From Acidobacteriales bacterium 59-55 (GTDB taxonomy: Bacteria; Acidobacteriota; Terriglobia; Terriglobales; Acidobacteriaceae): 64,000 nucleotides of DNA. Positions 1 through 64,000 of the stretch are shown piece by piece. The stretch is taken from the NCBI GenBank assembly GCA_001897435.1, contig MKSV01000004.1:1-64000 (forward strand), in the 5' to 3' direction. The position numbers and the translations under genes were made by a program. Each line of letters opens with the position of its first letter. Within the stretch, counting starts at the first letter, position 1. The notes under the pieces are model-generated. The model saw only the letters and a program-made list of their open reading frames with translations. It had not been told where the DNA came from and did not search any database.

Positions 1-25
1 CATGGGTTCTTCCTCGCCTCTACAA

Positions 26-80
26 CCCGGGTGCCCCATCCATCGCGTCTTTTGCGATGGGTGGGAAGTAAATCTCTCCC
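26..80. repeat. Family B hairpin repeat
   Basis: CCCGGGTGCCCCATCCATCGCGTCTTTTGCGATGGGTGGGAAGTAAATCTCTCCC. Confidence 0.88.
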
Positions 81-154
81 ACACCTCCGGAGTTCCTATC
101 CATCGCGCCATGCGATCGATAGGAAGCACGACCGCAACAGCCACCCTGCTTAAG

Positions 155-174
155 GGCACGGCTTCAGCCGTGCC
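155..174. repeat. Family D hairpin GGCACGGC-TTCA-GCCGTGCC
   Basis: Perfect 8-bp arms, TTCA loop. Confidence 0.85.
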
Positions 175-215
175 GCAAACTCCCCCGTCCGCAAGGGACT
201 TTAGCCCCTGAGGTC

Positions 216-1010
216 CTACTTCTTCAACGAATAACTAAAGTCAACCGTATCCGTCACATGAGGCTTCACCGTCACCGTCAACGTCTGCTCGCCCATCTTC
301 TCGTGAACCGCTCCCAGCGTATACGTCCCCGCCGGCAGCCCCTTGATCTCGAAGTGCCCCTTGGCATCGGTCACCGCAAAAAACGGCGTCGCCGACACAT
401 TGATAAACGCGTTCATCCACGGATGATTGTTGCAGCGCACCGGCATCATCAGCTCCGGCGCGTCGAAAGTCCTCACCTGCGGCGCGCTCCTCGGTGCCTC
501 GGAGACATCGATCTCCTTGTTGCCGCCCGCCGTCGGCAGGGTATGGATGTTGTGCATCGTCCCATCCGAGTTGCGAAATTCCACCGCTCCGCCCTGCATC
601 ACTCCCACCACATGCGGCACATACCTGCAGCCCACCTGGTCGAGCACCACCGGAGCCGTCGTCGCCGCGGGAGCCGACATCGCCGCCGCCGGTCCGCTCT
701 TGACGTAGATAAAGACGTTGGCCAGCCTGCCGTCATCGACGACATACTGCTCGGCAAAGTTGTCGCCGCCCAGCATCGAGCACACCGGGTCCTGGCTCAT
801 GTCGATGCGCAGCCGCTTCGGCGCCTTGCCGATGAAGCTCACCGTTCCGCTCACCGCGCCCAGCGTCGCCGGATCGAGCGGCACAGAAGACCGGGCGGCG
901 GCAGGCCTCGCACTCTCCGTCGCCTGCTCCTTCGGAGGATTCGGTTTGCACCCGGCCAGCATTCCTGCCACCATCACTCCCGCCATCAGCCAACCGAACC
1001 CCTGCCTCAT
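216..1010 (-). CDS. Lipoprotein with cupredoxin-like/carboxypeptidase-regulatory-like region
   Basis: 264 aa ORF; lipobox-like LAGC at the N-terminus; 'MHNIHT...CNNHPWMNAFINVS' plastocyanin-like segment and C-terminal 'GHFEIKGLPAGTYTLGAVHEKMG' regulatory-like fold. Confidence 0.75.
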   Translation of the reverse strand: MRQGFGWLMAGVMVAGMLAGCKPNPPKEQATESARPAAARSSVPLDPATLGAVSGTVSFIGKAPKRLRIDMSQDPVCSMLGGDNFAEQYVVDDGRLANVFIYVKSGPAAAMSAPAATTAPVVLDQVGCRYVPHVVGVMQGGAVEFRNSDGTMHNIHTLPTAGGNKEIDVSEAPRSAPQVRTFDAPELMMPVRCNNHPWMNAFINVSATPFFAVTDAKGHFEIKGLPAGTYTLGAVHEKMGEQTLTVTVKPHVTDTVDFSYSLKK

Positions 1011-1057
1011 CGCAACCTCGCTTTCGTCGATAGTTATAAAAAATCAAACAAAAATCA

Positions 1058-1200
1058 CGCCATCTCAACCGCAACCATGCGTCCATTCAAAAATCACGTC
1101 ATCTCAACCTCAGCCCATCTCGAAACCCAAAAATTACGTCATCTCGACCGAAGCCGCGCGGCATCATCGCGCGGCGAAGCGGAGAGACCCCTGTATTTCG
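1058..1200. repeat. Family A intergenic repeat with two extra left-arm copies upstream
   Basis: CGYCATCTCRACC at 1058, 1097 and 1137, then full element ...GCCGCGCGGcatcatCGCGCGGCGAAGCGGAGAGACCCCTGTATTTCG. Confidence 0.9.
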
Positions 1201-1265
1201 CCTTTATCCATGCCGACCATCGCAATCATTAGACGACGCTCGCAGCCAACCGCCGAAATTCGCCT

Positions 1266-2357
1266 CTAAGCCTGCGCCTTTACCGGCGTCTCCATCGCCC
1301 GTAGCACCGCCTCGGCAAACTCCCTCGTCCCGCTCGTGCCGCCGACGTCCCGTGTCAACGTCCGGCCCTCGCGATACACCTGTTCCAGCGCATCCTGCAC
1401 CCGCGCCGCCGTCTCGCTCTCGCCGATATGATGCAGCATCAGCACCGCGCTCTGCAGCAGCGCTGTCGGGTTTGCCAAATTTTTCCCCGCGATATCCGGA
1501 GCCGACCCATGCACCGCCTCGAAGATCGCGCATTCGGTCCCCAGGTTCGCGCCCGGCACCAGCCCCAGCCCGCCCACGAACGCGCTGCACAGATCGCTCA
1601 AAATATCGCCGTACAGATTCTCCGTCAGCAGAATGTCGTACTGATAAGGATTCATCACCAGCTGCATGCAGGTGTTGTCCACGATGTGCTCGCGATACTC
1701 CACCTCCGGAAAGCCCTCGGCGACCGTCTGGCAACAGCGCAGAAACAGCCCGTCCGACAGCTTCATAATGTTCGCCTTGTGGATGGCGTGAACCTTCTTC
1801 CGCCCCTGCCTGCGCGCATAGTCGAACGCAAACTTCGCAATCCGCGTCGAGCCCTTCTCGGTGATGATCTTCAGCGCCTGCACCACCCCCGGCACGACTA
1901 CATGTTCGAGCCCGGCGTACAGGTCCTCCATATTTTCGCGCACAATAATCAGGTCGATGTCCGGATAGATCGTCTTCAATCCGGGCAGGCTCTTCACCGG
2001 CCGAAAGTTCGCGAACAGTTCGAACTTCTGCCGCAGCGCCACGTTGATCGAAGCGAAGCCGCCGCCCACCGGCGTCGTCACCGGACCCTTCAGCGCCACC
2101 CGGTTCTCTTCGATCGAGTCGTAGAGCGCCTTCGGAATATACTCGCCCGTCGTCTCGAACGCCTCGGCCCCCGCCGCATACCGATGCCACTCGAACGCCG
2201 CCCCGGTCGCCCGTCCCGCCGCTTCGACGATGCTCACCACCGCCGCCGAAACCTCCGGCCCGATGCCGTCGCCCGGAATCAAGGTAATCCGATGCGTCCT
2301 GCGCTTCGGAGTTTTCGCAGCCTTGGAACTCTTTGAACTCCCCGGACTCTTCACCAT
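1266..2357 (-). CDS. Isocitrate/isopropylmalate dehydrogenase family protein (NAD-dependent isocitrate dehydrogenase-like)
   Basis: 363 aa; ITLIPGDGIGPEV N-terminus, 'FANFRPVKSLPG', 'DIDLIIVRENMEDLYAG', 'FEAVHGSAPDIAGKNLANPTALLQSAVLML'. Confidence 0.93.
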   Translation of the reverse strand: MVKSPGSSKSSKAAKTPKRRTHRITLIPGDGIGPEVSAAVVSIVEAAGRATGAAFEWHRYAAGAEAFETTGEYIPKALYDSIEENRVALKGPVTTPVGGGFASINVALRQKFELFANFRPVKSLPGLKTIYPDIDLIIVRENMEDLYAGLEHVVVPGVVQALKIITEKGSTRIAKFAFDYARRQGRKKVHAIHKANIMKLSDGLFLRCCQTVAEGFPEVEYREHIVDNTCMQLVMNPYQYDILLTENLYGDILSDLCSAFVGGLGLVPGANLGTECAIFEAVHGSAPDIAGKNLANPTALLQSAVLMLHHIGESETAARVQDALEQVYREGRTLTRDVGGTSGTREFAEAVLRAMETPVKAQA

Positions 2358-2359
2358 CG

Positions 2360-2833
2360 CTACCGCCGTTTCTTATGGTCCTTCCCGCTCAACAACTCTT
2401 CCAGCTCGGCCTTGAACTCGCGCACGTCCTTGAAGTCCCGATAGACGCTCGCAAACCGGATATAGGCCACTGTATCGATATCCTTGAGCCGCGACATAAT
2501 CTGCTCGCCCACCTCGCTGGTCGAGCGCTCGCGCTCCGGCGAATCGACCACAAAGGCCTCCGTCTCGTCGACGATCTGCTCCAGCTTCACCGCCGGCACC
2601 GGCCGCTTCTCGCAGGCATGGAGCAGCCCGCTCAGCACCTTCTGCCGGTCGAACTTCTCGCGCCGGCCGTCCTTCTTCACCACCATGTAGGGAATCTCGT
2701 CGATGCGCTCGTAGGTGGTAAACCGCTTGTGGCAGCCCTCGCACTCGCGCCGCCGGCGAATTGACTCCGCCTCTTTACTCTCTCGTGAATCGACAACGCG
2801 ATCCTGGGCAAAACCACAGTAGGGACACTTCAT
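2360..2833 (-). CDS. nrdR: Transcriptional repressor NrdR
   Basis: 157 aa; MKCPYCGFAQDRVVDSRESKEAESIRRRRECEGCHKRFTTYERID zinc ribbon plus ATP-cone. Confidence 0.98.
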   Translation of the reverse strand: MKCPYCGFAQDRVVDSRESKEAESIRRRRECEGCHKRFTTYERIDEIPYMVVKKDGRREKFDRQKVLSGLLHACEKRPVPAVKLEQIVDETEAFVVDSPERERSTSEVGEQIMSRLKDIDTVAYIRFASVYRDFKDVREFKAELEELLSGKDHKKRR

Positions 2834-2883
2834 CGGATTGCCTCGATTCTAGCAGCGCATCTCTCCCCCACAGCACCCCTTGT

Positions 2884-2915
2884 TTGTCATTCCCGAAGGG
2901 AATCCGCGTTTCGCC
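2884..2915. repeat. Family E repeat, truncated, fused to a family C hairpin
   Basis: TTGTCATTCCCGAAGGGAATCCGCGTTTCGCC then GGGTGCCCC... Confidence 0.82.
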
Positions 2916-2947
2916 GGGTGCCCCATGTCCCGCCTCTGGGACATGGG
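2916..2947. repeat. Family C hairpin (CCCATGTCCC/GGGACATGGG)
   Basis: GGGTGCCCCATGTCCCgcctctGGGACATGGG. Confidence 0.92.
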
Positions 2948-2968
2948 ATCTCTCCCAACCCCAACCGC

Positions 2969-3025
2969 CCGGGTGCCCCATCCATCGCGGCCGTATGCGA
3001 TGGGTGGGAAGTAAAATCTACCCGC
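2969..3025. repeat. Family B hairpin repeat
   Basis: CCGGGTGCCCCATCCATCGCGGCCGTATGCGATGGGTGGGAAGTAAAATCTACCC. Confidence 0.9.
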
Positions 3026-3054
3026 CTTCCTCAACCTCCGCCCCCTCACCCGCC

Positions 3055-3110
3055 GCGGGTGCCCCATCCATCGCGGCTTTATGCGATGGGTGGGAAGTAA
3101 AATCTACCCG
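3055..3110. repeat. Family B hairpin repeat
   Basis: GCGGGTGCCCCATCCATCGCGGCTTTATGCGATGGGTGGGAAGTAAAATCTACCCG. Confidence 0.9.
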
Positions 3111-4153
3111 CTTTCCTCCACCCCCGCCCCCTCCCCCGCAGCCTCACTCTCTTCCGCCACCGCCTTCAGATTCACATGCTCCACCCGCGCATACACTAGT
3201 CCCGTCGGCAGAATCGACAGCGAAGTCACCACCAGCAGCACCGCGCCGCACGCGGTCGCCGCTTCAATCGGCGCGCCGTAGAACTCATGCATCGCCGTCG
3301 CCGTCACCGCAATCTGCGTAAACCATCCGATGATCGGCGGCTGCAGCGCCGATCCGCCGAGGCTCGCCGCCATCAGCAGCATGGTCCGCGAAAACGTCAG
3401 CCCCGCCAGCTCCGGCGTCAGCACAAAGGCGTGCGCCGTCTGCACATACGCCATCCCGATCATCCCCCACATCGCCAGCGACAGCGCCACCGCCAGCGCG
3501 AAGTCGCGTAGCGACGTAAACGTGTTCAACCCGTCGCGGAACCCGAGGATCTTCGTGGCGATGCTCTCCGCCGCCGGCTTCGACAACCGGCCCAGCGTCG
3601 CCCGCGCAAACCCGGCGACCACGCCGCCCGACACCCGCACGACGACCGCAAACGCCGCAATCGCCAGCGTCAGGGCCAGGCTCATCTCCCCGGCCCGCAC
3701 AAAGATCTCATGATGCGGAAGGTCCTTCGGCGTCAGCGCCATGGCGCTCGAAAACACCACGGCGACCGCTCCCAGATCGAACATCCGCTCGATGGCGTAG
3801 ACTCCGACCTGCGAGCTGAGCGGCAGCCCCACCCGCCGCGACACCAGGTACGGCCGGGTCAGGTCGGCCAGCCGTCCAAACAGCGCCACGCCCGCGAACC
3901 CGATGAACTGTGGCCCCAGCAATACATGCGTCGGAACCTTCTTCACCGGCGCCAGGAAGATGGCCCATCGCCACGACCGCAGCCAGTAGGTCGCATAGAT
4001 CAGCGCAATGCCCGCCCAGATGTGGATCTGGTCCACGTTCCGCAGTTGGCGCCGGAACATCGCCCAGTCGAAGTGCGCCCGCCACAGCGCCAGATCGACC
4101 AGCGCCAGCACCACCAGCGCCGCGACCCACACCCATCGATTCCGTTTCTTCAT
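3104..4153 (-). CDS. Flippase-like integral membrane protein (lysylphosphatidylglycerol synthase TM region / UPF0104-like)
   Basis: 349 aa multi-TM ORF; 'LLGPQFIGFAGVALFGRLADLTRPYLVSRRVGLPLSSQVGVYAIERMFDLGAV' typical of the family. Confidence 0.85.
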   Translation of the reverse strand: MKKRNRWVWVAALVVLALVDLALWRAHFDWAMFRRQLRNVDQIHIWAGIALIYATYWLRSWRWAIFLAPVKKVPTHVLLGPQFIGFAGVALFGRLADLTRPYLVSRRVGLPLSSQVGVYAIERMFDLGAVAVVFSSAMALTPKDLPHHEIFVRAGEMSLALTLAIAAFAVVVRVSGGVVAGFARATLGRLSKPAAESIATKILGFRDGLNTFTSLRDFALAVALSLAMWGMIGMAYVQTAHAFVLTPELAGLTFSRTMLLMAASLGGSALQPPIIGWFTQIAVTATAMHEFYGAPIEAATACGAVLLVVTSLSILPTGLVYARVEHVNLKAVAEESEAAGEGAGVEESG

Positions 4154-4230
4154 CCCGCGCTCTCTCGGAAGCTGTAGAAAATCAAAAGAATCATCTCAGC
4201 CAACCATAAACGTCAGCCCATCTATAAAGA

Positions 4231-4443
4231 AAGCACGTCATCTCGAAAGAAAGCGCGTCATCTCGACTAAAACGCACGCGACTCAGACTCAAGAGCAACG
4301 TCATCTCGACCAAAACGCGTGCGACTCAAACTTAAGAGCACGTCATCTCGACCGAAGCCGCGCGACCCAAACTCAAGAGCACGTCATCTCGACCGAAGCC
4401 GCGCAGCTTCATCGCGCGGCGCAGTGGAGAGACCCCTGTATTT
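4231..4443. repeat. Family A left-arm near-tandem array ending in a full element
   Basis: Exact CGTCATCTCGA at 4236, 4256, 4299, 4341, 4382; units of ~41-43 bp sharing '..GACTCA(A/G)ACT(T/C)AAGAGCA'. Confidence 0.92.
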
Positions 4444-4526
4444 TGTCCTTGTCCTTGTCCTTGCCCTCGCCGTTGCCGTTGCCTTTGCACTTGCACTTGC
4501 ACTTGCCGTTGCAGTTGCCCTTGCCT
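4444..4526. repeat. Hexanucleotide low-complexity tract (TTGYNC)n
   Basis: ttgtccttgtccttgtccttgccctcgccgttgccgttgcctttgcacttgcacttgcacttgccgttgcagttgcccttgcc. Confidence 0.9.
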
Positions 4527-4534
4527 CTGGGTAC

Positions 4535-4554
4535 GCCAAGGCTTTAGCCTTGGC
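4535..4554. repeat. Family D hairpin GCCAAGGC-TTTA-GCCTTGGC
   Basis: Perfect 8-bp arms, TTTA loop. Confidence 0.85.
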
Positions 4555-4575
4555 TTCTCTCCTGCCAAAAAATAA

Positions 4576-4591
4576 AGGGGCTTCAGCCCCT
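4576..4591. repeat. Family D hairpin AGGGGC-TTCA-GCCCCT
   Basis: Perfect 6-bp arms, TTCA loop. Confidence 0.85.
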
Positions 4592-4645
4592 GGGGTATGT
4601 CTTTGATCGCATCTGAACCTGGCCGCAGAGACCGGCCCTCCTCTT

Positions 4646-5374
4646 CTACCGCGCCTGCGCCACCAGCGCCGCCTGCTTGCGCCGGTTGAACTCGCGAATC
4701 ACCCGCGCCACGTAAGCTTGCGTCTCCCGGTATGGAGGAACCCCATGATACCGGTCCACCGCCGCCGGCCCCGCGTTGTACGCCGCCAGCGCCAGCGCGA
4801 TATTGTCGCGATACCGCGTCAGCAACTCATCCAGGTACGCCGTCCCGCCCGCGATGTTCTGCTCCGGACGAAACGCGTCCTCGACTCCCATCTCGCTGGC
4901 CGTCTTCGGCATCAGTTGCATCAGCCCCTGCGCCCCCGCCCGCGACACCGCGCGCACCTGGCCGCCGCTCTCCGCCTTCATCACGCTGGCCAGCAGATCG
5001 GTATCGATATGGTGAGCCTCGCCCGAGTGCGCCAGCATCTCGTGGATCTCGGCGCGTGTCGGCGCAGCCGCCTCCACTACTTTTGCAGTAGTCTTCACCG
5101 CGGGCCGGGGCACATCGGCGACCGTCTCCACGCGGGCAATCGCACTGCCTGCAACCTCGATGTAATTCGCATCCGCGCCCGAATTCGCCGCCCGATGATC
5201 GCCGAGATAAAGCCGAACCTTGTCGCCGACCGCCTCGCGCCGAACGCAGTCCAGCTCAAATCCATTGCGCAACGTCACATGCTCGGCCGCCCGCGCCAAC
5301 GGACACACCGTCAACGCCAACGCAAAGATTGCGAACCCGCTCCGAACTGCGCCAAGCTTCATCGCCACCCTCAA
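4646..5374 (-). CDS. Lytic transglycosylase (SLT domain)
   Basis: 242 aa; signal peptide; 'LLASVMKAESGGQVRAVSRAGAQGLMQLMPKTASEMGVEDAFRPEQNIAGGTAYLDELLTRY...ALAAYNAGPAAVDRY'. Confidence 0.95.
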   Translation of the reverse strand: MRVAMKLGAVRSGFAIFALALTVCPLARAAEHVTLRNGFELDCVRREAVGDKVRLYLGDHRAANSGADANYIEVAGSAIARVETVADVPRPAVKTTAKVVEAAAPTRAEIHEMLAHSGEAHHIDTDLLASVMKAESGGQVRAVSRAGAQGLMQLMPKTASEMGVEDAFRPEQNIAGGTAYLDELLTRYRDNIALALAAYNAGPAAVDRYHGVPPYRETQAYVARVIREFNRRKQAALVAQAR

Positions 5375-5465
5375 AGCCTACCACCGCCGCCCCTGGCACT
5401 CGACCGCTTTATAGAGGAGACACGGAAACATCATCTCGACCAAAGGCCCGCATCAACCCAAACCT

Positions 5466-5520
5466 GCGTCATCTCGACCGAAGGCCCGCAGGGCCGCAGC
5501 GGAGAGACCCCTGTATTTCA
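5466..5520. repeat. Family A repeat, GGCCC-gca-GGGCC stem variant
   Basis: CGTCATCTCGACCGAAGGCCCGCAGGGCCGCAGCGGAGAGACCCCTGTATTTC. Confidence 0.9.
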
Positions 5521-5539
5521 TCTCCCACTGCTTCCCTTC

Positions 5540-5611
5540 TTGTTATTCCCGAAGGGAATCTGCGTTTTGCTCAAATCCACAAGGCTCCCTCTGGAGGAGA
5601 ACCCCTCTAAA
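5540..5611. repeat. Family E ~70-bp repeat
   Basis: TTGTTATTCCCGAAGGGAATCTGCGTTTTGCTCAAATCCACAAGGCTCCCTCTGGAGGAGAACC; matches reverse complement of 49986-50057. Confidence 0.85.
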
Positions 5612-5621
5612 CAAATCGAAG

Positions 5622-5678
5622 CCCGGGTGCCCCATCCATCGCGCTTTTTGCGATGGGTGGGAAGGAATATCTCTCCCC
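5622..5678. repeat. Family B hairpin repeat
   Basis: CCCGGGTGCCCCATCCATCGCGCTTTTTGCGATGGGTGGGAAGGAATATCTCTCCCC. Confidence 0.9.
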
Positions 5679-5770
5679 GCCGCTCAGGAAATCGTCGCAA
5701 ACGGAAGCAGAACTTCCCCGGAGAAGACCTGAACGCCCCAGAAAAGATATAACCACAGAGAAAATATAGT

Positions 5771-5837
5771 CACGTCATCTCGACCGAAGCCGCGCGGTTG
5801 TATCGCGCAGCGCAGCGGAGAGACCCCTGTATTTCGC
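5771..5837. repeat. Family A repeat, long stem variant
   Basis: CACGTCATCTCGACCGAAGCCGCGCGGTTGTATCGCGCAGCGCAGCGGAGAGACCCCTGTATTTCG. Confidence 0.9.
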
Positions 5838-5880
5838 CCCCATCCCCACAGCCATCACCCTATCGCTTCGCCGGCGTCTC

Positions 5881-5938
5881 CGCCGGGTGCCCCATCCATC
5901 GCGCTCTTTGCGATGGGTGGGAAGGTAGATCTCCCCCC
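5881..5938. repeat. Family B hairpin repeat
   Basis: CGCCGGGTGCCCCATCCATCGCGCTCTTTGCGATGGGTGGGAAGGTAGATCTCCCC. Confidence 0.9.
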
Positions 5939-5963
5939 AGCCGCCGAAAAACCGTCTTTATCC

Positions 5964-6902
5964 CTAAGCCTTCACCGGCGTCTCGGCCATAACCGCCTCA
6001 ATCGCCTCCGCCACCCCGTCCTCGTCATGCCGCCGCCCCACAGCCCACCCCCGCTCCGCCGCCTCCTGCTTCAGATCGTCCGGAGCATTGCCCATCAGCA
6101 CCCTGTGCCCGGCCATCTCCAGCATGGAAAGATCGTTCCAGTTGTCCCCGATGGCCAGAATCTCCCCCGCGCCCAGCCCGCGCCGCGCCGCCAGCCGCAG
6201 CAGCGCCGCTCCCTTGCTGCACCCCGCGGGCAGAATGTCCACGATGCTCAGGTTCCGCTCCGGATACTCCGTCCGGTGCAACGCAATCTCTGCGTCCAAA
6301 GCTGAGTCCGCGCCAACCGCGCAAACCCCCGGATGATCGAGCAGCCGCGCTTCGGCCGTCCGCATCCGCTCGATCGTTCCGCAGATCATCATCTGGATCG
6401 GAGCCTCGCCCTCAAGCGCCCGCTCGATCGGCGCGACATGTGAGATATACGGCTCGTTAGCCGCCATCCATCGGCTGATGCTTCCGTTCAGCTCTTCCAG
6501 ATCTTCGACCACAAGAGCGCCACGAGCGTCCTCGCCATTCTCTCCGGTCCGGTCGAAGGTAATCACCAGGGCGTTGCGAAACTCGTCCATGTGCGCGCAC
6601 AGCCGCCGCGCCGCATCCGGCTGCATCAGCGTCCGCTCCAGCAGCCGCGCCCCCAGCGTCCGCGTCACCGTGCCGTTCGAACTGACCAGCGCATTCTCTT
6701 CGTTCAGGTCCAGCCCGCGCAGTTGCCGCATGGCATAGCAGTGCCGCCGCCCGGTCGCCACTACGACCTCGATGCCGGCCCGCTCGGCCGCGTGCAATGC
6801 GGCGAGGTTCCGTGCGCTGACGTGGCCATCCGAACCCAGCAGGGTACCGTCCATGTCGACGGCAATCATTCGGACCGGCGCGGAGGAGATGTCCTTCTGC
6901 AT
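5964..6902 (-). CDS. Cof-type HAD-IIB family hydrolase
   Basis: MIAVDMDGTLLGSDGHVS motif, 'GCSKGAALLRLAARRGL...LAIGDNWNDLSMLEMAGHRVLMGNAPDDLK'; start chosen at MQKDISS (ATG at 6902). Confidence 0.92.
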   Translation of the reverse strand: MQKDISSAPVRMIAVDMDGTLLGSDGHVSARNLAALHAAERAGIEVVVATGRRHCYAMRQLRGLDLNEENALVSSNGTVTRTLGARLLERTLMQPDAARRLCAHMDEFRNALVITFDRTGENGEDARGALVVEDLEELNGSISRWMAANEPYISHVAPIERALEGEAPIQMMICGTIERMRTAEARLLDHPGVCAVGADSALDAEIALHRTEYPERNLSIVDILPAGCSKGAALLRLAARRGLGAGEILAIGDNWNDLSMLEMAGHRVLMGNAPDDLKQEAAERGWAVGRRHDEDGVAEAIEAVMAETPVKA

Positions 6903-6987
6903 GTCCTTTAGCTTATAAGTATTCGCAATCCACCGCCCGTAGCAGGCTAAGTCAATATATTGCAGCACTTACCGAAGATTCCAGCAA

Positions 6988-7063
6988 TGTAACCAGAGAA
7001 ACGCCATTTCTCTGGTTACATAACCCGAAATGTAACTAGAGAAAATATATTTCTCTGGTTACA
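6988..7063. repeat. Tandem pair of 33-bp hairpins (14-bp arms, 5-nt loops)
   Basis: TGTAACCAGAGAAA-cgcca-TTTCTCTGGTTACA (6988-7020) and TGTAACTAGAGAAA-atata-TTTCTCTGGTTACA (7031-7063). Confidence 0.93.
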
Positions 7064-7072
7064 TCGGCGATT

Positions 7073-7993
7073 TCAGGTGATGGGAAGCCGCTCGCGCACC
7101 CCTGCCCTGGAGCGTGTGGTTAAGAGCACGGCCGCGCTCAAAATCAGGATGCCGCCCGCCCAGGCGTCGGGCCCCAGGTGCTCGCCGAGCACAAAGACGC
7201 CCAGCAGACTGCCCAGCAAAGGCTCCATATTAAGCAGAACGCCCGCCTGAGAGGCCGGAACCTGGGTCAGCCCCCAGTTCCACAGCAGCGTGGTGGTCGC
7301 CGTGCACAACAGGCCGCTGGCCGCGAGCGCCAGCCATACCTTCGCTGAAATCTGCGCGACCGGCGGCAGCCCGTACTGGAGCGGCACCCAGATCATCAGC
7401 ATCACCGTGCCCAGGCCCACGCCGTAGGCGGTGATGACGATCGGGGAGTGCCGCTCCATCAGTTGTTTGTTCAACAGAATCCAGAACAACGCAATGATCA
7501 GCGACGCGATTACCACCAGATCTCCGGCCAGCGACGAGCCTCCGGCGACGCCGCGATGATGGCCGCCAAGGGCGATCAGCGCGGCACCCGCGGTTGAACC
7601 CGCCATGGCGATCCAGCCGGTGCGGTCCATGCGCTCATGGGCGAAGAGAGCTGCCCCGACGGCGAGGATGACGGGCATGGTTCCCACCATCAATGAGGCG
7701 TGGCTGACGTTGGTCAGCGAAAGCCCGTAGAACTGGAGCAGGAACTGCAAAGGGATGCCGAGGAAGGAGGCCACGAGAAGCACGCCCCACTCCCTGCGGT
7801 TGAGGCGCGGCGGATGGGTGATCAGCAGGGGCGAGAGCGGCACCATGGCGAAGAGGAAGCGGTAGAGGACCAGGTGCGCGAAGTTCATCTCGGACAGAGC
7901 GATCTCGCCGAAGAAGAAGCCGCAGCCCCAGAGCGCACTGGCCAGGGCGCAGGCGGCGAATCCGAGGGCGCGTCTCTGTTGGGCCGGGGGCAT
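7073..7993 (-). CDS. EamA/DMT-family transporter
   Basis: 306 aa, ten-TM pattern with two EamA-like halves ('NVSHASLMVGTMPVILAVGAALFAHERM', 'NMEPLLGSLLGVFVLGEHLGPDAWAGGILILSAAVLL'). Confidence 0.9.
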   Translation of the reverse strand: MPPAQQRRALGFAACALASALWGCGFFFGEIALSEMNFAHLVLYRFLFAMVPLSPLLITHPPRLNRREWGVLLVASFLGIPLQFLLQFYGLSLTNVSHASLMVGTMPVILAVGAALFAHERMDRTGWIAMAGSTAGAALIALGGHHRGVAGGSSLAGDLVVIASLIIALFWILLNKQLMERHSPIVITAYGVGLGTVMLMIWVPLQYGLPPVAQISAKVWLALAASGLLCTATTTLLWNWGLTQVPASQAGVLLNMEPLLGSLLGVFVLGEHLGPDAWAGGILILSAAVLLTTRSRAGVRERLPIT

Positions 7994-8025
7994 GTATTCA
8001 ATGTCGCATAGGTGAGGGGTGGAGT

Positions 8026-8072
8026 CTCATATCCCACCCATCGCAGACGACGCGATGGATGGGGCACCCGGG
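8026..8072. repeat. Family B hairpin repeat (reverse orientation)
   Basis: TCATATCCCACCCATCGCAGACGACGCGATGGATGGGGCACCCGGG. Confidence 0.88.
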
Positions 8073-8093
8073 CAGGTGTGGCTGCGCGAAGAT

Positions 8094-8125
8094 CCCATGT
8101 CCGAAGATCCGGACATGGGGCACCC
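8094..8125. repeat. Family C hairpin (CCCATGTCCG/CGGACATGGG)
   Basis: CCCATGTCCGaagatcCGGACATGGGGCACCC. Confidence 0.92.
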
Positions 8126-8149
8126 GGGCATGTGCGGCTGGGGGAAGAG

Positions 8150-8181
8150 CCCATGTCCGAAGATCCGGACATGGGGCACCC
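8150..8181. repeat. Family C hairpin (CCCATGTCCG/CGGACATGGG)
   Basis: CCCATGTCCGaagatcCGGACATGGGGCACCC. Confidence 0.92.
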
Positions 8182-8277
8182 AATATCGTGGGAGGTTCCA
8201 GAGTTGTGGCGGTTCCAGGGCGGGCGTGAAAGAGACAACACCGGGACGCTCCTGCTACCTTGAGGTCTGGGAGTTTG

Positions 8278-8613
8278 ATGCCAGGAGAGCCACAACTTTT
8301 TCCGAATCCCGGGCCGCCGGTCGAACGCGCGGCGGAAGACAGCGGCGATGGCTCCAGAAGGGCGGCACCGGTCTGGTTGCAGCGATTGTCGCTCTTTGTG
8401 CTGGTGCTGTTCTGCGTGTACCTTGGCATTCTGGTCATGCTGCTGCCGTGGTGGACGCGGGTGTGGGACCACAATATGTTCATTCAGGCGCATCCGACGC
8501 TCTCGGCTGTGCTGCATAACGGGGCAGTGCGCGGCATGATCTCGGGTCTGGGGCTGCTCGATATCTGGATCGGCATCTCGGAGGCGGTCCACTACCGCGA
8601 CGATCGGGGGTAA
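8278..8613 (+). CDS. Small hypothetical membrane protein
   Basis: ORF 8260..8613 (ATG at 8278 possible); TM 'LSLFVLVLFCVYLGILVMLLPWW'; followed 5 bp later by the LOG-family gene. Confidence 0.65.
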   Translation: MPGEPQLFPNPGPPVERAAEDSGDGSRRAAPVWLQRLSLFVLVLFCVYLGILVMLLPWWTRVWDHNMFIQAHPTLSAVLHNGAVRGMISGLGLLDIWIGISEAVHYRDDRG

Positions 8614-8617
8614 AGCT

Positions 8618-9625
8618 TTGCAGGATAAGGGAGACATGATGAATCCGGAGACGCCGGAGGAGCTGCCGGAGGCACCGCTCGCCTATGAGAATCAGGACTT
8701 TCTGAACTCGCCGGACGGCCGCGTGCTGCGCATTCTGGCCGAGTATCAGGAGCCGATGGCGCGGTTTCGCCGCGAGCGGATACAGGATACGGTCGTCTTC
8801 TTCGGCTCGGCGCGGTTTCGCGCGCTCGACGTAACCAGCACCGAACTCGAACTGCTGGCCAACACCGGATCGACCGAACCTGCGCCCATGCACGAACAGC
8901 CGGCGCGCCGCGGGGAGATCGAGGGTGGCAAGGCGAGCGCGTTGCAGTTGCGCCGCGCCGAGGCCGCCGTTGAGATGGCCGCTTACTACGAAGATGCACG
9001 CAAGCTGGCGGGCATGGTGGCGACCTGGGCGAAGTCGCTGCCCGGATCGCGCCACCGGTTCGTTGTGACCTCGGGCGGCGGGCCGGGAATCATGGAGGCG
9101 GCGAACCGCGGAGCGTACGAGGCCGGGTGCAAGACCATCGGGCTGAACATCAAGCTGCCCTTCGAGCAGCATCCGAACCCCTACATCACGCCCGCGCTGA
9201 ACTTCGACTTCCACTACTTCTTCATGCGCAAGTACTGGTTCGCCTACCTGTCGAAGGCGCTGGTGGTCTTTCCCGGCGGCTTCGGCACGCTCGACGAGAT
9301 GTTCGAGGTGCTGACGCTGGTGCAGACCCACAAGCTGGCCAAGCCGATCACCGTGGTGATCTACGGGTCCGAATACTGGAAGGGCGTTATCAACCTGGAA
9401 CTGCTGGCGGAGAAGGGCGCGATCGCCATGGCGGACCTCGACCTGTTCCAGTTCGCGGACACGCCGGAAGACGCCTTCGAGATACTGAAGAAGGGTTTGA
9501 CGGAAAACCATCTCGAATCGGCCTTCGAGCGCGAGCAGCAACTGCGGGAGCGGATGCGGGCTATGAATGAACCGGCGCCGAACGCGCAGGAGCTGCTGGG
9601 GCCGGATATCAGTTGGACGAGATAG
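8618..9625 (+). CDS. TIGR00730/LOG-family Rossmann-fold protein
   Basis: 'VTSGGGPGIMEAANRGAYEAG...FVVFPGGFGTLDEMFEVLTLVQ'-type PGGxGTxxE motif (VVFPGGFGTLDEMFEVLTLVQTHK). Confidence 0.92.
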   Translation: MQDKGDMMNPETPEELPEAPLAYENQDFLNSPDGRVLRILAEYQEPMARFRRERIQDTVVFFGSARFRALDVTSTELELLANTGSTEPAPMHEQPARRGEIEGGKASALQLRRAEAAVEMAAYYEDARKLAGMVATWAKSLPGSRHRFVVTSGGGPGIMEAANRGAYEAGCKTIGLNIKLPFEQHPNPYITPALNFDFHYFFMRKYWFAYLSKALVVFPGGFGTLDEMFEVLTLVQTHKLAKPITVVIYGSEYWKGVINLELLAEKGAIAMADLDLFQFADTPEDAFEILKKGLTENHLESAFEREQQLRERMRAMNEPAPNAQELLGPDISWTR

Positions 9626-9676
9626 CGGGAGGGGAGATACTTCTCCCTCTGGATTAAGCTTCAACTTCTCTTAAGG

Positions 9677-9740
9677 CACGTCATCTCGACCGGAGCCGCG
9701 CGGTTTCATCGCGCGGCGGAGTGGAGAGACCTCTGTATTT
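9677..9740. repeat. Family A repeat (long stem variant)
   Basis: CACGTCATCTCGACCGGAGCCGCGCGGTTTCATCGCGCGGCGGAGTGGAGAGACCTCTGTATTT. Confidence 0.9.
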
Positions 9741-9807
9741 TTCGGTTTTTCCTTTGTACGGTTCTAATTTTGAGCAGTGCCTTGCGGCCGATATGAAGCA
9801 AACAACG

Positions 9808-9856
9808 GCGAGATACAGGGTCTCTCCACTCCGCTTCGCTCCGGTCGAGATGACGT
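9808..9856. repeat. Family A repeat (short variant, reverse orientation)
   Basis: GCGAGATACAGGGTCTCTCCACTCCGCTTCGCTCCGGTCGAGATGACGT. Confidence 0.9.
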
Positions 9857-9987
9857 GGTCATATTTTCTTGGCGGGTAACCCTTGTAGTTACTGGAGTTG
9901 CGAAAATTCAAGCCTCATTCTCGGTGCAGTTACCTCCGCGTCATAAAGCCCCTCGATACTTGCTTCGAGCAAGCCTGAAACAGGAGG

Positions 9988-11166
9988 GTGCCGATGGGCC
10001 AGTCGAGTGTCTCGTACCTTTGGCGGGAGCCGCAAGCGGCGAAGAGCTTCACGACGGGCGTGTCGCTGCACAGTCATACCAACCAGTCGCAGGAGACGCT
10101 GGACTTTCTCTCCGAGCTGTCGAAGGACTGGAGCCTGTTGCAGCCGCTGATGCGGTGGTGCGAGCGGCGTTGCCTCCGCTTCACGGGCATCCAGCCGGAC
10201 TACGCCCGCAGCTACTGGACGCCTCCGCTGACGCCGAGCCTGGCCTTCGACCTGGAGCGCAGCCAGATCGAGGACCGGTTGCAGATGCCGGGGCTGGTCT
10301 CTCTCACCGATCATGACGACATTCAGGCTCCGATGCTGCTGCGGTCGGTGCCTTCGTCGCGGCACATTCCGGTGTCGGTGGAGTGGACGGTCCCCTTCGA
10401 GGAGACGGCGTTCCATCTCGGCATCCACAACCTGCCGAGCGCGACCGGGACTCAATGGATGGAGCGGCTGAAGGCGTTTACGGCGATTCCGGTAGCGGAA
10501 CGGAGGCCGGACTTTCTGAAGGAGATGCTGGCCGGGCTGGACGAGCTGCCGGGCGTGCTGATCGTCTTCAACCATCCGCTGTGGGACCTCTACCTGGTTG
10601 GTAAAGAGCGGCATAACGTGCTGGTCAACGAGTTTCTGGCGGTGAACGGCCAGTTCATCCATGCGCTGGAGCTGAACGGGCTGCGCGACTGGAAGGAGAA
10701 CCGCGCGACGGCGGAGCTGGCCGAGAAGTGGAACCAGTTGACGATCAGCGGCGGCGACCGGCACGGAATCGAGCCGAACGCGAACATCAACCTGACGCGG
10801 GCGGGGAGCTTCACCGAGTTTGTGTACGAGGTGAGGCGCGAGCGGAGAAGCCATGTGCTGTTCATGCCGCAGTATGCGCAGCCGTGGAAGCACCGGATTC
10901 TGCAATCGACGCTGGACGCGATTCGGGACTATCCGCGCTTTCCCGAGGGCTCGCGGCGGTGGGACGAGCGGGTGTACCACCCGGACCGCAGAGGCGCGAT
11001 GCGGCCGCTCTCGCAACTGTGGGTGGCTGGGCGGGCTCCGATCTATCTGCTGGGAGTGTTGAACGCAGTGCGCCTGATGGGCGAGGCGCCGCTCTCGGGC
11101 GGCCTGCGGATGGCATGGAACGACGCGGGAGAGATGCGCGCCGCGCTGGCCGAGCTTGACGCTTGA
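9988..11166 (+). CDS. PHP-domain-like metal-dependent hydrolase, hypothetical
   Basis: 392 aa; 'SLHSHTNQSQETLDFL' HxH and 'SLTDHDDIQAP' TDHD motifs. Confidence 0.65.
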   Translation: MPMGQSSVSYLWREPQAAKSFTTGVSLHSHTNQSQETLDFLSELSKDWSLLQPLMRWCERRCLRFTGIQPDYARSYWTPPLTPSLAFDLERSQIEDRLQMPGLVSLTDHDDIQAPMLLRSVPSSRHIPVSVEWTVPFEETAFHLGIHNLPSATGTQWMERLKAFTAIPVAERRPDFLKEMLAGLDELPGVLIVFNHPLWDLYLVGKERHNVLVNEFLAVNGQFIHALELNGLRDWKENRATAELAEKWNQLTISGGDRHGIEPNANINLTRAGSFTEFVYEVRRERRSHVLFMPQYAQPWKHRILQSTLDAIRDYPRFPEGSRRWDERVYHPDRRGAMRPLSQLWVAGRAPIYLLGVLNAVRLMGEAPLSGGLRMAWNDAGEMRAALAELDA

Positions 11167-11297
11167 GCGATAGGGCATCTTTCCTGCAGGTGGAATGCGG
11201 CATCGCGGCTCCAGCAGGTGTCTTCTCGGATGAAAACGCCGCTGAACGTCCGTCCCGGGATTCCCGTCGGCAGGAAAAATACTCTAGTCTGAGGGCG

Positions 11298-12482
11298 ATG
11301 CGCGTGCCTCGTGTCGCCTACTTTCCGGATTCGTTCCACGAGGTCAACGGCGTGGCGCATACCAGCCGCAACTTCGTGGCCTTTGCCGAGCGGCATGACC
11401 TGCCGTTTCTGTGCGTGCGCGCCGGCGGACGGGAGCAGGCGTTCGAGCAGGCGGGGGAGCTGCGGACGCTGGAGCTGAGGCGTAGCCGCTTTTCGGTGTC
11501 GATGGAGAAGGATCTCGCCTTCGACCTGTTCTTCTGGCGATACATGGGACTGATCGAGCGCGAGCTGGAGCGCTTTCGCCCGGACGTGATCCACATTACC
11601 GGGCCGAGCGAGCTGGGCGTCTTCGGCGCTTACTTTGCGTGGAAGCTGGGGATTCCGCTGGCCGCGTCGTGGCATACGAACGTGCACGAATATGCGGGGC
11701 GGCGGTTGAATTGGCTGACGCGATGGCTGCCGCCCAGACCTGCGGCGGCGCTGGAACAAAGCGTCGAGACGGGCGCGTTCCGGGCGGTGACGCGGTTCTA
11801 CCGGCTGGCGAAGGTGCTGTTCGCGCCGAACGAGGAGCTTTGCCGGATATTGGAGACGGAGACGGGAAGGCCGTGCCATCGGATGCAGCGGGGCGTGGAT
11901 ACGGCGCTGTTTGCACCGTCGCGGCGGACGCGCGGGGACGGCGATGGCGCGGGGGGCGATGGCGTCGTTCTAGGGTATGTGGGCAGGCTGTCGATCGAGA
12001 AGAATGTGGCCCTGTTGGTGCGGGTAGAACGGGAGCTGGCCGCCATGGGGGTTGGCGGAGTGCGCTTCGTGATCGTCGGCCATGGCAGCGAGGAGGCTCT
12101 GCTGCGGGCGGAGCTGGCGCGTGCGGAGTTTGCCGGGGTGCTCCGCGGCGAGACTCTGGCGCAGGCCTATGCCGACATGGATGTGCTGGTGTTTCCGTCG
12201 CACACGGACACCTTCGGCAACGTGGTGCTGGAGGCGCTGGCGAGCGGCGTTCCGGCGGTGGTGACCGGCGACGGCGGTCCGAAGTTCATCGTGCGCGAAG
12301 GAGAGACGGGGTTTGTGGCTGCGGATGAGGAGTTTCCCGCGGCTATCGCAAGACTGGTGCGGGATCGGACGCTGCTGCGGTCGATGCGGACGAAGGCGCG
12401 GGAGTATGCGCTGGGATGCAGTTGGGATGCGGTGTTCGAGCAGGTGTATGCGGGGTATGAGGCGGCGCTGCCGCGGGAGTGA
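11298..12482 (+). CDS. Glycosyltransferase family 1 (GT-B)
   Basis: MRVPRVAYFPDSFHEVNGVAHTSRNF start; 'LGYVGRLSIEKNVALLVRVERELAAMG' and 'DVLVFPSHTDTFGNVVLEALASGVPAVVTGDGGPKFIV'. Confidence 0.94.
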   Translation: MRVPRVAYFPDSFHEVNGVAHTSRNFVAFAERHDLPFLCVRAGGREQAFEQAGELRTLELRRSRFSVSMEKDLAFDLFFWRYMGLIERELERFRPDVIHITGPSELGVFGAYFAWKLGIPLAASWHTNVHEYAGRRLNWLTRWLPPRPAAALEQSVETGAFRAVTRFYRLAKVLFAPNEELCRILETETGRPCHRMQRGVDTALFAPSRRTRGDGDGAGGDGVVLGYVGRLSIEKNVALLVRVERELAAMGVGGVRFVIVGHGSEEALLRAELARAEFAGVLRGETLAQAYADMDVLVFPSHTDTFGNVVLEALASGVPAVVTGDGGPKFIVREGETGFVAADEEFPAAIARLVRDRTLLRSMRTKAREYALGCSWDAVFEQVYAGYEAALPRE

Positions 12483-12532
12483 GGCGGGCTACTGAGTCGG
12501 GTCGTGCGGCCTGGTGGAGATAACGCGGATAT

Positions 12533-12585
12533 GGAAATCTACTTTCCCCTCCATCGCAAAAAACGCGATGGATGGGGCACCCGGC
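12533..12585. repeat. Family B hairpin repeat (reverse orientation)
   Basis: GAAATCTACTTTCCCCTCCATCGCAAAAAACGCGATGGATGGGGCACCCGG. Confidence 0.88.
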
Positions 12586-12591
12586 GATTTT

Positions 12592-12623
12592 GGGTGCCCC
12601 ATGTCCGGATCTTCGGACATGGG
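12592..12623. repeat. Family C hairpin (CCCATGTCCG/CGGACATGGG)
   Basis: GGGTGCCCCATGTCCGgatcttCGGACATGGG. Confidence 0.92.
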
Positions 12624-12656
12624 TTTTCACCTGGGTATATTCATCCGCTTCTGAAA

Positions 12657-12688
12657 CCCACGTCCCAGGAGCGGGACGTGGGGCACCC
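12657..12688. repeat. Family C hairpin (CCCACGTCCC/GGGACGTGGG)
   Basis: CCCACGTCCCaggagcGGGACGTGGGGCACCC. Confidence 0.92.
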
Positions 12689-12712
12689 AGTTTTTTGGGG
12701 TGCCTGACGGCT

Positions 12713-14821
12713 TTACCAGACGCGGCAGCTGTTGACCGGGACCATCGGCGTGCCCTTCTTGCAACCGAAGGCCGCGGCGAAGCCGGGCTGGTTGACGATG
12801 GCTCCGTTGGCGCGGAAGTGGTCGGGCGAGTGGGGGTCGGTGAGCACCTGGGCGCGGACGCTCTCGGGCCGCGAGTTTTCGCACCAGTTCTGCGCGTAGG
12901 CGATGTAGAAGCGCTGCGGCGAGGTGTAGCCGTCCTTTTTCGCGTTCAGGTCGACGCCCTCCTTCTTCGCGCGGTCGAGGTAGGCCATGTAGGCGAGGAC
13001 GAGGCCGCCGTTGTCGGCGGTGTTTTCGCCGAGGGTCAGCTTGCCGTTGACCTTGACGTCGTCGACGGCGGTGAAGTTGCCGTACTCGTTGACGAGGCAG
13101 TCGGTGCGGGTCTCGAAGTTCTTGGCGTCGGCGGCGGTCCACCAGTCGCTGAGGTTGCCCTTGCCGTCGAACTTGCGGCCCTGGTCGTCGAAGCCGTGGG
13201 TCAGCTCGTGGCCGATGACGGCGCCGATGTGGCCGTAGTTGACGGCGTCGTCCTGGCTGGGATCGTAGAAGGCGGGCTGGAGGATGCCGGCGGGGAAGTT
13301 GATGTCGTTCATGCTGGGGTCGTAGTAGGCGTTGACGGTGGGCGGCGTCATCTGCCACTCCTCGTGGTCGACGGGCTTACCGATCTTGTTGAGCTGGCGG
13401 TCGTTCTCAAATGCGTTGGCGCGGAGCGAGTTGCCGAGAGCATCGTCGGGCTTGACTTCAAGTTTGGTGTAGTCGCGCCACTTCTCGGGATAGCCGATCT
13501 TGTTGGCGACCAGGTGCAGCTTCTCCTTGGCGCGGGTCTTGGTGGCCTCGGACATCCACGAGAGCTGGTCGATGTCGTTGCTCATGGCCTGTTCGATGTC
13601 GTGGACCATCTGCAACATGCGGGTCTTGCTGTCGCCGGCGAAGTACTGCTGGACGTAGACCTTGCCGAGGGCCTCGCCGAGCGCGGCGTTGACGGAGTTC
13701 GAGCAGCGCTTCCAGCGCGGTGCCTGTTCGGGCTGGCCGCGGAGCTTGCGGCCGTAGAAGTCGAAGTTCTCGTCGTCGAGCGGCTGGGGCAGTCGCGCTG
13801 CCACCGTGGTGAGCAGGTGATAGCGCATGTAGGCCTTCAGCGTCTCCAGATCGGTGGCGTTGACCGCATCGAGCAGGGCAGGGAAGAACTGCGGCGTGGC
13901 GTTGTTCAACTCGGCGACGCGGGGGGAGTGGATGGCGTCCTCAAAGGCGGCGAAGTCGACCCCGGGAATGGTGGCTTCGAAGGTCTGGATGGTCTGGAGG
14001 TGATAGGTCTTCTCGGGATCGCGCATCTCGGTGACGCCCATGGAGGCCTTGGCCAGCGCGGTCTCGAAGGTCATGATGGCGTCGGCGTTCTTCTGTGCCT
14101 CGGCAGCGGGGGTGCCGGAAAGGGTCAGCATCTTGGCGACGTGGGCGACGTACTGCTCGCGAATGGTCTTGTCTTTGGCCCCGGTACGCAGGTAGTAGTC
14201 CTTCTCAGGGAGGCCGAGGCCGTCCTGGGCGATGAAGGCGATCTGCTTGGTGGCATCGGTGAGGTCCTGCTGCTGGCCGTAGCCGAAGAAGACGTCGACG
14301 CCCATGCGCTGGAGCTTGCCGATGAGAGGGGTCATCTGCCCCTTCTCGGTGACGGCGTCGATCTCCTTGAGCAGGGGCTCAACGGGCGCGAGGCCCTTGG
14401 CGTCGATGGCGGAGGTATCCATGCAGGCCTTGTAGTAGTCGCCGATCTTCTGCTCGTCGGCGGAGCGGCCGGCGCCGCCCGAGGCCGCTTTATTGAGGAT
14501 GCCGTTCAGCGACTGGGTGTTGACGTTGAACAGGGCGTAGAACTGGTCGACGGCAGGCTGGTCAGCCGGGATGGGGTGATTGGCGGCGAACTTTCCGCAG
14601 GCGAACTTGTAGAAGTCGTCGCAGGGGTTGACGGCGGCGTCGATGGAGGTGGTGTCGAAGCCGGGGATGGGGCGATAGGTCTGGGTGGGCTGCCCGGCCT
14701 GGGCAGGGGGCGCCTGCTGGGCCACTGCGGCGGTCGATGCCGCGGTCCATGCTCCTGCTACTGCCAGAAGGGCTGCCGCAAGGCCTGCCCCGTATCCTGT
14801 GTTCTTCCATTCAAGCAACAT
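12713..14821 (-). CDS. M13-family (neprilysin/PepO-like) metallopeptidase
   Basis: 702 aa; 'INAAVNPCDDFYKFACG'-like start, 'GAVIGHELTHGFDDQGRKFDGKGNLSDWW' (HExxH-type), C-terminal 'VNSCRVW'. Confidence 0.97.
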   Translation of the reverse strand: MLLEWKNTGYGAGLAAALLAVAGAWTAASTAAVAQQAPPAQAGQPTQTYRPIPGFDTTSIDAAVNPCDDFYKFACGKFAANHPIPADQPAVDQFYALFNVNTQSLNGILNKAASGGAGRSADEQKIGDYYKACMDTSAIDAKGLAPVEPLLKEIDAVTEKGQMTPLIGKLQRMGVDVFFGYGQQQDLTDATKQIAFIAQDGLGLPEKDYYLRTGAKDKTIREQYVAHVAKMLTLSGTPAAEAQKNADAIMTFETALAKASMGVTEMRDPEKTYHLQTIQTFEATIPGVDFAAFEDAIHSPRVAELNNATPQFFPALLDAVNATDLETLKAYMRYHLLTTVAARLPQPLDDENFDFYGRKLRGQPEQAPRWKRCSNSVNAALGEALGKVYVQQYFAGDSKTRMLQMVHDIEQAMSNDIDQLSWMSEATKTRAKEKLHLVANKIGYPEKWRDYTKLEVKPDDALGNSLRANAFENDRQLNKIGKPVDHEEWQMTPPTVNAYYDPSMNDINFPAGILQPAFYDPSQDDAVNYGHIGAVIGHELTHGFDDQGRKFDGKGNLSDWWTAADAKNFETRTDCLVNEYGNFTAVDDVKVNGKLTLGENTADNGGLVLAYMAYLDRAKKEGVDLNAKKDGYTSPQRFYIAYAQNWCENSRPESVRAQVLTDPHSPDHFRANGAIVNQPGFAAAFGCKKGTPMVPVNSCRVW

Positions 14822-14988
14822 GCTGTCTCCTCCGGAATCTGGCGCCTTCAGCGATCTTCCTCAGTCTTTGTATCATCGGCGCTTTGCAAACCGCCAAATT
14901 CAGCCGCGCGGCAGAGCCCTTGGCGGCTGTGATCCGTCTGTGAAAGAGTAGACCTACGCGCGATGGAGATTGATACGCGGACTCTGCC

Positions 14989-16620
14989 ATGCCGGTTCCC
15001 ACCCGAAGTTACGCGATTGCCCGGCTGTCTGCGCTGGTGCTGCTGGCGCTGACTGTCGCCGTGCCGCTCGAGGCGCGCGGACCCGGCCCGGCGTTTCGTA
15101 TCCCGCTCGATTCGCTGGGCTTTCAGCCGCAGACGAAGCAGTTTCTGCTGGCGGGCGGCTCTATGCTGACGCTGCACTATGTCGATAACAGCCACCTGCT
15201 GCTGACCTTTGCGGTGCATAAGCTGATGGAGCGGATTCCCGACGATCCGCCCGGCGACGAGGACCGTGTGGTCGAGGCGGTGCTGCTGGAGACGCCCTCG
15301 GGACGGGTGCTGGCGCGCACGGACTGGCGCTTCCACGACAATGGGCAATACCTCTGGAACCTCGGCCATGGGCGCTTCATGCTGCGCGTCCGGGACACGC
15401 TGACGACCTTTGCCCCGCTGGCGAACCTGGCTTCGGGCCGGCCTTTCACGCAGCGCGGATTTTTGACCACGGACAGGAGGATCGGAGCGGTGCTGCTCTC
15501 GCCCGAGGCCGATCTGCTGGTAGTTGAGTCGGTGGAGCGGAAGCCGCCTCCGCCGCAGCCGAAGACGCCGCTGTTCGGGCCAACGCCGAAGCCGACTCCC
15601 CAGCCGCTGGGCGAGCCGGGCGATCCCAGCCCCGTGGCTCTCAGCTTCTACCGCCTGGCGATACCGTCCGAGAGCGGAGACGAGGTGGAGGCGTCGCTGG
15701 CCGGGGTCGCGCATTCGAGCAGCTTCGGCGATATCGCGGCGACCGGGGCGGGGCATATCGCCGTCGTCGACCAGGGGAAGCAGCAGTGGGGCTTCGACTT
15801 TCGACCGTATCGGGGAGAAGGCAAGCAGCTTGCGCCGTTCGACTCGACCTGCCGGCCGACGCCGCGTTTCGTCAGCGGCAGCGAGTTTATCGCCTTCGGC
15901 TGCCACAGCGGCGACTCGCCCATGGTGCTGGGCGGATTCAACATGAAGGGCGACGAGATGTGGGAGCAGAACCTGTTCGGCGACTACGTTGGGACGTCGA
16001 TGTCGTTTGCGCCGTCGAGCGGCCGGTTTGCGCTGGGCCGCGTGCTCGGCGAGGGGTCGGCGGACGATCTGCAACCGGTGTCGGCGGATGCCTTTACGGG
16101 GCAGAACGTCGCTGTCTACCAGACGGAGAGCGGCAAGCAGCTTCTGCACGTCGACTGCTCGCCGATTGCGCGTGCCGGGCAGAACTTCGCGCTTTCGCCG
16201 GACGGCATGAGCCTGGCGGTCATCCACGAGGGGGCCATCGAGATCTACAGCCTGCCGCCGCTGAGCTCCCAGGACGCGGCCGATGTGAAGATGGCGCGAG
16301 CGCTGGTGCCCGAGGCGAGCATCCTGCCCATCGACTTCGGTACGATGTCGCGGGCTTCGGCACCCGAGAAGGCTGAACCGAGCCCTGCTGCGAGCGAGCC
16401 TGCCCCGTCCCAGCCTGCAACTGCCCCGGCCTCTGCGGCCGGCAATGCTTCTCCCAGCGTTCCACCGCCTGCGAGTGCTCCTGCTGCCGCGCCAACTGCC
16501 CCCGCTTCGCAGGCGCAGTCCGTTCCTGCCGGAGACGCGGAGCCGGAGCAGCCGCGTAAGCCGCCGACGCTCTATACCTTGCCTACCGATCCTGAGAAGA
16601 AGGGACAGAATAAGGAGTAG
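14989..16620 (+). CDS. Secreted hypothetical protein with Pro/Ala-rich C-terminus
   Basis: 543 aa; signal peptide-like N-terminus, conserved-looking body, low-complexity P/A-rich tail. Confidence 0.7.
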   Translation: MPVPTRSYAIARLSALVLLALTVAVPLEARGPGPAFRIPLDSLGFQPQTKQFLLAGGSMLTLHYVDNSHLLLTFAVHKLMERIPDDPPGDEDRVVEAVLLETPSGRVLARTDWRFHDNGQYLWNLGHGRFMLRVRDTLTTFAPLANLASGRPFTQRGFLTTDRRIGAVLLSPEADLLVVESVERKPPPPQPKTPLFGPTPKPTPQPLGEPGDPSPVALSFYRLAIPSESGDEVEASLAGVAHSSSFGDIAATGAGHIAVVDQGKQQWGFDFRPYRGEGKQLAPFDSTCRPTPRFVSGSEFIAFGCHSGDSPMVLGGFNMKGDEMWEQNLFGDYVGTSMSFAPSSGRFALGRVLGEGSADDLQPVSADAFTGQNVAVYQTESGKQLLHVDCSPIARAGQNFALSPDGMSLAVIHEGAIEIYSLPPLSSQDAADVKMARALVPEASILPIDFGTMSRASAPEKAEPSPAASEPAPSQPATAPASAAGNASPSVPPPASAPAAAPTAPASQAQSVPAGDAEPEQPRKPPTLYTLPTDPEKKGQNKE

Positions 16621-16624
16621 CGGC

Positions 16625-16680
16625 GGGTAGAGATCTACCTTCCCACCCATCGCAAAAACGCGATGGATGGGGCACCCGGG
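16625..16680. repeat. Family B hairpin repeat (reverse orientation)
   Basis: GGGTAGAGATCTACCTTCCCACCCATCGCAAAAACGCGATGGATGGGGCACCCGGG. Confidence 0.9.
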
Positions 16681-16701
16681 CGATTGGGGCAAGGATCAAG
16701 A

Positions 16702-16766
16702 CGAAATACAGGGGTCTCTCCACTGCGCCGCGTGATGAGACCACGCGGCTCCGGTCGAGATGACGT
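16702..16766. repeat. Family A repeat (reverse orientation)
   Basis: CGAAATACAGGGGTCTCTCCACTGCGCCGCGTGATGAGACCACGCGGCTCCGGTCGAGATGACGT. Confidence 0.9.
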
Positions 16767-16835
16767 TTTTTGGGGGGAGTTATTTTTCCGGAGCACTGGA
16801 AGCGATCGTAAGTCTCCGAAGACTTCCCTCAGTGG

Positions 16836-16892
16836 CGGGTAGAGATCTACCTTCCCACCCATCGCAAAAGCGCGATGAATGGGGCACCCGGC
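16836..16892. repeat. Family B hairpin repeat (reverse orientation)
   Basis: CGGGTAGAGATCTACCTTCCCACCCATCGCAAAAGCGCGATGAATGGGGCACCCGGC. Confidence 0.9.
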
Positions 16893-16902
16893 TCCATTGC
16901 TC

Positions 16903-16945
16903 AAGTAAAAGAGGGCTGGCTCCGTTGATTGTGGAAGCCAGCCCT
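16903..16945 (-). terminator. Rho-independent-like terminator downstream of rpsT
   Basis: Minus-strand AGGGCTGGCT-tccacaatcaacgg-AGCCAGCCCT followed by CTTTTACTT. Confidence 0.75.
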
Positions 16946-16973
16946 TCTCAGATTTTTCTGTGACGCGGGAGAA

Positions 16974-17249
16974 CTAGGCCTTGGCGGTCGCGACGGCCTT
17001 GACGCGGGCGTTGAGGCGGCTCTTGTAGCGGCTGGCGGTGTTCTTGTGCAGGACGCCCTTCTGGACGCTCTTGTCGAGCACCGAGACGGTCGAGCGATAG
17101 ACATCGCCGAGGGTCTTGGCGTCGCCGGCGGCGATGGCCTCGCGCAGGGTGCGCAGGGTGCCGCGGAGCTTGCTCTTGTTGGCGCGGTTCACCGCGGTCC
17201 TGGTCTCGGTCTGACGTGCGCGCTTCAGCGAAGAAACATGATTTGCCAT
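16974..17249 (-). CDS. rpsT: 30S ribosomal protein S20
   Basis: 91 aa [39 protein letters not shown]...[20 protein letters not shown]. Confidence 0.97.
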
Positions 17250-17528
17250 TACTGAACTCTTTTCTCTAACCCGCTGTTGTCGGGGGAATTTTGGGATGCA
17301 GGCCGGAGGCTGGCTAGGAACACAGCCTGACCCATCCCCTGCAATCTCTAAGTCTACGGGAGTCTACGTTGGCAGGTCAACCGTTCTCTCTTTTCCTGGG
17401 AGGGTTCGTTTGAACCCAAAGCAGTCGAAGCCTTCCCCCAGGATTTCGTTGATGCGCGGTAAAGGACATTATTCTGAGAATAAACAGATCTATCCGGCCG
17501 CAAACGTGTTGACGACTAAACTTATCAA

Positions 17529-18098
17529 ATGGACCTTCACGAACAGGCAAGGCGGGCGCTCGGCCATGTCTCCATTGCACGCCCCGATCCGTCCTGGCCA
17601 GCACATTTTGCGCAAGAACGAGAGCGGCTCCAACCTTTTCTTGGCCGCGTGGCCGATGAGCTTCAACATTATGGAAGTACTGCCATCCCCGAACTCCGTG
17701 CAAAGCCCATTATCGACATGATGGCCCCCGTCACGTCTCTCGATCGGGCGGATGAGTTGGGTGAAAACCTTGCTACCACCGGGTACTGCAAGATCGATGC
17801 AGGCTTCTTCAAACGGCGTTTCTTTCGGAAAGTAGTGACCGGTGCAGATCTTGCCTATCATCTGCACCTGGTGGTTTCCCCAAACTGGCCGGTCAAAAAT
17901 GAGCTCTTGCTTCGGGACTGGCTGATTCAACACCAAGATGTCGCGCGCGCGTATGAGACGCTGAAGGTGAAACTGGCCGCTGCGTATGGCGATGACATGC
18001 CGCGATATACCGAAGGGAAAAGTTCATTCCTGCGTCGAGCCGTAAATGATGCACGCCTCCATATGGGACTTCCAGCCGAACGCAATTGGGAGGAATAG
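17529..18098 (+). CDS. GrpB family protein
   Basis: 'ELQHYGSTAIPELRAKPIIDMMAPV...RRFFRK...YHLHLVV...LLLRDWLIQHQDVARAYETLKVKLA' GrpB-like motifs. Confidence 0.9.
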   Translation: MDLHEQARRALGHVSIARPDPSWPAHFAQERERLQPFLGRVADELQHYGSTAIPELRAKPIIDMMAPVTSLDRADELGENLATTGYCKIDAGFFKRRFFRKVVTGADLAYHLHLVVSPNWPVKNELLLRDWLIQHQDVARAYETLKVKLAAAYGDDMPRYTEGKSSFLRRAVNDARLHMGLPAERNWEE

Positions 18099-18288
18099 TG
18101 CGGTTGGCGATATCGGGGCAATCCATTCACTGAAGTGCGAGTCCGCTCTTTGGGGTTCATAACCCAAGGATCACTTTGGCTGCACTTCGAAACGGTGGAT
18201 TCCAACTGGCCCATCGCCTGTTTTCTCGCCGGTTACGTGCGGAGTAGTCTGGCAAGTGCGGCGAGTTCGCCGCGCAAGAGGAGGATTC

Positions 18289-18822
18289 GTGAAGAATTTG
18301 ATCGGTCTTGTCCTGATCGGGCTTACGGCGGCCCCGATTCTGTACGCGCAGGCTCCTGCCAACCCGGTCGTCTCGAGCGCGCGCGAAGTCTTCAACCGGC
18401 AAGCGAAGTTCATTGCGTCTGCTGTCCAGGAGATGCCTGCGGCGAAATACAGCTTCAAGCCAACGCCGAGCCAGATGAGCTTCGGCAAGATCATTGCCCA
18501 TGTGGTCGAGGTCAACCAGCGCGTCTGCGCCATGATCGGCAACAGCCCGGCGACCGGGATCCCCGCGGTCACCGAGACGGACTCCAAGGAGGCTCTCGGC
18601 CACTCGCTGCAACTCTCCTTTGACTACTGCGGGAAGACCCTCGATACGCTCAAGGACGCGAGCCTGGGCGATACGGTCACCTTCTTCGGGAACCGTAAAG
18701 TCCCCCGTGCCCGCGCTCTTCTCGAACTCGACGTGGACCTTACCGATCACTACTCGCAGATGGCAGGCTATCTCCGCCTCAACGGACTTGTGCCGCCTTC
18801 GGCTCAGCACGGCCGGAAGTAG
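18289..18822 (+). CDS. DinB-family protein, secreted
   Basis: GTG start, signal peptide MKNLIGLVLIGLTAAPILYAQ; DinB-like 'KYSFKPTPSQMSFGKIIAHVVEVNQRVCAMI...HYSQMAGYLRLNGLVPPSAQ'. Confidence 0.85.
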   Translation: MKNLIGLVLIGLTAAPILYAQAPANPVVSSAREVFNRQAKFIASAVQEMPAAKYSFKPTPSQMSFGKIIAHVVEVNQRVCAMIGNSPATGIPAVTETDSKEALGHSLQLSFDYCGKTLDTLKDASLGDTVTFFGNRKVPRARALLELDVDLTDHYSQMAGYLRLNGLVPPSAQHGRK

Positions 18823-19051
18823 CGGCACAAGGTGCCTCACACCGTTTATTCATCATTTGCCACTTGACGCCGGGTGTATCGCGGTTCTAGTCTGTGCGCA
18901 TCTTCGGCACACGATTGGCACCTTCCGCCATCCCGGTCGCAGTACCCAGCGCAATCTTCCAACGCGCCGTGTGTCTCTCCCGGCGTCACAACTTATCCCA
19001 CAGCCAAGCATCCAATAACCTGGTATTCCCTGACGGAGGTCAGCGCCCTTC

Positions 19052-20098
19052 TTGATGAAAAAATTCCTGGAAATCACTCCCGGCATTGAGCCCCTGTATG
19101 GGACCCACGACGAAAATCTCAAGCTGCTCGAAGATGGTCTCCATGTGACAATCGATCTCCGCTCCGACGCCATCGAGGTGACCGGCGACGCGGCCGGGGT
19201 AGAACGGGTGGAACGGGTATTCTCGGACTTCGACGTCTTGCGCAAGGCGGGCGTCAACCCCAGCAACGGCGAACTGAATGGAATGCTGAAGGTGGTGATC
19301 GCCGATCCGGCGGTGACGCTGCGCTCGCTGGTCGAGACCGGCAAACAGCGGTCGGCCGGAGTGAAGCGGATGGTGCAGCCGCGCTCGCCCAACCAGAGGA
19401 AGTATGTCGAGGCTATCGAACAGAATGACATGACCTTCGGCCTGGGGCCTGCCGGAACGGGAAAGACGTATCTTGCGGTGGCGATGGCGGTTTCGGCGCT
19501 GATGGCGAAGAAGGTCAGCCGCATCATCCTTGTGCGTCCGGCGGTCGAGGCGGGCGAGCGGCTGGGATTTCTGCCGGGATCGTTGCAGGAGAAGGTTGAT
19601 CCTTATTTGCGGCCGCTCTACGACGCTCTGTACGATCTGCTCGATCCGCTGAGGGTCGACAAGATGCTTGAGAGCAACGTTATCGAGGTGGCTCCGCTCG
19701 CCTTTATGCGCGGGCGCACGCTGAACGACTCGTTCATCATCATGGACGAGGCGCAGAATACGACGACCGAGCAGATGAAGATGTTCGTGACGCGGCTGGG
19801 GAACAACTCGAAGGCGGTCATCACCGGCGATCTGACCCAGACCGACCTGCCCAATCCGAAGAAGTCGGGACTAATGGAGGCGCTGCTTGTTCTGGACGGC
19901 GTCGAGGGCATCCGCTTCTGCCACTTCGAGGATGTGGACGTGGTGCGCCATCACCTGGTGCAGAGGATTGTCCGCGCCTACGACAGCTATGGCCGCGCGC
20001 AGCAGCAACTGCCGCTGCCGATGGGGGATGCCGCTTTGCCGCAATCGGGGCTCTCTGCGGCAGGTGAAGAGCAGCCGCCCGTGGCCAAGCCGCAATAG
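19052..20098 (+). CDS. phoH: PhoH family protein
   Basis: '[36 protein letters not shown]...[32 protein letters not shown]...[23 protein letters not shown]'. Confidence 0.96.
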
Positions 20099-20159
20099 CG
20101 GGAAGGTAATTTGGATGCCGTTGGCCGAAGGTGCCGGTGTGCGAAGATAATCTTGTGCC

Positions 20160-20906
20160 ATGCCTGCCACGTATCTGCGCCATTTGATCGGAACGGAACG
20201 CAGCCAGCGAGCCAATCGTCACCTGGCGCTGGTGCTGGCATTTATTGCCGGCGGCACCGATGCGGGTGGTTATCTTGCCGTGCGGCACTATACGTCCCAC
20301 ATGTCGGGAGTTCTTTCGTCGATGGCGGACGATCTTGCCCTGGGAGAAATCAGCCTGTTAATGGCCGGCTTCACCGCGATGCTGGCGTTTCTGACTGGCG
20401 CTGCCTGCACGGCGATGCTGGTCAACTGGGGGCGGCGACGCCGCCTGCGCAGCGAGTACGCGTTCCCTCTGCTGCTGGAGTCCGCTCTGCTGGTGGCTTT
20501 CAGCGTGATGGGCGCATCTTTGGGTCACCCGCGATGGTTCTTTCTATCGCTGGTGACGCTTTTGCTGTGCTTCACCATGGGGCTGCAGAACGCCATTATC
20601 ACCAAGATTTCTCATGCCGAGATTCGCACCACCCATGTCACCGGCATTGTGACGGATATCGGCATCGAACTAGGCAAGCTGTTGTATTGGAACCGCTCCA
20701 CCCGTCGGCCGGACGGGCCGATGGTGCTGGGCGACAGGAAGAAGCTGAAGCTGCTGTCGTCGCTGATCGGCATGTTTTTTCTGGGGGGCCTGATGGGGGC
20801 GCTGGGCTTTCGGTATGTTGGATTTCTGTTCTTCCTGCCGCTGGCCGCCATGCTGCTGATACTGGTCGGCATTCCCACGGTCGCCGATCTGCGCGAAGCG
20901 CATTGA
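20160..20906 (+). CDS. YoaK/DUF1275 family membrane protein
   Basis: 'LAFIAGGTDAGGYLAVRHYTSHMSGVLSSMADDLALGE' start typical of the family; multi-TM. Confidence 0.88.
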   Translation: MPATYLRHLIGTERSQRANRHLALVLAFIAGGTDAGGYLAVRHYTSHMSGVLSSMADDLALGEISLLMAGFTAMLAFLTGAACTAMLVNWGRRRRLRSEYAFPLLLESALLVAFSVMGASLGHPRWFFLSLVTLLLCFTMGLQNAIITKISHAEIRTTHVTGIVTDIGIELGKLLYWNRSTRRPDGPMVLGDRKKLKLLSSLIGMFFLGGLMGALGFRYVGFLFFLPLAAMLLILVGIPTVADLREAH

Positions 20907-20989
20907 GCCCTTTTGCGGTAAAAGCCGGTGAATGCGATACCATCGTCAGGAAGGGTAGTGCCAGCCCTTGCCGATTTTCTTCCTCTACG

Positions 20990-21937
20990 ATGACCAACAT
21001 CGAACCCCCAAGTACACTCTCCATCTCCGCCGCCGCGCTCCTGAAGAGAAGACGCCGTTCGGTGCGACTGCTTCGCTATGCCGGTGCGTGCTGCGTTTTC
21101 TTATGCTTGCTTGGTGGTGTCGGAGCGGCGGCGGCGCAGTCTCATGCCTCGGCCGATTCGCCGAAGTGGAAGCTGGCATGGAGCGACGAGTTCAACGGCG
21201 CGAACGGCTCCGCTCCCGATGCCGCGAAGTGGGCGTTCGAGAGGGGTGGCGGCGGCCAGGGCAATAACGAACTGGAGAGCTATACCGACCGGCGGGCCAA
21301 CGTACAGCAGAAGGATGGCAACCTCGTGATTACGGCGCGGAAGGAGAACTTTACCGGCGCGGACGGCATCGCGAGGCCCTATACCTCGGGCCGCATACGG
21401 ACGAAGGGGCTGTTCTCGCAGGCGTATGGGCGCTTCGAGGCGAGCATCAAGCTGCCGCTGGGCAAAGGCATCTGGCCCGCCTTCTGGATGCTGGGCGACG
21501 ATAGCAGCTCGGTTGGCTGGCCGAAGTGCGGTGAGATCGACATCATGGAGAACATCGGCGAGCCTTCGACCATCTACAGCACGCTGCATGGTCCGGGCTA
21601 CAGCGGAGCGCACGGCATCTCGGCGAAGTTCGCGCTGCCGACGGGTGAGGCCGTCAACACCGGCTTCCACCTCTATGCGGTGGAGTGGGCGCCCGAGGAC
21701 ATTAAGTTCTTCTTCGACGACAAGCTCATCGCCGAGCGCACGCCTGCCGATCTTCCTACGGGAGCAAAGTGGGTGTACGACCACCCTTTCTTTATTCTTC
21801 TGAACGTCGCCGTGGGCGGCAACTGGCCGGGGAATCCTGACCGGACGACGGCGTTTCCGCAGCAGATGCTGGTGAACTACGTTCGCGTCTATAGCAAGGC
21901 AGGCACAACCGGGGCAGAGGGGAGACAGGCCCGATGA
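20990..21937 (+). CDS. Glycoside hydrolase family 16 (beta-glucanase-like), secreted
   Basis: 'WKLAWSDEFNGANGSAPDAAKW...NNELESYTDRRANV...GIWPAFWMLGDDSSSVGWPKCGEIDIMENIGEPSTIYSTLHGPGYSG' with ExDxxE catalytic motif; start ATG 20990 preferred to the upstream ORF extension. Confidence 0.95.
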   Translation: MTNIEPPSTLSISAAALLKRRRRSVRLLRYAGACCVFLCLLGGVGAAAAQSHASADSPKWKLAWSDEFNGANGSAPDAAKWAFERGGGGQGNNELESYTDRRANVQQKDGNLVITARKENFTGADGIARPYTSGRIRTKGLFSQAYGRFEASIKLPLGKGIWPAFWMLGDDSSSVGWPKCGEIDIMENIGEPSTIYSTLHGPGYSGAHGISAKFALPTGEAVNTGFHLYAVEWAPEDIKFFFDDKLIAERTPADLPTGAKWVYDHPFFILLNVAVGGNWPGNPDRTTAFPQQMLVNYVRVYSKAGTTGAEGRQAR

Positions 21938-22425
21938 TTCGCATCGACCATCCCGACGCGGGGACGCTGTCGAAGGCTGGCCTGACGCGCTTCTTCAACC
22001 GCGCCCGCGCGGCCGTTGGCCTCGATGGCGAGGTCGAGGTTCTTCTGGCCGACGACGCTACGCTGCGCCGTCTGAACCGGAGCTTCCGGAATAAAAACAA
22101 GGCGACCGATGTGCTGAGCTTTCCTGCCGCCGAGAATCCGGATGGCTATGCGGGCGACCTGGCGATCTCGCTCGACACTGCGGCGCGGCAGGCCGACGCG
22201 TTCGGCCACAGCCTGCGCGACGAGGTGCGCATCCTTCTGCTGCATGGTCTGCTGCATCTCACAGGAATGGACCACGAGGCTGACCGGGGTGAGATGGCTG
22301 CGCGCGAGGGGGAACTGCGACGCGAGTTACGCCTGCCGGTCACGTTGATCGAGCGGGCGGCTTCGGGATCGGGATCGGGATCGGGATCGGCAAGAGACGC
22401 CGCCCGGCGCAGGAGGAGCGCATGA
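21934..22425 (+). CDS. ybeY: rRNA maturation endonuclease YbeY
   Basis: 'NRSFRNKNKATDVLSFPAAE...LLLHGLLHLTGMDHEADRGEM' H3XH5XH zinc motif; C-terminal GSGSGSGS tail. Confidence 0.95.
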   Translation: MIRIDHPDAGTLSKAGLTRFFNRARAAVGLDGEVEVLLADDATLRRLNRSFRNKNKATDVLSFPAAENPDGYAGDLAISLDTAARQADAFGHSLRDEVRILLLHGLLHLTGMDHEADRGEMAAREGELRRELRLPVTLIERAASGSGSGSGSARDAARRRRSA

Positions 22426-23798
22426 TGCTTCTCTATCTCCTCCTCTTCGCCGTTCTGCTGCTGATCCTGACGCTGGCGGCGTATGTCGACCGCGTGTACT
22501 CGGAGATGGGCAAGTTTCTCGCGCGCGAGTACCAGGACAATATCGATTCCTGGGAGCAGATCGTCGAGCCGAAGCTGGGGCTGGCCCGCGAGTCGCTTGC
22601 GCTGTCGGCATCGGTGCTGCGCCAACTGAGCGTCGCGGCGATTGCGCTGCTGACCGGCCTGCGGCTCTATACGCATGTCTCACTGCTGCCCGCGGTGACG
22701 CGCAGCCCAAGCGGCTCGGAGATTGCGCTGGCGATCTTCGAGATCATCCTGCTGATTCTCATCTTCGACCGGCTGCTGCCGCAGATTCTCTTTACCCGCA
22801 CCTGTGGCCTGTGGATCGTCCGCATCCGGTATGTGCTCCAGACGGTGTTTTACCTCATCCTTCCGGTCACGCTGCTGCTCGGCCTGCTGCTGTCGATTGC
22901 GGCGCTGGCGGAGCCTGAGGACACGGCGGAGGAGGAGCGGCCGGAAGAGGCGATGGAGGCTCTGCTCGAAGCCGGAGAAGAGGAGGGCATCCTCGAAGAG
23001 TCGGACCGCGAGCTGGTGCGCTCGGTGGTCGAGTTCGGCGACAAGGTGGCGCACGAGGTGATGACGCCGCGCCCGGAGGTCTTCGCCGTTCCCGGCAGCA
23101 TGAGCCTCGAACGCTTTACCGCCGAGATTGCGAAGCACGTCTTCTCGCGGGTGCCGGTCTACTCGAAGTCGCTCGACAACATTACCGGGATCATCTTCGC
23201 CCACGACCTGCTACAGATTCCCGACAGCGAGGCGGCGAGCCGTACCGTGGCGCAACTGCAACGGCCTGCCGCCTTCGTTCCCGAGACCAAGAAGGTTGCC
23301 GAGCTGCTGCGCGAGATGCAGCGCGAGAAGCAGCACATGAGCATCGTGATCGACGAGTATGGCGGCGTCGCCGGGCTGGTCACGATCGAGGACCTGATCG
23401 AAGCGATTGTGGGCGAGATCGCGGACGAGCACGAAGAGCCCCGTGACGATGTCCCGGTGCGCGAGGCGGACGGGGCCTATGTGGTTCCGGGCAGCTTCGA
23501 GATCTCGCGGCTGCGGGATCTCTTCTCCGATCCGGTCGAGCCTTCGACACAGGTCGCCGAAGACCTGGAATCGACAGAGGCCGAGGAGCCGGTCGCACGC
23601 GAGAGCGTGCATGAACTGCACCTGCCGGAGCACTACGAGTCGACCACGGTGGGCGGATTGGTCTCGGAGATGGCCGGGCATATTCCGCTGCCGGGGGAGG
23701 TGGTCGAAGAGGATGGCCTGCGGCTGGAAGTGCTGGCCTCGACCGACCGGAAAATCGACCGTATTCGGGTGCGGCTGAGTCCGCCGCCGACCGAGTAG
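22422..23798 (+). CDS. Hemolysin/CorC family protein, CBS-pair plus CorC_HlyC domain
   Basis: 'VMTPRPEVFAVPGSMSLERFTAEIAKHVFSRVPVYSKSLDNITGIIFAHDLLQ...MSIVIDEYGGVAGLVTIEDLIEAIVGEIADEHE'. Confidence 0.94.
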   Translation: MMLLYLLLFAVLLLILTLAAYVDRVYSEMGKFLAREYQDNIDSWEQIVEPKLGLARESLALSASVLRQLSVAAIALLTGLRLYTHVSLLPAVTRSPSGSEIALAIFEIILLILIFDRLLPQILFTRTCGLWIVRIRYVLQTVFYLILPVTLLLGLLLSIAALAEPEDTAEEERPEEAMEALLEAGEEEGILEESDRELVRSVVEFGDKVAHEVMTPRPEVFAVPGSMSLERFTAEIAKHVFSRVPVYSKSLDNITGIIFAHDLLQIPDSEAASRTVAQLQRPAAFVPETKKVAELLREMQREKQHMSIVIDEYGGVAGLVTIEDLIEAIVGEIADEHEEPRDDVPVREADGAYVVPGSFEISRLRDLFSDPVEPSTQVAEDLESTEAEEPVARESVHELHLPEHYESTTVGGLVSEMAGHIPLPGEVVEEDGLRLEVLASTDRKIDRIRVRLSPPPTE

Positions 23799-23898
23799 TC
23801 CATGGGCGTGACGGCATCTTAGAAGATGTTCTCCTCCGGATGTTTTGCCGATTCGAGTAAAGCGTGGATTGCCTTCGGAGTGAGGATGCTCCGGAAGC

Positions 23899-23946
23899 GA
23901 AATACAGGGGTCTCTCCACTGCGCTTCGCTCCGGTCGAGATGACGT
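23899..23946. repeat. Family A repeat (short variant, reverse orientation)
   Basis: GAAATACAGGGGTCTCTCCACTGCGCTTCGCTCCGGTCGAGATGACGT. Confidence 0.9.
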
Positions 23947-24004
23947 TTTCCAGGGAAAGACGCTGCGGAACACCGCAGCGGGATTTTGAGCGACAGAAAA
24001 AGTT

Positions 24005-25024
24005 CTAGTCGATGGAGATCTTGCGCAGGAGCTTGAAGTCGGAGAGCATCTTGCCGGTTCCAAGGACGACCGAGGCCAGCGGATCGTCGGCGATGGAGAC
24101 GGGCAGGCCGGTCTCTTCGCGGATGCGCTTGTCGAGGTTCTTGATGAGCGCGCCGCCGCCGGTCAGCACGATGCCGCGGTCGGAGATGTCGGCTGAAAGC
24201 TCGGGCGGAGTCCGCTCGAGTGCCACGCGAATGGCGTTGATGATGGTCGAGATGGACTCGCTGAGTGCCTCGCGGATCTCGGAGTCTTCGATGGTGATGG
24301 TCTTGGGGACGCCCTCGATGAGGTTGCGGCCCTTGACCTCCATCTCGATGGGCTTGTCGAGGGGGAAGGCCGAACCGAGCGAGATCTTGATCTGCTCGGC
24401 GGTGCGCTCGCCGATCAGCAGGTTGTACTTGCGCTTGAGGTAGGTCATCACCGCCTCGTCCATCTGGTTGCCGGCCATGCGCACGGAGCGCGAATAGACG
24501 ATGCCCGCCAGCGAAATCACAGCGATATCGGTCGTTCCGCCGCCGATGTCGACGACCATGTTGCCGCCCGCCTCGGTGATGGGTAGACCGGCGCCGATGG
24601 CGGCGACCATGGCCTGTTCCACCAGGTGGACCTCGCTGGCCTTGGCGCGATAGGCCGAGTCCATGACGGCGCGCTTTTCCACCTGCGTAATCTCGCTGGG
24701 GACGCCGATGACGATGCGCGGATGCACCATCATCTTGCGGTTGTGCGCCTTCTGGATGAAGTAGTTGAGCATCTTCTCGGTGTGGCGGAAGTCGGCGATG
24801 ACGCCGTCCTTCATGGGCTTGATGGCGACGATGTTGCCGGGCGTGCGGCCCAGCATCTCCTTGGCCTCCTTGCCGACGGCCTCGACCTCGTTGGTGATCT
24901 TGTTCACCGCGATAATCGATGGCTCATTGACGATGATGCCCTTGCCGTGGGCGAAAACGAGAGTATTTGCCGTGCCGAGGTCGATGGCCAGGTCACTCGA
25001 AAAGAGGCTGAAGAGGGACCGCAT
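24005..25024 (-). CDS. mreB: Rod shape-determining protein MreB
   Basis: MRSLFSLFSSDLAIDLGTANTLVFAHGKGIIVNEPSIIA...; start at ATG 25024 within longer ORF. Confidence 0.97.
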   Translation of the reverse strand: MRSLFSLFSSDLAIDLGTANTLVFAHGKGIIVNEPSIIAVNKITNEVEAVGKEAKEMLGRTPGNIVAIKPMKDGVIADFRHTEKMLNYFIQKAHNRKMMVHPRIVIGVPSEITQVEKRAVMDSAYRAKASEVHLVEQAMVAAIGAGLPITEAGGNMVVDIGGGTTDIAVISLAGIVYSRSVRMAGNQMDEAVMTYLKRKYNLLIGERTAEQIKISLGSAFPLDKPIEMEVKGRNLIEGVPKTITIEDSEIREALSESISTIINAIRVALERTPPELSADISDRGIVLTGGGALIKNLDKRIREETGLPVSIADDPLASVVLGTGKMLSDFKLLRKISID

Positions 25025-25158
25025 ATTGTGTATGCGCGAATATCGCATCTGAAAACCGTTTGATGACATAGATGGTCGGAGTCGTTTCCTGAAAAGAGAC
25101 TACCAGTAGTGTAATCCACTACCTTATGACACTTTGGGGTAAGAGAAGCGTGCTGTTA

Positions 25159-26340
25159 TCAGACGATGGACGGCTGCGCGCCGCGAGGCGGCTTCTTCGA
25201 CAGTCCCAGCCGGGCTTCGATCCAGCGGCGGATGGTTTCAGTATGGAACTCCGTCACAGAGGCGACCAGATATGCGTAGAGCAGAATGACGGCGAGGATG
25301 GCGAGTCCTTTAAAGATGTGGAGCCCGTCGGGAGTCCAGCGGCCGCCACCCGACAGCAGCGCAACCAGAAGCACCGCGAAGGGAACATGGACGACGTAGA
25401 GGGTGTAGGACGAGCGCGCCAGCGACCGCGATACCCTCGTGAAGACGGAGTCCGGCGACGCACGGTGGGTCGCAGAGAGCACAATCCAGAGAAAGAAGAA
25501 CGTGGCGACTCCGAACAGGTAATCGGACCATAGGCTCGGCAGCGCATGCGCCTTGGCGAAAATGAAGGCGAGCGGGGAGTAGAGGATCGTCGCTGTGATG
25601 CGAGCGCGTCTGCCGACGCGCGGAGGCGGCAGAACCGCAAGCAGCGTGCCGGCCAGCCAGACCGGGAAGAGTAGCAGGATTCCGTGGCGGACGAACCAGG
25701 CGATCCCGAGGAACAGGCCTACGGAAACCAGCCGCTGCAACAGCGCGGAGCGCCGGCGAAGGGCTACCAACCCCAGCGGAAAGAGCAGGTAATACCAGAA
25801 CTCGTTGGCAAGGGACCACAGCGGGCCGTCGGTTCCGAAGATGGGAACAAGAATGGACTGGAGAAAGAAGAGGTTGCCGAAGAAGATGTGCGGCTTCAAC
25901 GTCGTGCGGATGTCCGGGATGACGTGATTGCCCGCGGCGCCGCTGTAGAGCGCCGGCGCCAGGTGAAGGTGAAGGCCGATGTTGTCCCAGAGCGCGCAGA
26001 GCAGAAGGCCGGGGATCAGCACGACCCACAGGCGCACGATGCGATGGGTCAGATAGCCGCGCCAGCTCCACTGGTTCCGATCGAAAGAGCGGAAGACACT
26101 GCCGCTGATCAGGTATCCGCTGAGGACGAAGAAGATGACCACCGCCTGGTGGCCGGCGGAGCTGAGCGCGTAGGGCACCAGCAGCATCAACTTGTGCGCG
26201 GTCAACTGCGGATAGTCGATAAACAGCAGGTTGCGCCAGTGTCCGAGCAGGACGAGGAGGGCGGCCAGGCCGCGAAGCAGGTCGAGAAGAACGGAAGCAG
26301 CGGTGTCGTTGAAGGCGGGTTTTTCGAGACTCACTGTCAT
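25159..26340 (-). CDS. Acyltransferase family 3 (membrane O-acyltransferase)
   Basis: MTVSLEKPAFNDTAASVLLDLLRGLAALLVLLGHWRNL...FFVLSGYLISGSVFRSF; start ATG 26340; upstream ORF extension is antisense artefact. Confidence 0.92.
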   Translation of the reverse strand: MTVSLEKPAFNDTAASVLLDLLRGLAALLVLLGHWRNLLFIDYPQLTAHKLMLLVPYALSSAGHQAVVIFFVLSGYLISGSVFRSFDRNQWSWRGYLTHRIVRLWVVLIPGLLLCALWDNIGLHLHLAPALYSGAAGNHVIPDIRTTLKPHIFFGNLFFLQSILVPIFGTDGPLWSLANEFWYYLLFPLGLVALRRRSALLQRLVSVGLFLGIAWFVRHGILLLFPVWLAGTLLAVLPPPRVGRRARITATILYSPLAFIFAKAHALPSLWSDYLFGVATFFFLWIVLSATHRASPDSVFTRVSRSLARSSYTLYVVHVPFAVLLVALLSGGGRWTPDGLHIFKGLAILAVILLYAYLVASVTEFHTETIRRWIEARLGLSKKPPRGAQPSIV

Positions 26341-26460
26341 GGGGAGGAAGCAATGACGCCTTCGAGATAGTGTACGGGAACGGAGTGGACGGGAGGATGC
26401 TCCCGGTATGGCGCGGTACAGCGTAGATACAATGAGAGGGGTATCCGCTGGAGGTAAACG

Positions 26461-27576
26461 ATGATCGTCGGCGTCCCGAAAGAGATAAAGGACCATGAGA
26501 GCCGCGTGGGGGTAACGCCGGCGGGCGTCAAGGCGCTGATCGAGGCGGGGCACGAGGTGCTGGTCGAGCGCGACGCCGGCGTTCTCTCTGCCATGCCCGA
26601 CGACGAGTATCAGGCTGCGGGGGCGGAGATCGTCGGTTCGGCGCACGACGTCTGGCGGCTCGCCGAGATGGTCGTCAAGGTCAAGGAGCCGGTGGAGAAG
26701 GAGTACAGGCACTTCCGTGAGGGGCTGGTCCTGTTTACTTATCTGCACCTCGCGCCGCTGGCCGGGCTTACGGATGCCTTGTTGACCGCGAAGGTCACAG
26801 GCATCGCCTACGAGACTGTCCGCGACCGGGCGGGCGCGCTGCCTCTGCTGACTCCGATGAGCGAGGTGGCCGGACGCATGTCGGTTCAGGTGGGCGCCGC
26901 CTATCTTGAAAAAGAGCGCGGCGGGCGCGGTGTTCTGCTGGGCGGCGTTCCCGGCGTCGCCCCCGGCAATGTCTGCATCATCGGCGGCGGCATCGTCGGC
27001 ACCAACGCGGCCAAGGTTGCGCTGGGCATGGGCGCGAAGGTCACGCTGATCGACGTGAACCTCGACCGGCTGCGTGAGTTGGACGACATCTTCAACGGCC
27101 GCGTCTTCACCGTCGCGTCGAACAGTTACAACATCGAGCGCGCCGTCTCGGAGGCGGATCTCGTGATCGGCGGCGTTCTGATTCCCGGAGCGGCAGCTCC
27201 CAAGATCGTCACCCTCGCCATGGTGGCAAAGATGAAGAAGGGCGCGGTCATCGTGGACGTGGCCATCGACCAGGGCGGCTGCATCGAGACGGCCCGCCCC
27301 ACCACGCACAGCGATCCGTCGTTCGAGGTCAACGGCGTCGTTCACTACTGCGTCACCAACATGCCCGCCGCCGTGCCGAATACCTCCACGCTGGCGCTGA
27401 CCAACGCGACCTTTCCGTATGTGCTGAAGCTGGCGCGGCTGGGAGCGAAGGCCGCCATCGGGGAAGACAAGGGAATCGCCGAGGGGGTCAATACCTATGG
27501 GGGCGTGCTGACCTATGCCGCCGTGGCCTCTGCCCAGAGACGCGACTGGAAGCCGGTGGCGGAGCTGTTGCGCTGA
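26461..27576 (+). CDS. ald: Alanine dehydrogenase
   Basis: [40 protein letters not shown]...[37 protein letters not shown]. Confidence 0.97.
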
Positions 27577-27614
27577 CTTTTAGGGTGGGGATTGGGGCTT
27601 CTTCAGTGGCCGGG

Positions 27615-27669
27615 GAGAGAGCTCGCTTCCCACCCATCGCAAAAAGCGCGATGGATGGGGCACCCGGGC
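27615..27669. repeat. Family B hairpin repeat (reverse orientation)
   Basis: GAGAGAGCTCGCTTCCCACCCATCGCAAAAAGCGCGATGGATGGGGCACCCGGGCG. Confidence 0.9.
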
Positions 27670-27710
27670 GGTTGGGATCGGGAAAAATTGGAACCGGCCA
27701 AAAAGAGAAA

Positions 27711-27761
27711 GACGAAATACAGGGGTCTCTCCACTGCGCTTCGCTTCGGTCGAGATGACGT
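27711..27761. repeat. Family A repeat (short variant, reverse orientation)
   Basis: GACGAAATACAGGGGTCTCTCCACTGCGCTTCGCTTCGGTCGAGATGACGT. Confidence 0.9.
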
Positions 27762-27825
27762 GCTTTAGAGAGACTCCTAAATATCATCCAGTCCCTATAA
27801 TCAGGTCACTGAGGAAGAGCGCGCC

Positions 27826-30281
27826 ATGCCCAACAATCCAAACCGGCGAAAGGTGATGAGCATCACCCTGGGTGCGTGCTTCGTTGTGCTGTTCGCGATC
27901 CTGGCCACGCTCAATGCTTTCAACAAACAGCTTCCGCGTCCGGCGAATCTCGAACAGATCTTTCTGTTTACCGGGCTGTCGTTCGTGGCGTTTCTGCTCT
28001 TTGTGGTGGTGCTGGTGCTGCTGGCCCGCAACATGCTCAAGCTCTACGCCGATCAGCGCAGCCGGGTGATGGGGGCGCGCCTGCGCACGCGGATGTTCTG
28101 GGGCGCGGTGCTGGTCAGCTTTCTGCCCATCGCCTTCATGTTCGCCTTCAGCTACCTGCTGATGAACCGTTCGGTCGATCGCTGGTTCTCGCAGCCGGTG
28201 ACGCAGATGCGCGACGACAGCAACCACATGGCGCTGGCGCTGTCGCAGTACACGACGGCCAACGCACGCGCCGAGGCCGACTCGATTGCGGCGGGCATCG
28301 CCGACGCCGCGAATCTGACGACGCGAAAGTCGGCATCGGCTGTAGAGAAGACGACGCCGGATACAACGCCGAGGGCAACGGCGGCGCTCTCCCGGGCGAG
28401 CCGCGAAGCCATCGCCCGGGTGCTGAGTCAGCATGAGATCACGCTGCAGAACGGTTTCGCCATCATCTACCGCGACGGCCATGCCGTGACTACCTTCCAC
28501 ATGCCGCAGCGCGACGGCGCCACCGCCGAGGTGAAGCCATGGCTGCCCGAGCCGGTCACGGACGAGAACGGCACGGCGGCCAGCGTTCACACTCCTGCCA
28601 CCAACCCGACCGACGCGGCGATTCTCGCGGCGGCCCGGCGCAGCGACTCGCCTATCTTTTCGCTGGGGCAGATCGACTACGCGCTTGCCGCGACGACCGT
28701 CCAGCAGGGAAGCACCGTCGTCGTCGGACTGCCCATGCCGTTCGGCATGGCTTCCACCATGTCCCGCCTGCGCAAGGAAGCCGACGCCTACTGGGTTATC
28801 TTCCGCGAGCGCCGCCAGATCAGAAGCCTTTACATGAGCCTGCTGCTGATGATGACGATCCTTGCGCTCTTTGCCTCGAGCTGGATCGCGCTGCACATCG
28901 CCAAGCAGGTCACCAAACCGGTGGAGGCGCTGGGCGATGCGATGGAGGCCATCGCCGCCGGCGACTACGCGCACCGCGTGGGCGAGAGCGCAACCGAAGA
29001 ACTGGGCGAACTGGTGCGCAGCTTCAACCACATGGCCGCCGACCTTGAAGGAAGCCGCCGTGCCGTCGAACTCTCCACCGTGCAGTTGAGCACGGTCAAC
29101 GCCGCGCTGGAGGCGCGCCGCACCGAGCTTGAAACCATGCTGGAGACGATTCCCAACGGCGTGGCCACGCTCGACGCGGACCGCCGCATCGTGCTCACCA
29201 ACCGCGCGCTCAGCGAGATGATGGACCCGGGCGGCCAGCGGCCCTTCCCCGGCCGCAGTATCGAGGAGGCGTTTCCGCCGGAGGTCGCCGACGTGATCGA
29301 CCATCTCATCAAGCGCAGCCATCGCATGGGCTCGGCCTCGAGCGAGGTCGAGATGACCGGCGGCGTCAATGACAGGTTCGGCGGCAGCCTCAATCTGCTC
29401 GCTACGGTCGCGCTGCTCGAAACTCCGGGCAAGGCCGACCGCATGGCCCGCGAGCATCGCGGCTATGTGCTGGTGCTTGAAAATGCGACCGAACTGCTGC
29501 ACGCGCAGAAGCAGTCGGCATGGAAGGAGGTGGCGCGGCGCGTGGCGCACGAGATCAAGAATCCGCTCACGCCCATCAGCCTCAGCGCGGAGCAGATTCA
29601 CCGCCACATCGACCGGCTGGCGGCGATGCTGGCCGAGCGCGACGTGGAGTCGCCCTCGCCCGCCATCATTCGCCGCTGCAGCGAGGTCATCAGCTCGTCG
29701 GTCGAGAGCATGCGATCGCTGGTCGATCAGTTCTCCGCGCTGGCTGAGTTTCCTACGGCACGGCCGCGTCCCGCAGACCTCAACACCATCGTCGAAAATG
29801 CGCTGGCGCTGTTTGCCGGGCGAATGCAGACGATCACGGTGGCCAAGAATCTGACAGCCGGGCTGCCGCTGGTGCTGGCCGACCCCGAGGCGCTCAAGCG
29901 CGCTCTCGGTAACCTGATCGACAACGCGGTCGAGGCCATGCAGCACAGCCTTCTGCGCGAGCTGCGCATCGCGACGGCGCAGCTTGAAAACGGCATGATC
30001 GAGCTGACCATCGCCGACACCGGCACCGGCCTGACCGACGAGATGCGCGAGCGCCTCTTCCTGCCTTACTTCTCGACCAAGCAGCGCGGCACCGGCCTCG
30101 GCCTCGCCATCGCCGCGAAGATTATCCAGGAGCACCAGGGAACCATTCGCGCGGAGAAAAACTTTCCCGCCGGAGCCAAGTTCACCATCGAGCTGAAGAT
30201 AGCGACCGGCGCGGACTATGAAGCGGAACTCCCCAACGCAACTGCCGCAGCCGGCATCGGAAACAGCAACGGAGGCACTGT

Positions 30282-30285
<4 letters not shown>
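27826..30285 (+). CDS. NtrY-like sensor histidine kinase (HAMP, PAS-like, HisKA, HATPase)
   Basis: 819 aa; TM N-terminus, 'WKEVARRVAHEIKNPLTPISLSAEQIHRHI' H-box, 'NLIDNAVEAM', 'GTGLGLAIAAKIIQEHQG'. Confidence 0.93.
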
Positions 30286-31670
<1,385 letters not shown>

Positions 31671-31746
31671 AAGCGTCCATGCGAGTATTTGGACCTGGCT
31701 TGAATTGGTTGAAGCGAGTTTCGATACAATGGTGTTGAGGATTCCA

Positions 31747-31971
31747 ATGCCGTCGATAGGTAAAGTCACGATAAAGATAGCTGGCTCCGACTATATTGTC
31801 TCGGATGAATCAGGGCAGTCTTACGTCCTCAAAGGATATGGCAGCGGTAAAGGGCTGCCTCTGAACATTGACCCGCGCATCGACCTGACAAAGCCCATCT
31901 ATGAGCAGGTACAGAAGCTCGAGGGAAAGCGTCGCGGTAAAAAATCGCGGCATACGGCGACTGCCGCCTAG
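31747..31971 (+). CDS. Putative antitoxin partner of PIN-domain toxin
   Basis: 74 aa MPSIGKVTIKIAGSDYIVSDESGQSYVLKGYGSGKGLPLNIDPRIDLTKPIYEQVQKLEG...; stop codon abuts the PIN-gene ATG. Confidence 0.7.
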   Translation: MPSIGKVTIKIAGSDYIVSDESGQSYVLKGYGSGKGLPLNIDPRIDLTKPIYEQVQKLEGKRRGKKSRHTATAA

Positions 31972-32406
31972 ATGTCCGGGGTTTTGCTCGACACCCACGC
32001 ATTGTTATGGCTCGAAAACAGGGCTGCCCTCAAGGGTGAGGCTATATTTGCGATTGCTCAGGCCAGGGCTGCAAACAAGCTTGCCGTCTCTGCCATCTCT
32101 GCATGGGAGCTTGGCGTCGCACTCCAGAAAGTAAATGAAGAGAGAAGGCCGGGGCTCGGAGGAATGCAGGTAGATCTCTGGTTTCGTAAAGCGGTAGAGA
32201 AGCTGCATGCTCGAGTACTGCCAATCTCCACCGCCATCGCTCTCGAATCTGCCAGGGTTCCCGAGGTTTATGGCTACGGCGACCCCGGCGATTGTTTTCT
32301 GATTGCGACTGCGCGCGTTCGGAGGCTATCGCTTGTAACCAGGGATGCCAGGATCATCGCTCTCTCTAAAAGCGAACCTGGGTATCTAAAAGTGATTGAG
32401 TGCTAG
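31972..32406 (+). CDS. PIN-domain toxin (VapC-like)
   Basis: 'MSGVLLDTHALLWL', 'AISAWELG', 'GDPGDCFLIATA', 'LVTRDARI' acidic PIN motifs. Confidence 0.9.
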   Translation: MSGVLLDTHALLWLENRAALKGEAIFAIAQARAANKLAVSAISAWELGVALQKVNEERRPGLGGMQVDLWFRKAVEKLHARVLPISTAIALESARVPEVYGYGDPGDCFLIATARVRRLSLVTRDARIIALSKSEPGYLKVIEC

Positions 32407-32439
32407 ATTGATTGCGTCTGATCCGGCACCTGAGATTCA

Positions 32440-33480
32440 TTACTTTTCTTCACCCATCTGCTTTTCCGCAATTTCTTCCAACTGCCGCCGCCAGTCCAGA
32501 TCCTCGACGAATCCTCGCGAGCTTCGCCACTCCTCCTGCACCTTGACGAAGAGTTCGAGGAAGACCCGCGTTCCCAGCAGCGCTTCGATATCCTTCCGCG
32601 CCGCCGTGCCGATGCGCTTGAGCATCTCGCCCTGTTTGCCGATCAGGATGGCCTTCTGCCCCGTCCGCTCGCAATAGATTGCCGCGGCAATCTTTGTGAC
32701 CGGAAGTTTGCCGTCCTTCATCTTTTTCATGGAGGCGGGCTCCTCGTAGCGCTCGATGACTACCGCGGTCGCGTATGGAACCTCTTCGCCGGTGAGCATC
32801 AGAATCTTCTCGCGGATCAGCTCGGCTACGAGAAAACGCTCCGGCTGGTCTGTGAGTTGGTTCTTTGGAAAATATCGCTGGCCTTCTTTCAACTGACCGA
32901 CGATCTTGTCGAGCAGAAGCTCGAGGCCTTCCTTCTTGCGGGCGGAGATCGGCACCACCTCCGCGAAGGTATGCAGCGAACTCCAGTGCGCGATCAGCGG
33001 CAGCAGCTCTTCCTTGCGCACGGCGTCGATCTTGTTGAGCACAAGGATCACCGGGCACTCCAGCTTCTTCATCAGCGAGAGCGCAAAGTCGTCTTCGGCC
33101 GCGCTCATGGCCATGCGTCCGGTCGTCTTTCCGCCTTCGGAGGTCTTCGCCAGCCGGTGGGTCACGTCGACGATAAACAGCACGGCGTCGCGCGACTCCA
33201 GCGCGTCGTGGACCTCCTGCATCATACGGCGGTCGAGTTGCGTCTCCGGCTTGTGCACACCGGGCGTATCGACCAGCACGACCTGCGCCGCCGGATGGCC
33301 GGGCTCGCCCTTGGCTTTCTTCTTCAGCGGAACTTCGAGCACGCCATGAATGCGCGTCCGCGTCGTCTGCGGCTTGTGCGTGACGATGGCGAGCTTCTGT
33401 CCCAGCAGGGCATTCAACAGTGTGGATTTACCGGCGTTGGGCCGGCCGATAATCGAGACGAAACCGGAACGAAAGGGCAT
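32440..33480 (-). CDS. era: GTPase Era
   Basis: MPFRSGFVSIIGRPNAGKSTLLNALLGQKLAIVTHKPQTTRTRIHGV...KH domain 'KAILIGKQGEMLKRIGTAARKDIEALLG'. Confidence 0.98.
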   Translation of the reverse strand: MPFRSGFVSIIGRPNAGKSTLLNALLGQKLAIVTHKPQTTRTRIHGVLEVPLKKKAKGEPGHPAAQVVLVDTPGVHKPETQLDRRMMQEVHDALESRDAVLFIVDVTHRLAKTSEGGKTTGRMAMSAAEDDFALSLMKKLECPVILVLNKIDAVRKEELLPLIAHWSSLHTFAEVVPISARKKEGLELLLDKIVGQLKEGQRYFPKNQLTDQPERFLVAELIREKILMLTGEEVPYATAVVIERYEEPASMKKMKDGKLPVTKIAAAIYCERTGQKAILIGKQGEMLKRIGTAARKDIEALLGTRVFLELFVKVQEEWRSSRGFVEDLDWRRQLEEIAEKQMGEEK

Positions 33481-33583
33481 CCCCCATTATGCGCTGTGCG
33501 GGCTGTGCATCGGCATCGAACGGCCAGGTCTCTATGGCATTTCTGGCGTACTGCGAATTTTCATTGCCGCCGCCTGCATCTGA

Positions 33584-34762
<1,179 letters not shown>

Positions 34763-34838
34763 GTGAACCAGCACCAAAGAAGGGATCAGGCTCCCTGCTA
34801 TCCTGACCCATTCACAGGCTTCAACGCCCGAGGCGCAC

Positions 34839-36551
34839 ATGCGTTCTGTTCTTCTCTTCGCGGTAACTCTGTTCCTTACGTCTATCGCTTCCGCGCAGCG
34901 CATCGAAGTCACCATCCCCTCGGCAAAGCCGCTCACCGGCCATCTCATCCTCGTCATCTCCAGGAAGGACACGCCTGAGCCGCGCATGCAGATGGAAGAG
35001 ACCTACGACTCCGCGCAGGGCTTCGGCGTCGATGTCGAAGGCCTTGCGCCCGGCACGCCCATCGTTATCGACGACAAGACGCCCGGCTATCCGCGCCGGT
35101 CGCTCGCCGATCTCGACGCCGGCGACTACACCGTGCAAGCGGTCTTCAATGTCTACGAGCAGTTCCATCTCGCCTCCGGAAAGACGCTGTGGCTGCCGCC
35201 CGACAAGGGCGAAGGCCAGCACTGGAACCGCAAGCCCGGCAACCCTTACAACGCGCCGGTCAAGCTGCACATCGATCCGCGTTCGAGCGCGACGCTCAAG
35301 CTCACCCTCGACAAGGTGATTCCGCCCATTGCGGGCACCGACGAAGATCCTGCCGTGATCGCCGCTAAAGCAGGAAATGCGAAGTGGCTCCGCTACACCC
35401 GTTTCCGCAGCGAGAAGCTGAGCAAATTCTGGGGCCGCGATATGTACCTCGGCGCCTGGGTGCTGCTGCCGCCGGGCTTCAACGAGCATCCCGACGCTCA
35501 CTACCCGCTGATCGTCTATCAGGACCACTTCCACGCCGGGTTTGCCTCGCCGCTTCCCTGGGTCACGACGCCGCCTGAAGACGCGGAGGGCCGCTCCGGC
35601 TATCGGAATGTTGCGGCCTACAAGTTCTTTCAGGATTGGACGGCGGGCCGCCTTCCGCGCGTCCTTCTCCTGTATGTGCAAAGCCCCAACCCCTACTACG
35701 ACGACTCCTACGATGTGGATTCGGCCAACGTCGGTCCTTACGGCTCGGCCATCAACGAGGAGCTGATTCCCGCGATCGAACGGAAGTATCGCGGCCTGGG
35801 CCAGGGATGGGCGCGCGCCACCTACGGCGGCAGCACCGGAGGCTGGGAGTCGCTGGCAACGCAGATCTTTTATCCCGAGATGTATAACGGCACCTACACC
35901 GCCTGCCCCGATCCGGTCGACTTCCACGCCTACCAGAACATCGATCTCTACAACGACGACAACGCCTTCGTCCGCAGGGGCGACTTCGGCGAGATGCCCA
36001 TCGCCGCCGACCGCAAGCCCGACGGCACCATCATCGGCATGGTCGGCGACGAGTACCGCTACGAGCGCGTCCTCGGCACCCACACCCGCTCGACCGAGCA
36101 GTGGGCCATCTGGCAGGCGGTCTTCTCACCCGCCGGCCCTGACGGCTATCCCAAGGACGTCATCGACCCGACCACCGGGGCGATCGACAAGTCCACCGTC
36201 AAATACTGGCACGATCACTACGATCTCACCGCCATCCTCCAGCGCGACTGGGCGAGCCTTGGGCCGAAGCTCGAAGGCAAGCTGCATCTCGCGGTCGGCG
36301 ACGGCGATACCTACTTTCTCAACAACGCCGTGCATCTGCTTCAGACCGCGCTCGACGGCACACGCAATCCGCATTCGGACGCGACCTTCCAGTACGGTCC
36401 GCGCATGCCGCACTGCTACACCGGCGGTCCGGCGGAGTACACGCTTGAGGAGAATCGCGACACCTGGCCGCAGCGGGTGATTCCGCAGATGGTGGACCAC
36501 ATGCTCCGGACTGCTCCTAAAGGAGCCGACACGAAAAGCTGGCGCTACTAG
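34839..36551 (+). CDS. Secreted hypothetical protein with esterase-like (alpha/beta hydrolase-fold) region
   Basis: 570 aa; signal peptide; 'LGAWVLLPPGFNEHPDAHYPLIVYQDHFH...ATYGGSTGGWESLATQIFYPEMYNGT'. Confidence 0.75.
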   Translation: MRSVLLFAVTLFLTSIASAQRIEVTIPSAKPLTGHLILVISRKDTPEPRMQMEETYDSAQGFGVDVEGLAPGTPIVIDDKTPGYPRRSLADLDAGDYTVQAVFNVYEQFHLASGKTLWLPPDKGEGQHWNRKPGNPYNAPVKLHIDPRSSATLKLTLDKVIPPIAGTDEDPAVIAAKAGNAKWLRYTRFRSEKLSKFWGRDMYLGAWVLLPPGFNEHPDAHYPLIVYQDHFHAGFASPLPWVTTPPEDAEGRSGYRNVAAYKFFQDWTAGRLPRVLLLYVQSPNPYYDDSYDVDSANVGPYGSAINEELIPAIERKYRGLGQGWARATYGGSTGGWESLATQIFYPEMYNGTYTACPDPVDFHAYQNIDLYNDDNAFVRRGDFGEMPIAADRKPDGTIIGMVGDEYRYERVLGTHTRSTEQWAIWQAVFSPAGPDGYPKDVIDPTTGAIDKSTVKYWHDHYDLTAILQRDWASLGPKLEGKLHLAVGDGDTYFLNNAVHLLQTALDGTRNPHSDATFQYGPRMPHCYTGGPAEYTLEENRDTWPQRVIPQMVDHMLRTAPKGADTKSWRY

Positions 36552-36730
36552 CGCGGTTCTTCCCGAAACAAAGACGGGTGCCCCATCTCCGGATTCTCGG
36601 ACATAGGAGATCCGCGCCGACTTGACAGCGAAGATAAAAGAAACTAAAAACGCCTATACGAAATAAAACAGTGCAAAGGCGAAAGCCTGTCTTTGCGCCG
36701 CCCTGCCGGGACCACGATCGGAGTACACCT

Positions 36731-39019
36731 TTGAGACGAACGCTTGCATTCGCACCCCTTCTCCTTGCCCTTCTGACTCTCCCTGTGTCTGCGCAGGCTC
36801 CTCGTCTCGATTCGTGGAAGATCGTCGGTCCCGGCGGCGGCGGCACCATGATCGCGCCTACGATCAGCCCGCACGACTCGCGGCTGGTGGTCGAGCACTG
36901 CGATATGACCGGCGGCTACATCACTCACGACAACGGCGAATCCTGGCGCATGTTCAACCTGCGGATCGGCTTCAATGGCTTTGCCTTCGATCCCTCGAAC
37001 AAGGACGTCATCTATGCCGCGAACTCCGCGCTCTGGCGCAGCGAGGATCGCGGCAAGTCGTGGAGCATGCTCTTTCCCGACCCGCAGAAGAACACGGTGG
37101 AGCACCAGGTCGGCGACCACTCCGACATCTACCTCTCGACGGACGATGCAGCCTATCCGGGAGCGGGTGAGTTCACGGCGATCGCCGTCGATCCGCACGA
37201 CTCCAAGCGCCTCTTTGTCGCCTTTACGAAGAGCCGTTCCACCTCCGCCGTCTATGGCTCGACCGATCGCGGAGCGTCGTGGAAGGAACTGGCGGCGATT
37301 CCCGGCAGCGCGCTTCTGCTGACGCTCGACAAGGGAGATCTGATCGCCGTTGCGGGCAAGGCGGCATACCGGATCGGCAGCGACGGCAAGGCTGCCGCGC
37401 TCGGCCAGTTGCAGAGCAACATCTCGGTTGCCGCCGCGGCCCACGCGGGCGATGCGGCACGGCTGTACGCGACCACGGTGGACGGCAAGGTATTTCTCTC
37501 GGAGAACGCGGGCGGCAAATGGAGCGAGGTGACGCCTGACCTCGGCCTGGGCACGGTTCAGTTCCATGCCATCTCTGCCAGCGATCAGCACGGAGAGGTG
37601 GCGTATGTCGGCTTCCGCTCAGGCGAGGTCGGTGAGACGCGGTCGAATCTCTACAACGGCATCGCCAAGACGACCGACGGCGGCAAGAGCTGGAAGATCG
37701 TCTACAAGGAGTCGACCGTCCCAGCGAAGAATCTTGAGGGCACCTGGATCGAGGCGCGTGCCGGGGTTGAGCACACGGAGTCGATCTTCTCGGATGCTCC
37801 CTGGAGCCTCGGCGTCGCGCCCACCGACCCGAACGTCGTCTATGCCACGGATCTTTTCCGCACCTATCGCTCACTCGACGGCGGCAAGCAGTGGAAGGAG
37901 GTCAACTCGCGTCACGTCGCCGGCGATGCCTGGACCACGCGCGGCCTCGACGTCACCACCAGCTACGGAGTTCAGTTCGATCCCTTCGACTCGAAGCATA
38001 TCTATGTGCCCACGACCGATATCGGCCTCTTCCAGAGCCGCGACGGCGGCAGCTCCTGGCAAAGCTCCACGGTCGGCGTTCCCGAGCGCTGGCGCAACAC
38101 AACCTATTGGCTTGCCTTCGATCCCAAGGTGAAGGGGCTGGTCTGGGGAGCCTTCAGCGGCGTGCATGACCTGCCCCGGCCGAAGATGTGGAGGGGGCGC
38201 AGCACCGAGCGGTACCACGGCGGCGTCGGCGTCTCGACCGATGGCGGCCTGCATTGGACGGTGAGCAACCAGGGCATGCCGCAGACTGCGGTCACGCATA
38301 TTCTGATGGACCCGGACAGCCCGGTCGGCAACCGCGTGCTCTACGCCACCGGCTTTGGCAAGGGCGTCTTCAAGTCGTCGGATAACGGTAAGACCTGGGC
38401 GCTCAAGAATGACGGCATTACCGAGGCGCATCCCTTTGCCTGGCGGCTGACCCAGGCGAAGGAGGGAACGCTCTATCTTGTGATCGCCCGCGAGAGCGAG
38501 CGCCGCGACGCTCCCGCCTCCCAGGACGGCGCGCTCTATCGCTCGACGGACAAGGCCGAGCACTGGACCCGGATGAACATGCCGGCGGGGGTGAGCGGCC
38601 CCACCACGGTCTCGGTCGATCCCCGCGACTCGAAGCGGCTGTACCTGACGGCATGGGGCCGCGTGGGACCGATCGTGGACACCGACGGCGGCGTCTATGT
38701 CTCCACCAACGGCGGCAGGAGCTGGAAGGCGCTGTTCACCGATTCGCAGCACGTCTACGACCTGACCATCGATGCCAGCAATCCGGATGTTCTCTACATT
38801 ACCGGCTTCGACGAGGCAGCTTACCGCTCCACCGACCGGGGCGCGCACTGGACCCAGATCAACGGCTACAACTTCAAGTGGGGCCATCGCGTCACGCCGG
38901 ATGCGAACGATCCGTCGATGATCTACATCAATACCTACGGCGGAGGCGTCTGGCACGGTCCGGTCGACGGCGGCAAGCCTCAGCAGGATGACCTGACGCC
39001 GATCCCCGTGGCGCACTGA
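36731..39019 (+). CDS. Secreted BNR/Asp-box beta-propeller protein (sortilin/xyloglucanase-like repeats)
   Basis: TTG start with signal peptide; repeated 'S.DRG.SW', 'TTDGGKSW', 'STNGGRSW', 'SSDNGKTW' Asp-box motifs. Confidence 0.85.
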   Translation: MRRTLAFAPLLLALLTLPVSAQAPRLDSWKIVGPGGGGTMIAPTISPHDSRLVVEHCDMTGGYITHDNGESWRMFNLRIGFNGFAFDPSNKDVIYAANSALWRSEDRGKSWSMLFPDPQKNTVEHQVGDHSDIYLSTDDAAYPGAGEFTAIAVDPHDSKRLFVAFTKSRSTSAVYGSTDRGASWKELAAIPGSALLLTLDKGDLIAVAGKAAYRIGSDGKAAALGQLQSNISVAAAAHAGDAARLYATTVDGKVFLSENAGGKWSEVTPDLGLGTVQFHAISASDQHGEVAYVGFRSGEVGETRSNLYNGIAKTTDGGKSWKIVYKESTVPAKNLEGTWIEARAGVEHTESIFSDAPWSLGVAPTDPNVVYATDLFRTYRSLDGGKQWKEVNSRHVAGDAWTTRGLDVTTSYGVQFDPFDSKHIYVPTTDIGLFQSRDGGSSWQSSTVGVPERWRNTTYWLAFDPKVKGLVWGAFSGVHDLPRPKMWRGRSTERYHGGVGVSTDGGLHWTVSNQGMPQTAVTHILMDPDSPVGNRVLYATGFGKGVFKSSDNGKTWALKNDGITEAHPFAWRLTQAKEGTLYLVIARESERRDAPASQDGALYRSTDKAEHWTRMNMPAGVSGPTTVSVDPRDSKRLYLTAWGRVGPIVDTDGGVYVSTNGGRSWKALFTDSQHVYDLTIDASNPDVLYITGFDEAAYRSTDRGAHWTQINGYNFKWGHRVTPDANDPSMIYINTYGGGVWHGPVDGGKPQQDDLTPIPVAH

Positions 39020-39292
39020 TAAAAGGTGATTCATGGAGAACGCGCCGGCGGCGGAGTTACGAAAGTCCGTGCCGGCGCGGCTCGATTTCTGACTCCTGCG
39101 GCCGACGTGTCTTCGTCTCCTTCGCGGGCGAGAAGAAGCGCGTGCCCCAGGTTTGATCTCCAGCGAATGGGGTTCGGCGACCACGGATGCAGGTCGCGCG
39201 GTTCCAATTTGTTGCGGGCGTGGTTCCCGGACAAAGAAGTTAGCCCGTATTTTTCACGATTCCTCTTATCTCGCACATAATAGTTGCAGCGC

Positions 39293-40615
39293 ATGGAATC
39301 CTTTTTCTCACGATTCAAGAATGTCCTTGTCCTGGTTGCGGTCCTGTTTGCGCAGACCATCGGCCTGGCCATTCAGGTGCGCCGTCCTGCCGAGTTCGGA
39401 GCGCCCGACAGCCATCAGGTCACCCTCATGCGCTACTGGGTGGTGGCCGCGGTCACGCCGTTCGAGCGCGCCTTCCATGCCGCCGGCTACAACGTGCGCC
39501 AGGCCTGGGGCAATTACATCAACCTCCGCCATGTTCATCAACAGAATCAGGATCTACAGCAGGAGATTGCGCGTCTGCGGCTGGAACAGGCGGCCTTTGC
39601 CGAGGACGCCGTGCAGGGCCACCGCCTGCAGGCTCTGCTCGCCTTTCAGCAGCACTACATCGCCTCCACCGTGGCGGCGCAGGTGATCGGCACCAGCGGC
39701 ACCGATCTCTCCCGCCTCATCTATATCGATAAGGGCAACGACTACCATCTCAAGCCCGACATGGCCGTCATTACGCCGGACGGCATCGTCGGCAAGATTC
39801 GCGATGTTTTTCCGCATACGGCGCAGGTGCTTCTGATCAGCGACCAGACCTCGGGCGCGGGCGTGCTGCTGGCCAGCACCCGCATCCTGGCGATTCTGCA
39901 TGGCAGCTCCACCGGGCAGGTGCAGATCACCAACCTCACCGCGGACTCGCGCATCAAGCCCGGCGAAACGGTGCTGACCTCGGGCGGCGATCAGATCTTC
40001 CCGCGCGGCCTGCCGGTCGGCACCATCGAGTCGATCGCGCCCGATCCCGACCACCAGCCCTACACCGCGATCCGCATCAAGCCCGCAGCCAATCTCTCGC
40101 AGTTGGAGGAGGTGCTCGTCATCACCGGCACCAAGCCTACGCTGCCCGCGGCCGCGCAGAAGGATCTCGCGGCCGGAGTCGCCACCGCCGAAGCCAGGGC
40201 TGCTGTCGAGGCCGCCGCCAAGGCCAAGGCCGCCGCCGATGCCGAGGCTGCCGCCGAAGCCTCCGCCCGCTCTGCCGCCGAGGTGATGGCCGATCGCCTG
40301 CCCAGCCTGCACGATCCCAACGCGCCTCCGGCTCCGGCGGGCAACCCGCAGGCGCTGCCCAGCACCGTCGTTCCGCGCCCGCTGCCTGCGATCCGCCCCG
40401 ACCGCTACTCCCCCGGCGACACGCCGCCGGCCTCGTCGCTTGTGCCCGGAGCCCGGAGCAGCCGGACTTACAACGCAACCCCCAACGCAGCCCCGACCAA
40501 TGCAGCCCCGTCGCCGGAATCGCCGGACGGCACAGCCCCTCGCGCAGCGAAGAAGCCGCGGGAAACTCCCCAGCCCCAGTCCAAGCCCCAAACCCCGGAA
40601 GAGCCGGAAAACTAG
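39293..40615 (+). CDS. mreC: Rod shape-determining protein MreC
   Basis: MESFFSRFKNVLVLVAVLFAQTIGLAIQVRR...'VIGKIRDVFPHTAQVLLISDQTSGAGVLLASTR'-type core; A/P-rich C-terminal tail. Confidence 0.93.
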   Translation: MESFFSRFKNVLVLVAVLFAQTIGLAIQVRRPAEFGAPDSHQVTLMRYWVVAAVTPFERAFHAAGYNVRQAWGNYINLRHVHQQNQDLQQEIARLRLEQAAFAEDAVQGHRLQALLAFQQHYIASTVAAQVIGTSGTDLSRLIYIDKGNDYHLKPDMAVITPDGIVGKIRDVFPHTAQVLLISDQTSGAGVLLASTRILAILHGSSTGQVQITNLTADSRIKPGETVLTSGGDQIFPRGLPVGTIESIAPDPDHQPYTAIRIKPAANLSQLEEVLVITGTKPTLPAAAQKDLAAGVATAEARAAVEAAAKAKAAADAEAAAEASARSAAEVMADRLPSLHDPNAPPAPAGNPQALPSTVVPRPLPAIRPDRYSPGDTPPASSLVPGARSSRTYNATPNAAPTNAAPSPESPDGTAPRAAKKPRETPQPQSKPQTPEEPEN

Positions 40616-40622
40616 CTAAAGA

Positions 40623-41147
40623 ATGCTTAATCGCAGCTACACCTCTCGTCGAGAACTCGAGCAGCACACCTTCTCCCCCATCGTTACGCTGGTGGTGCCG
40701 GTGCTGGCGATTCTGCTGCAATCCTTTCTGCCCCGGCCGTTTCCGCGTTTCGCGATCCTCGATCTTCCGCTTATCGTGGTGCTGTTCTTTGCCGTCTCCC
40801 GGCGCAGCCCCATCGCCGGAACCCTGACCGGAGCCATCATCGGCCTGCTACAGGATGCGCTCACCAACCAGCCCATTGGCGTCAACGGAATGGCCAAGTC
40901 GGCCATCGGCTACACCGCTGCCAGCATCGGGCTACAGGTCGATGTGGAGAGCCCGCTGACGCGCATCGTGATCACCTTCGGTTTCTCGCTCGTCAACAGC
41001 GTTCTGCTCTTTCTGATCGACCATCGCCTGCTGGGTTTGTCCGGCTTCCATCTGCTTTGGGCGCACGAGTTGATCCGCGCCACTGCCAACACCGTGGTCG
41101 CTATCCCCATCTTCTTTCTCCTCGACCGCACCAAGCGGATTGATTAG
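40623..41147 (+). CDS. mreD: Rod shape-determining protein MreD
   Basis: 174 aa multi-TM, 'AGTLTGAIIGLLQDALTNQPIGVNGMAKSAIGYTAASIG' between mreC and mrdA. Confidence 0.92.
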   Translation: MLNRSYTSRRELEQHTFSPIVTLVVPVLAILLQSFLPRPFPRFAILDLPLIVVLFFAVSRRSPIAGTLTGAIIGLLQDALTNQPIGVNGMAKSAIGYTAASIGLQVDVESPLTRIVITFGFSLVNSVLLFLIDHRLLGLSGFHLLWAHELIRATANTVVAIPIFFLLDRTKRID

Positions 41148-41230
41148 ATTGCGATGATTCGTCGCGGATTGCTCTCGATTGCGATGATTCGTCTAAACAG
41201 CAGGTCGTAAACTGGAAGTCGGCCTTCAAC

Positions 41231-43171
41231 ATGGAACCGGTCACCCATTCCGACTATCGCGCGCTTAACGGCAACTCCGAGAAGCTGCCCGCCGGCAAGC
41301 TCCACTCGACGCAGTACATCGTCGCCGTGGTGCTGGCCGTGCTTATCACCGGGCTGTGGCGTCTCCAGGTGCTTGGAGCCGACAACTTCCGCGCGCTGGC
41401 CGAGGCCAACCGCATCCGCAAGGTTCCCATCGTCGCGCCGCGGGGACGCATCTTCGACCGCTACGGCCGTCTGCTCGTCGACAACTATCCCTCGGTCTCC
41501 TGCTATCTGCTGCGTGACCAGTCCCGGAACATCAATCTCGACCTTCCGATGATCTCGCGCGGCCTCAACATACCGGTCGACCAGATCCAGGCCATCCTGC
41601 ACCGCTACCAGACCGCGCCCAAGTACCAGCCTATCCCGCTCAAGCAGGACATCACGCCCGACGAGCAGGCCTTCATCGAGGCGCACCGCAACGAGCTGCC
41701 CGAACTTGAGACCGTCGATGTGCAGCGCCGCCTCTACCCCCGCGACGGCTTCGCCGCCCACCTGATCGGCTACGTGGGCGAGGTCTCGGAAGAGATGCTC
41801 AATAACCCGCGCTACGCCTTCTACGACCCCGGCGATGTCGTCGGCCGCTCGGGCGTCGAGGCGTCCTACGACGCCATCCTGCGCGGAACCGACGGCTATA
41901 AGGACGTGATCGTCAACAGCCGCGGCAAGGAGCTGGGGCAGCTTGGCCAAACGCTCGCGATTCCCGGCAAGGATCTGCGCCTGACCATCGACCTCGACCT
42001 GCAGATGGCGGCGGAGAAGGCGATGGAGGGGAAGATAGGGGCCATCGTCGCGCTCGACCCGCACAACGGCGAGGTGCTGGCGCTAGTCTCCCGGCCCACC
42101 TTCGACCCCAACGAGTTCTCCGGCCACCTGACCAAAAGCTATTGGAACGAGATTCTCTCGAACCCCGACCATCCGCTGCTGGACAAGGCGACGCAAGCCC
42201 AGCTTGCTCCCGGCAGTACCTTCAAGATCATCATGTCCGTCGCCGGTTTGCAGGAGGGCGTAGCCCAGGACATGCGGGTCAACTGCCCCGGCGGCGCGAC
42301 CTTCTACGGCCACTTCTACGCCTGCGACAAGCGTCACGGCATGGTCGATATCGAGAACGCCATTCCGTGGTCGTGCGACACCTTCTTCTACACGCTGGCC
42401 AACAAGCTGGGCATCGACACCATCGCCCGCTACGCCACCTCGCTGGGATTCGGCGAGCGTACCGGCATCGACCTGCCCGACGAGGCCTCCGGAATCATGC
42501 CTTCGACGGCATGGAAGTTGCATACGCTTCACCAGGCCTGGTATGCCGGAGAGACTATCTCGGTCGGCATCGGGCAGGGAGCAATTACCGCGACGCCTCT
42601 GCAACTGGCCCGCGCCATCGGCGGCATCGCCTCGGGCGGCGTCCTGCACCGCCCGCATGTCGTCTTTCCCGACGAGGTGAGGCCGGGCGATCTCGAAGCG
42701 ATTCACGAGACTTTCTCCGGCTCCGGCGACAAGACCATTCCGCTCTCGCCCGCCAACTGGGAGATCATCACCGATGCGATGGCCAATGCCACCAACCCCG
42801 CGGCCGGGGGCACGGCAGGGGCATCGCATCTGGAAGGCATCGACTTCGCGGGCAAGACCGGCACCGCCCAGGTGATGAGCCACGACGCGCTCGCCCGCAG
42901 CGGCGGCGGCCACCGCACGCTGCCCAACGCCTGGTTCGTCGGTATGACGCCCCGCCGCAACCCCGACATCGTCGTCGCGGTCCTGTGGCAGAACGGCGAC
43001 TGGGGCTCGAACTCGGCCAAGCTTGCGGCCCAGGTGATTGAAGCCTTCGTCAGCAAGCAGCGCAAGCGCGAGAACAATATTCGTATTGCCGAAGCTCCGA
43101 AGGCCGCTATCCCTGCGCCGGCCGCGGCTGTGCCGGCGACGGAGCCGGAGATCAACGATCATCCGCTATGA
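41231..43171 (+). CDS. mrdA: Penicillin-binding protein 2
   Basis: 'VPIVAPRGRIFDRYGRLLVDN', 'APGSTFKIIMSVAGLQEG', 'KTGTAQVMSHDA' transpeptidase motifs. Confidence 0.96.
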   Translation: MEPVTHSDYRALNGNSEKLPAGKLHSTQYIVAVVLAVLITGLWRLQVLGADNFRALAEANRIRKVPIVAPRGRIFDRYGRLLVDNYPSVSCYLLRDQSRNINLDLPMISRGLNIPVDQIQAILHRYQTAPKYQPIPLKQDITPDEQAFIEAHRNELPELETVDVQRRLYPRDGFAAHLIGYVGEVSEEMLNNPRYAFYDPGDVVGRSGVEASYDAILRGTDGYKDVIVNSRGKELGQLGQTLAIPGKDLRLTIDLDLQMAAEKAMEGKIGAIVALDPHNGEVLALVSRPTFDPNEFSGHLTKSYWNEILSNPDHPLLDKATQAQLAPGSTFKIIMSVAGLQEGVAQDMRVNCPGGATFYGHFYACDKRHGMVDIENAIPWSCDTFFYTLANKLGIDTIARYATSLGFGERTGIDLPDEASGIMPSTAWKLHTLHQAWYAGETISVGIGQGAITATPLQLARAIGGIASGGVLHRPHVVFPDEVRPGDLEAIHETFSGSGDKTIPLSPANWEIITDAMANATNPAAGGTAGASHLEGIDFAGKTGTAQVMSHDALARSGGGHRTLPNAWFVGMTPRRNPDIVVAVLWQNGDWGSNSAKLAAQVIEAFVSKQRKRENNIRIAEAPKAAIPAPAAAVPATEPEINDHPL

Positions 43172-43206
43172 CCGGCTGGTGATGGAAGGTGCCGCGGGGA
43201 AAGGGA

Positions 43207-43253
43207 AGATACAGGGGTCTCTCCACTGCGCTTCGCTCCGGTCGAGATGACGT
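43207..43253. repeat. Family A repeat (short variant, reverse orientation)
   Basis: GATACAGGGGTCTCTCCACTGCGCTTCGCTCCGGTCGAGATGACGTGG. Confidence 0.9.
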
Positions 43254-43298
43254 GGTTTCGTCGTTTCGGGATAATCCTCGGATTCTGCATCAGGAACA

Positions 43299-43353
43299 AC
43301 GTCATCTCGACCGAAGGCCCGCAGGGCCGTAGCGGAGAGACCCCTGTATTCCG
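43299..43353. repeat. Family A repeat (GGCCC stem variant, forward orientation)
   Basis: ACGTCATCTCGACCGAAGGCCCGCAGGGCCGTAGCGGAGAGACCCCTGTATTCCG. Confidence 0.9.
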
Positions 43354-43423
43354 TCTCGCGCCGCGGCCGCCTCTGCTGCACTTCCGCAGTGGCTTCTCCA
43401 CCTGTCTACAATAGCTTCAGCAC

Positions 43424-44521
43424 ATGCGCCGCCTCTCCTCCTTCCGCGACTTCGACTGGGTTCTTCTCGGCTTTGTCCTTGTGATCTCCGTCATCTCCGT
43501 GCTCGAGATCAAATCCGCGACCGTTCACACCAAGTTTCACGGCTTCGAGCATAAACAGATGGGCTTTCTCGCCGTCGGCATCGTGCTCATGTTCCTGATC
43601 TCGCTGATTGACTATCACCGCCTGCTCGACATCGTTCACTGGGCCTATGGCATCAGTATCCTCTCGCTGATCGCTGTCTTCGCCGTCGGCACCAAGGTGC
43701 TGGGCGCACGCCGCTGGATCAGAGTTCCGGGCGGCCACTTTCAGCCATCGGAGTGGATCAAGCTGGTGCTGATCGTCGCCGTGGCGCGCTATTTCTGGGG
43801 GCTGGCGGGCAGGGAGCTTACCTGGACCGACATTGGCAAGGCCTTTGCCCTGGTCTGCATTCCCATGCTGATGGTGCTCAAGCAGCCCGACCTCGGCACC
43901 TCGTTGACCTACTTGCCGATTCTCGCTTGCGGCCTCTTTCTGGGCGGCATCCGCTTCAAACAGGCGGCGATTATTCTGCTCAGTATCGCGCTGCTCGTCG
44001 GCGGAGCGTGGAAGACGGGCAAGCTGCTGAAGCCCTACCAGAAGGCGCGGCTGACCAGCTTCATCAACCCCGACACCGACCCTCGCGGCTCCGGCTACCA
44101 GATTCGCCAGTCGCTGATCGCGGTCGGCTCGGGCGGTATCTGGGGCAAGGGCGCCAATAAAGGGACACAGACGCAGGGCGATTTTCTACCCATCCCCTAC
44201 ACTGACTTTATCTTCGCCGCCTTCTGCGAGGAGCATGGCTTCATCGGCGCGCTCGGGGTCCTGCTGTTATACTTTTTGATATTGATGCGTTTGATTCAGA
44301 ACGCTCAAACAGCCTCCGACCTGCCCGGCACCTTCATCATCATGGGGGTTGTCTCCGTGATTCTCTTTCAGATTGCGGTCAATATAGGCATGGTCGTCGG
44401 CCTGATGCCGGTCACGGGGATTCCACTGCCGCTGATGAGTTATGGCGGATCGTCGATTCTCTTCACCTTCATGGCGCTTGGGATTGTTATGAACGTCCGC
44501 ATGCGCCGGTTCGTGAACTAG
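43424..44521 (+). CDS. rodA: Rod shape-determining protein RodA (SEDS)
   Basis: 365 aa; 'LKQPDLGTSLTYLPI', 'GVVSVILFQIAVNIGMVVGLMPVTGIPLPLMSYGGSSIL'. Confidence 0.97.
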   Translation: MRRLSSFRDFDWVLLGFVLVISVISVLEIKSATVHTKFHGFEHKQMGFLAVGIVLMFLISLIDYHRLLDIVHWAYGISILSLIAVFAVGTKVLGARRWIRVPGGHFQPSEWIKLVLIVAVARYFWGLAGRELTWTDIGKAFALVCIPMLMVLKQPDLGTSLTYLPILACGLFLGGIRFKQAAIILLSIALLVGGAWKTGKLLKPYQKARLTSFINPDTDPRGSGYQIRQSLIAVGSGGIWGKGANKGTQTQGDFLPIPYTDFIFAAFCEEHGFIGALGVLLLYFLILMRLIQNAQTASDLPGTFIIMGVVSVILFQIAVNIGMVVGLMPVTGIPLPLMSYGGSSILFTFMALGIVMNVRMRRFVN

Positions 44522-45107
44522 TTCGGGAATGGGTTACAATTCCTCCGACCGAAAGAAGCACCCATCTCGGCCCTTTGCAGCAGGTTTGGTGCAATACTAT
44601 TGGCAACACCTGTTCCGGCCAGATGCCGGGCAGCGAAGCAACCCGCTCCCGTTGGCGCACGGCGCCGGCAGCGGCAACAAGATTTTTAGAAGTTTTTAGA
44701 GAATTTAGAAGAAAAGGCCGGCCAGGCGAGAGAAGATCGATTCCGTTGGCCGGACAGGTTTCAGGGAAATGATTGCATCCGGATGGCAAACGGCCCCGCC
44801 TCAGGTTTCCGATTTTGAGGTTGTTTCGGTCACAAAGTCCGCATGTCCTCGCTTGTTCGAAGCATCCCCTCGTGTCTCCGATCTCCATCGTGCCGCCGTG
44901 GCCGCGTCGTTTGCAGACGCAGTTGCGGCAGAGTTGTTTGTTCCTCTCGCACGGGTGGCTGGTTTATTTTCACGCGCTTCTGCACCCCGCATCCTGTCCG
45001 CACCCGTGGTGAACTGCGTCTAGCCCTCGGCCAGGCGCACTTCCCGATCTCGCTCTCTGCCTCGTCTGCCGCTCGTATCCCCATGGGGCGGGCAGAAAGA
45101 GCAGAAC

Positions 45108-48100
45108 ATGTCGAAAGAAATCTATATCTCCAGCACGCCGCACGAGACGCGGCTCGCCATCGTCGAAAGCGACGACCTCACCGAAATTTATTACGAACGC
45201 GAGAACGAGTACACGCTCGCCGGCTCCATCTACAACGGCCGCGTCACGCGCGTTCTCCCGGGCATGCAGTCCAGCTTTGTGGACATCGGCCTCGAACGCG
45301 ACGCCTTCCTCTATATCACCGACTTTATGGAAGAGGCGGGCGACTCCGCCGACTTCGACACTAACGGCGATCACTCCCGCGGCGGGCGCTCCGACAATCG
45401 CCGCAACGGCAACCGCGAGCCTGCCACGATTGAAGGCACCGTTGGCGCACCGGCAGAAGACTCGGGCAACCGGTCTGAACGCGGTGACCGCAACGGCCGT
45501 GGCCGCGGCCGCAACGACCGGCGCAGAGGCAATCGCGACCGCCAGCCCGGCGCTGAGAGTCCACAGTCGACCGAGAGCGCGGAGGCCGCGCAGATGGATT
45601 TCAACGAGGAGAGCGACTTCGGCCCTCATCCGGACAATCTTTCGGCTGAGCCTCGCGACAACGGTGAGATCGGCGAAGGCGCTCCCGGCGCGGACGGCAG
45701 CCGCCGCTGGCGTGGCCGCCGTGGCCGCCGCCGTGGCCGTAACGGTCAGCGCGATGTTTCCGCGCAGGCAGGCAGCCCGGAACTGCAGCAGGATTCGCAG
45801 CAGGAGGCCGCTGCCCCTGAGTATTTCGAGGACCGGGCCGAGGGTGGGGAAGAGAGCGGCGGCGAGAACGAGTACGACTCCAACGTCGACCTTGAGGCTG
45901 CGGGTGAATCGCCCGCTCCGCGCAACTCCGCTCCCATCGCCGATGCCTATCCGGCAGCGGAGGCCGGGCAGGAAGACGCCGAGCCGCGTGACCGGAGCGA
46001 GCGCTCCGACCGTGGAGATCGCGGCAGGCGCAATGATCGCGGTGGCCGCAATGGCCGCGGCGGACGGGATCGCGGCCGGGATCGTGATGGGGGCCAGCGC
46101 GCTCCTCGCGGCTTCGCTCCCCGTACCTCTCACTATGGCGTAGACGATGCTCCCTACGGCGACTCCCCGACTGGGGACGGTCCTGTGCCCGAGCCGATCG
46201 TGCTTCCCGGCGAATCGCTCTCGAAGTACCGCAAGGATGGCGGCGAGTCCCAGGAGTCCGCGAAGGCAGCCGAACCGACCATCATCCTGCCCTCGAATCC
46301 CGGCTTTGAGATTCCCGCCGGATGGGATGGCGGCGAGACGCTTCCCGGCGAGACGCTGTCGCGCCGCAGCCGCCCTGAGTCTCGGGAATCCCGCGAGCCC
46401 CGCGAGTCCCGTGAACATGGAGGGAACCGGCGCGAACACCGCTCCGACTCTCGCGCCGGCCTTCGCGACGATCACGCCACGCTGCCCGAAGCCTTCGAGG
46501 CCGAGCCCATCGAACTCGCCGGGCACGCTGCAACACAGGCTCCTGCCGAGCAGATTCACGAGCCCGTTCCGCCTGCCGAGTACGAGCCGACGGATGCCTC
46601 CGCTTCTTACCGTGTCGATCCTGCCGCGCCCAGCGAGTTCCGCCAGAGCGCCCCGGTGATCGAAGAGACGCAGGAAGCGCCGGCCGAGTTCGCTCAACAG
46701 GCAGACGAGCACGCCGCCGAGCATGCCGCCGAGCCCGTCGCGCACGAGATCACCGCCATTCACGCCACCGGCGAGATGGAGACCGAGCCTCCGGCCGCGG
46801 CCTATACGCCCGAGCAGGAGGCCGAACCGGCGTCTCCGCTGCGGCACGAGACCGCGATTGCCAATCCTGCTGAGAACGCCGTGGAAGACGGCATCGAGCC
46901 CGTGCATCAGCACTTTGCTCCCGGCGCGGGCGAACTGGAAGAGGAGATCCTCGAAGAGGACGAATATCCCGCCACGCTTCAGGCCAGTTCGGTCGAGGAA
47001 TTGGATGAAGAAGAGACTCTCGAAGGGGCTGCCGACCTCGGCACCATGATCCGCGAGATGTCGATCGACGAGATCACCGGCTCCGGCACCGGAGAAGGGC
47101 CGAATGCCGCGGATCTCGACGAGGATGGCGACGAAGAAATTGAGGAGGACGACCTCGAAGAGGAAGACTCCTTCGACGACGGCACGCATGAGTACGAGGA
47201 AGACCTCGAAGAGTCCGACGGCGAGGACGAGTCGGAAGATGAAGAGATTCACGAAGAAGGTGGTGAGTCCGCCGAAGAAGGCGAGTCCGCCTCCGCCAAC
47301 GGCTTCGATCGCTCCCAGGCCGCCGCGCCCGGTTTCGAGCCTCGCCGTGATGGGGGCCGCAACCGCCGCGATGGCCGTCGTGACGGACGCCGAGGAGACC
47401 GTGGCCGCAGCGACCGTCCCCGCTATACCGGCGGCTCCGGCGACCGCGAGCGCAGCGGAAGTGGGGGCCGCGACCGTCGCGGCGGACGCAACTCCATGCA
47501 GACGACCAACCTGCCCGCCATCAGTGAACTGCTGAAGCCGGGCCAGGAAGTTCTCGTCCAGATCGCCAAGGAACCCATCGCCAAGAAGGGCGCGCGCATC
47601 ACCTCGCACATCGCCCTTCCCGGCCGCTTCCTGGTCTTCATGCCGACGGTCAACCACACCGGCGTCTCACGCAAGATCGAGTCCGACGCCGAGCGCCGCC
47701 GCTTGAAGGAGATTCTGCTCAGCGAAAAAGGCGAAGCGTCGGGCGGCTTCATCGTTCGCACCGCCGCTTCGGGGGCCAGCGAAGAGGAACTGCGCAGCGA
47801 CCTCCGCTTCCTGCTCAACCTCTGGGCCGACATCAAGCAGCGCTCGGAGTCGAGCAAATCCCCGGCTCTGATCTATCACGATCTGAATCTGGTCGAGCGT
47901 ATCCTGCGCGACCAGGTTACCGACAACTTCTCCGCCATCTGGGTCGACACCGAGACCGAGTACGAGCGCGTCCTGCGTTTCCTGCAACGCTTCCAGCCGT
48001 CGCTCATCCGTCGCGTCAAGCTCTACACCAAGGAGACGCCGCTCTTCGAGCAGTTCGGCATCACCGAGGAGATCAACAAGGCGCTGCGGTCCAAGGTCTG

Positions 48101-48710
48101 GCTCAAGTCCGGCGGCTCGATCGTTATCAACCAGACCGAGGCGCTGGTCGCCATCGACATCAACACCGGCAAGTACGTCGGCAAGACGGCCCGGCTCGAA
48201 GACACCATCGTCAAGACCAACCTCGACGCCATCCCCGAGATCGTCCGCCAGATCCGTCTGCGCGACCTTGGCGGCATCATCATCATCGACTTCATCGACA
48301 TGGACGAGCGCAAGAACCGCAACCGGGTCATGGCCGCGCTCGAAGAAGAGCTCAAGAACGACCGTGCTCCGTCGAAGGTGCTTCAATTCAACGACTTCGG
48401 CCTGGTCGCCATCACCCGCAAGCGGGTCAAGCAGTCGCTCGAACGCACCCTCTCCACCACCTGCGGTGTCTGCCAGGGAACCGGCATGACCAAGTCCCCG
48501 GTCACCGTCTGCAACGACATCTACGTCGAGATGCGCAAGATGCAGAAGCATCTCGACCGCGGCGACGTCATGCTTCGGGTTCACCCCGATGTCGTCAAGC
48601 AGCTTAAATCCAGCACCAAGTGGCTGCAGGAGCTGGAAGAGATGGTCGGCAAGACTATTCTCGTCAAATCCGATCCCAGCCTTCACCCCGAGCAGTTCGA
48701 TATTCACTAA
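45108..48710 (+). CDS. Ribonuclease E/G (Rne/Rng family) with very large insertion in S1 domain
   Basis: N-term 'MSKEIYISSTPHETRLAIVESDDLTEIYYERENEYTLAGSIYNGRVTRVLPGMQSSFVDIGLERDAFLYI'; catalytic 'ALVAIDINTGKYVGK...DLGGIIIIDFIDMDERKNRN'; Zn-link-like 'CGVCQGTG'. Confidence 0.96.
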   Translation: MSKEIYISSTPHETRLAIVESDDLTEIYYERENEYTLAGSIYNGRVTRVLPGMQSSFVDIGLERDAFLYITDFMEEAGDSADFDTNGDHSRGGRSDNRRNGNREPATIEGTVGAPAEDSGNRSERGDRNGRGRGRNDRRRGNRDRQPGAESPQSTESAEAAQMDFNEESDFGPHPDNLSAEPRDNGEIGEGAPGADGSRRWRGRRGRRRGRNGQRDVSAQAGSPELQQDSQQEAAAPEYFEDRAEGGEESGGENEYDSNVDLEAAGESPAPRNSAPIADAYPAAEAGQEDAEPRDRSERSDRGDRGRRNDRGGRNGRGGRDRGRDRDGGQRAPRGFAPRTSHYGVDDAPYGDSPTGDGPVPEPIVLPGESLSKYRKDGGESQESAKAAEPTIILPSNPGFEIPAGWDGGETLPGETLSRRSRPESRESREPRESREHGGNRREHRSDSRAGLRDDHATLPEAFEAEPIELAGHAATQAPAEQIHEPVPPAEYEPTDASASYRVDPAAPSEFRQSAPVIEETQEAPAEFAQQADEHAAEHAAEPVAHEITAIHATGEMETEPPAAAYTPEQEAEPASPLRHETAIANPAENAVEDGIEPVHQHFAPGAGELEEEILEEDEYPATLQASSVEELDEEETLEGAADLGTMIREMSIDEITGSGTGEGPNAADLDEDGDEEIEEDDLEEEDSFDDGTHEYEEDLEESDGEDESEDEEIHEEGGESAEEGESASANGFDRSQAAAPGFEPRRDGGRNRRDGRRDGRRGDRGRSDRPRYTGGSGDRERSGSGGRDRRGGRNSMQTTNLPAISELLKPGQEVLVQIAKEPIAKKGARITSHIALPGRFLVFMPTVNHTGVSRKIESDAERRRLKEILLSEKGEASGGFIVRTAASGASEEELRSDLRFLLNLWADIKQRSESSKSPALIYHDLNLVERILRDQVTDNFSAIWVDTETEYERVLRFLQRFQPSLIRRVKLYTKETPLFEQFGITEEINKALRSKVWLKSGGSIVINQTEALVAIDINTGKYVGKTARLEDTIVKTNLDAIPEIVRQIRLRDLGGIIIIDFIDMDERKNRNRVMAALEEELKNDRAPSKVLQFNDFGLVAITRKRVKQSLERTLSTTCGVCQGTGMTKSPVTVCNDIYVEMRKMQKHLDRGDVMLRVHPDVVKQLKSSTKWLQELEEMVGKTILVKSDPSLHPEQFDIH

Positions 48711-48909
48711 AGCGCCCGGCACGTCTCCATCGAGGGCATCCTGTTCCGGCAGGGTGCCCTTATCCATCTTTATGTCATCCAAAGCCGTCTTTTAAGCGTC
48801 ATACACAACAAGAGCGAATGAGCCGGGTTAAACAAAAAGAACAGCTTTACAGAACCAGCAGCATCGAGCAGAACCAGCATCGAACAGTACTAAAGGGAGC
48901 CTTTTCAAG

Positions 48910-49899
48910 ATGCAGATGACGATCCGCAAACCGATCAGTAAAAATCCACTTTCCGCTTTCCTCCTCCGCACAGCGGCTCTTGGCGTCTTTACTGCCGCCG
49001 CTACGCTTGGGCTCGAAGCCCAGCCAACGCCTGCCGCAACGCCGGCACAGCCGACCGTCAATCTTCAGGCGAGCCTGATGGCTCCTCTCGATTTTTCTTC
49101 TTCTTTAAGCTCAAGCTCGTCCAGTTCCAGTTCGGACGCGGCTCCGGCAACGGAGTTCCACAGCTTCAGCAGCGAGGCGACCCAGCCGCCGCCGCGCCGT
49201 CGCTATCGCCGTCCCAACTACAGCGACAGCCACACCAACCCCGATGGCTCGCCCAAGTACACCTTCGCGATCGGCGGCGGACTGACCCTGCCCACGGGCG
49301 ACACCCATAAATACCTCAAGACCAGCTATACCTTCCAGGTCGGCGCGGGCCGCAACTTCAACAAGACCTTCGGCGTCCTTGCGCAGTTCGACTGGGCCAA
49401 CTTCGGCTTCCAGGACTCGACGCTGAGAAACCAGCAGGCGCTTTACAACGGCAATCTCGATCCCAGCGACCCGAACTATATCGCCAGGCTAAACGGAAAC
49501 AGCCACGTCTGGTCGTTTTCGATCAATCCCATCGTGAACTACTACACCTCCGACACGTGGGGCGCCTATGCCATCGGCGGCGTCGGCTTCTATCACAAGA
49601 TTGCGGACTTCACTGTTCCCGCCATCGGCACCTATTGCGATCCGTATTACGGCTACTGCTATCAGTACCAGGCCAACCAGACCATCGACCACTACACCAG
49701 CAATGCTCCCGGATTCAGCGGCGGCCTGGGCTTCACCCGCAAGTTCTCGCGGTTCAGTTCGGGCAAGTTCTACGCCGAGGCGCGCTATGTCTGGGTCGCC
49801 AATCAGCGTCGCGAGTTCTCCTTCGCGAACTACAACTACTACCCGCCGAACAGCTACCGCACCAGCTACATCCCGATCACCTTCGGCTTCCGCTGGTAA
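48910..49899 (+). CDS. Outer-membrane beta-barrel family protein
   Basis: 329 aa; signal peptide, Ser-rich linker, alternating aromatic beta-strand pattern, C-terminal 'SYIPITFGFRW'. Confidence 0.8.
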   Translation: MQMTIRKPISKNPLSAFLLRTAALGVFTAAATLGLEAQPTPAATPAQPTVNLQASLMAPLDFSSSLSSSSSSSSSDAAPATEFHSFSSEATQPPPRRRYRRPNYSDSHTNPDGSPKYTFAIGGGLTLPTGDTHKYLKTSYTFQVGAGRNFNKTFGVLAQFDWANFGFQDSTLRNQQALYNGNLDPSDPNYIARLNGNSHVWSFSINPIVNYYTSDTWGAYAIGGVGFYHKIADFTVPAIGTYCDPYYGYCYQYQANQTIDHYTSNAPGFSGGLGFTRKFSRFSSGKFYAEARYVWVANQRREFSFANYNYYPPNSYRTSYIPITFGFRW

Positions 49900-49924
49900 C
49901 CAGCCACTACCGTAACGCAAAGAG

Positions 49925-49960
49925 GCCCGGCACAATCTGCCGGGCTTTCTTTATCTTGTT
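49925..49960 (+). terminator. Rho-independent terminator after the beta-barrel gene
   Basis: GCCCGGCA-caatc-TGCCGGGC followed by TTTCTTTATCTTGTTTTT. Confidence 0.92.
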
Positions 49961-49985
49961 TTTACAGCAAGGCGAAATACAGACT

Positions 49986-50057
49986 CGAAGGCGGTTCTCC
50001 TCCAGACGTAGTCCTTGTCGATTCGGGCGAAACGCGGATTCCCTTCGGGAATGACAA
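49986..50057. repeat. Family E ~70-bp repeat (reverse orientation)
   Basis: Reverse complement TTGTCATTCCCGAAGGGAATCCGCGTTTCGCCCGAATCGACAAGGACTACGTCTGGAGGAGAACC. Confidence 0.85.
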
Positions 50058-50135
50058 GCAAAGGGATTCTCTCAAGACCACTTACGGCATCGTTCGGCTT
50101 CTCTCAGAACAAACCAAACTTCATTCAGAGCTTCT

Positions 50136-51761
50136 CTAGATCCCAATCGGATAGGGCTTCTCGTGCATCTCCTGCCCGGCGTTTCCGCTGCGTTCGAACC
50201 GTCCCTGCAGCAGGCTCAGCAGGCCCGTGTACCAGTAGCCGAAGACGAACAATAGCAGGAACGGCACGGTAAAGAAGTTCTCCGTCGACACGGCATACCA
50301 GACTGTCCACGCGAAGTAAGCGCCCAGCCCCAGCTCGATCCACGGCACGATACCCAGCCGCTTGCGGTAGACCTTGGCCTGGGACTTCTCGCCCTTCTGC
50401 TTCACCCTGTACTTCGGAGTCCGCGCAAACGCGCTCTTCACGCCGAACAGCGCCTCCATCACGGCCTTGGTGTTGGTGATGGTCAGGCCGATGCCGCCCA
50501 GCGCCAGCAGAAAGGGCACATAGAGGATCTTCTTGTGCCAGGCATGGGGGAACAGCTCCTTCTGGCTGACGAGGTAGAACGTCGAGACCGACATCGTGCT
50601 CGCCATGAACAGGGGGAAGTCGATCAGCAGCATTTGGAGATAGCCCTGCCAGCTTCGGATAATCATCGCCGGCATCAACAGAACGCTGAGCACGATCATG
50701 AGCGGGTAGCTGATGTTCGCCGTCAGGTGATACCACGCCTCCAGCTTGGTGTGCCAGCCCGCGTCGCTCCTGAGCACCTGCGGCAGAATCTTCTTCGCCG
50801 TCTGGATCAACCCCTTGGCCCAGCGCGCCTGCTGCGTCTTGAAGGCGGTCATCTCGATGGGCAGCTCGGCGGGACACTCGACATCCTGCAGATACTTGAA
50901 CTTCCATCCCACCAACTGCGCCCGGTAGCTCAGGTCGGTGTCCTCGGTCAGGGTATCGTGCTGCCAGCCGCCCGCCTCGCCGATGGTTTTGCGCCGCCAC
51001 ATGCCGGCCGTGCCGTTGAAGTTGAAGAAGACGCCGGAGCGGCTGCGGCCGCCATGCTCGAGCACAAAGTGCCCGTCTAGCAGGATCGCCTCCACCTGCG
51101 TCAGAAAGCTGTAGTTCCGGTTCAGGTGTGTCCACCGCGTCTGCACCATGCCGATCTCGGGCTCGGCAAAGTGATGCACCACCTGCATGATCCACTGCGG
51201 CGGAGGCACGAAGTCGGCGTCGAAGATCGCCACCAGTTCGCCTTTGGCGACATCGAGCCCCTTGTCGAGCGCACCGGCCTTGTATCCGTGCCGGTCGGTG
51301 CGGTGCAGATAGACGATCGGCTGCGGCGCCATTCCCATCGCGCCCGAGGCGTACCGCTCCACCAGATCGCGGGCTACGGTCCGGGTCTCGTCGGTCGAAT
51401 CGTCGAGCAACTGGATCTCGAACCGGTCGCGGGGGTAGTCGAGGTTGCAGATCGCCTCCAGCAGTCGGTCGACGACGAACTGCTCGTTGAAGATCGGCAG
51501 TTGAATGGTCACGAAGGGCAGCTCGCTCTCGGCAAAGCGCGCCGGCGGCTCATCCCACTTCGCCTGGTTCTTTTTATTCCTGTAGTAGAGCCACACCAAC
51601 TGGTAGCGATGGATGCCGTAGAACGCCAGGATCACCATCACGATGAAGTAGGGAATCAGCATGCACGTGTCGAAGGTGTTCCACCGGTAAAGGTGCTCGA
51701 ACGTCTTGTCGGCGTAGTGCGTCTTCCAATAGTGGCCCAGGCCATGCGGAGCCACCAGCAT
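50136..51761 (-). CDS. Family 2 glycosyltransferase, cellulose synthase/CslA-like processive enzyme
   Basis: 'DDSTDETR', 'AIFDADFVPPPQW', 'LTEDTDLSYRA', 'QQARWAKG' (D,D,D,QxxRW) plus TM helices; start ATG 51761. Confidence 0.93.
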   Translation of the reverse strand: MLVAPHGLGHYWKTHYADKTFEHLYRWNTFDTCMLIPYFIVMVILAFYGIHRYQLVWLYYRNKKNQAKWDEPPARFAESELPFVTIQLPIFNEQFVVDRLLEAICNLDYPRDRFEIQLLDDSTDETRTVARDLVERYASGAMGMAPQPIVYLHRTDRHGYKAGALDKGLDVAKGELVAIFDADFVPPPQWIMQVVHHFAEPEIGMVQTRWTHLNRNYSFLTQVEAILLDGHFVLEHGGRSRSGVFFNFNGTAGMWRRKTIGEAGGWQHDTLTEDTDLSYRAQLVGWKFKYLQDVECPAELPIEMTAFKTQQARWAKGLIQTAKKILPQVLRSDAGWHTKLEAWYHLTANISYPLMIVLSVLLMPAMIIRSWQGYLQMLLIDFPLFMASTMSVSTFYLVSQKELFPHAWHKKILYVPFLLALGGIGLTITNTKAVMEALFGVKSAFARTPKYRVKQKGEKSQAKVYRKRLGIVPWIELGLGAYFAWTVWYAVSTENFFTVPFLLLFVFGYWYTGLLSLLQGRFERSGNAGQEMHEKPYPIGI

Positions 51762-52077
51762 CGCGAGCGTGTTCGGGAGCGATTGAACGAAAGAAAACAG
51801 GAGATATCTCCGGCAAAGGTTACTTCGACCGATTCTACGCGAATCGGGCGCTTCGGCAGAATGGCGTCTTCGGTAATCCCTCGGCAAGGAATCGCCGGGG
51901 AACCTGTTTAAAAGCTCAAAGACCACATCCTCTGGACCGGCCCCGCCGCTTCATGGCACGCGAGGTTAACTGCTGCGATTCCGGCGGCGAGACGAGGAAA
52001 ACTCTCTCTTCAATCGCCCTACACTCGAATCGAGCCGCGCCGTGATGGATGCCGGACAGGCTACGGGGAAAATATTG

Positions 52078-53094
52078 ATGAAGCCTTTGATCGCTGCTCT
52101 CTTTGTTGTGTTTGTGTTCGGCAGCCTGAACGCGCAGAAGTTTGTGTGGCAGCCGTCGCCGGGCCATACGCAGGTGCCGATATGGCCGGGAGCGGCTCCC
52201 GATCCTCAGCCTATCGCAGGGCCGGAGTACGCAGTGACAGTCACGGGCAAGGATTTGGTTGCCGGCAAACCGTGGGTTGCGGTGGAGAACGCGTCGCGGC
52301 CTACGATGACTGTCTATCCGCCTAAGGGAAAGAACACCGGCGTCGCGGTGGTCGTGTTTCCCGGCGGCGGCTACACGATTCTGGCCATCGATCTGGAAGG
52401 CTCGGAGGTCTGCGACTGGCTGACATCGAAGGGGATTACATGCGTGCTGTTGAAGTATCGCGTGCCCGGCGAGGGCTTGTATCCGAAGTCGGCGTACCCG
52501 AAGTCGGGGCCGTATCCGGAGTCGCCGATGGCGCTCGAAGATGCGCAGAGGACGATGGGGCTGGTACGCTTTCACGCGGCGGAGTGGCACATCGATCCTC
52601 ACAAAATAGGCGTGCTTGGATTTTCGGCAGGCGGGCATCTGGTCGCGGCGATCAGTAACCACTACGCAAAGCGTTTGTACTCGGCTGTCGATGCCGCCGA
52701 CAAAGAGAGCTGCCGCCCGGACTTTGCCGTGCCCGTCTATCCCGGGCACCTGTCGCTTTCCGCGGCGGAGTGGGATGCCAGGCAGGGCACTAAAAAGTTC
52801 GTGGTTCCACATCCTGCGAATACCGATAAAAATCTTGGGTTGAATCCCAATCTTCATATCACCAGGCAGACGCCGCCCACCTTCCTGCTACAGAATGAGG
52901 ACGATCACGTGGATAACGTCAACGATTCGCTGGCTTACTACGTTGCATTGAAGAACGCCGGGGTTCCCGTGGAGATGCATCTGTATGCGCACGGTGGCCA
53001 CGCCTTCGGACTGCGGCGTACGAAGTTTCCGGCGACGCGCTGGCCGGAGTTGGTGGAGACGTGGCTGGGAACGATCGGCATGATTCCGCAGTAG
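52078..53094 (+). CDS. Secreted alpha/beta hydrolase (acetyl-esterase/BD-FAE-like)
   Basis: 'VVVFPGGGYTILAIDLEGSEVCDWLTSKGITCVLLKYRVP...LGFSAGGHLVAAISNHY...LLQNEDDHVDNVNDSLAYYVALKNAGVPVEMHLYAHGGHAFGLR'. Confidence 0.93.
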   Translation: MKPLIAALFVVFVFGSLNAQKFVWQPSPGHTQVPIWPGAAPDPQPIAGPEYAVTVTGKDLVAGKPWVAVENASRPTMTVYPPKGKNTGVAVVVFPGGGYTILAIDLEGSEVCDWLTSKGITCVLLKYRVPGEGLYPKSAYPKSGPYPESPMALEDAQRTMGLVRFHAAEWHIDPHKIGVLGFSAGGHLVAAISNHYAKRLYSAVDAADKESCRPDFAVPVYPGHLSLSAAEWDARQGTKKFVVPHPANTDKNLGLNPNLHITRQTPPTFLLQNEDDHVDNVNDSLAYYVALKNAGVPVEMHLYAHGGHAFGLRRTKFPATRWPELVETWLGTIGMIPQ

Positions 53095-53098
53095 ACGG

Positions 53099-54049
53099 CT
53101 AGCTTAAAAACATCGTCCGATACAGCGTGTCCCGCTGCACCGGCCTGAAGCCCGCGCCGCGAATGACCCGCCGCAGGTCTTCCTCGGTGGTGCCGTCGCT
53201 GCCCTCGAAGAGGACCGAGCCCACATCGTTGCCGCCGAACCGCAGCGCCATTTGCAGGACCTTCAGCCCCTGCGTCTCCAGGTCGGCCTGCACGTTTTCG
53301 ATGTTGTCGAGCGCCATCCGCGAGATGGCCAGCGTCTTCAGATACTCGACCGCCGTCGGCTTCTCGATGCCGCTGACCCCGGCCGCGCGCGGCTGAAAGC
53401 TCACCGGGGTAAAGGCGGTAAAGCCGCCGGTCTCCTCCTGCAACTGGCGAACGGCCTCCAGGTGATTCACGCGCTGCTCGAAGCTCTCTCCCGCGCCAAA
53501 GGTCATGCCTGCTGTCGTCCGGATTCCCAGCGCATGTGCTTCACGATGTACCTCCATCCAGCCCGGCACCGACCACTTGCCGCGCGCGCCGTGCTGGTGG
53601 ACAGCATCGTCCAGAACGCCCGCGTCGTCGCCGGGAATCGAATCGAGGCCGGCATCGCGCAGCCGCGCGATCGTCTCCCGCACCGTCAGACCGGAGTTTT
53701 GTGCGATCGTCAGAATCTCGCTCGCGGAAAAACAGTGCAGCCAAACGGCAGGGAACTGCTCCCTGACTCCGGCCAGCAGACGCTCGTACCCGTCGATCTT
53801 TTCGGTTTTCTGCTCGGAATCGACGGCTTCGCGCAAAGTGACGCCAGTGGCACCCCTGTCCACCGACTCGCGAATCCGCTCGCAGACGGCTTCGAAGTTT
53901 ACGCCTCCGCAGTCAATCTTTCGCTCGATGATGTAACTGGCCACACCCTCGGGATGCAGTCGCCGCCGCACCGCGTCGGCCTCCATGCCAATGCCAATCA
54001 AATCATCGCTGTTGAAGCAGTCCAGAGCTTGTTCGCGGCTAATCCCCAT
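53099..54049 (-). CDS. MqnC-like (dehypoxanthine futalosine cyclase family) protein lacking the radical-SAM CxxxCxxC motif
   Basis: 316 aa; 'SDDLIGIGMEADAVRRRLHPEGVASYIIERKI', 'LRDAGLDSIPGDDAGVL', 'HREAHALGIRTTAGMTFG', 'QEETGGFTAF', 'EYLKTLAISRMALDNIENVQADLETQGLKVLQMALRFGGNDVGSVL', 'GFRPVQRDTLYR' match the MqnC pattern; no CxxxCxxC present. Confidence 0.85.
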   Translation of the reverse strand: MGISREQALDCFNSDDLIGIGMEADAVRRRLHPEGVASYIIERKIDCGGVNFEAVCERIRESVDRGATGVTLREAVDSEQKTEKIDGYERLLAGVREQFPAVWLHCFSASEILTIAQNSGLTVRETIARLRDAGLDSIPGDDAGVLDDAVHQHGARGKWSVPGWMEVHREAHALGIRTTAGMTFGAGESFEQRVNHLEAVRQLQEETGGFTAFTPVSFQPRAAGVSGIEKPTAVEYLKTLAISRMALDNIENVQADLETQGLKVLQMALRFGGNDVGSVLFEGSDGTTEEDLRRVIRGAGFRPVQRDTLYRTMFLS

Positions 54050-54096
54050 CCTTCGATTCTACGATGGAGATGTACAGGAGATATCCAGCAGGTGTG

Positions 54097-54477
54097 TTAC
54101 CTGCCGCGCACCAGCAGCACGATCACCGCTGCCAGCAACGCCACGATCAGCGAGACGCCGAGCGTAACCCAACGCTTCAGGCTTGTCATCTGCGACTCCA
54201 GAGCCGTCACCCGCTCCACTGCCGTCGCCAGCCGCTTTACCTCATCGCCTACCCCGGCGATCTGCGCCTTCTGTTCTTCCAACTGGAGATAAAGCCCCGC
54301 GTGGGCCTTCGCCACCTGGCCCAGGTCGCCACGCACGCCCTCGGCCATAGCGGTCATGGCCGCTTCGGTGGCCCGGTCCGTCTTCGCCTTCGACGAGAAA
54401 TATTTGTCCGCCATCGGCAGCACCCGCGCCAGATGCGGAAGCAGCTCGACCAACTGTGCAAGCACTCTAGGCCACAT
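54097..54477 (-). CDS. Hypothetical coiled-coil protein with C-terminal TM helix
   Basis: 126 aa; helical 'QLEEQKAQIAGVGDEVKRLATAVERVTALESQMTSLKR' then 'WVTLGVSLIVALLAAVIVLLV'. Confidence 0.7.
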   Translation of the reverse strand: MWPRVLAQLVELLPHLARVLPMADKYFSSKAKTDRATEAAMTAMAEGVRGDLGQVAKAHAGLYLQLEEQKAQIAGVGDEVKRLATAVERVTALESQMTSLKRWVTLGVSLIVALLAAVIVLLVRGR

Positions 54478-54486
54478 GGATGCCCT

Positions 54487-54942
54487 CTATTTCTGCCATG
54501 CCACTCTTCCGCCGCGCCGCCGATAGATCAGGGTCCCGATCGACAACACCAGGATCGTGGTCATGATGCCCCACGACCATACGCAATAGATACACCACTT
54601 CTCCATGACGAACGCTTCGAGATAGCTCAGAAACGAGGCGAACATAAAGCCGATCTGCGCTGCCTCGAAGACCAGCCACCACCGCCCCATCAGCGCCAGC
54701 ACGGCGATGAGCGCATAGCCGATGATGCCGATCGTCGCCACGGGAATGTGCTTCGTTCCCGGAGCCTCGTCGAAGGTTTTCGGCGGAAAGACCGAGAACC
54801 GGCTGTGGTTGACCGACCCGCAATCCCAATGCTCGCTCACCGCGCAGGGAGGCGCCTTGGCCGGGTCCATGTTATGAATCCGCAGTCCCATCACACTTAC
54901 TGCCAGTCCCGCCAACGCCAGCAACGCCACCAGATATTTCAT
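54487..54942 (-). CDS. Vitamin K epoxide reductase (VKOR) family protein
   Basis: 151 aa four-TM; 'CAVSEHWDCGSVNHSRFSVF' loop cysteines and 'EKWCIYCVWSWGIMTTILV' CxxC. Confidence 0.92.
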   Translation of the reverse strand: MKYLVALLALAGLAVSVMGLRIHNMDPAKAPPCAVSEHWDCGSVNHSRFSVFPPKTFDEAPGTKHIPVATIGIIGYALIAVLALMGRWWLVFEAAQIGFMFASFLSYLEAFVMEKWCIYCVWSWGIMTTILVLSIGTLIYRRRGGRVAWQK

Positions 54943-54959
54943 CGCTCGATTCTACGACG

Positions 54960-55784
54960 TCACAGCCACTTTGCCAGCCGCTTCTTCATCACACGGATGG
55001 CATCGGCGCTCTCATCGACCATCAGGAACTCGCGCCCGTGCCTGGCCGCGGCCTCGCCGGCGGTGCCGCTGCCGGCAAAAAAATCGAGCACCCGCTCTCC
55101 CGGATTCGAGTGCACCTTCACGATCCGCTCCAGCACGCCCACCGGCTTCTGCGTCGCGTAGCCCGTCTTCTCCTTGCCCGTAGGCGAGACGATGGTGTGC
55201 CACCACACATCGGTCGGCGTCTTGCCCCGCGCCGCCTTTTCGGCGCCCACCAGCCCCGGAGCCATGTACGGGATGCGGTCACACTCCTCCAGGTTGAAGG
55301 TGTATCGCTCCGCGTCTTTCGTGTACCAGAGGATGTTGTCGTGCTTGGCCGGCCAGCGCTTCTTCGCCCGCGCCCCGTAGTCGTAGGCCCAGATGATCTC
55401 GTTCTGAAAGCATTCGCGCCCGAAGATCTCGTCGAGCATCACCTTGCAGTAGTGGACCTCGCGATAGTCAATATGAAAAAACAGCGATCCCGTCGCCGTC
55501 AGCACACGGTACGCCTCTTCGAGGCGCGGCCGCAGAAATCCGAGGAAGTCGTCGAACTGGTCCCCGTATCCCGAACCGCCTGCCTGCACCTTGAGCACCT
55601 CGGTGCGGTAGCGCCTGCCGCCAAAGCCCACGCGGTCTCCGGCGGCGTCCCGCACCGTCTTGATCTGCTTGCGGGCCTGCCGTTTGCCTGTATTAAATGG
55701 CGGATCGATATAGATCAGCTCCACCGATTCCGCCTTCATCCCCCGCAAAACTTCGAGGTTGTCCCCACGTACGATCCGGTTCAT
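54960..55784 (-). CDS. Site-specific DNA methyltransferase (N6-adenine/N4-cytosine, DPPF type)
   Basis: 'VELIYIDPPFNTGKRQ', 'EIIWAYDYG', 'ATQKPVGVLERIVKVHSNPGERVLDFFAGSGTAGEAAARHGREFLMVDES'. Confidence 0.94.
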   Translation of the reverse strand: MNRIVRGDNLEVLRGMKAESVELIYIDPPFNTGKRQARKQIKTVRDAAGDRVGFGGRRYRTEVLKVQAGGSGYGDQFDDFLGFLRPRLEEAYRVLTATGSLFFHIDYREVHYCKVMLDEIFGRECFQNEIIWAYDYGARAKKRWPAKHDNILWYTKDAERYTFNLEECDRIPYMAPGLVGAEKAARGKTPTDVWWHTIVSPTGKEKTGYATQKPVGVLERIVKVHSNPGERVLDFFAGSGTAGEAAARHGREFLMVDESADAIRVMKKRLAKWL

Positions 55785-55843
55785 CCGTTCTTTCCTCAGC
55801 ACCTAAACTAACCCAGCCTTTGCTTTAGAAGTAGGGCAAAGGG

Positions 55844-56044
55844 TTAGTTCGAAGGAGGGTCTCTACGCACGCGCTGGAAATCCACTGCGAACCCAACAGC
55901 GATAAAACCTAGAATGATTACGCCTCCTAACCCTGTCCAGTCATGTGCGGGAATTAGAGCAATTAGCCTCACGATGAATGCTGCACCCCAGCAAAGCACC
56001 ATAACGATGTCAACCGTTGTGCGGATTTTTCGAAACAGAGACAT
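55844..56044 (-). CDS. Small hypothetical membrane protein
   Basis: ORF with two hydrophobic segments (MSLFRKIRTTVDIVMVLCWGAAFIVRLIALI...VIILGFIAVGFAV). Confidence 0.45.
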   Translation of the reverse strand: MSLFRKIRTTVDIVMVLCWGAAFIVRLIALIPAHDWTGLGGVIILGFIAVGFAVDFQRVRRDPPSN

Positions 56045-56170
56045 GGCCATCGCTCGCAATCCTCTCACGCCGTAGCATCTCGTGTGCGAGCGGGAGTTAT
56101 GGTGCATGGCCCCTTTGCCCTCGCCGCCTCGCCGTGTATCTTTTTGTGCGAACGATTTTCATTCGCGACG

Positions 56171-56944
56171 ATGCCGTCAAACCATCTTATCCATGCCATG
56201 CTCTCTCACCCCGGCCTCGTCCGGCGGGGCAATGAAGATGCTTGCGCCGCCGCGCCCGAGGCCGGAGCCTTCGTCGTCTGCGATGGCATGGGCGGAGCCG
56301 CTGCCGGTGAAGTCGCCAGCCGCCTCGCAGCCGAGACCTTCCTTGCTCGTCTTACAGAGGCCGCCGCCGACAACGGCAGCCTCGCAGCCCACACTGAAGC
56401 CCGGCTTGGCGCCGCCGTCAATGCGGCCAATCAGGCGGTCTACCGGCAGTCGCGCCGCAGTCCAAAGCTCGCCGGCATGGGAACGACGCTGGTCGCGCTG
56501 GCCGCGCCCGATGCCGCCAACGCCATTTGGATCACTCACGTCGGCGACAGCCGCTGCTACCGCCTCCGCCATGGCCACCTGCAGCAATTGACTAACGACC
56601 ACTCGCTCGTAGCGGAGCAGCTTCGCGCCGGCCAGATCACTCCCACCCAGGCGGCCTGCTCGCCCATGCGGAATTACATTACCCGCGCCATCGGCTCGGA
56701 GAGCGATGTCGAAGCCGAGATTCAAAGCCGTCATGTCCAGACGGGTGACCTCTATCTGCTCGCCTCCGACGGCCTCACGCACGACGTTGCCGACATCGAG
56801 ATTGAAAGCATTCTCGCGGGAATTCCCATCCCCGCTACGCAGCCTGTTCTAGCCGAGACCTGCGAAGCCCTGATCTCCGCCGCCAACCGCAACGGCGGCC
56901 ACGACAACATCACGGTTCTGCTGGCGGCTGTCGCTGTTGGCTAA
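56171..56944 (+). CDS. PP2C-family serine/threonine protein phosphatase
   Basis: 'RRGNEDACAAAPEAGAFVVCDGMGGAAAGEVAS...ITHVGDSRCYRLRHGHLQQLTNDHSLV...LLASDGLTHDV...RNGGHDNITVLL'. Confidence 0.95.
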   Translation: MPSNHLIHAMLSHPGLVRRGNEDACAAAPEAGAFVVCDGMGGAAAGEVASRLAAETFLARLTEAAADNGSLAAHTEARLGAAVNAANQAVYRQSRRSPKLAGMGTTLVALAAPDAANAIWITHVGDSRCYRLRHGHLQQLTNDHSLVAEQLRAGQITPTQAACSPMRNYITRAIGSESDVEAEIQSRHVQTGDLYLLASDGLTHDVADIEIESILAGIPIPATQPVLAETCEALISAANRNGGHDNITVLLAAVAVG

Positions 56945-57086
56945 ACGGGGGATTCGGTCGGGGTGAAGGCATCCTTCGCTGTTCCAGATAGCGCGCGATT
57001 CGGGCCGATAATAGAACGAAGAAGCAGCCTCTCGTAGCCAGCCGCCGCGCTCATCCCGTAGACTTGTAGACCTCAGGGGAGACTCC

Positions 57087-57542
57087 ATGCCGCAAGAGCT
57101 TTACTTCGAAGATTTCTACGTCGGCCAGAAATTTCAATCGATCGGCGGAGCCAAGGTGACCGCCGAAGAGATCAAAGAGTTCGGGCAGAAGTACGATCCG
57201 CAGCCCTTCCACCTCGACGAGGCCGCCGGTGAGGGCTCCTTCTTCAAGGGGCTGGCCGCCTCGGGCTGGCTGACCGCCGCCATCGTCATGCGCCTGCGCG
57301 TGCAGAACATCACCGTGGCCGGCGGCATGATCGGCGCGGGCGTCGAAGAGATGCGCTGGACCACCCCGGTCCGTCCCGGCGACACCATCCACACCGAGAT
57401 CGAGGTCGTCGGCGTTCGCCAGTCGAACACGCGCAAGAACTACGGCGTCGTCCGCACCCGCACCCTCGCCTACAACCAGAACAACGAAGCCGTTCTGCGC
57501 AGTACGGTCAACTTCCTCGCTCCGCTGCGCACAGAGCAGTAG
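57087..57542 (+). CDS. MaoC family dehydratase
   Basis: 'YFEDFYVGQKFQSIGGAKVTAEEIKEFGQKYDPQPFHLDEAAGEGSFFKGLAASGWLTAAIVMRL'. Confidence 0.93.
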   Translation: MPQELYFEDFYVGQKFQSIGGAKVTAEEIKEFGQKYDPQPFHLDEAAGEGSFFKGLAASGWLTAAIVMRLRVQNITVAGGMIGAGVEEMRWTTPVRPGDTIHTEIEVVGVRQSNTRKNYGVVRTRTLAYNQNNEAVLRSTVNFLAPLRTEQ

Positions 57543-57701
57543 CTGCGCGCAAAGAGCTAACCGCAGGGCTGGAAATAAATCCGGGTGCCCCGCGTCCGGC
57601 TTTTGAGGATGCGAGTTTCCGCACCGTTCCCGCATCCTCATGGAACCATCTCCGGCACTCCATCCGCAATACTCACAACCCACCGGCGTATTCTGTAAAA
57701 C

Positions 57702-58667
57702 ATGATGCGGATGACAGTGCTCGCCTCCGGCTCCAAAGGCAACAGCACCGTCATCTCTTCCTCCCGCACCCGCGTTCTCGTTGACGCAGGCCTCTCCTGC
57801 CGCGAACTGCTCAAGCGCATGGCCCTCGCCGGAGAAGACGCCTCTACCCTCGACGCCATCCTCATCACGCACGAACATATCGACCATGTGGCCGGCCTCG
57901 CCGTGCTGGCACGCCGCCTCCGCATCCCTGTCTACATCACCGAGCCCACGCATCGCGCCTGGGTCCGTATGGTCACGCCGCGAACCACGATGACCTATGC
58001 CAAATGGCTCGATCATGTGCAGCGGGAAAAAGAGGCTCGCGCCGTCGCCGTCGCCGAAGGCAATCTGGAGATTGCAGCCGAAGCAGCCCCGGAATCGAGC
58101 GCCGCCGATCTCTGCGATCCTGCCCCCGGCAAACCGGCTCCCGTGACCAAATCCAACCCCGCTCACCTCCCCGCCGTCGAGTACTTCCACTCCGGCACCT
58201 GCTTTTCGATCGGCGACCTCGACATCACACCCTTCACCATCCCCCACGACGCCGCCGACCCCTGCGGCTTCGTCTTCACCGCCGAAGGCATTCGCATGGC
58301 GCTCGCCACCGACCTCGGCTACATGCCGCCCAACGTCAAGGCGGCCTTGAAGCGAATCGACGCCCTTCTGCTGGAATCCAACCACGATCTGGAGATGCTG
58401 CGCGACGGTCCCTACCCCTGGTCGGTCAAGCAGCGTGTCCTCTCCCGCGTCGGCCACCTCTCCAACCACGCGACGGCAGAGTTTTTATCGACCGACTATG
58501 ACGGCGGCGCGGCGTATATTGTTCTCGGCCACCTCTCCGAGTCGAATAACGTGCCCGAACTGGCCCGCATCGCCGCCGAACAGGCGCTCGCCAGCCATCC
58601 CACGTTGCTGGGCAATCGCGTCCTGCTGGCCATACAATCGGCCCCGCTCGCTCCCATCACGCTCTAG
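57702..58667 (+). CDS. MBL-fold metallohydrolase (YycJ/WalJ-like)
   Basis: 'MTVLASGSKGNSTVISSSRTRVLVDAGLSCRELLKRM...ILITHEHIDHVAGLAVLARR...LLESNHDLEML...GHLSNHATAEFL'. Confidence 0.94.
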   Translation: MMRMTVLASGSKGNSTVISSSRTRVLVDAGLSCRELLKRMALAGEDASTLDAILITHEHIDHVAGLAVLARRLRIPVYITEPTHRAWVRMVTPRTTMTYAKWLDHVQREKEARAVAVAEGNLEIAAEAAPESSAADLCDPAPGKPAPVTKSNPAHLPAVEYFHSGTCFSIGDLDITPFTIPHDAADPCGFVFTAEGIRMALATDLGYMPPNVKAALKRIDALLLESNHDLEMLRDGPYPWSVKQRVLSRVGHLSNHATAEFLSTDYDGGAAYIVLGHLSESNNVPELARIAAEQALASHPTLLGNRVLLAIQSAPLAPITL

Positions 58668-58773
58668 TTTTCGCCGTTTGTTTGCCTTAAAGAAGACCCA
58701 TCTTCATTACTGTTAAACGTATCTTTCTAATGCCTTTCGTGGTCCAACACGTTAGAATGAGGTTAACAAACCA

Positions 58774-59265
58774 ATGAATAAATCGGTCACAAGCCTCCCC
58801 GTCAAGCACCGCCAGCATCCCTCCTCCTGCACAGACCAGGTGGTCGGGGACATCCTTTCAGGGTGGAGGTACGATATCTCCAGCCTCTCTCCTGCCATGC
58901 GCACCGACTACGAGCAGCACTTTGTCGAGTGTGCTCACTGCCGCCGCCGCCAGACCGTCGCCCGCACCATCGACGTCCTGCTTATCGTCGTCAGCACCCT
59001 TTCGATCGTGGCCTTCCTACTGGCCGCCGTGGTCATCCACCGGGTCGAGCTGGTCACCCACATCTTCTCGCTGCACGTCCGCCTCTCCGAGACCCACGCC
59101 GTCGCCATCTCGCTCGAAGCCGTCGCCGTGGCCGGCATGGTCTTCTCCACCCTGATCTGGATCCTCGTCGCCATCGCCACTCCGCTGCCCGGCTTCCTCG
59201 GCGGCATCGTGCAGAAGCACATCCCCGCCGACATCCGCGACCGCTTCCACAAAAACGCCGCCTGA
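58774..59265 (+). CDS. Hypothetical two-TM protein with N-terminal zinc-finger-like motif
   Basis: 163 aa; 'DYEQHFVECAHCRRRQTVAR' zf-HC2-like HxxxCxxC; two TM segments. Confidence 0.6.
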   Translation: MNKSVTSLPVKHRQHPSSCTDQVVGDILSGWRYDISSLSPAMRTDYEQHFVECAHCRRRQTVARTIDVLLIVVSTLSIVAFLLAAVVIHRVELVTHIFSLHVRLSETHAVAISLEAVAVAGMVFSTLIWILVAIATPLPGFLGGIVQKHIPADIRDRFHKNAA

Positions 59266-59437
59266 CCTCAAGTCCTTTCAGAGAGATAGGCCTTAGAAGC
59301 TCCGCCCTGAGAGGCGGAGCCAACCCGAAGTGCGCTGCCTTCCATTTCCGAGATTGGCGTCGTCCGGCTCGACCTTGCTGCTGCACCTCCCGGATTTGTA
59401 ATCCATCTGCTCCCGCGATAGCGTAGAACGAACACAC

Positions 59438-60271
59438 ATGCCACCCCCCAACCAACCAGAAGGCGAGCTTCTTCCCCCCTCCTACGGCGGGCCGCCCTCT
59501 CAGCGGCAGTTTCCCGACTACGAGCGCGAACGCTCCCGGCCCAACTCCCGCGAGCGCGGCTGGAACATCCTCGTCACCCCCGGAACCTACCTTCTGCTCG
59601 GCATCAACTGCGCCGTCTACCTCTGGATGGTGCTGCGCGGCGTCTCTCCGAGCGAGCCTACGCCGCGCGACCTGATCCACTTCGGCGCCACGCAGGCTTC
59701 GCTGATCCTGCATGGCCAGTGGTACCGCCTGGTGACCGCCACCTTCGTCCACGTCGGTCTGTTGCACATCTCGACCAACATGTGGTGCCTGTGGAACCTC
59801 GGCCTGCTGGGCGAGCCGCTGCTGGGCCCCTTCGGCCTGGTCGCCGTTTACCTGCTCACTGGGGTCGCGGGCAATCTCCTCAGCCTCGCGGTCAACGTCG
59901 CGATTCGCGACAACGCGGTGGGCGCGGGAGCCTCGGGCGCGGTCTTCGGCCTCGCCGGCATCCTCATCGTTCTGCTCAGCAACCGGAAGCTCCCCATCCC
60001 CTGGCCGGAGCTGAAGCGGCTACGCAAGTCGGTCATCTGGTTTGCCGCCATCAACCTGCTGATCGGCGGCAGCACCCTCTTCCTTCCGGTCATCCGCATC
60101 GACAACTTCGCCCACCTCGGCGGCTTCCTCTCCGGTCTCGCCCTGGGAGTTCCGCTGGTTCCTCGCATGACCGCCGGCCGCACCCGCTACCTCCAGCGCC
60201 AGAAGATCAGCTTTGCCGCCGCCGCCTTCTGCCTGGCCCTGTTCGGCTACTGGATCGCCAATCTCAGATAA
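59438..60271 (+). CDS. Rhomboid-family intramembrane serine protease
   Basis: 'FVHVGLLHISTNMWCLWNLG', 'GAGASGAVFGLAG' catalytic Ser, 'NFAHLGGFLSGLALG' catalytic His. Confidence 0.95.
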   Translation: MPPPNQPEGELLPPSYGGPPSQRQFPDYERERSRPNSRERGWNILVTPGTYLLLGINCAVYLWMVLRGVSPSEPTPRDLIHFGATQASLILHGQWYRLVTATFVHVGLLHISTNMWCLWNLGLLGEPLLGPFGLVAVYLLTGVAGNLLSLAVNVAIRDNAVGAGASGAVFGLAGILIVLLSNRKLPIPWPELKRLRKSVIWFAAINLLIGGSTLFLPVIRIDNFAHLGGFLSGLALGVPLVPRMTAGRTRYLQRQKISFAAAAFCLALFGYWIANLR

Positions 60272-60332
60272 ACAGTGCCCGCCCAAAGACGAATCGCTTC
60301 ACTTTCCATGCAGAGATGTGGTTCACTTTGGC

Positions 60333-60881
60333 ATGGTCAAAGATCAATCCCGCCGCAACTTCTTTCGCACGGCACCGCTGGCTGCCGCTGCCGTGAGCCT
60401 GTCGCTCTCCGACAAGTCCGTCTTTGCCTCGACCGCCCCCGCTCAGGCCGGCGTCGCGAAGAGTGCCAAACCCGGCTCGCGCGACCCCTTCCAATATCTC
60501 CCCGCGCAGGAGCTTACGAGCCTGGTTCACACCTTGGAGATGACCTCCGGCACCAAGCAGCTCGCCGGATCCAAGACCACGCCCTTCACCATCGTCTTCA
60601 ACGCCGAGAAGAACAAAAGCGCGAAGGAGTTCGAGTACCACGAGCACCGCGACCACATCTTCCAGGTGCTCGACGGAACGACCGAGTACGAACTGGGTGG
60701 AACGCCCGAGAATCCTCGCAGCACCGGCCCCGGCGAGTGGCTCGCGCCCACCTCGAAGGGCAGCACGACCGTCACCCTGCGCAAGGGCGACATGCTGGTC
60801 GTCCCGCGCGGCACGCCACACAAACGGACCACCAAGGAGAGCGTCAGCCTGTCACTAATCTCCATTCAGGACGTCCCGTAA
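60333..60881 (+). CDS. Cupin-domain protein with Tat-like signal
   Basis: 'DQSRRNFFRTAPLAAAAVSLSL'; cupin 'YHEHRDHIFQVLDGTTEYELGG...KGDMLVVPRGTPHKR'. Confidence 0.85.
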   Translation: MVKDQSRRNFFRTAPLAAAAVSLSLSDKSVFASTAPAQAGVAKSAKPGSRDPFQYLPAQELTSLVHTLEMTSGTKQLAGSKTTPFTIVFNAEKNKSAKEFEYHEHRDHIFQVLDGTTEYELGGTPENPRSTGPGEWLAPTSKGSTTVTLRKGDMLVVPRGTPHKRTTKESVSLSLISIQDVP

Positions 60882-60935
60882 GCCCCTGGCTTTAATGATC
60901 TTTAGGGAGCCTCTGACTTAGTCCGCCCTATTAAG

Positions 60936-60955
60936 GGCACGGCTTCAGCCGTGCC
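60936..60955. repeat. Family D hairpin GGCACGGC-TTCA-GCCGTGCC
   Basis: Identical to the 155-174 copy. Confidence 0.85.
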
Positions 60956-60975
60956 GTAAGTGACCTGTCTGCGAT

Positions 60976-60989
60976 GCGGCTTTAGCCGC
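60976..60989. repeat. Family D hairpin GCGGC-TTTA-GCCGC
   Basis: Perfect 5-bp arms, TTTA loop. Confidence 0.8.
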
Positions 60990-61101
60990 CGAGAGAATGT
61001 CTGGGGACTTAATCAGACTTCCCCCGGGGAATGCTCGGCGATTTCATCAGGCCGCTTCGCCTCGCCTCAAAGTGGCGATCCCGAAGCTCAATGGAGAAGC
61101 G

Positions 61102-61527
61102 ATGGTGCTGCGAGGAAAAGTTGTCTCCGGAGTGGGAAGCTTCGCTTACTGGATCAGACAGCTCCAGAAACACTATGAGGGAAAAACCGGGATGGTTCTC
61201 TATCCCGGAACCCTGAATCTGCGGCTCGACTCGGAGTATTCCTTACCCGCGAGAGTTATTCGGCTGGAAGCGGCCGAATATGGAGGCCGAGTATCCGTCA
61301 GCATCGTCCCCTGCTCAGTCCGGGGAAGAAAGGCGTTTCTGCTCAGAACCGATGCGAATGAGAACGGGTCCGGAGATCATCCGAAGACGATCATCGAGAT
61401 TGCAACGGATGTAAGGCTGCGCGATCTCTACCAATTACAGGATGGCGACTCTCTGGAGGTGACCATTGATCCGGAATGGAGCACGGTCACGGAACTGTCA
61501 CAGCGTTCTTTCCCGGACTCGAATTGA
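61102..61527 (+). CDS. DUF120 / CTP-dependent riboflavin kinase-like protein (archaeal RibK-type fold)
   Basis: 'GKVVSGVGSFAYWIRQLQKHYEGKTGMVLYPGTLNLRLD...KTIIEIATDVRLRDLYQLQDGDSLEVTID' matches remembered MJ0056-type pattern (GxVVSGxG, YxGTLNxxLD, EIIxPxxLRxxxxLxDGDxVxV). Confidence 0.85.
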   Translation: MVLRGKVVSGVGSFAYWIRQLQKHYEGKTGMVLYPGTLNLRLDSEYSLPARVIRLEAAEYGGRVSVSIVPCSVRGRKAFLLRTDANENGSGDHPKTIIEIATDVRLRDLYQLQDGDSLEVTIDPEWSTVTELSQRSFPDSN

Positions 61528-61582
61528 GATTCGAATTGAATTGCTGCCGCGAAGGCTGTCTCTTCATCTGGACGAAGAGCCG

Positions 61583-61996
61583 TTAGCTCAAAGTCGTCTG
61601 CGCGAACTTTCTGACCATGGCCAGCAGCAATCGCCGGTCGCTCTCGCTCAGATGCGCCGAATACCGCTGCACCTGTGTCAGAAACCGGATCTCATCCTCG
61701 TCCAGGTTGAGCGACGACATCTCGCGCCCGATGATCTCCTCGGCGAAGAACTCCGAGAGCTGGAGATCGAGCGCCCGCGCGATCTTCTGTAGCGTCTCGA
61801 GCGAGGGCACCGTATGCCCGTTCTCCACTCGCGACAGATAACATCGCAGCAGCCCGGTGCGTTTCTCGATATCGCCCTGCGACATCCCTTTTTGGAGACG
61901 GTAGCCCCGGATCGTCGTGCCGATATTCATTGAAATCGAGAGGTCCTTCGGGACCTCGCCCTGCATATCGCTGGAGATAGTTTGCATGTCAGCCAT
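61583..61996 (-). CDS. XRE-family (HTH_3) transcriptional regulator
   Basis: 'IGTTIRGYRLQKGMSQGDIEKRTGLLRCYLSRVENGHTVPSLETLQKIARALDLQLSEFF'; start ATG 61996. Confidence 0.92.
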   Translation of the reverse strand: MADMQTISSDMQGEVPKDLSISMNIGTTIRGYRLQKGMSQGDIEKRTGLLRCYLSRVENGHTVPSLETLQKIARALDLQLSEFFAEEIIGREMSSLNLDEDEIRFLTQVQRYSAHLSESDRRLLLAMVRKFAQTTLS

Positions 61997-62201
61997 TACC
62001 CACAAAGTAAATACCTGCAACTTCCGGGTCAATCACTATCTTCGCTCGAAACGTTATTTTCGTACCTGCCCAGGTTCATCGACAGGGTTTTACCAGCAAA
62101 CCATGAACCCTTACTTGAACCCCGGCGCCGTTTTGAACCACAGGAAACATTAGCAAATTGTTCAATAACCACTGCATAACCCCGTCCCGGCCCAAAAATC
62201 C

Positions 62202-62233
62202 GGGTGCCCCATGTCCCGCTTCTGGGACATGGG
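62202..62233. repeat. Family C hairpin (CCCATGTCCC/GGGACATGGG)
   Basis: GGGTGCCCCATGTCCCgcttctGGGACATGGG. Confidence 0.92.
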
Positions 62234-62418
62234 TTTACAGGAGCGCCGAACCCTGTCCTGTGGAAAATTTGTCAAGCCCCCATGCAGCTTCTGAAATCCA
62301 AAAATGAACTAATAAGCCGCATAGAAACAATCACCTACGGTCAGAAAATAAATCCCGAAAAACCGGCAATTTAGTTCCCTCCAATTCGCTACAATTTAAG
62401 TAGTAGAGAAATAACAAA

Positions 62419-62442
62419 AGGCCCAGCGGCAACGCCGGGCCT
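62419..62442 (-). terminator. Rho-independent terminator downstream of fabG
   Basis: Minus strand AGGCCCGGCGttgcCGCTGGGCCT followed by TTTGTTATTTCT. Confidence 0.85.
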
Positions 62443-62520
62443 AACTCATTTAAAATGAATACTTTACAAATAAAGCACATGGAATGAATACTTTACAAAA
62501 AGTACCATGGGGAATGGATA

Positions 62521-63267
62521 CTACCCCATGTGCATGCCGCCGTTCACGTCCAGCGTATGGCCTGTGATGTAGGAGGCTTCTTCGGACGCCAGAAACGCGA
62601 CTGCATAGGCGACTTCGACATCGGTTCCCACGCGGCCCAGGGGAATGAACTGCGCGTTGGCAGCCTTCTGCTCCTCGGTCAGAACGGAGGTCATCGCGGT
62701 CTCGATGAATCCCGGAGCCACGGCGTTGACCGTGATCGTCCGGCTGGCCAGCTCCCGCGCCAGCGACTTGGTCAGGCCGATCAGACCGGCCTTGGAGGCG
62801 GCATAGTTTGCCTGCCCGGCCTGTCCCGTCTCTCCGACCACGGAGGCGACGTTGATGATCCGGCCCCAGCGGCCCTTGACCATCGATCCCATCACCGCCT
62901 GAGTCATCAAAAATGAGCCGGTCAGGTTGGTGGTCAGCACATCGTCCCAGTCCTTCCGCTTCATCCGCAGCGACAGCATGTCGCGGGTAATCCCGGCATT
63001 ATTAACCAGAATATGGACGCCGCCGAACTGGGCGATCACGGCTTTGGCGCACTCCTTGATCGAATCTTCGCTAGCGACATCGAGCGCAAAGGCCTGCGCC
63101 GTTCCGCCGGCAGCGGCGATCTCTGCCGCGACCCCGGCTAGTTTTTCGACGTTGCGCGCGGCCAGTGCGACCGTAGCTCCGGCCCTGGCCAGCTCCAGCG
63201 CGCAGGCGCGCCCAATCCCCTGTGATGCTCCCGTAACCAGTGCGATACGACCAGCGAGAATGCTCAT
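62521..63267 (-). CDS. fabG: 3-oxoacyl-ACP reductase FabG
   Basis: MSILAGRIALVTGASQGIGRACALELARAG...LVNNAGITRDMLSLRMKRKDWDDVLTTNLTGSF...NYAASKAGLIGLTKSLA; start ATG 63267. Confidence 0.97.
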   Translation of the reverse strand: MSILAGRIALVTGASQGIGRACALELARAGATVALAARNVEKLAGVAAEIAAAGGTAQAFALDVASEDSIKECAKAVIAQFGGVHILVNNAGITRDMLSLRMKRKDWDDVLTTNLTGSFLMTQAVMGSMVKGRWGRIINVASVVGETGQAGQANYAASKAGLIGLTKSLARELASRTITVNAVAPGFIETAMTSVLTEEQKAANAQFIPLGRVGTDVEVAYAVAFLASEEASYITGHTLDVNGGMHMG

Positions 63268-63351
63268 GAACCTCCGTAGGCTAGTGCTCTCGGAATTATA
63301 CAAACCGGTGCAAAACGTCTCGTCCGCGCATGACGTATCCTGAGTTCCAAC

Positions 63352-64000
63352 ATGCCAGAGAACCGGAACCAGCCAGCCGAAACTGATGTCGATACCGACG
63401 TCTACGCCATCCACGGAGCAGACCCCGAAGTCCTCGCCTACGCGATGGCCAAGTACTCGCGCTCCTCGCTCACGATGAAGGAGTCGCTGGCCGAGATCAG
63501 TTCGCAGCGCGCCGAACAGTTCCTCAACACCTTCTACTTCCAGTACGGCCATCGCTCCATCGCCGACCTCGCGCACATCCCCTTCGCCGTCGAGCGGCTC
63601 AGCCTGCTGGCCGCCATCGCGCTGGTCGACGAGCAGCGCTGGGACGGCCAGGAGCGTTCGACCCGCTATCAGAACTTTCGCCGTTCCGGCTGGTTCACGC
63701 CCGACCTCGGCTCCGAGACGCCACGCTTTACCGCCGCCGTCGAGGCGCTCTTCGCCGCCTACGACCGCATCGGCGCGGGGATGCTCGAAGCGCTGAAGTC
63801 GGTCGTTGCCCGCCCTGAGACGATGAAGCCGGAGGCTTACGAGCGGACTCTCAAGGCCCGCGCTTTCGACGTGGCTCGTTATCTCCTGCCGCTGGCGACC
63901 AACACCTCGCTCGGCCAGATCGTCAACGCCCGCACGCTCGAGATGCAGGTCTCGCGCCTGCTCACCAGCGAGCACGCCGAGGTTCGCCAGATCGCCGAAA
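63352..64000 (+). CDS. thyX: FAD-dependent thymidylate synthase ThyX (partial, runs off window)
   Basis: My translation from ATG 63352: 'AMAKYSRSSLTMKESLAEISSQRAEQFLNTFYFQYGHRSIADLAHIPFAVERLS...DEQRWDGQERSTRYQNFRRSGWF'; absent from the ORF track because no stop in window. Confidence 0.88.
   Translation, partial: MPENRNQPAETDVDTDVYAIHGADPEVLAYAMAKYSRSSLTMKESLAEISSQRAEQFLNTFYFQYGHRSIADLAHIPFAVERLSLLAAIALVDEQRWDGQERSTRYQNFRRSGWFTPDLGSETPRFTAAVEALFAAYDRIGAGMLEALKSVVARPETMKPEAYERTLKARAFDVARYLLPLATNTSLGQIVNARTLEMQVSRLLTSEHAEVRQIAE

Follow-up and report, generated by a model that had tools for sequence, protein, structure and literature searches.

Results

A Cys-less gene at the mqnC locus

The window, the 64,000-nucleotide stretch of DNA analyzed here, carries on its minus strand (53099-54049) an open reading frame that runs uninterrupted from ATG to stop, encodes a 316-aa protein, and is by synteny the ortholog of mqnC. 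The locus is anchored by a conserved downstream neighbor, a family-2 glycosyltransferase gene (GT2, assigned with Pfam; 50136-51926, minus strand), which lies beside mqnC in 27 of the 27 loci compared, irrespective of whether the encoded MqnC is intact or lacks the radical-SAM cysteine motif (Cys-less). Directly upstream is the gene for a 126-aa protein, not assigned to a family (54097-54477, minus strand; conserved in much of the genus), followed by that for a VKOR-family protein (54487-54942, minus strand; PF07884, 77.3 bits), and the same two genes are found in most mqnC loci of the window's genus. The location of VKOR near mqnC suggests a possible link to quinones. Elsewhere in the window, at 45108-48710 on the plus strand, a 1200-aa protein resembles by eye the ribonuclease E/G family and appears, on the same visual inspection, to contain a low-complexity, charged insert of several hundred residues after its N-terminal part.

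The 316-aa protein was matched by the NCBIfam MqnC model TIGR03699 with 261.6 bits, far below the curated cut-off of 428.1, and the alignment was split into two stretches that skip the cluster region. Of the Pfam models, CofH_C scored above its cut-off and the Radical_SAM match was subthreshold. No CxxxCxxC motif was present in any of the six frames of 53001-54200; thus, the first-pass annotation was correct in describing an MqnC-like protein without its radical-SAM cysteine segment, lost in frame, and both a frameshift and a hidden cysteine motif were rejected. Outside the deletion, the protein is 60-65% identical to the intact MqnC of congeners, with which it shares the orthologous locus, the N-terminal cap, the C-terminal region, and the predicted barrel. 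The orthologous position is thus that of an MqnC equivalog, whereas the score, the CxxxCxxC motif, and the SAM and substrate motifs are not.

Motifs lost and retained

The intact MqnC of congeners is 348 aa in length (INYTNFCTEYCTFCAFYRPLKGKLASEGYIL), and its NYTNFCTEYCTFCAFYRPLKGKLASEGYILDF segment is reduced to DCGGVNF in the Cys-less protein. The alignments place the first deletion junction at 53902-53903 (minus strand, as are all positions in this section), where residues 49 and 50 now adjoin and ∼25 residues including CxxxCxxC have been lost, and the second at 53203-53204, where most of EENVVKAAG is lost. Between these junctions, the former MQGG(L/I)HPDL motif now reads LREAVDSEQ (residues 72-80; 53810-53836), the former PGGGAE motif reads PGDDAG (residues 139-144; 53618-53635), and the former FIPWSFQP motif reads FTPVSFQP (residues 213-220; 53390-53413), whereas the FGxGE motif is kept as FGAGE (residues 184-188; 53486-53500). 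The N-terminal helical cap and first barrel strand (residues 1-45; 53915-54049) are retained, as is the C-terminal region apart from the second deletion (residues 237-316; 53102-53341).

The same pattern was seen when Cys-less orthologs were collected from six GTDB genera (34 full-length proteins). The fraction of sites invariant in intact MqnC that these proteins retain was 0.85 for the N-terminal cap (residues 1-42) and 0.75 and 0.83 for the two blocks of the C-terminal region, in comparison to 0.06 for the cluster loop and 0.29 for the surroundings of EENVV. Mostly gone are GGxHPD, the second and third Gly and the Glu of PGGGAE, the Trp of FIPWSFQP, and EENVVxxAAG; FGxGE is kept, and the positions that never vary among the 34 proteins are concentrated in the N-terminal cap and the C-terminal region. 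Replacement of the QGGxHPD region, recorded in the first-pass annotation, therefore extends in large part to the orthologs. The accompanying statement that the remaining core is well kept applies to the N-terminal cap, the C-terminal region, and the fold, but not to the active site; the loss of catalytic motifs beyond the cluster segment had been overlooked.

Predicted fold

An AlphaFold2 model of the Cys-less protein gave a confident barrel (pLDDT 86.4, pTM 0.86), with helices at residues 5-13 and 17-31 and a strand at 36-46. Its best PDB matches were MqnE, BioB, HydE, and ThiH, with MqnE on top (TM about 0.89), so the predicted protein has the barrel fold of the radical SAM superfamily. In the model of the intact protein, the elements follow one another in nearly the same order, and a cluster loop predicted with low confidence is added.

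Selection on the Cys-less form

Most close Cys-less pairs gave pairwise dN/dS values (NG86, over the gene) of 0.06-0.12, and two others gave 0.16-0.21, compared with 0.02-0.06 for pairs of intact MqnC; YN00 values, for the pairs where these were obtained, were similar or lower. Several pairs are near synonymous saturation, which makes the values rough, yet they are far from the value of 1 that would have spoken for a decaying pseudogene, and the earlier judgment that the gene is not decaying is upheld. Because many species share the Cys-less form, including the named isolate Edaphobacter lichenicola M8UP22, an assembly or sequencing error was rejected. The protein thus combines loss of catalytic residues with purifying selection, as expected of a pseudoenzyme.

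Menaquinone genes of the genome

No intact MqnC scoring above the curated cut-off was found in the genome. The gene at the ancestral place is the mqnC ortholog itself, contrary to the suggestion of an extra paralog beside a true MqnC. MqnE is present (contig C7, 1250925-1251971; 500.8 bits, above cut-off), and MqnA and MqnD are represented by two PF02621 proteins. The genome also encodes a third CofH-family protein, here named MqnC2 (C7, 681067-682062), which keeps CxxxCxxC as CVAQCDYC. MqnC2 lies below the MqnC curated cut-off and scores higher with the MqnC model (306 bits) than with that of MqnE (209 bits). Furthermore, it reads NYTN and CAFY, as is typical of MqnC, versus NPTN and CAFG in MqnE, and its CWTFKP includes a Trp, as does FIPWSFQP. 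No conserved neighbors that could serve as an operon clue were found for MqnC2. The classical Men pathway was rejected as a backup, MenD being absent above the cut-off from this genome and from 61 genomes in all.

Distribution of the Cys-less form and MqnC2

In a first sample of 37 genomes of the window's genus, 24 encode a full-length Cys-less MqnC and 11 a Cys-bearing one; the other two have fragments only or no MqnC match. A further MqnC2-type match was present in every one of the 24 Cys-less genomes, and the 10 ordinary intact genomes have MqnC and MqnE only, with no MqnC2 match. The eleventh Cys-bearing genome (G036) combines MqnC2 with a Cys-bearing MqnC. Relatives had been expected to carry CxxxCxxC uniformly at this locus if the deletion were spurious; instead both forms occur in the genus, and which of them a genome carries goes with the presence or absence of MqnC2.

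The survey was extended to 250 genomes taken evenly from the family. MqnC2 was present in 19, of which 17 have a full-length Cys-less MqnC, one (G158) has only fragments on split contigs, and one (G262) has an intact MqnC. About 200 other genomes gave hits with the MqnC2 query that, judged by score level, are as strong as an intact MqnC should produce. Such a match was missing from 31 family genomes; a repeat search of 20 of these revealed no case of a Cys-less MqnC without MqnC2, although several had fragments only. The Cys-less form occurs in genera g1, g34, g56, g80, g82, and g83. A Fisher test of its association with MqnC2 was extreme, a result that counts the split-contig genome as Cys-less and ignores kinship; the strongly supported branches provide four independent pairs, nearly all concordant and too few for significance.

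The MqnC proteins of the two exceptional genomes are themselves unusual. In that of G036, 11 sites that do not vary among the other intact proteins are altered, with N46D, N49H, Y54H, Y61D, and R62H lying beside the cysteines; this protein also reads HPHL in place of HPDL. That of G262 has five changes at otherwise invariant sites, including H102N of HPD. Most other intact proteins show none to four such changes; the long-branched protein of G185 also has 11, but all of these lie outside the motifs named.

In families f2 and f76, MqnC2 occurs in the absence of any MqnC body; therefore, MqnC2 does not always depend on such a partner. It was found in nine f2 genomes (L137-L140) and seven f76 genomes (L225-L230), nearly all with MqnA and MqnD, and neither MqnE nor canonical MqnC was detectable in any of the 16. 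These gene contents suggest a possible futalosine pathway with a substitute for MqnE, or a bifunctional MqnC2. A replacement for MqnE was sought near MqnA, MqnD, or MqnC2, and nothing common to the two families was seen. Genus g48 offers two further observations. In one locus (L156, genome G250; 1-6001), the usual genes are replaced by divergent MqnE-like and MqnC-like genes that lie close together, and genome G224, 99% complete, has no CofH-family match to P0001 at E 0.001 and may have lost the pathway.

Phylogeny of the locus

On the tree of the flanking GT2 gene, seven changes of state are needed, four of them forced by strongly supported branches, and a single Cys-less clade is rejected (p-AU 9e-73); conversion of MqnC to the Cys-less form has therefore probably recurred several times. 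The MqnE tree likewise interleaves intact and Cys-less states. The deletion, which was to be looked for as the mark of a clade, is shared by six genera but does not define one clade on the GT2 tree. In the MqnC tree, one branch (support 99) splits intact from Cys-less proteins, the Cys-less rows being long and the split unreliable. When the g80 or the g82 Cys-less proteins were constrained to group with intact MqnC of the same genus, AU tests on MqnC did not reject the placement, and the score of some constrained trees exceeded that of the free search. Within the family, the MqnC2 sequences form a single clade, which adjoins family f2; the g80 and g82 sequences are nested among those of g1, which suggests that MqnC2 spread horizontally.

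Discussion

We consider it fairly probable that the Cys-less gene is the orthologous mqnC, converted in place to an iron-sulfur-free pseudoenzyme, with MqnC2 now acting as the cyclase and the old scaffold kept as a partner. MqnC2 would have taken over cyclization of dehypoxanthine futalosine, the step before MqnD, and the old MqnC would thereby have been freed from SAM and Fe-S chemistry. Its scaffold would then have persisted in a structural or regulatory capacity, with MqnE or a futalosine-pathway assembly as the most likely partner, contacted by way of the conserved N-terminal cap and C-terminal region. There is a weak hint in the gene contents that MqnE is this partner, because the Cys-less genomes keep MqnE and the f2 and f76 genomes, without MqnE or MqnC, are also without the Cys-less protein. 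A bolder and more tentative proposal is that in this Acidobacteriota family the acquisition of a second cyclase has repeatedly led to conversion of the resident MqnC to an Fe-S-free scaffold subunit that the futalosine pathway needs, through MqnE or MqnC2, with G036 and G262 as intermediates.

A single origin of the Cys-less form, which then spread, without repeated loss, as transferred Cys-less genes displaced mqnC at its own locus, is unlikely. It would account for the branch that sets all Cys-less proteins to one side of the MqnC tree, and the apparent movement of MqnC2 between genera means that a companion could have moved as well. The flanking GT2 tree and the synteny of the locus nevertheless indicate native loci, the AU tests allow the g80 and g82 proteins to join their intact congeners in trees that in some cases score higher, and the two intermediates also count against such a spread. 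Also quite improbable is a new ligand-binding or regulatory role outside menaquinone synthesis, in which the barrel scaffold alone is reused. Loss of the substrate motifs with retention of the N-terminal cap, C-terminal region, and fold would fit such a role, and the VKOR and 126-aa neighbors in much of the genus could be taken as its context, but these neighbors flank intact mqnC too and so mark no new role. Moreover, the Cys-less state appears where another MqnC-type enzyme has arrived, an indication of a role in the same pathway.

Slow decay of a pseudogene was already disfavored and is highly improbable: the Cys-less protein does evolve faster than intact MqnC, additional small deletions are present, and the most divergent copies are short, but dN/dS remains at 0.06-0.2, the frames are open in 34 of 34 collected copies, and many sites are invariant across six genera. 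Among the roles first proposed for the protein, one outside radical-SAM chemistry is likely and that of a partner possible, whereas cofactor-free catalysis is very unlikely because the substrate motifs are lost. That the protein is still the cyclase, as its place at the mqnC locus in a genome without MqnC above the curated cut-off might suggest, is accordingly very improbable, since the SAM motifs went along with the substrate motifs and the cluster, MqnC2 with its MqnC-type residues is present, and the MqnC reaction is radical chemistry.

These genomes provide a natural and apparently replicated series, with an intact radical-SAM enzyme at one end, Cys-free proteins at the other, and eroding intermediates between them; the second MqnC-type enzyme that is the likely trigger is encoded in the genome as well. 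A noncatalytic role of MqnC in menaquinone synthesis thereby becomes testable. For annotation, homology would take a dead enzyme for the cyclase of the pathway, and the analysis points to an uncharacterized MqnC-like enzyme, MqnC2, in lineages without recognizable MqnE. The futalosine pathway in Acidobacteria has already been surveyed (PMC3914697, PMC13386864). Pseudoenzymes are known as a class; in the open literature searched, with subscription journals mostly outside the search, no description of a Cys-less MqnC or of its displacement by MqnC2 was found, and the form is apparently undescribed there.

Among known systems, the nearest solved structure by fold is MqnE, aminofutalosine synthase (6xi9, 6xig; TIGR03700; TM about 0.89), from which the Cys-less protein differs in having only about 22-23% identity and no cluster; the genome has a separate, intact MqnE gene. 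For the proposed partnership, a precedent is Dph1-Dph2, homologous subunits of one radical-SAM enzyme that work together (PMC11048331) and thus an example of two related subunits in a single radical-SAM reaction. Both Dph subunits carry clusters, whereas the Cys-less MqnC is without the whole cluster loop, and a heteromer that includes it is a guess.
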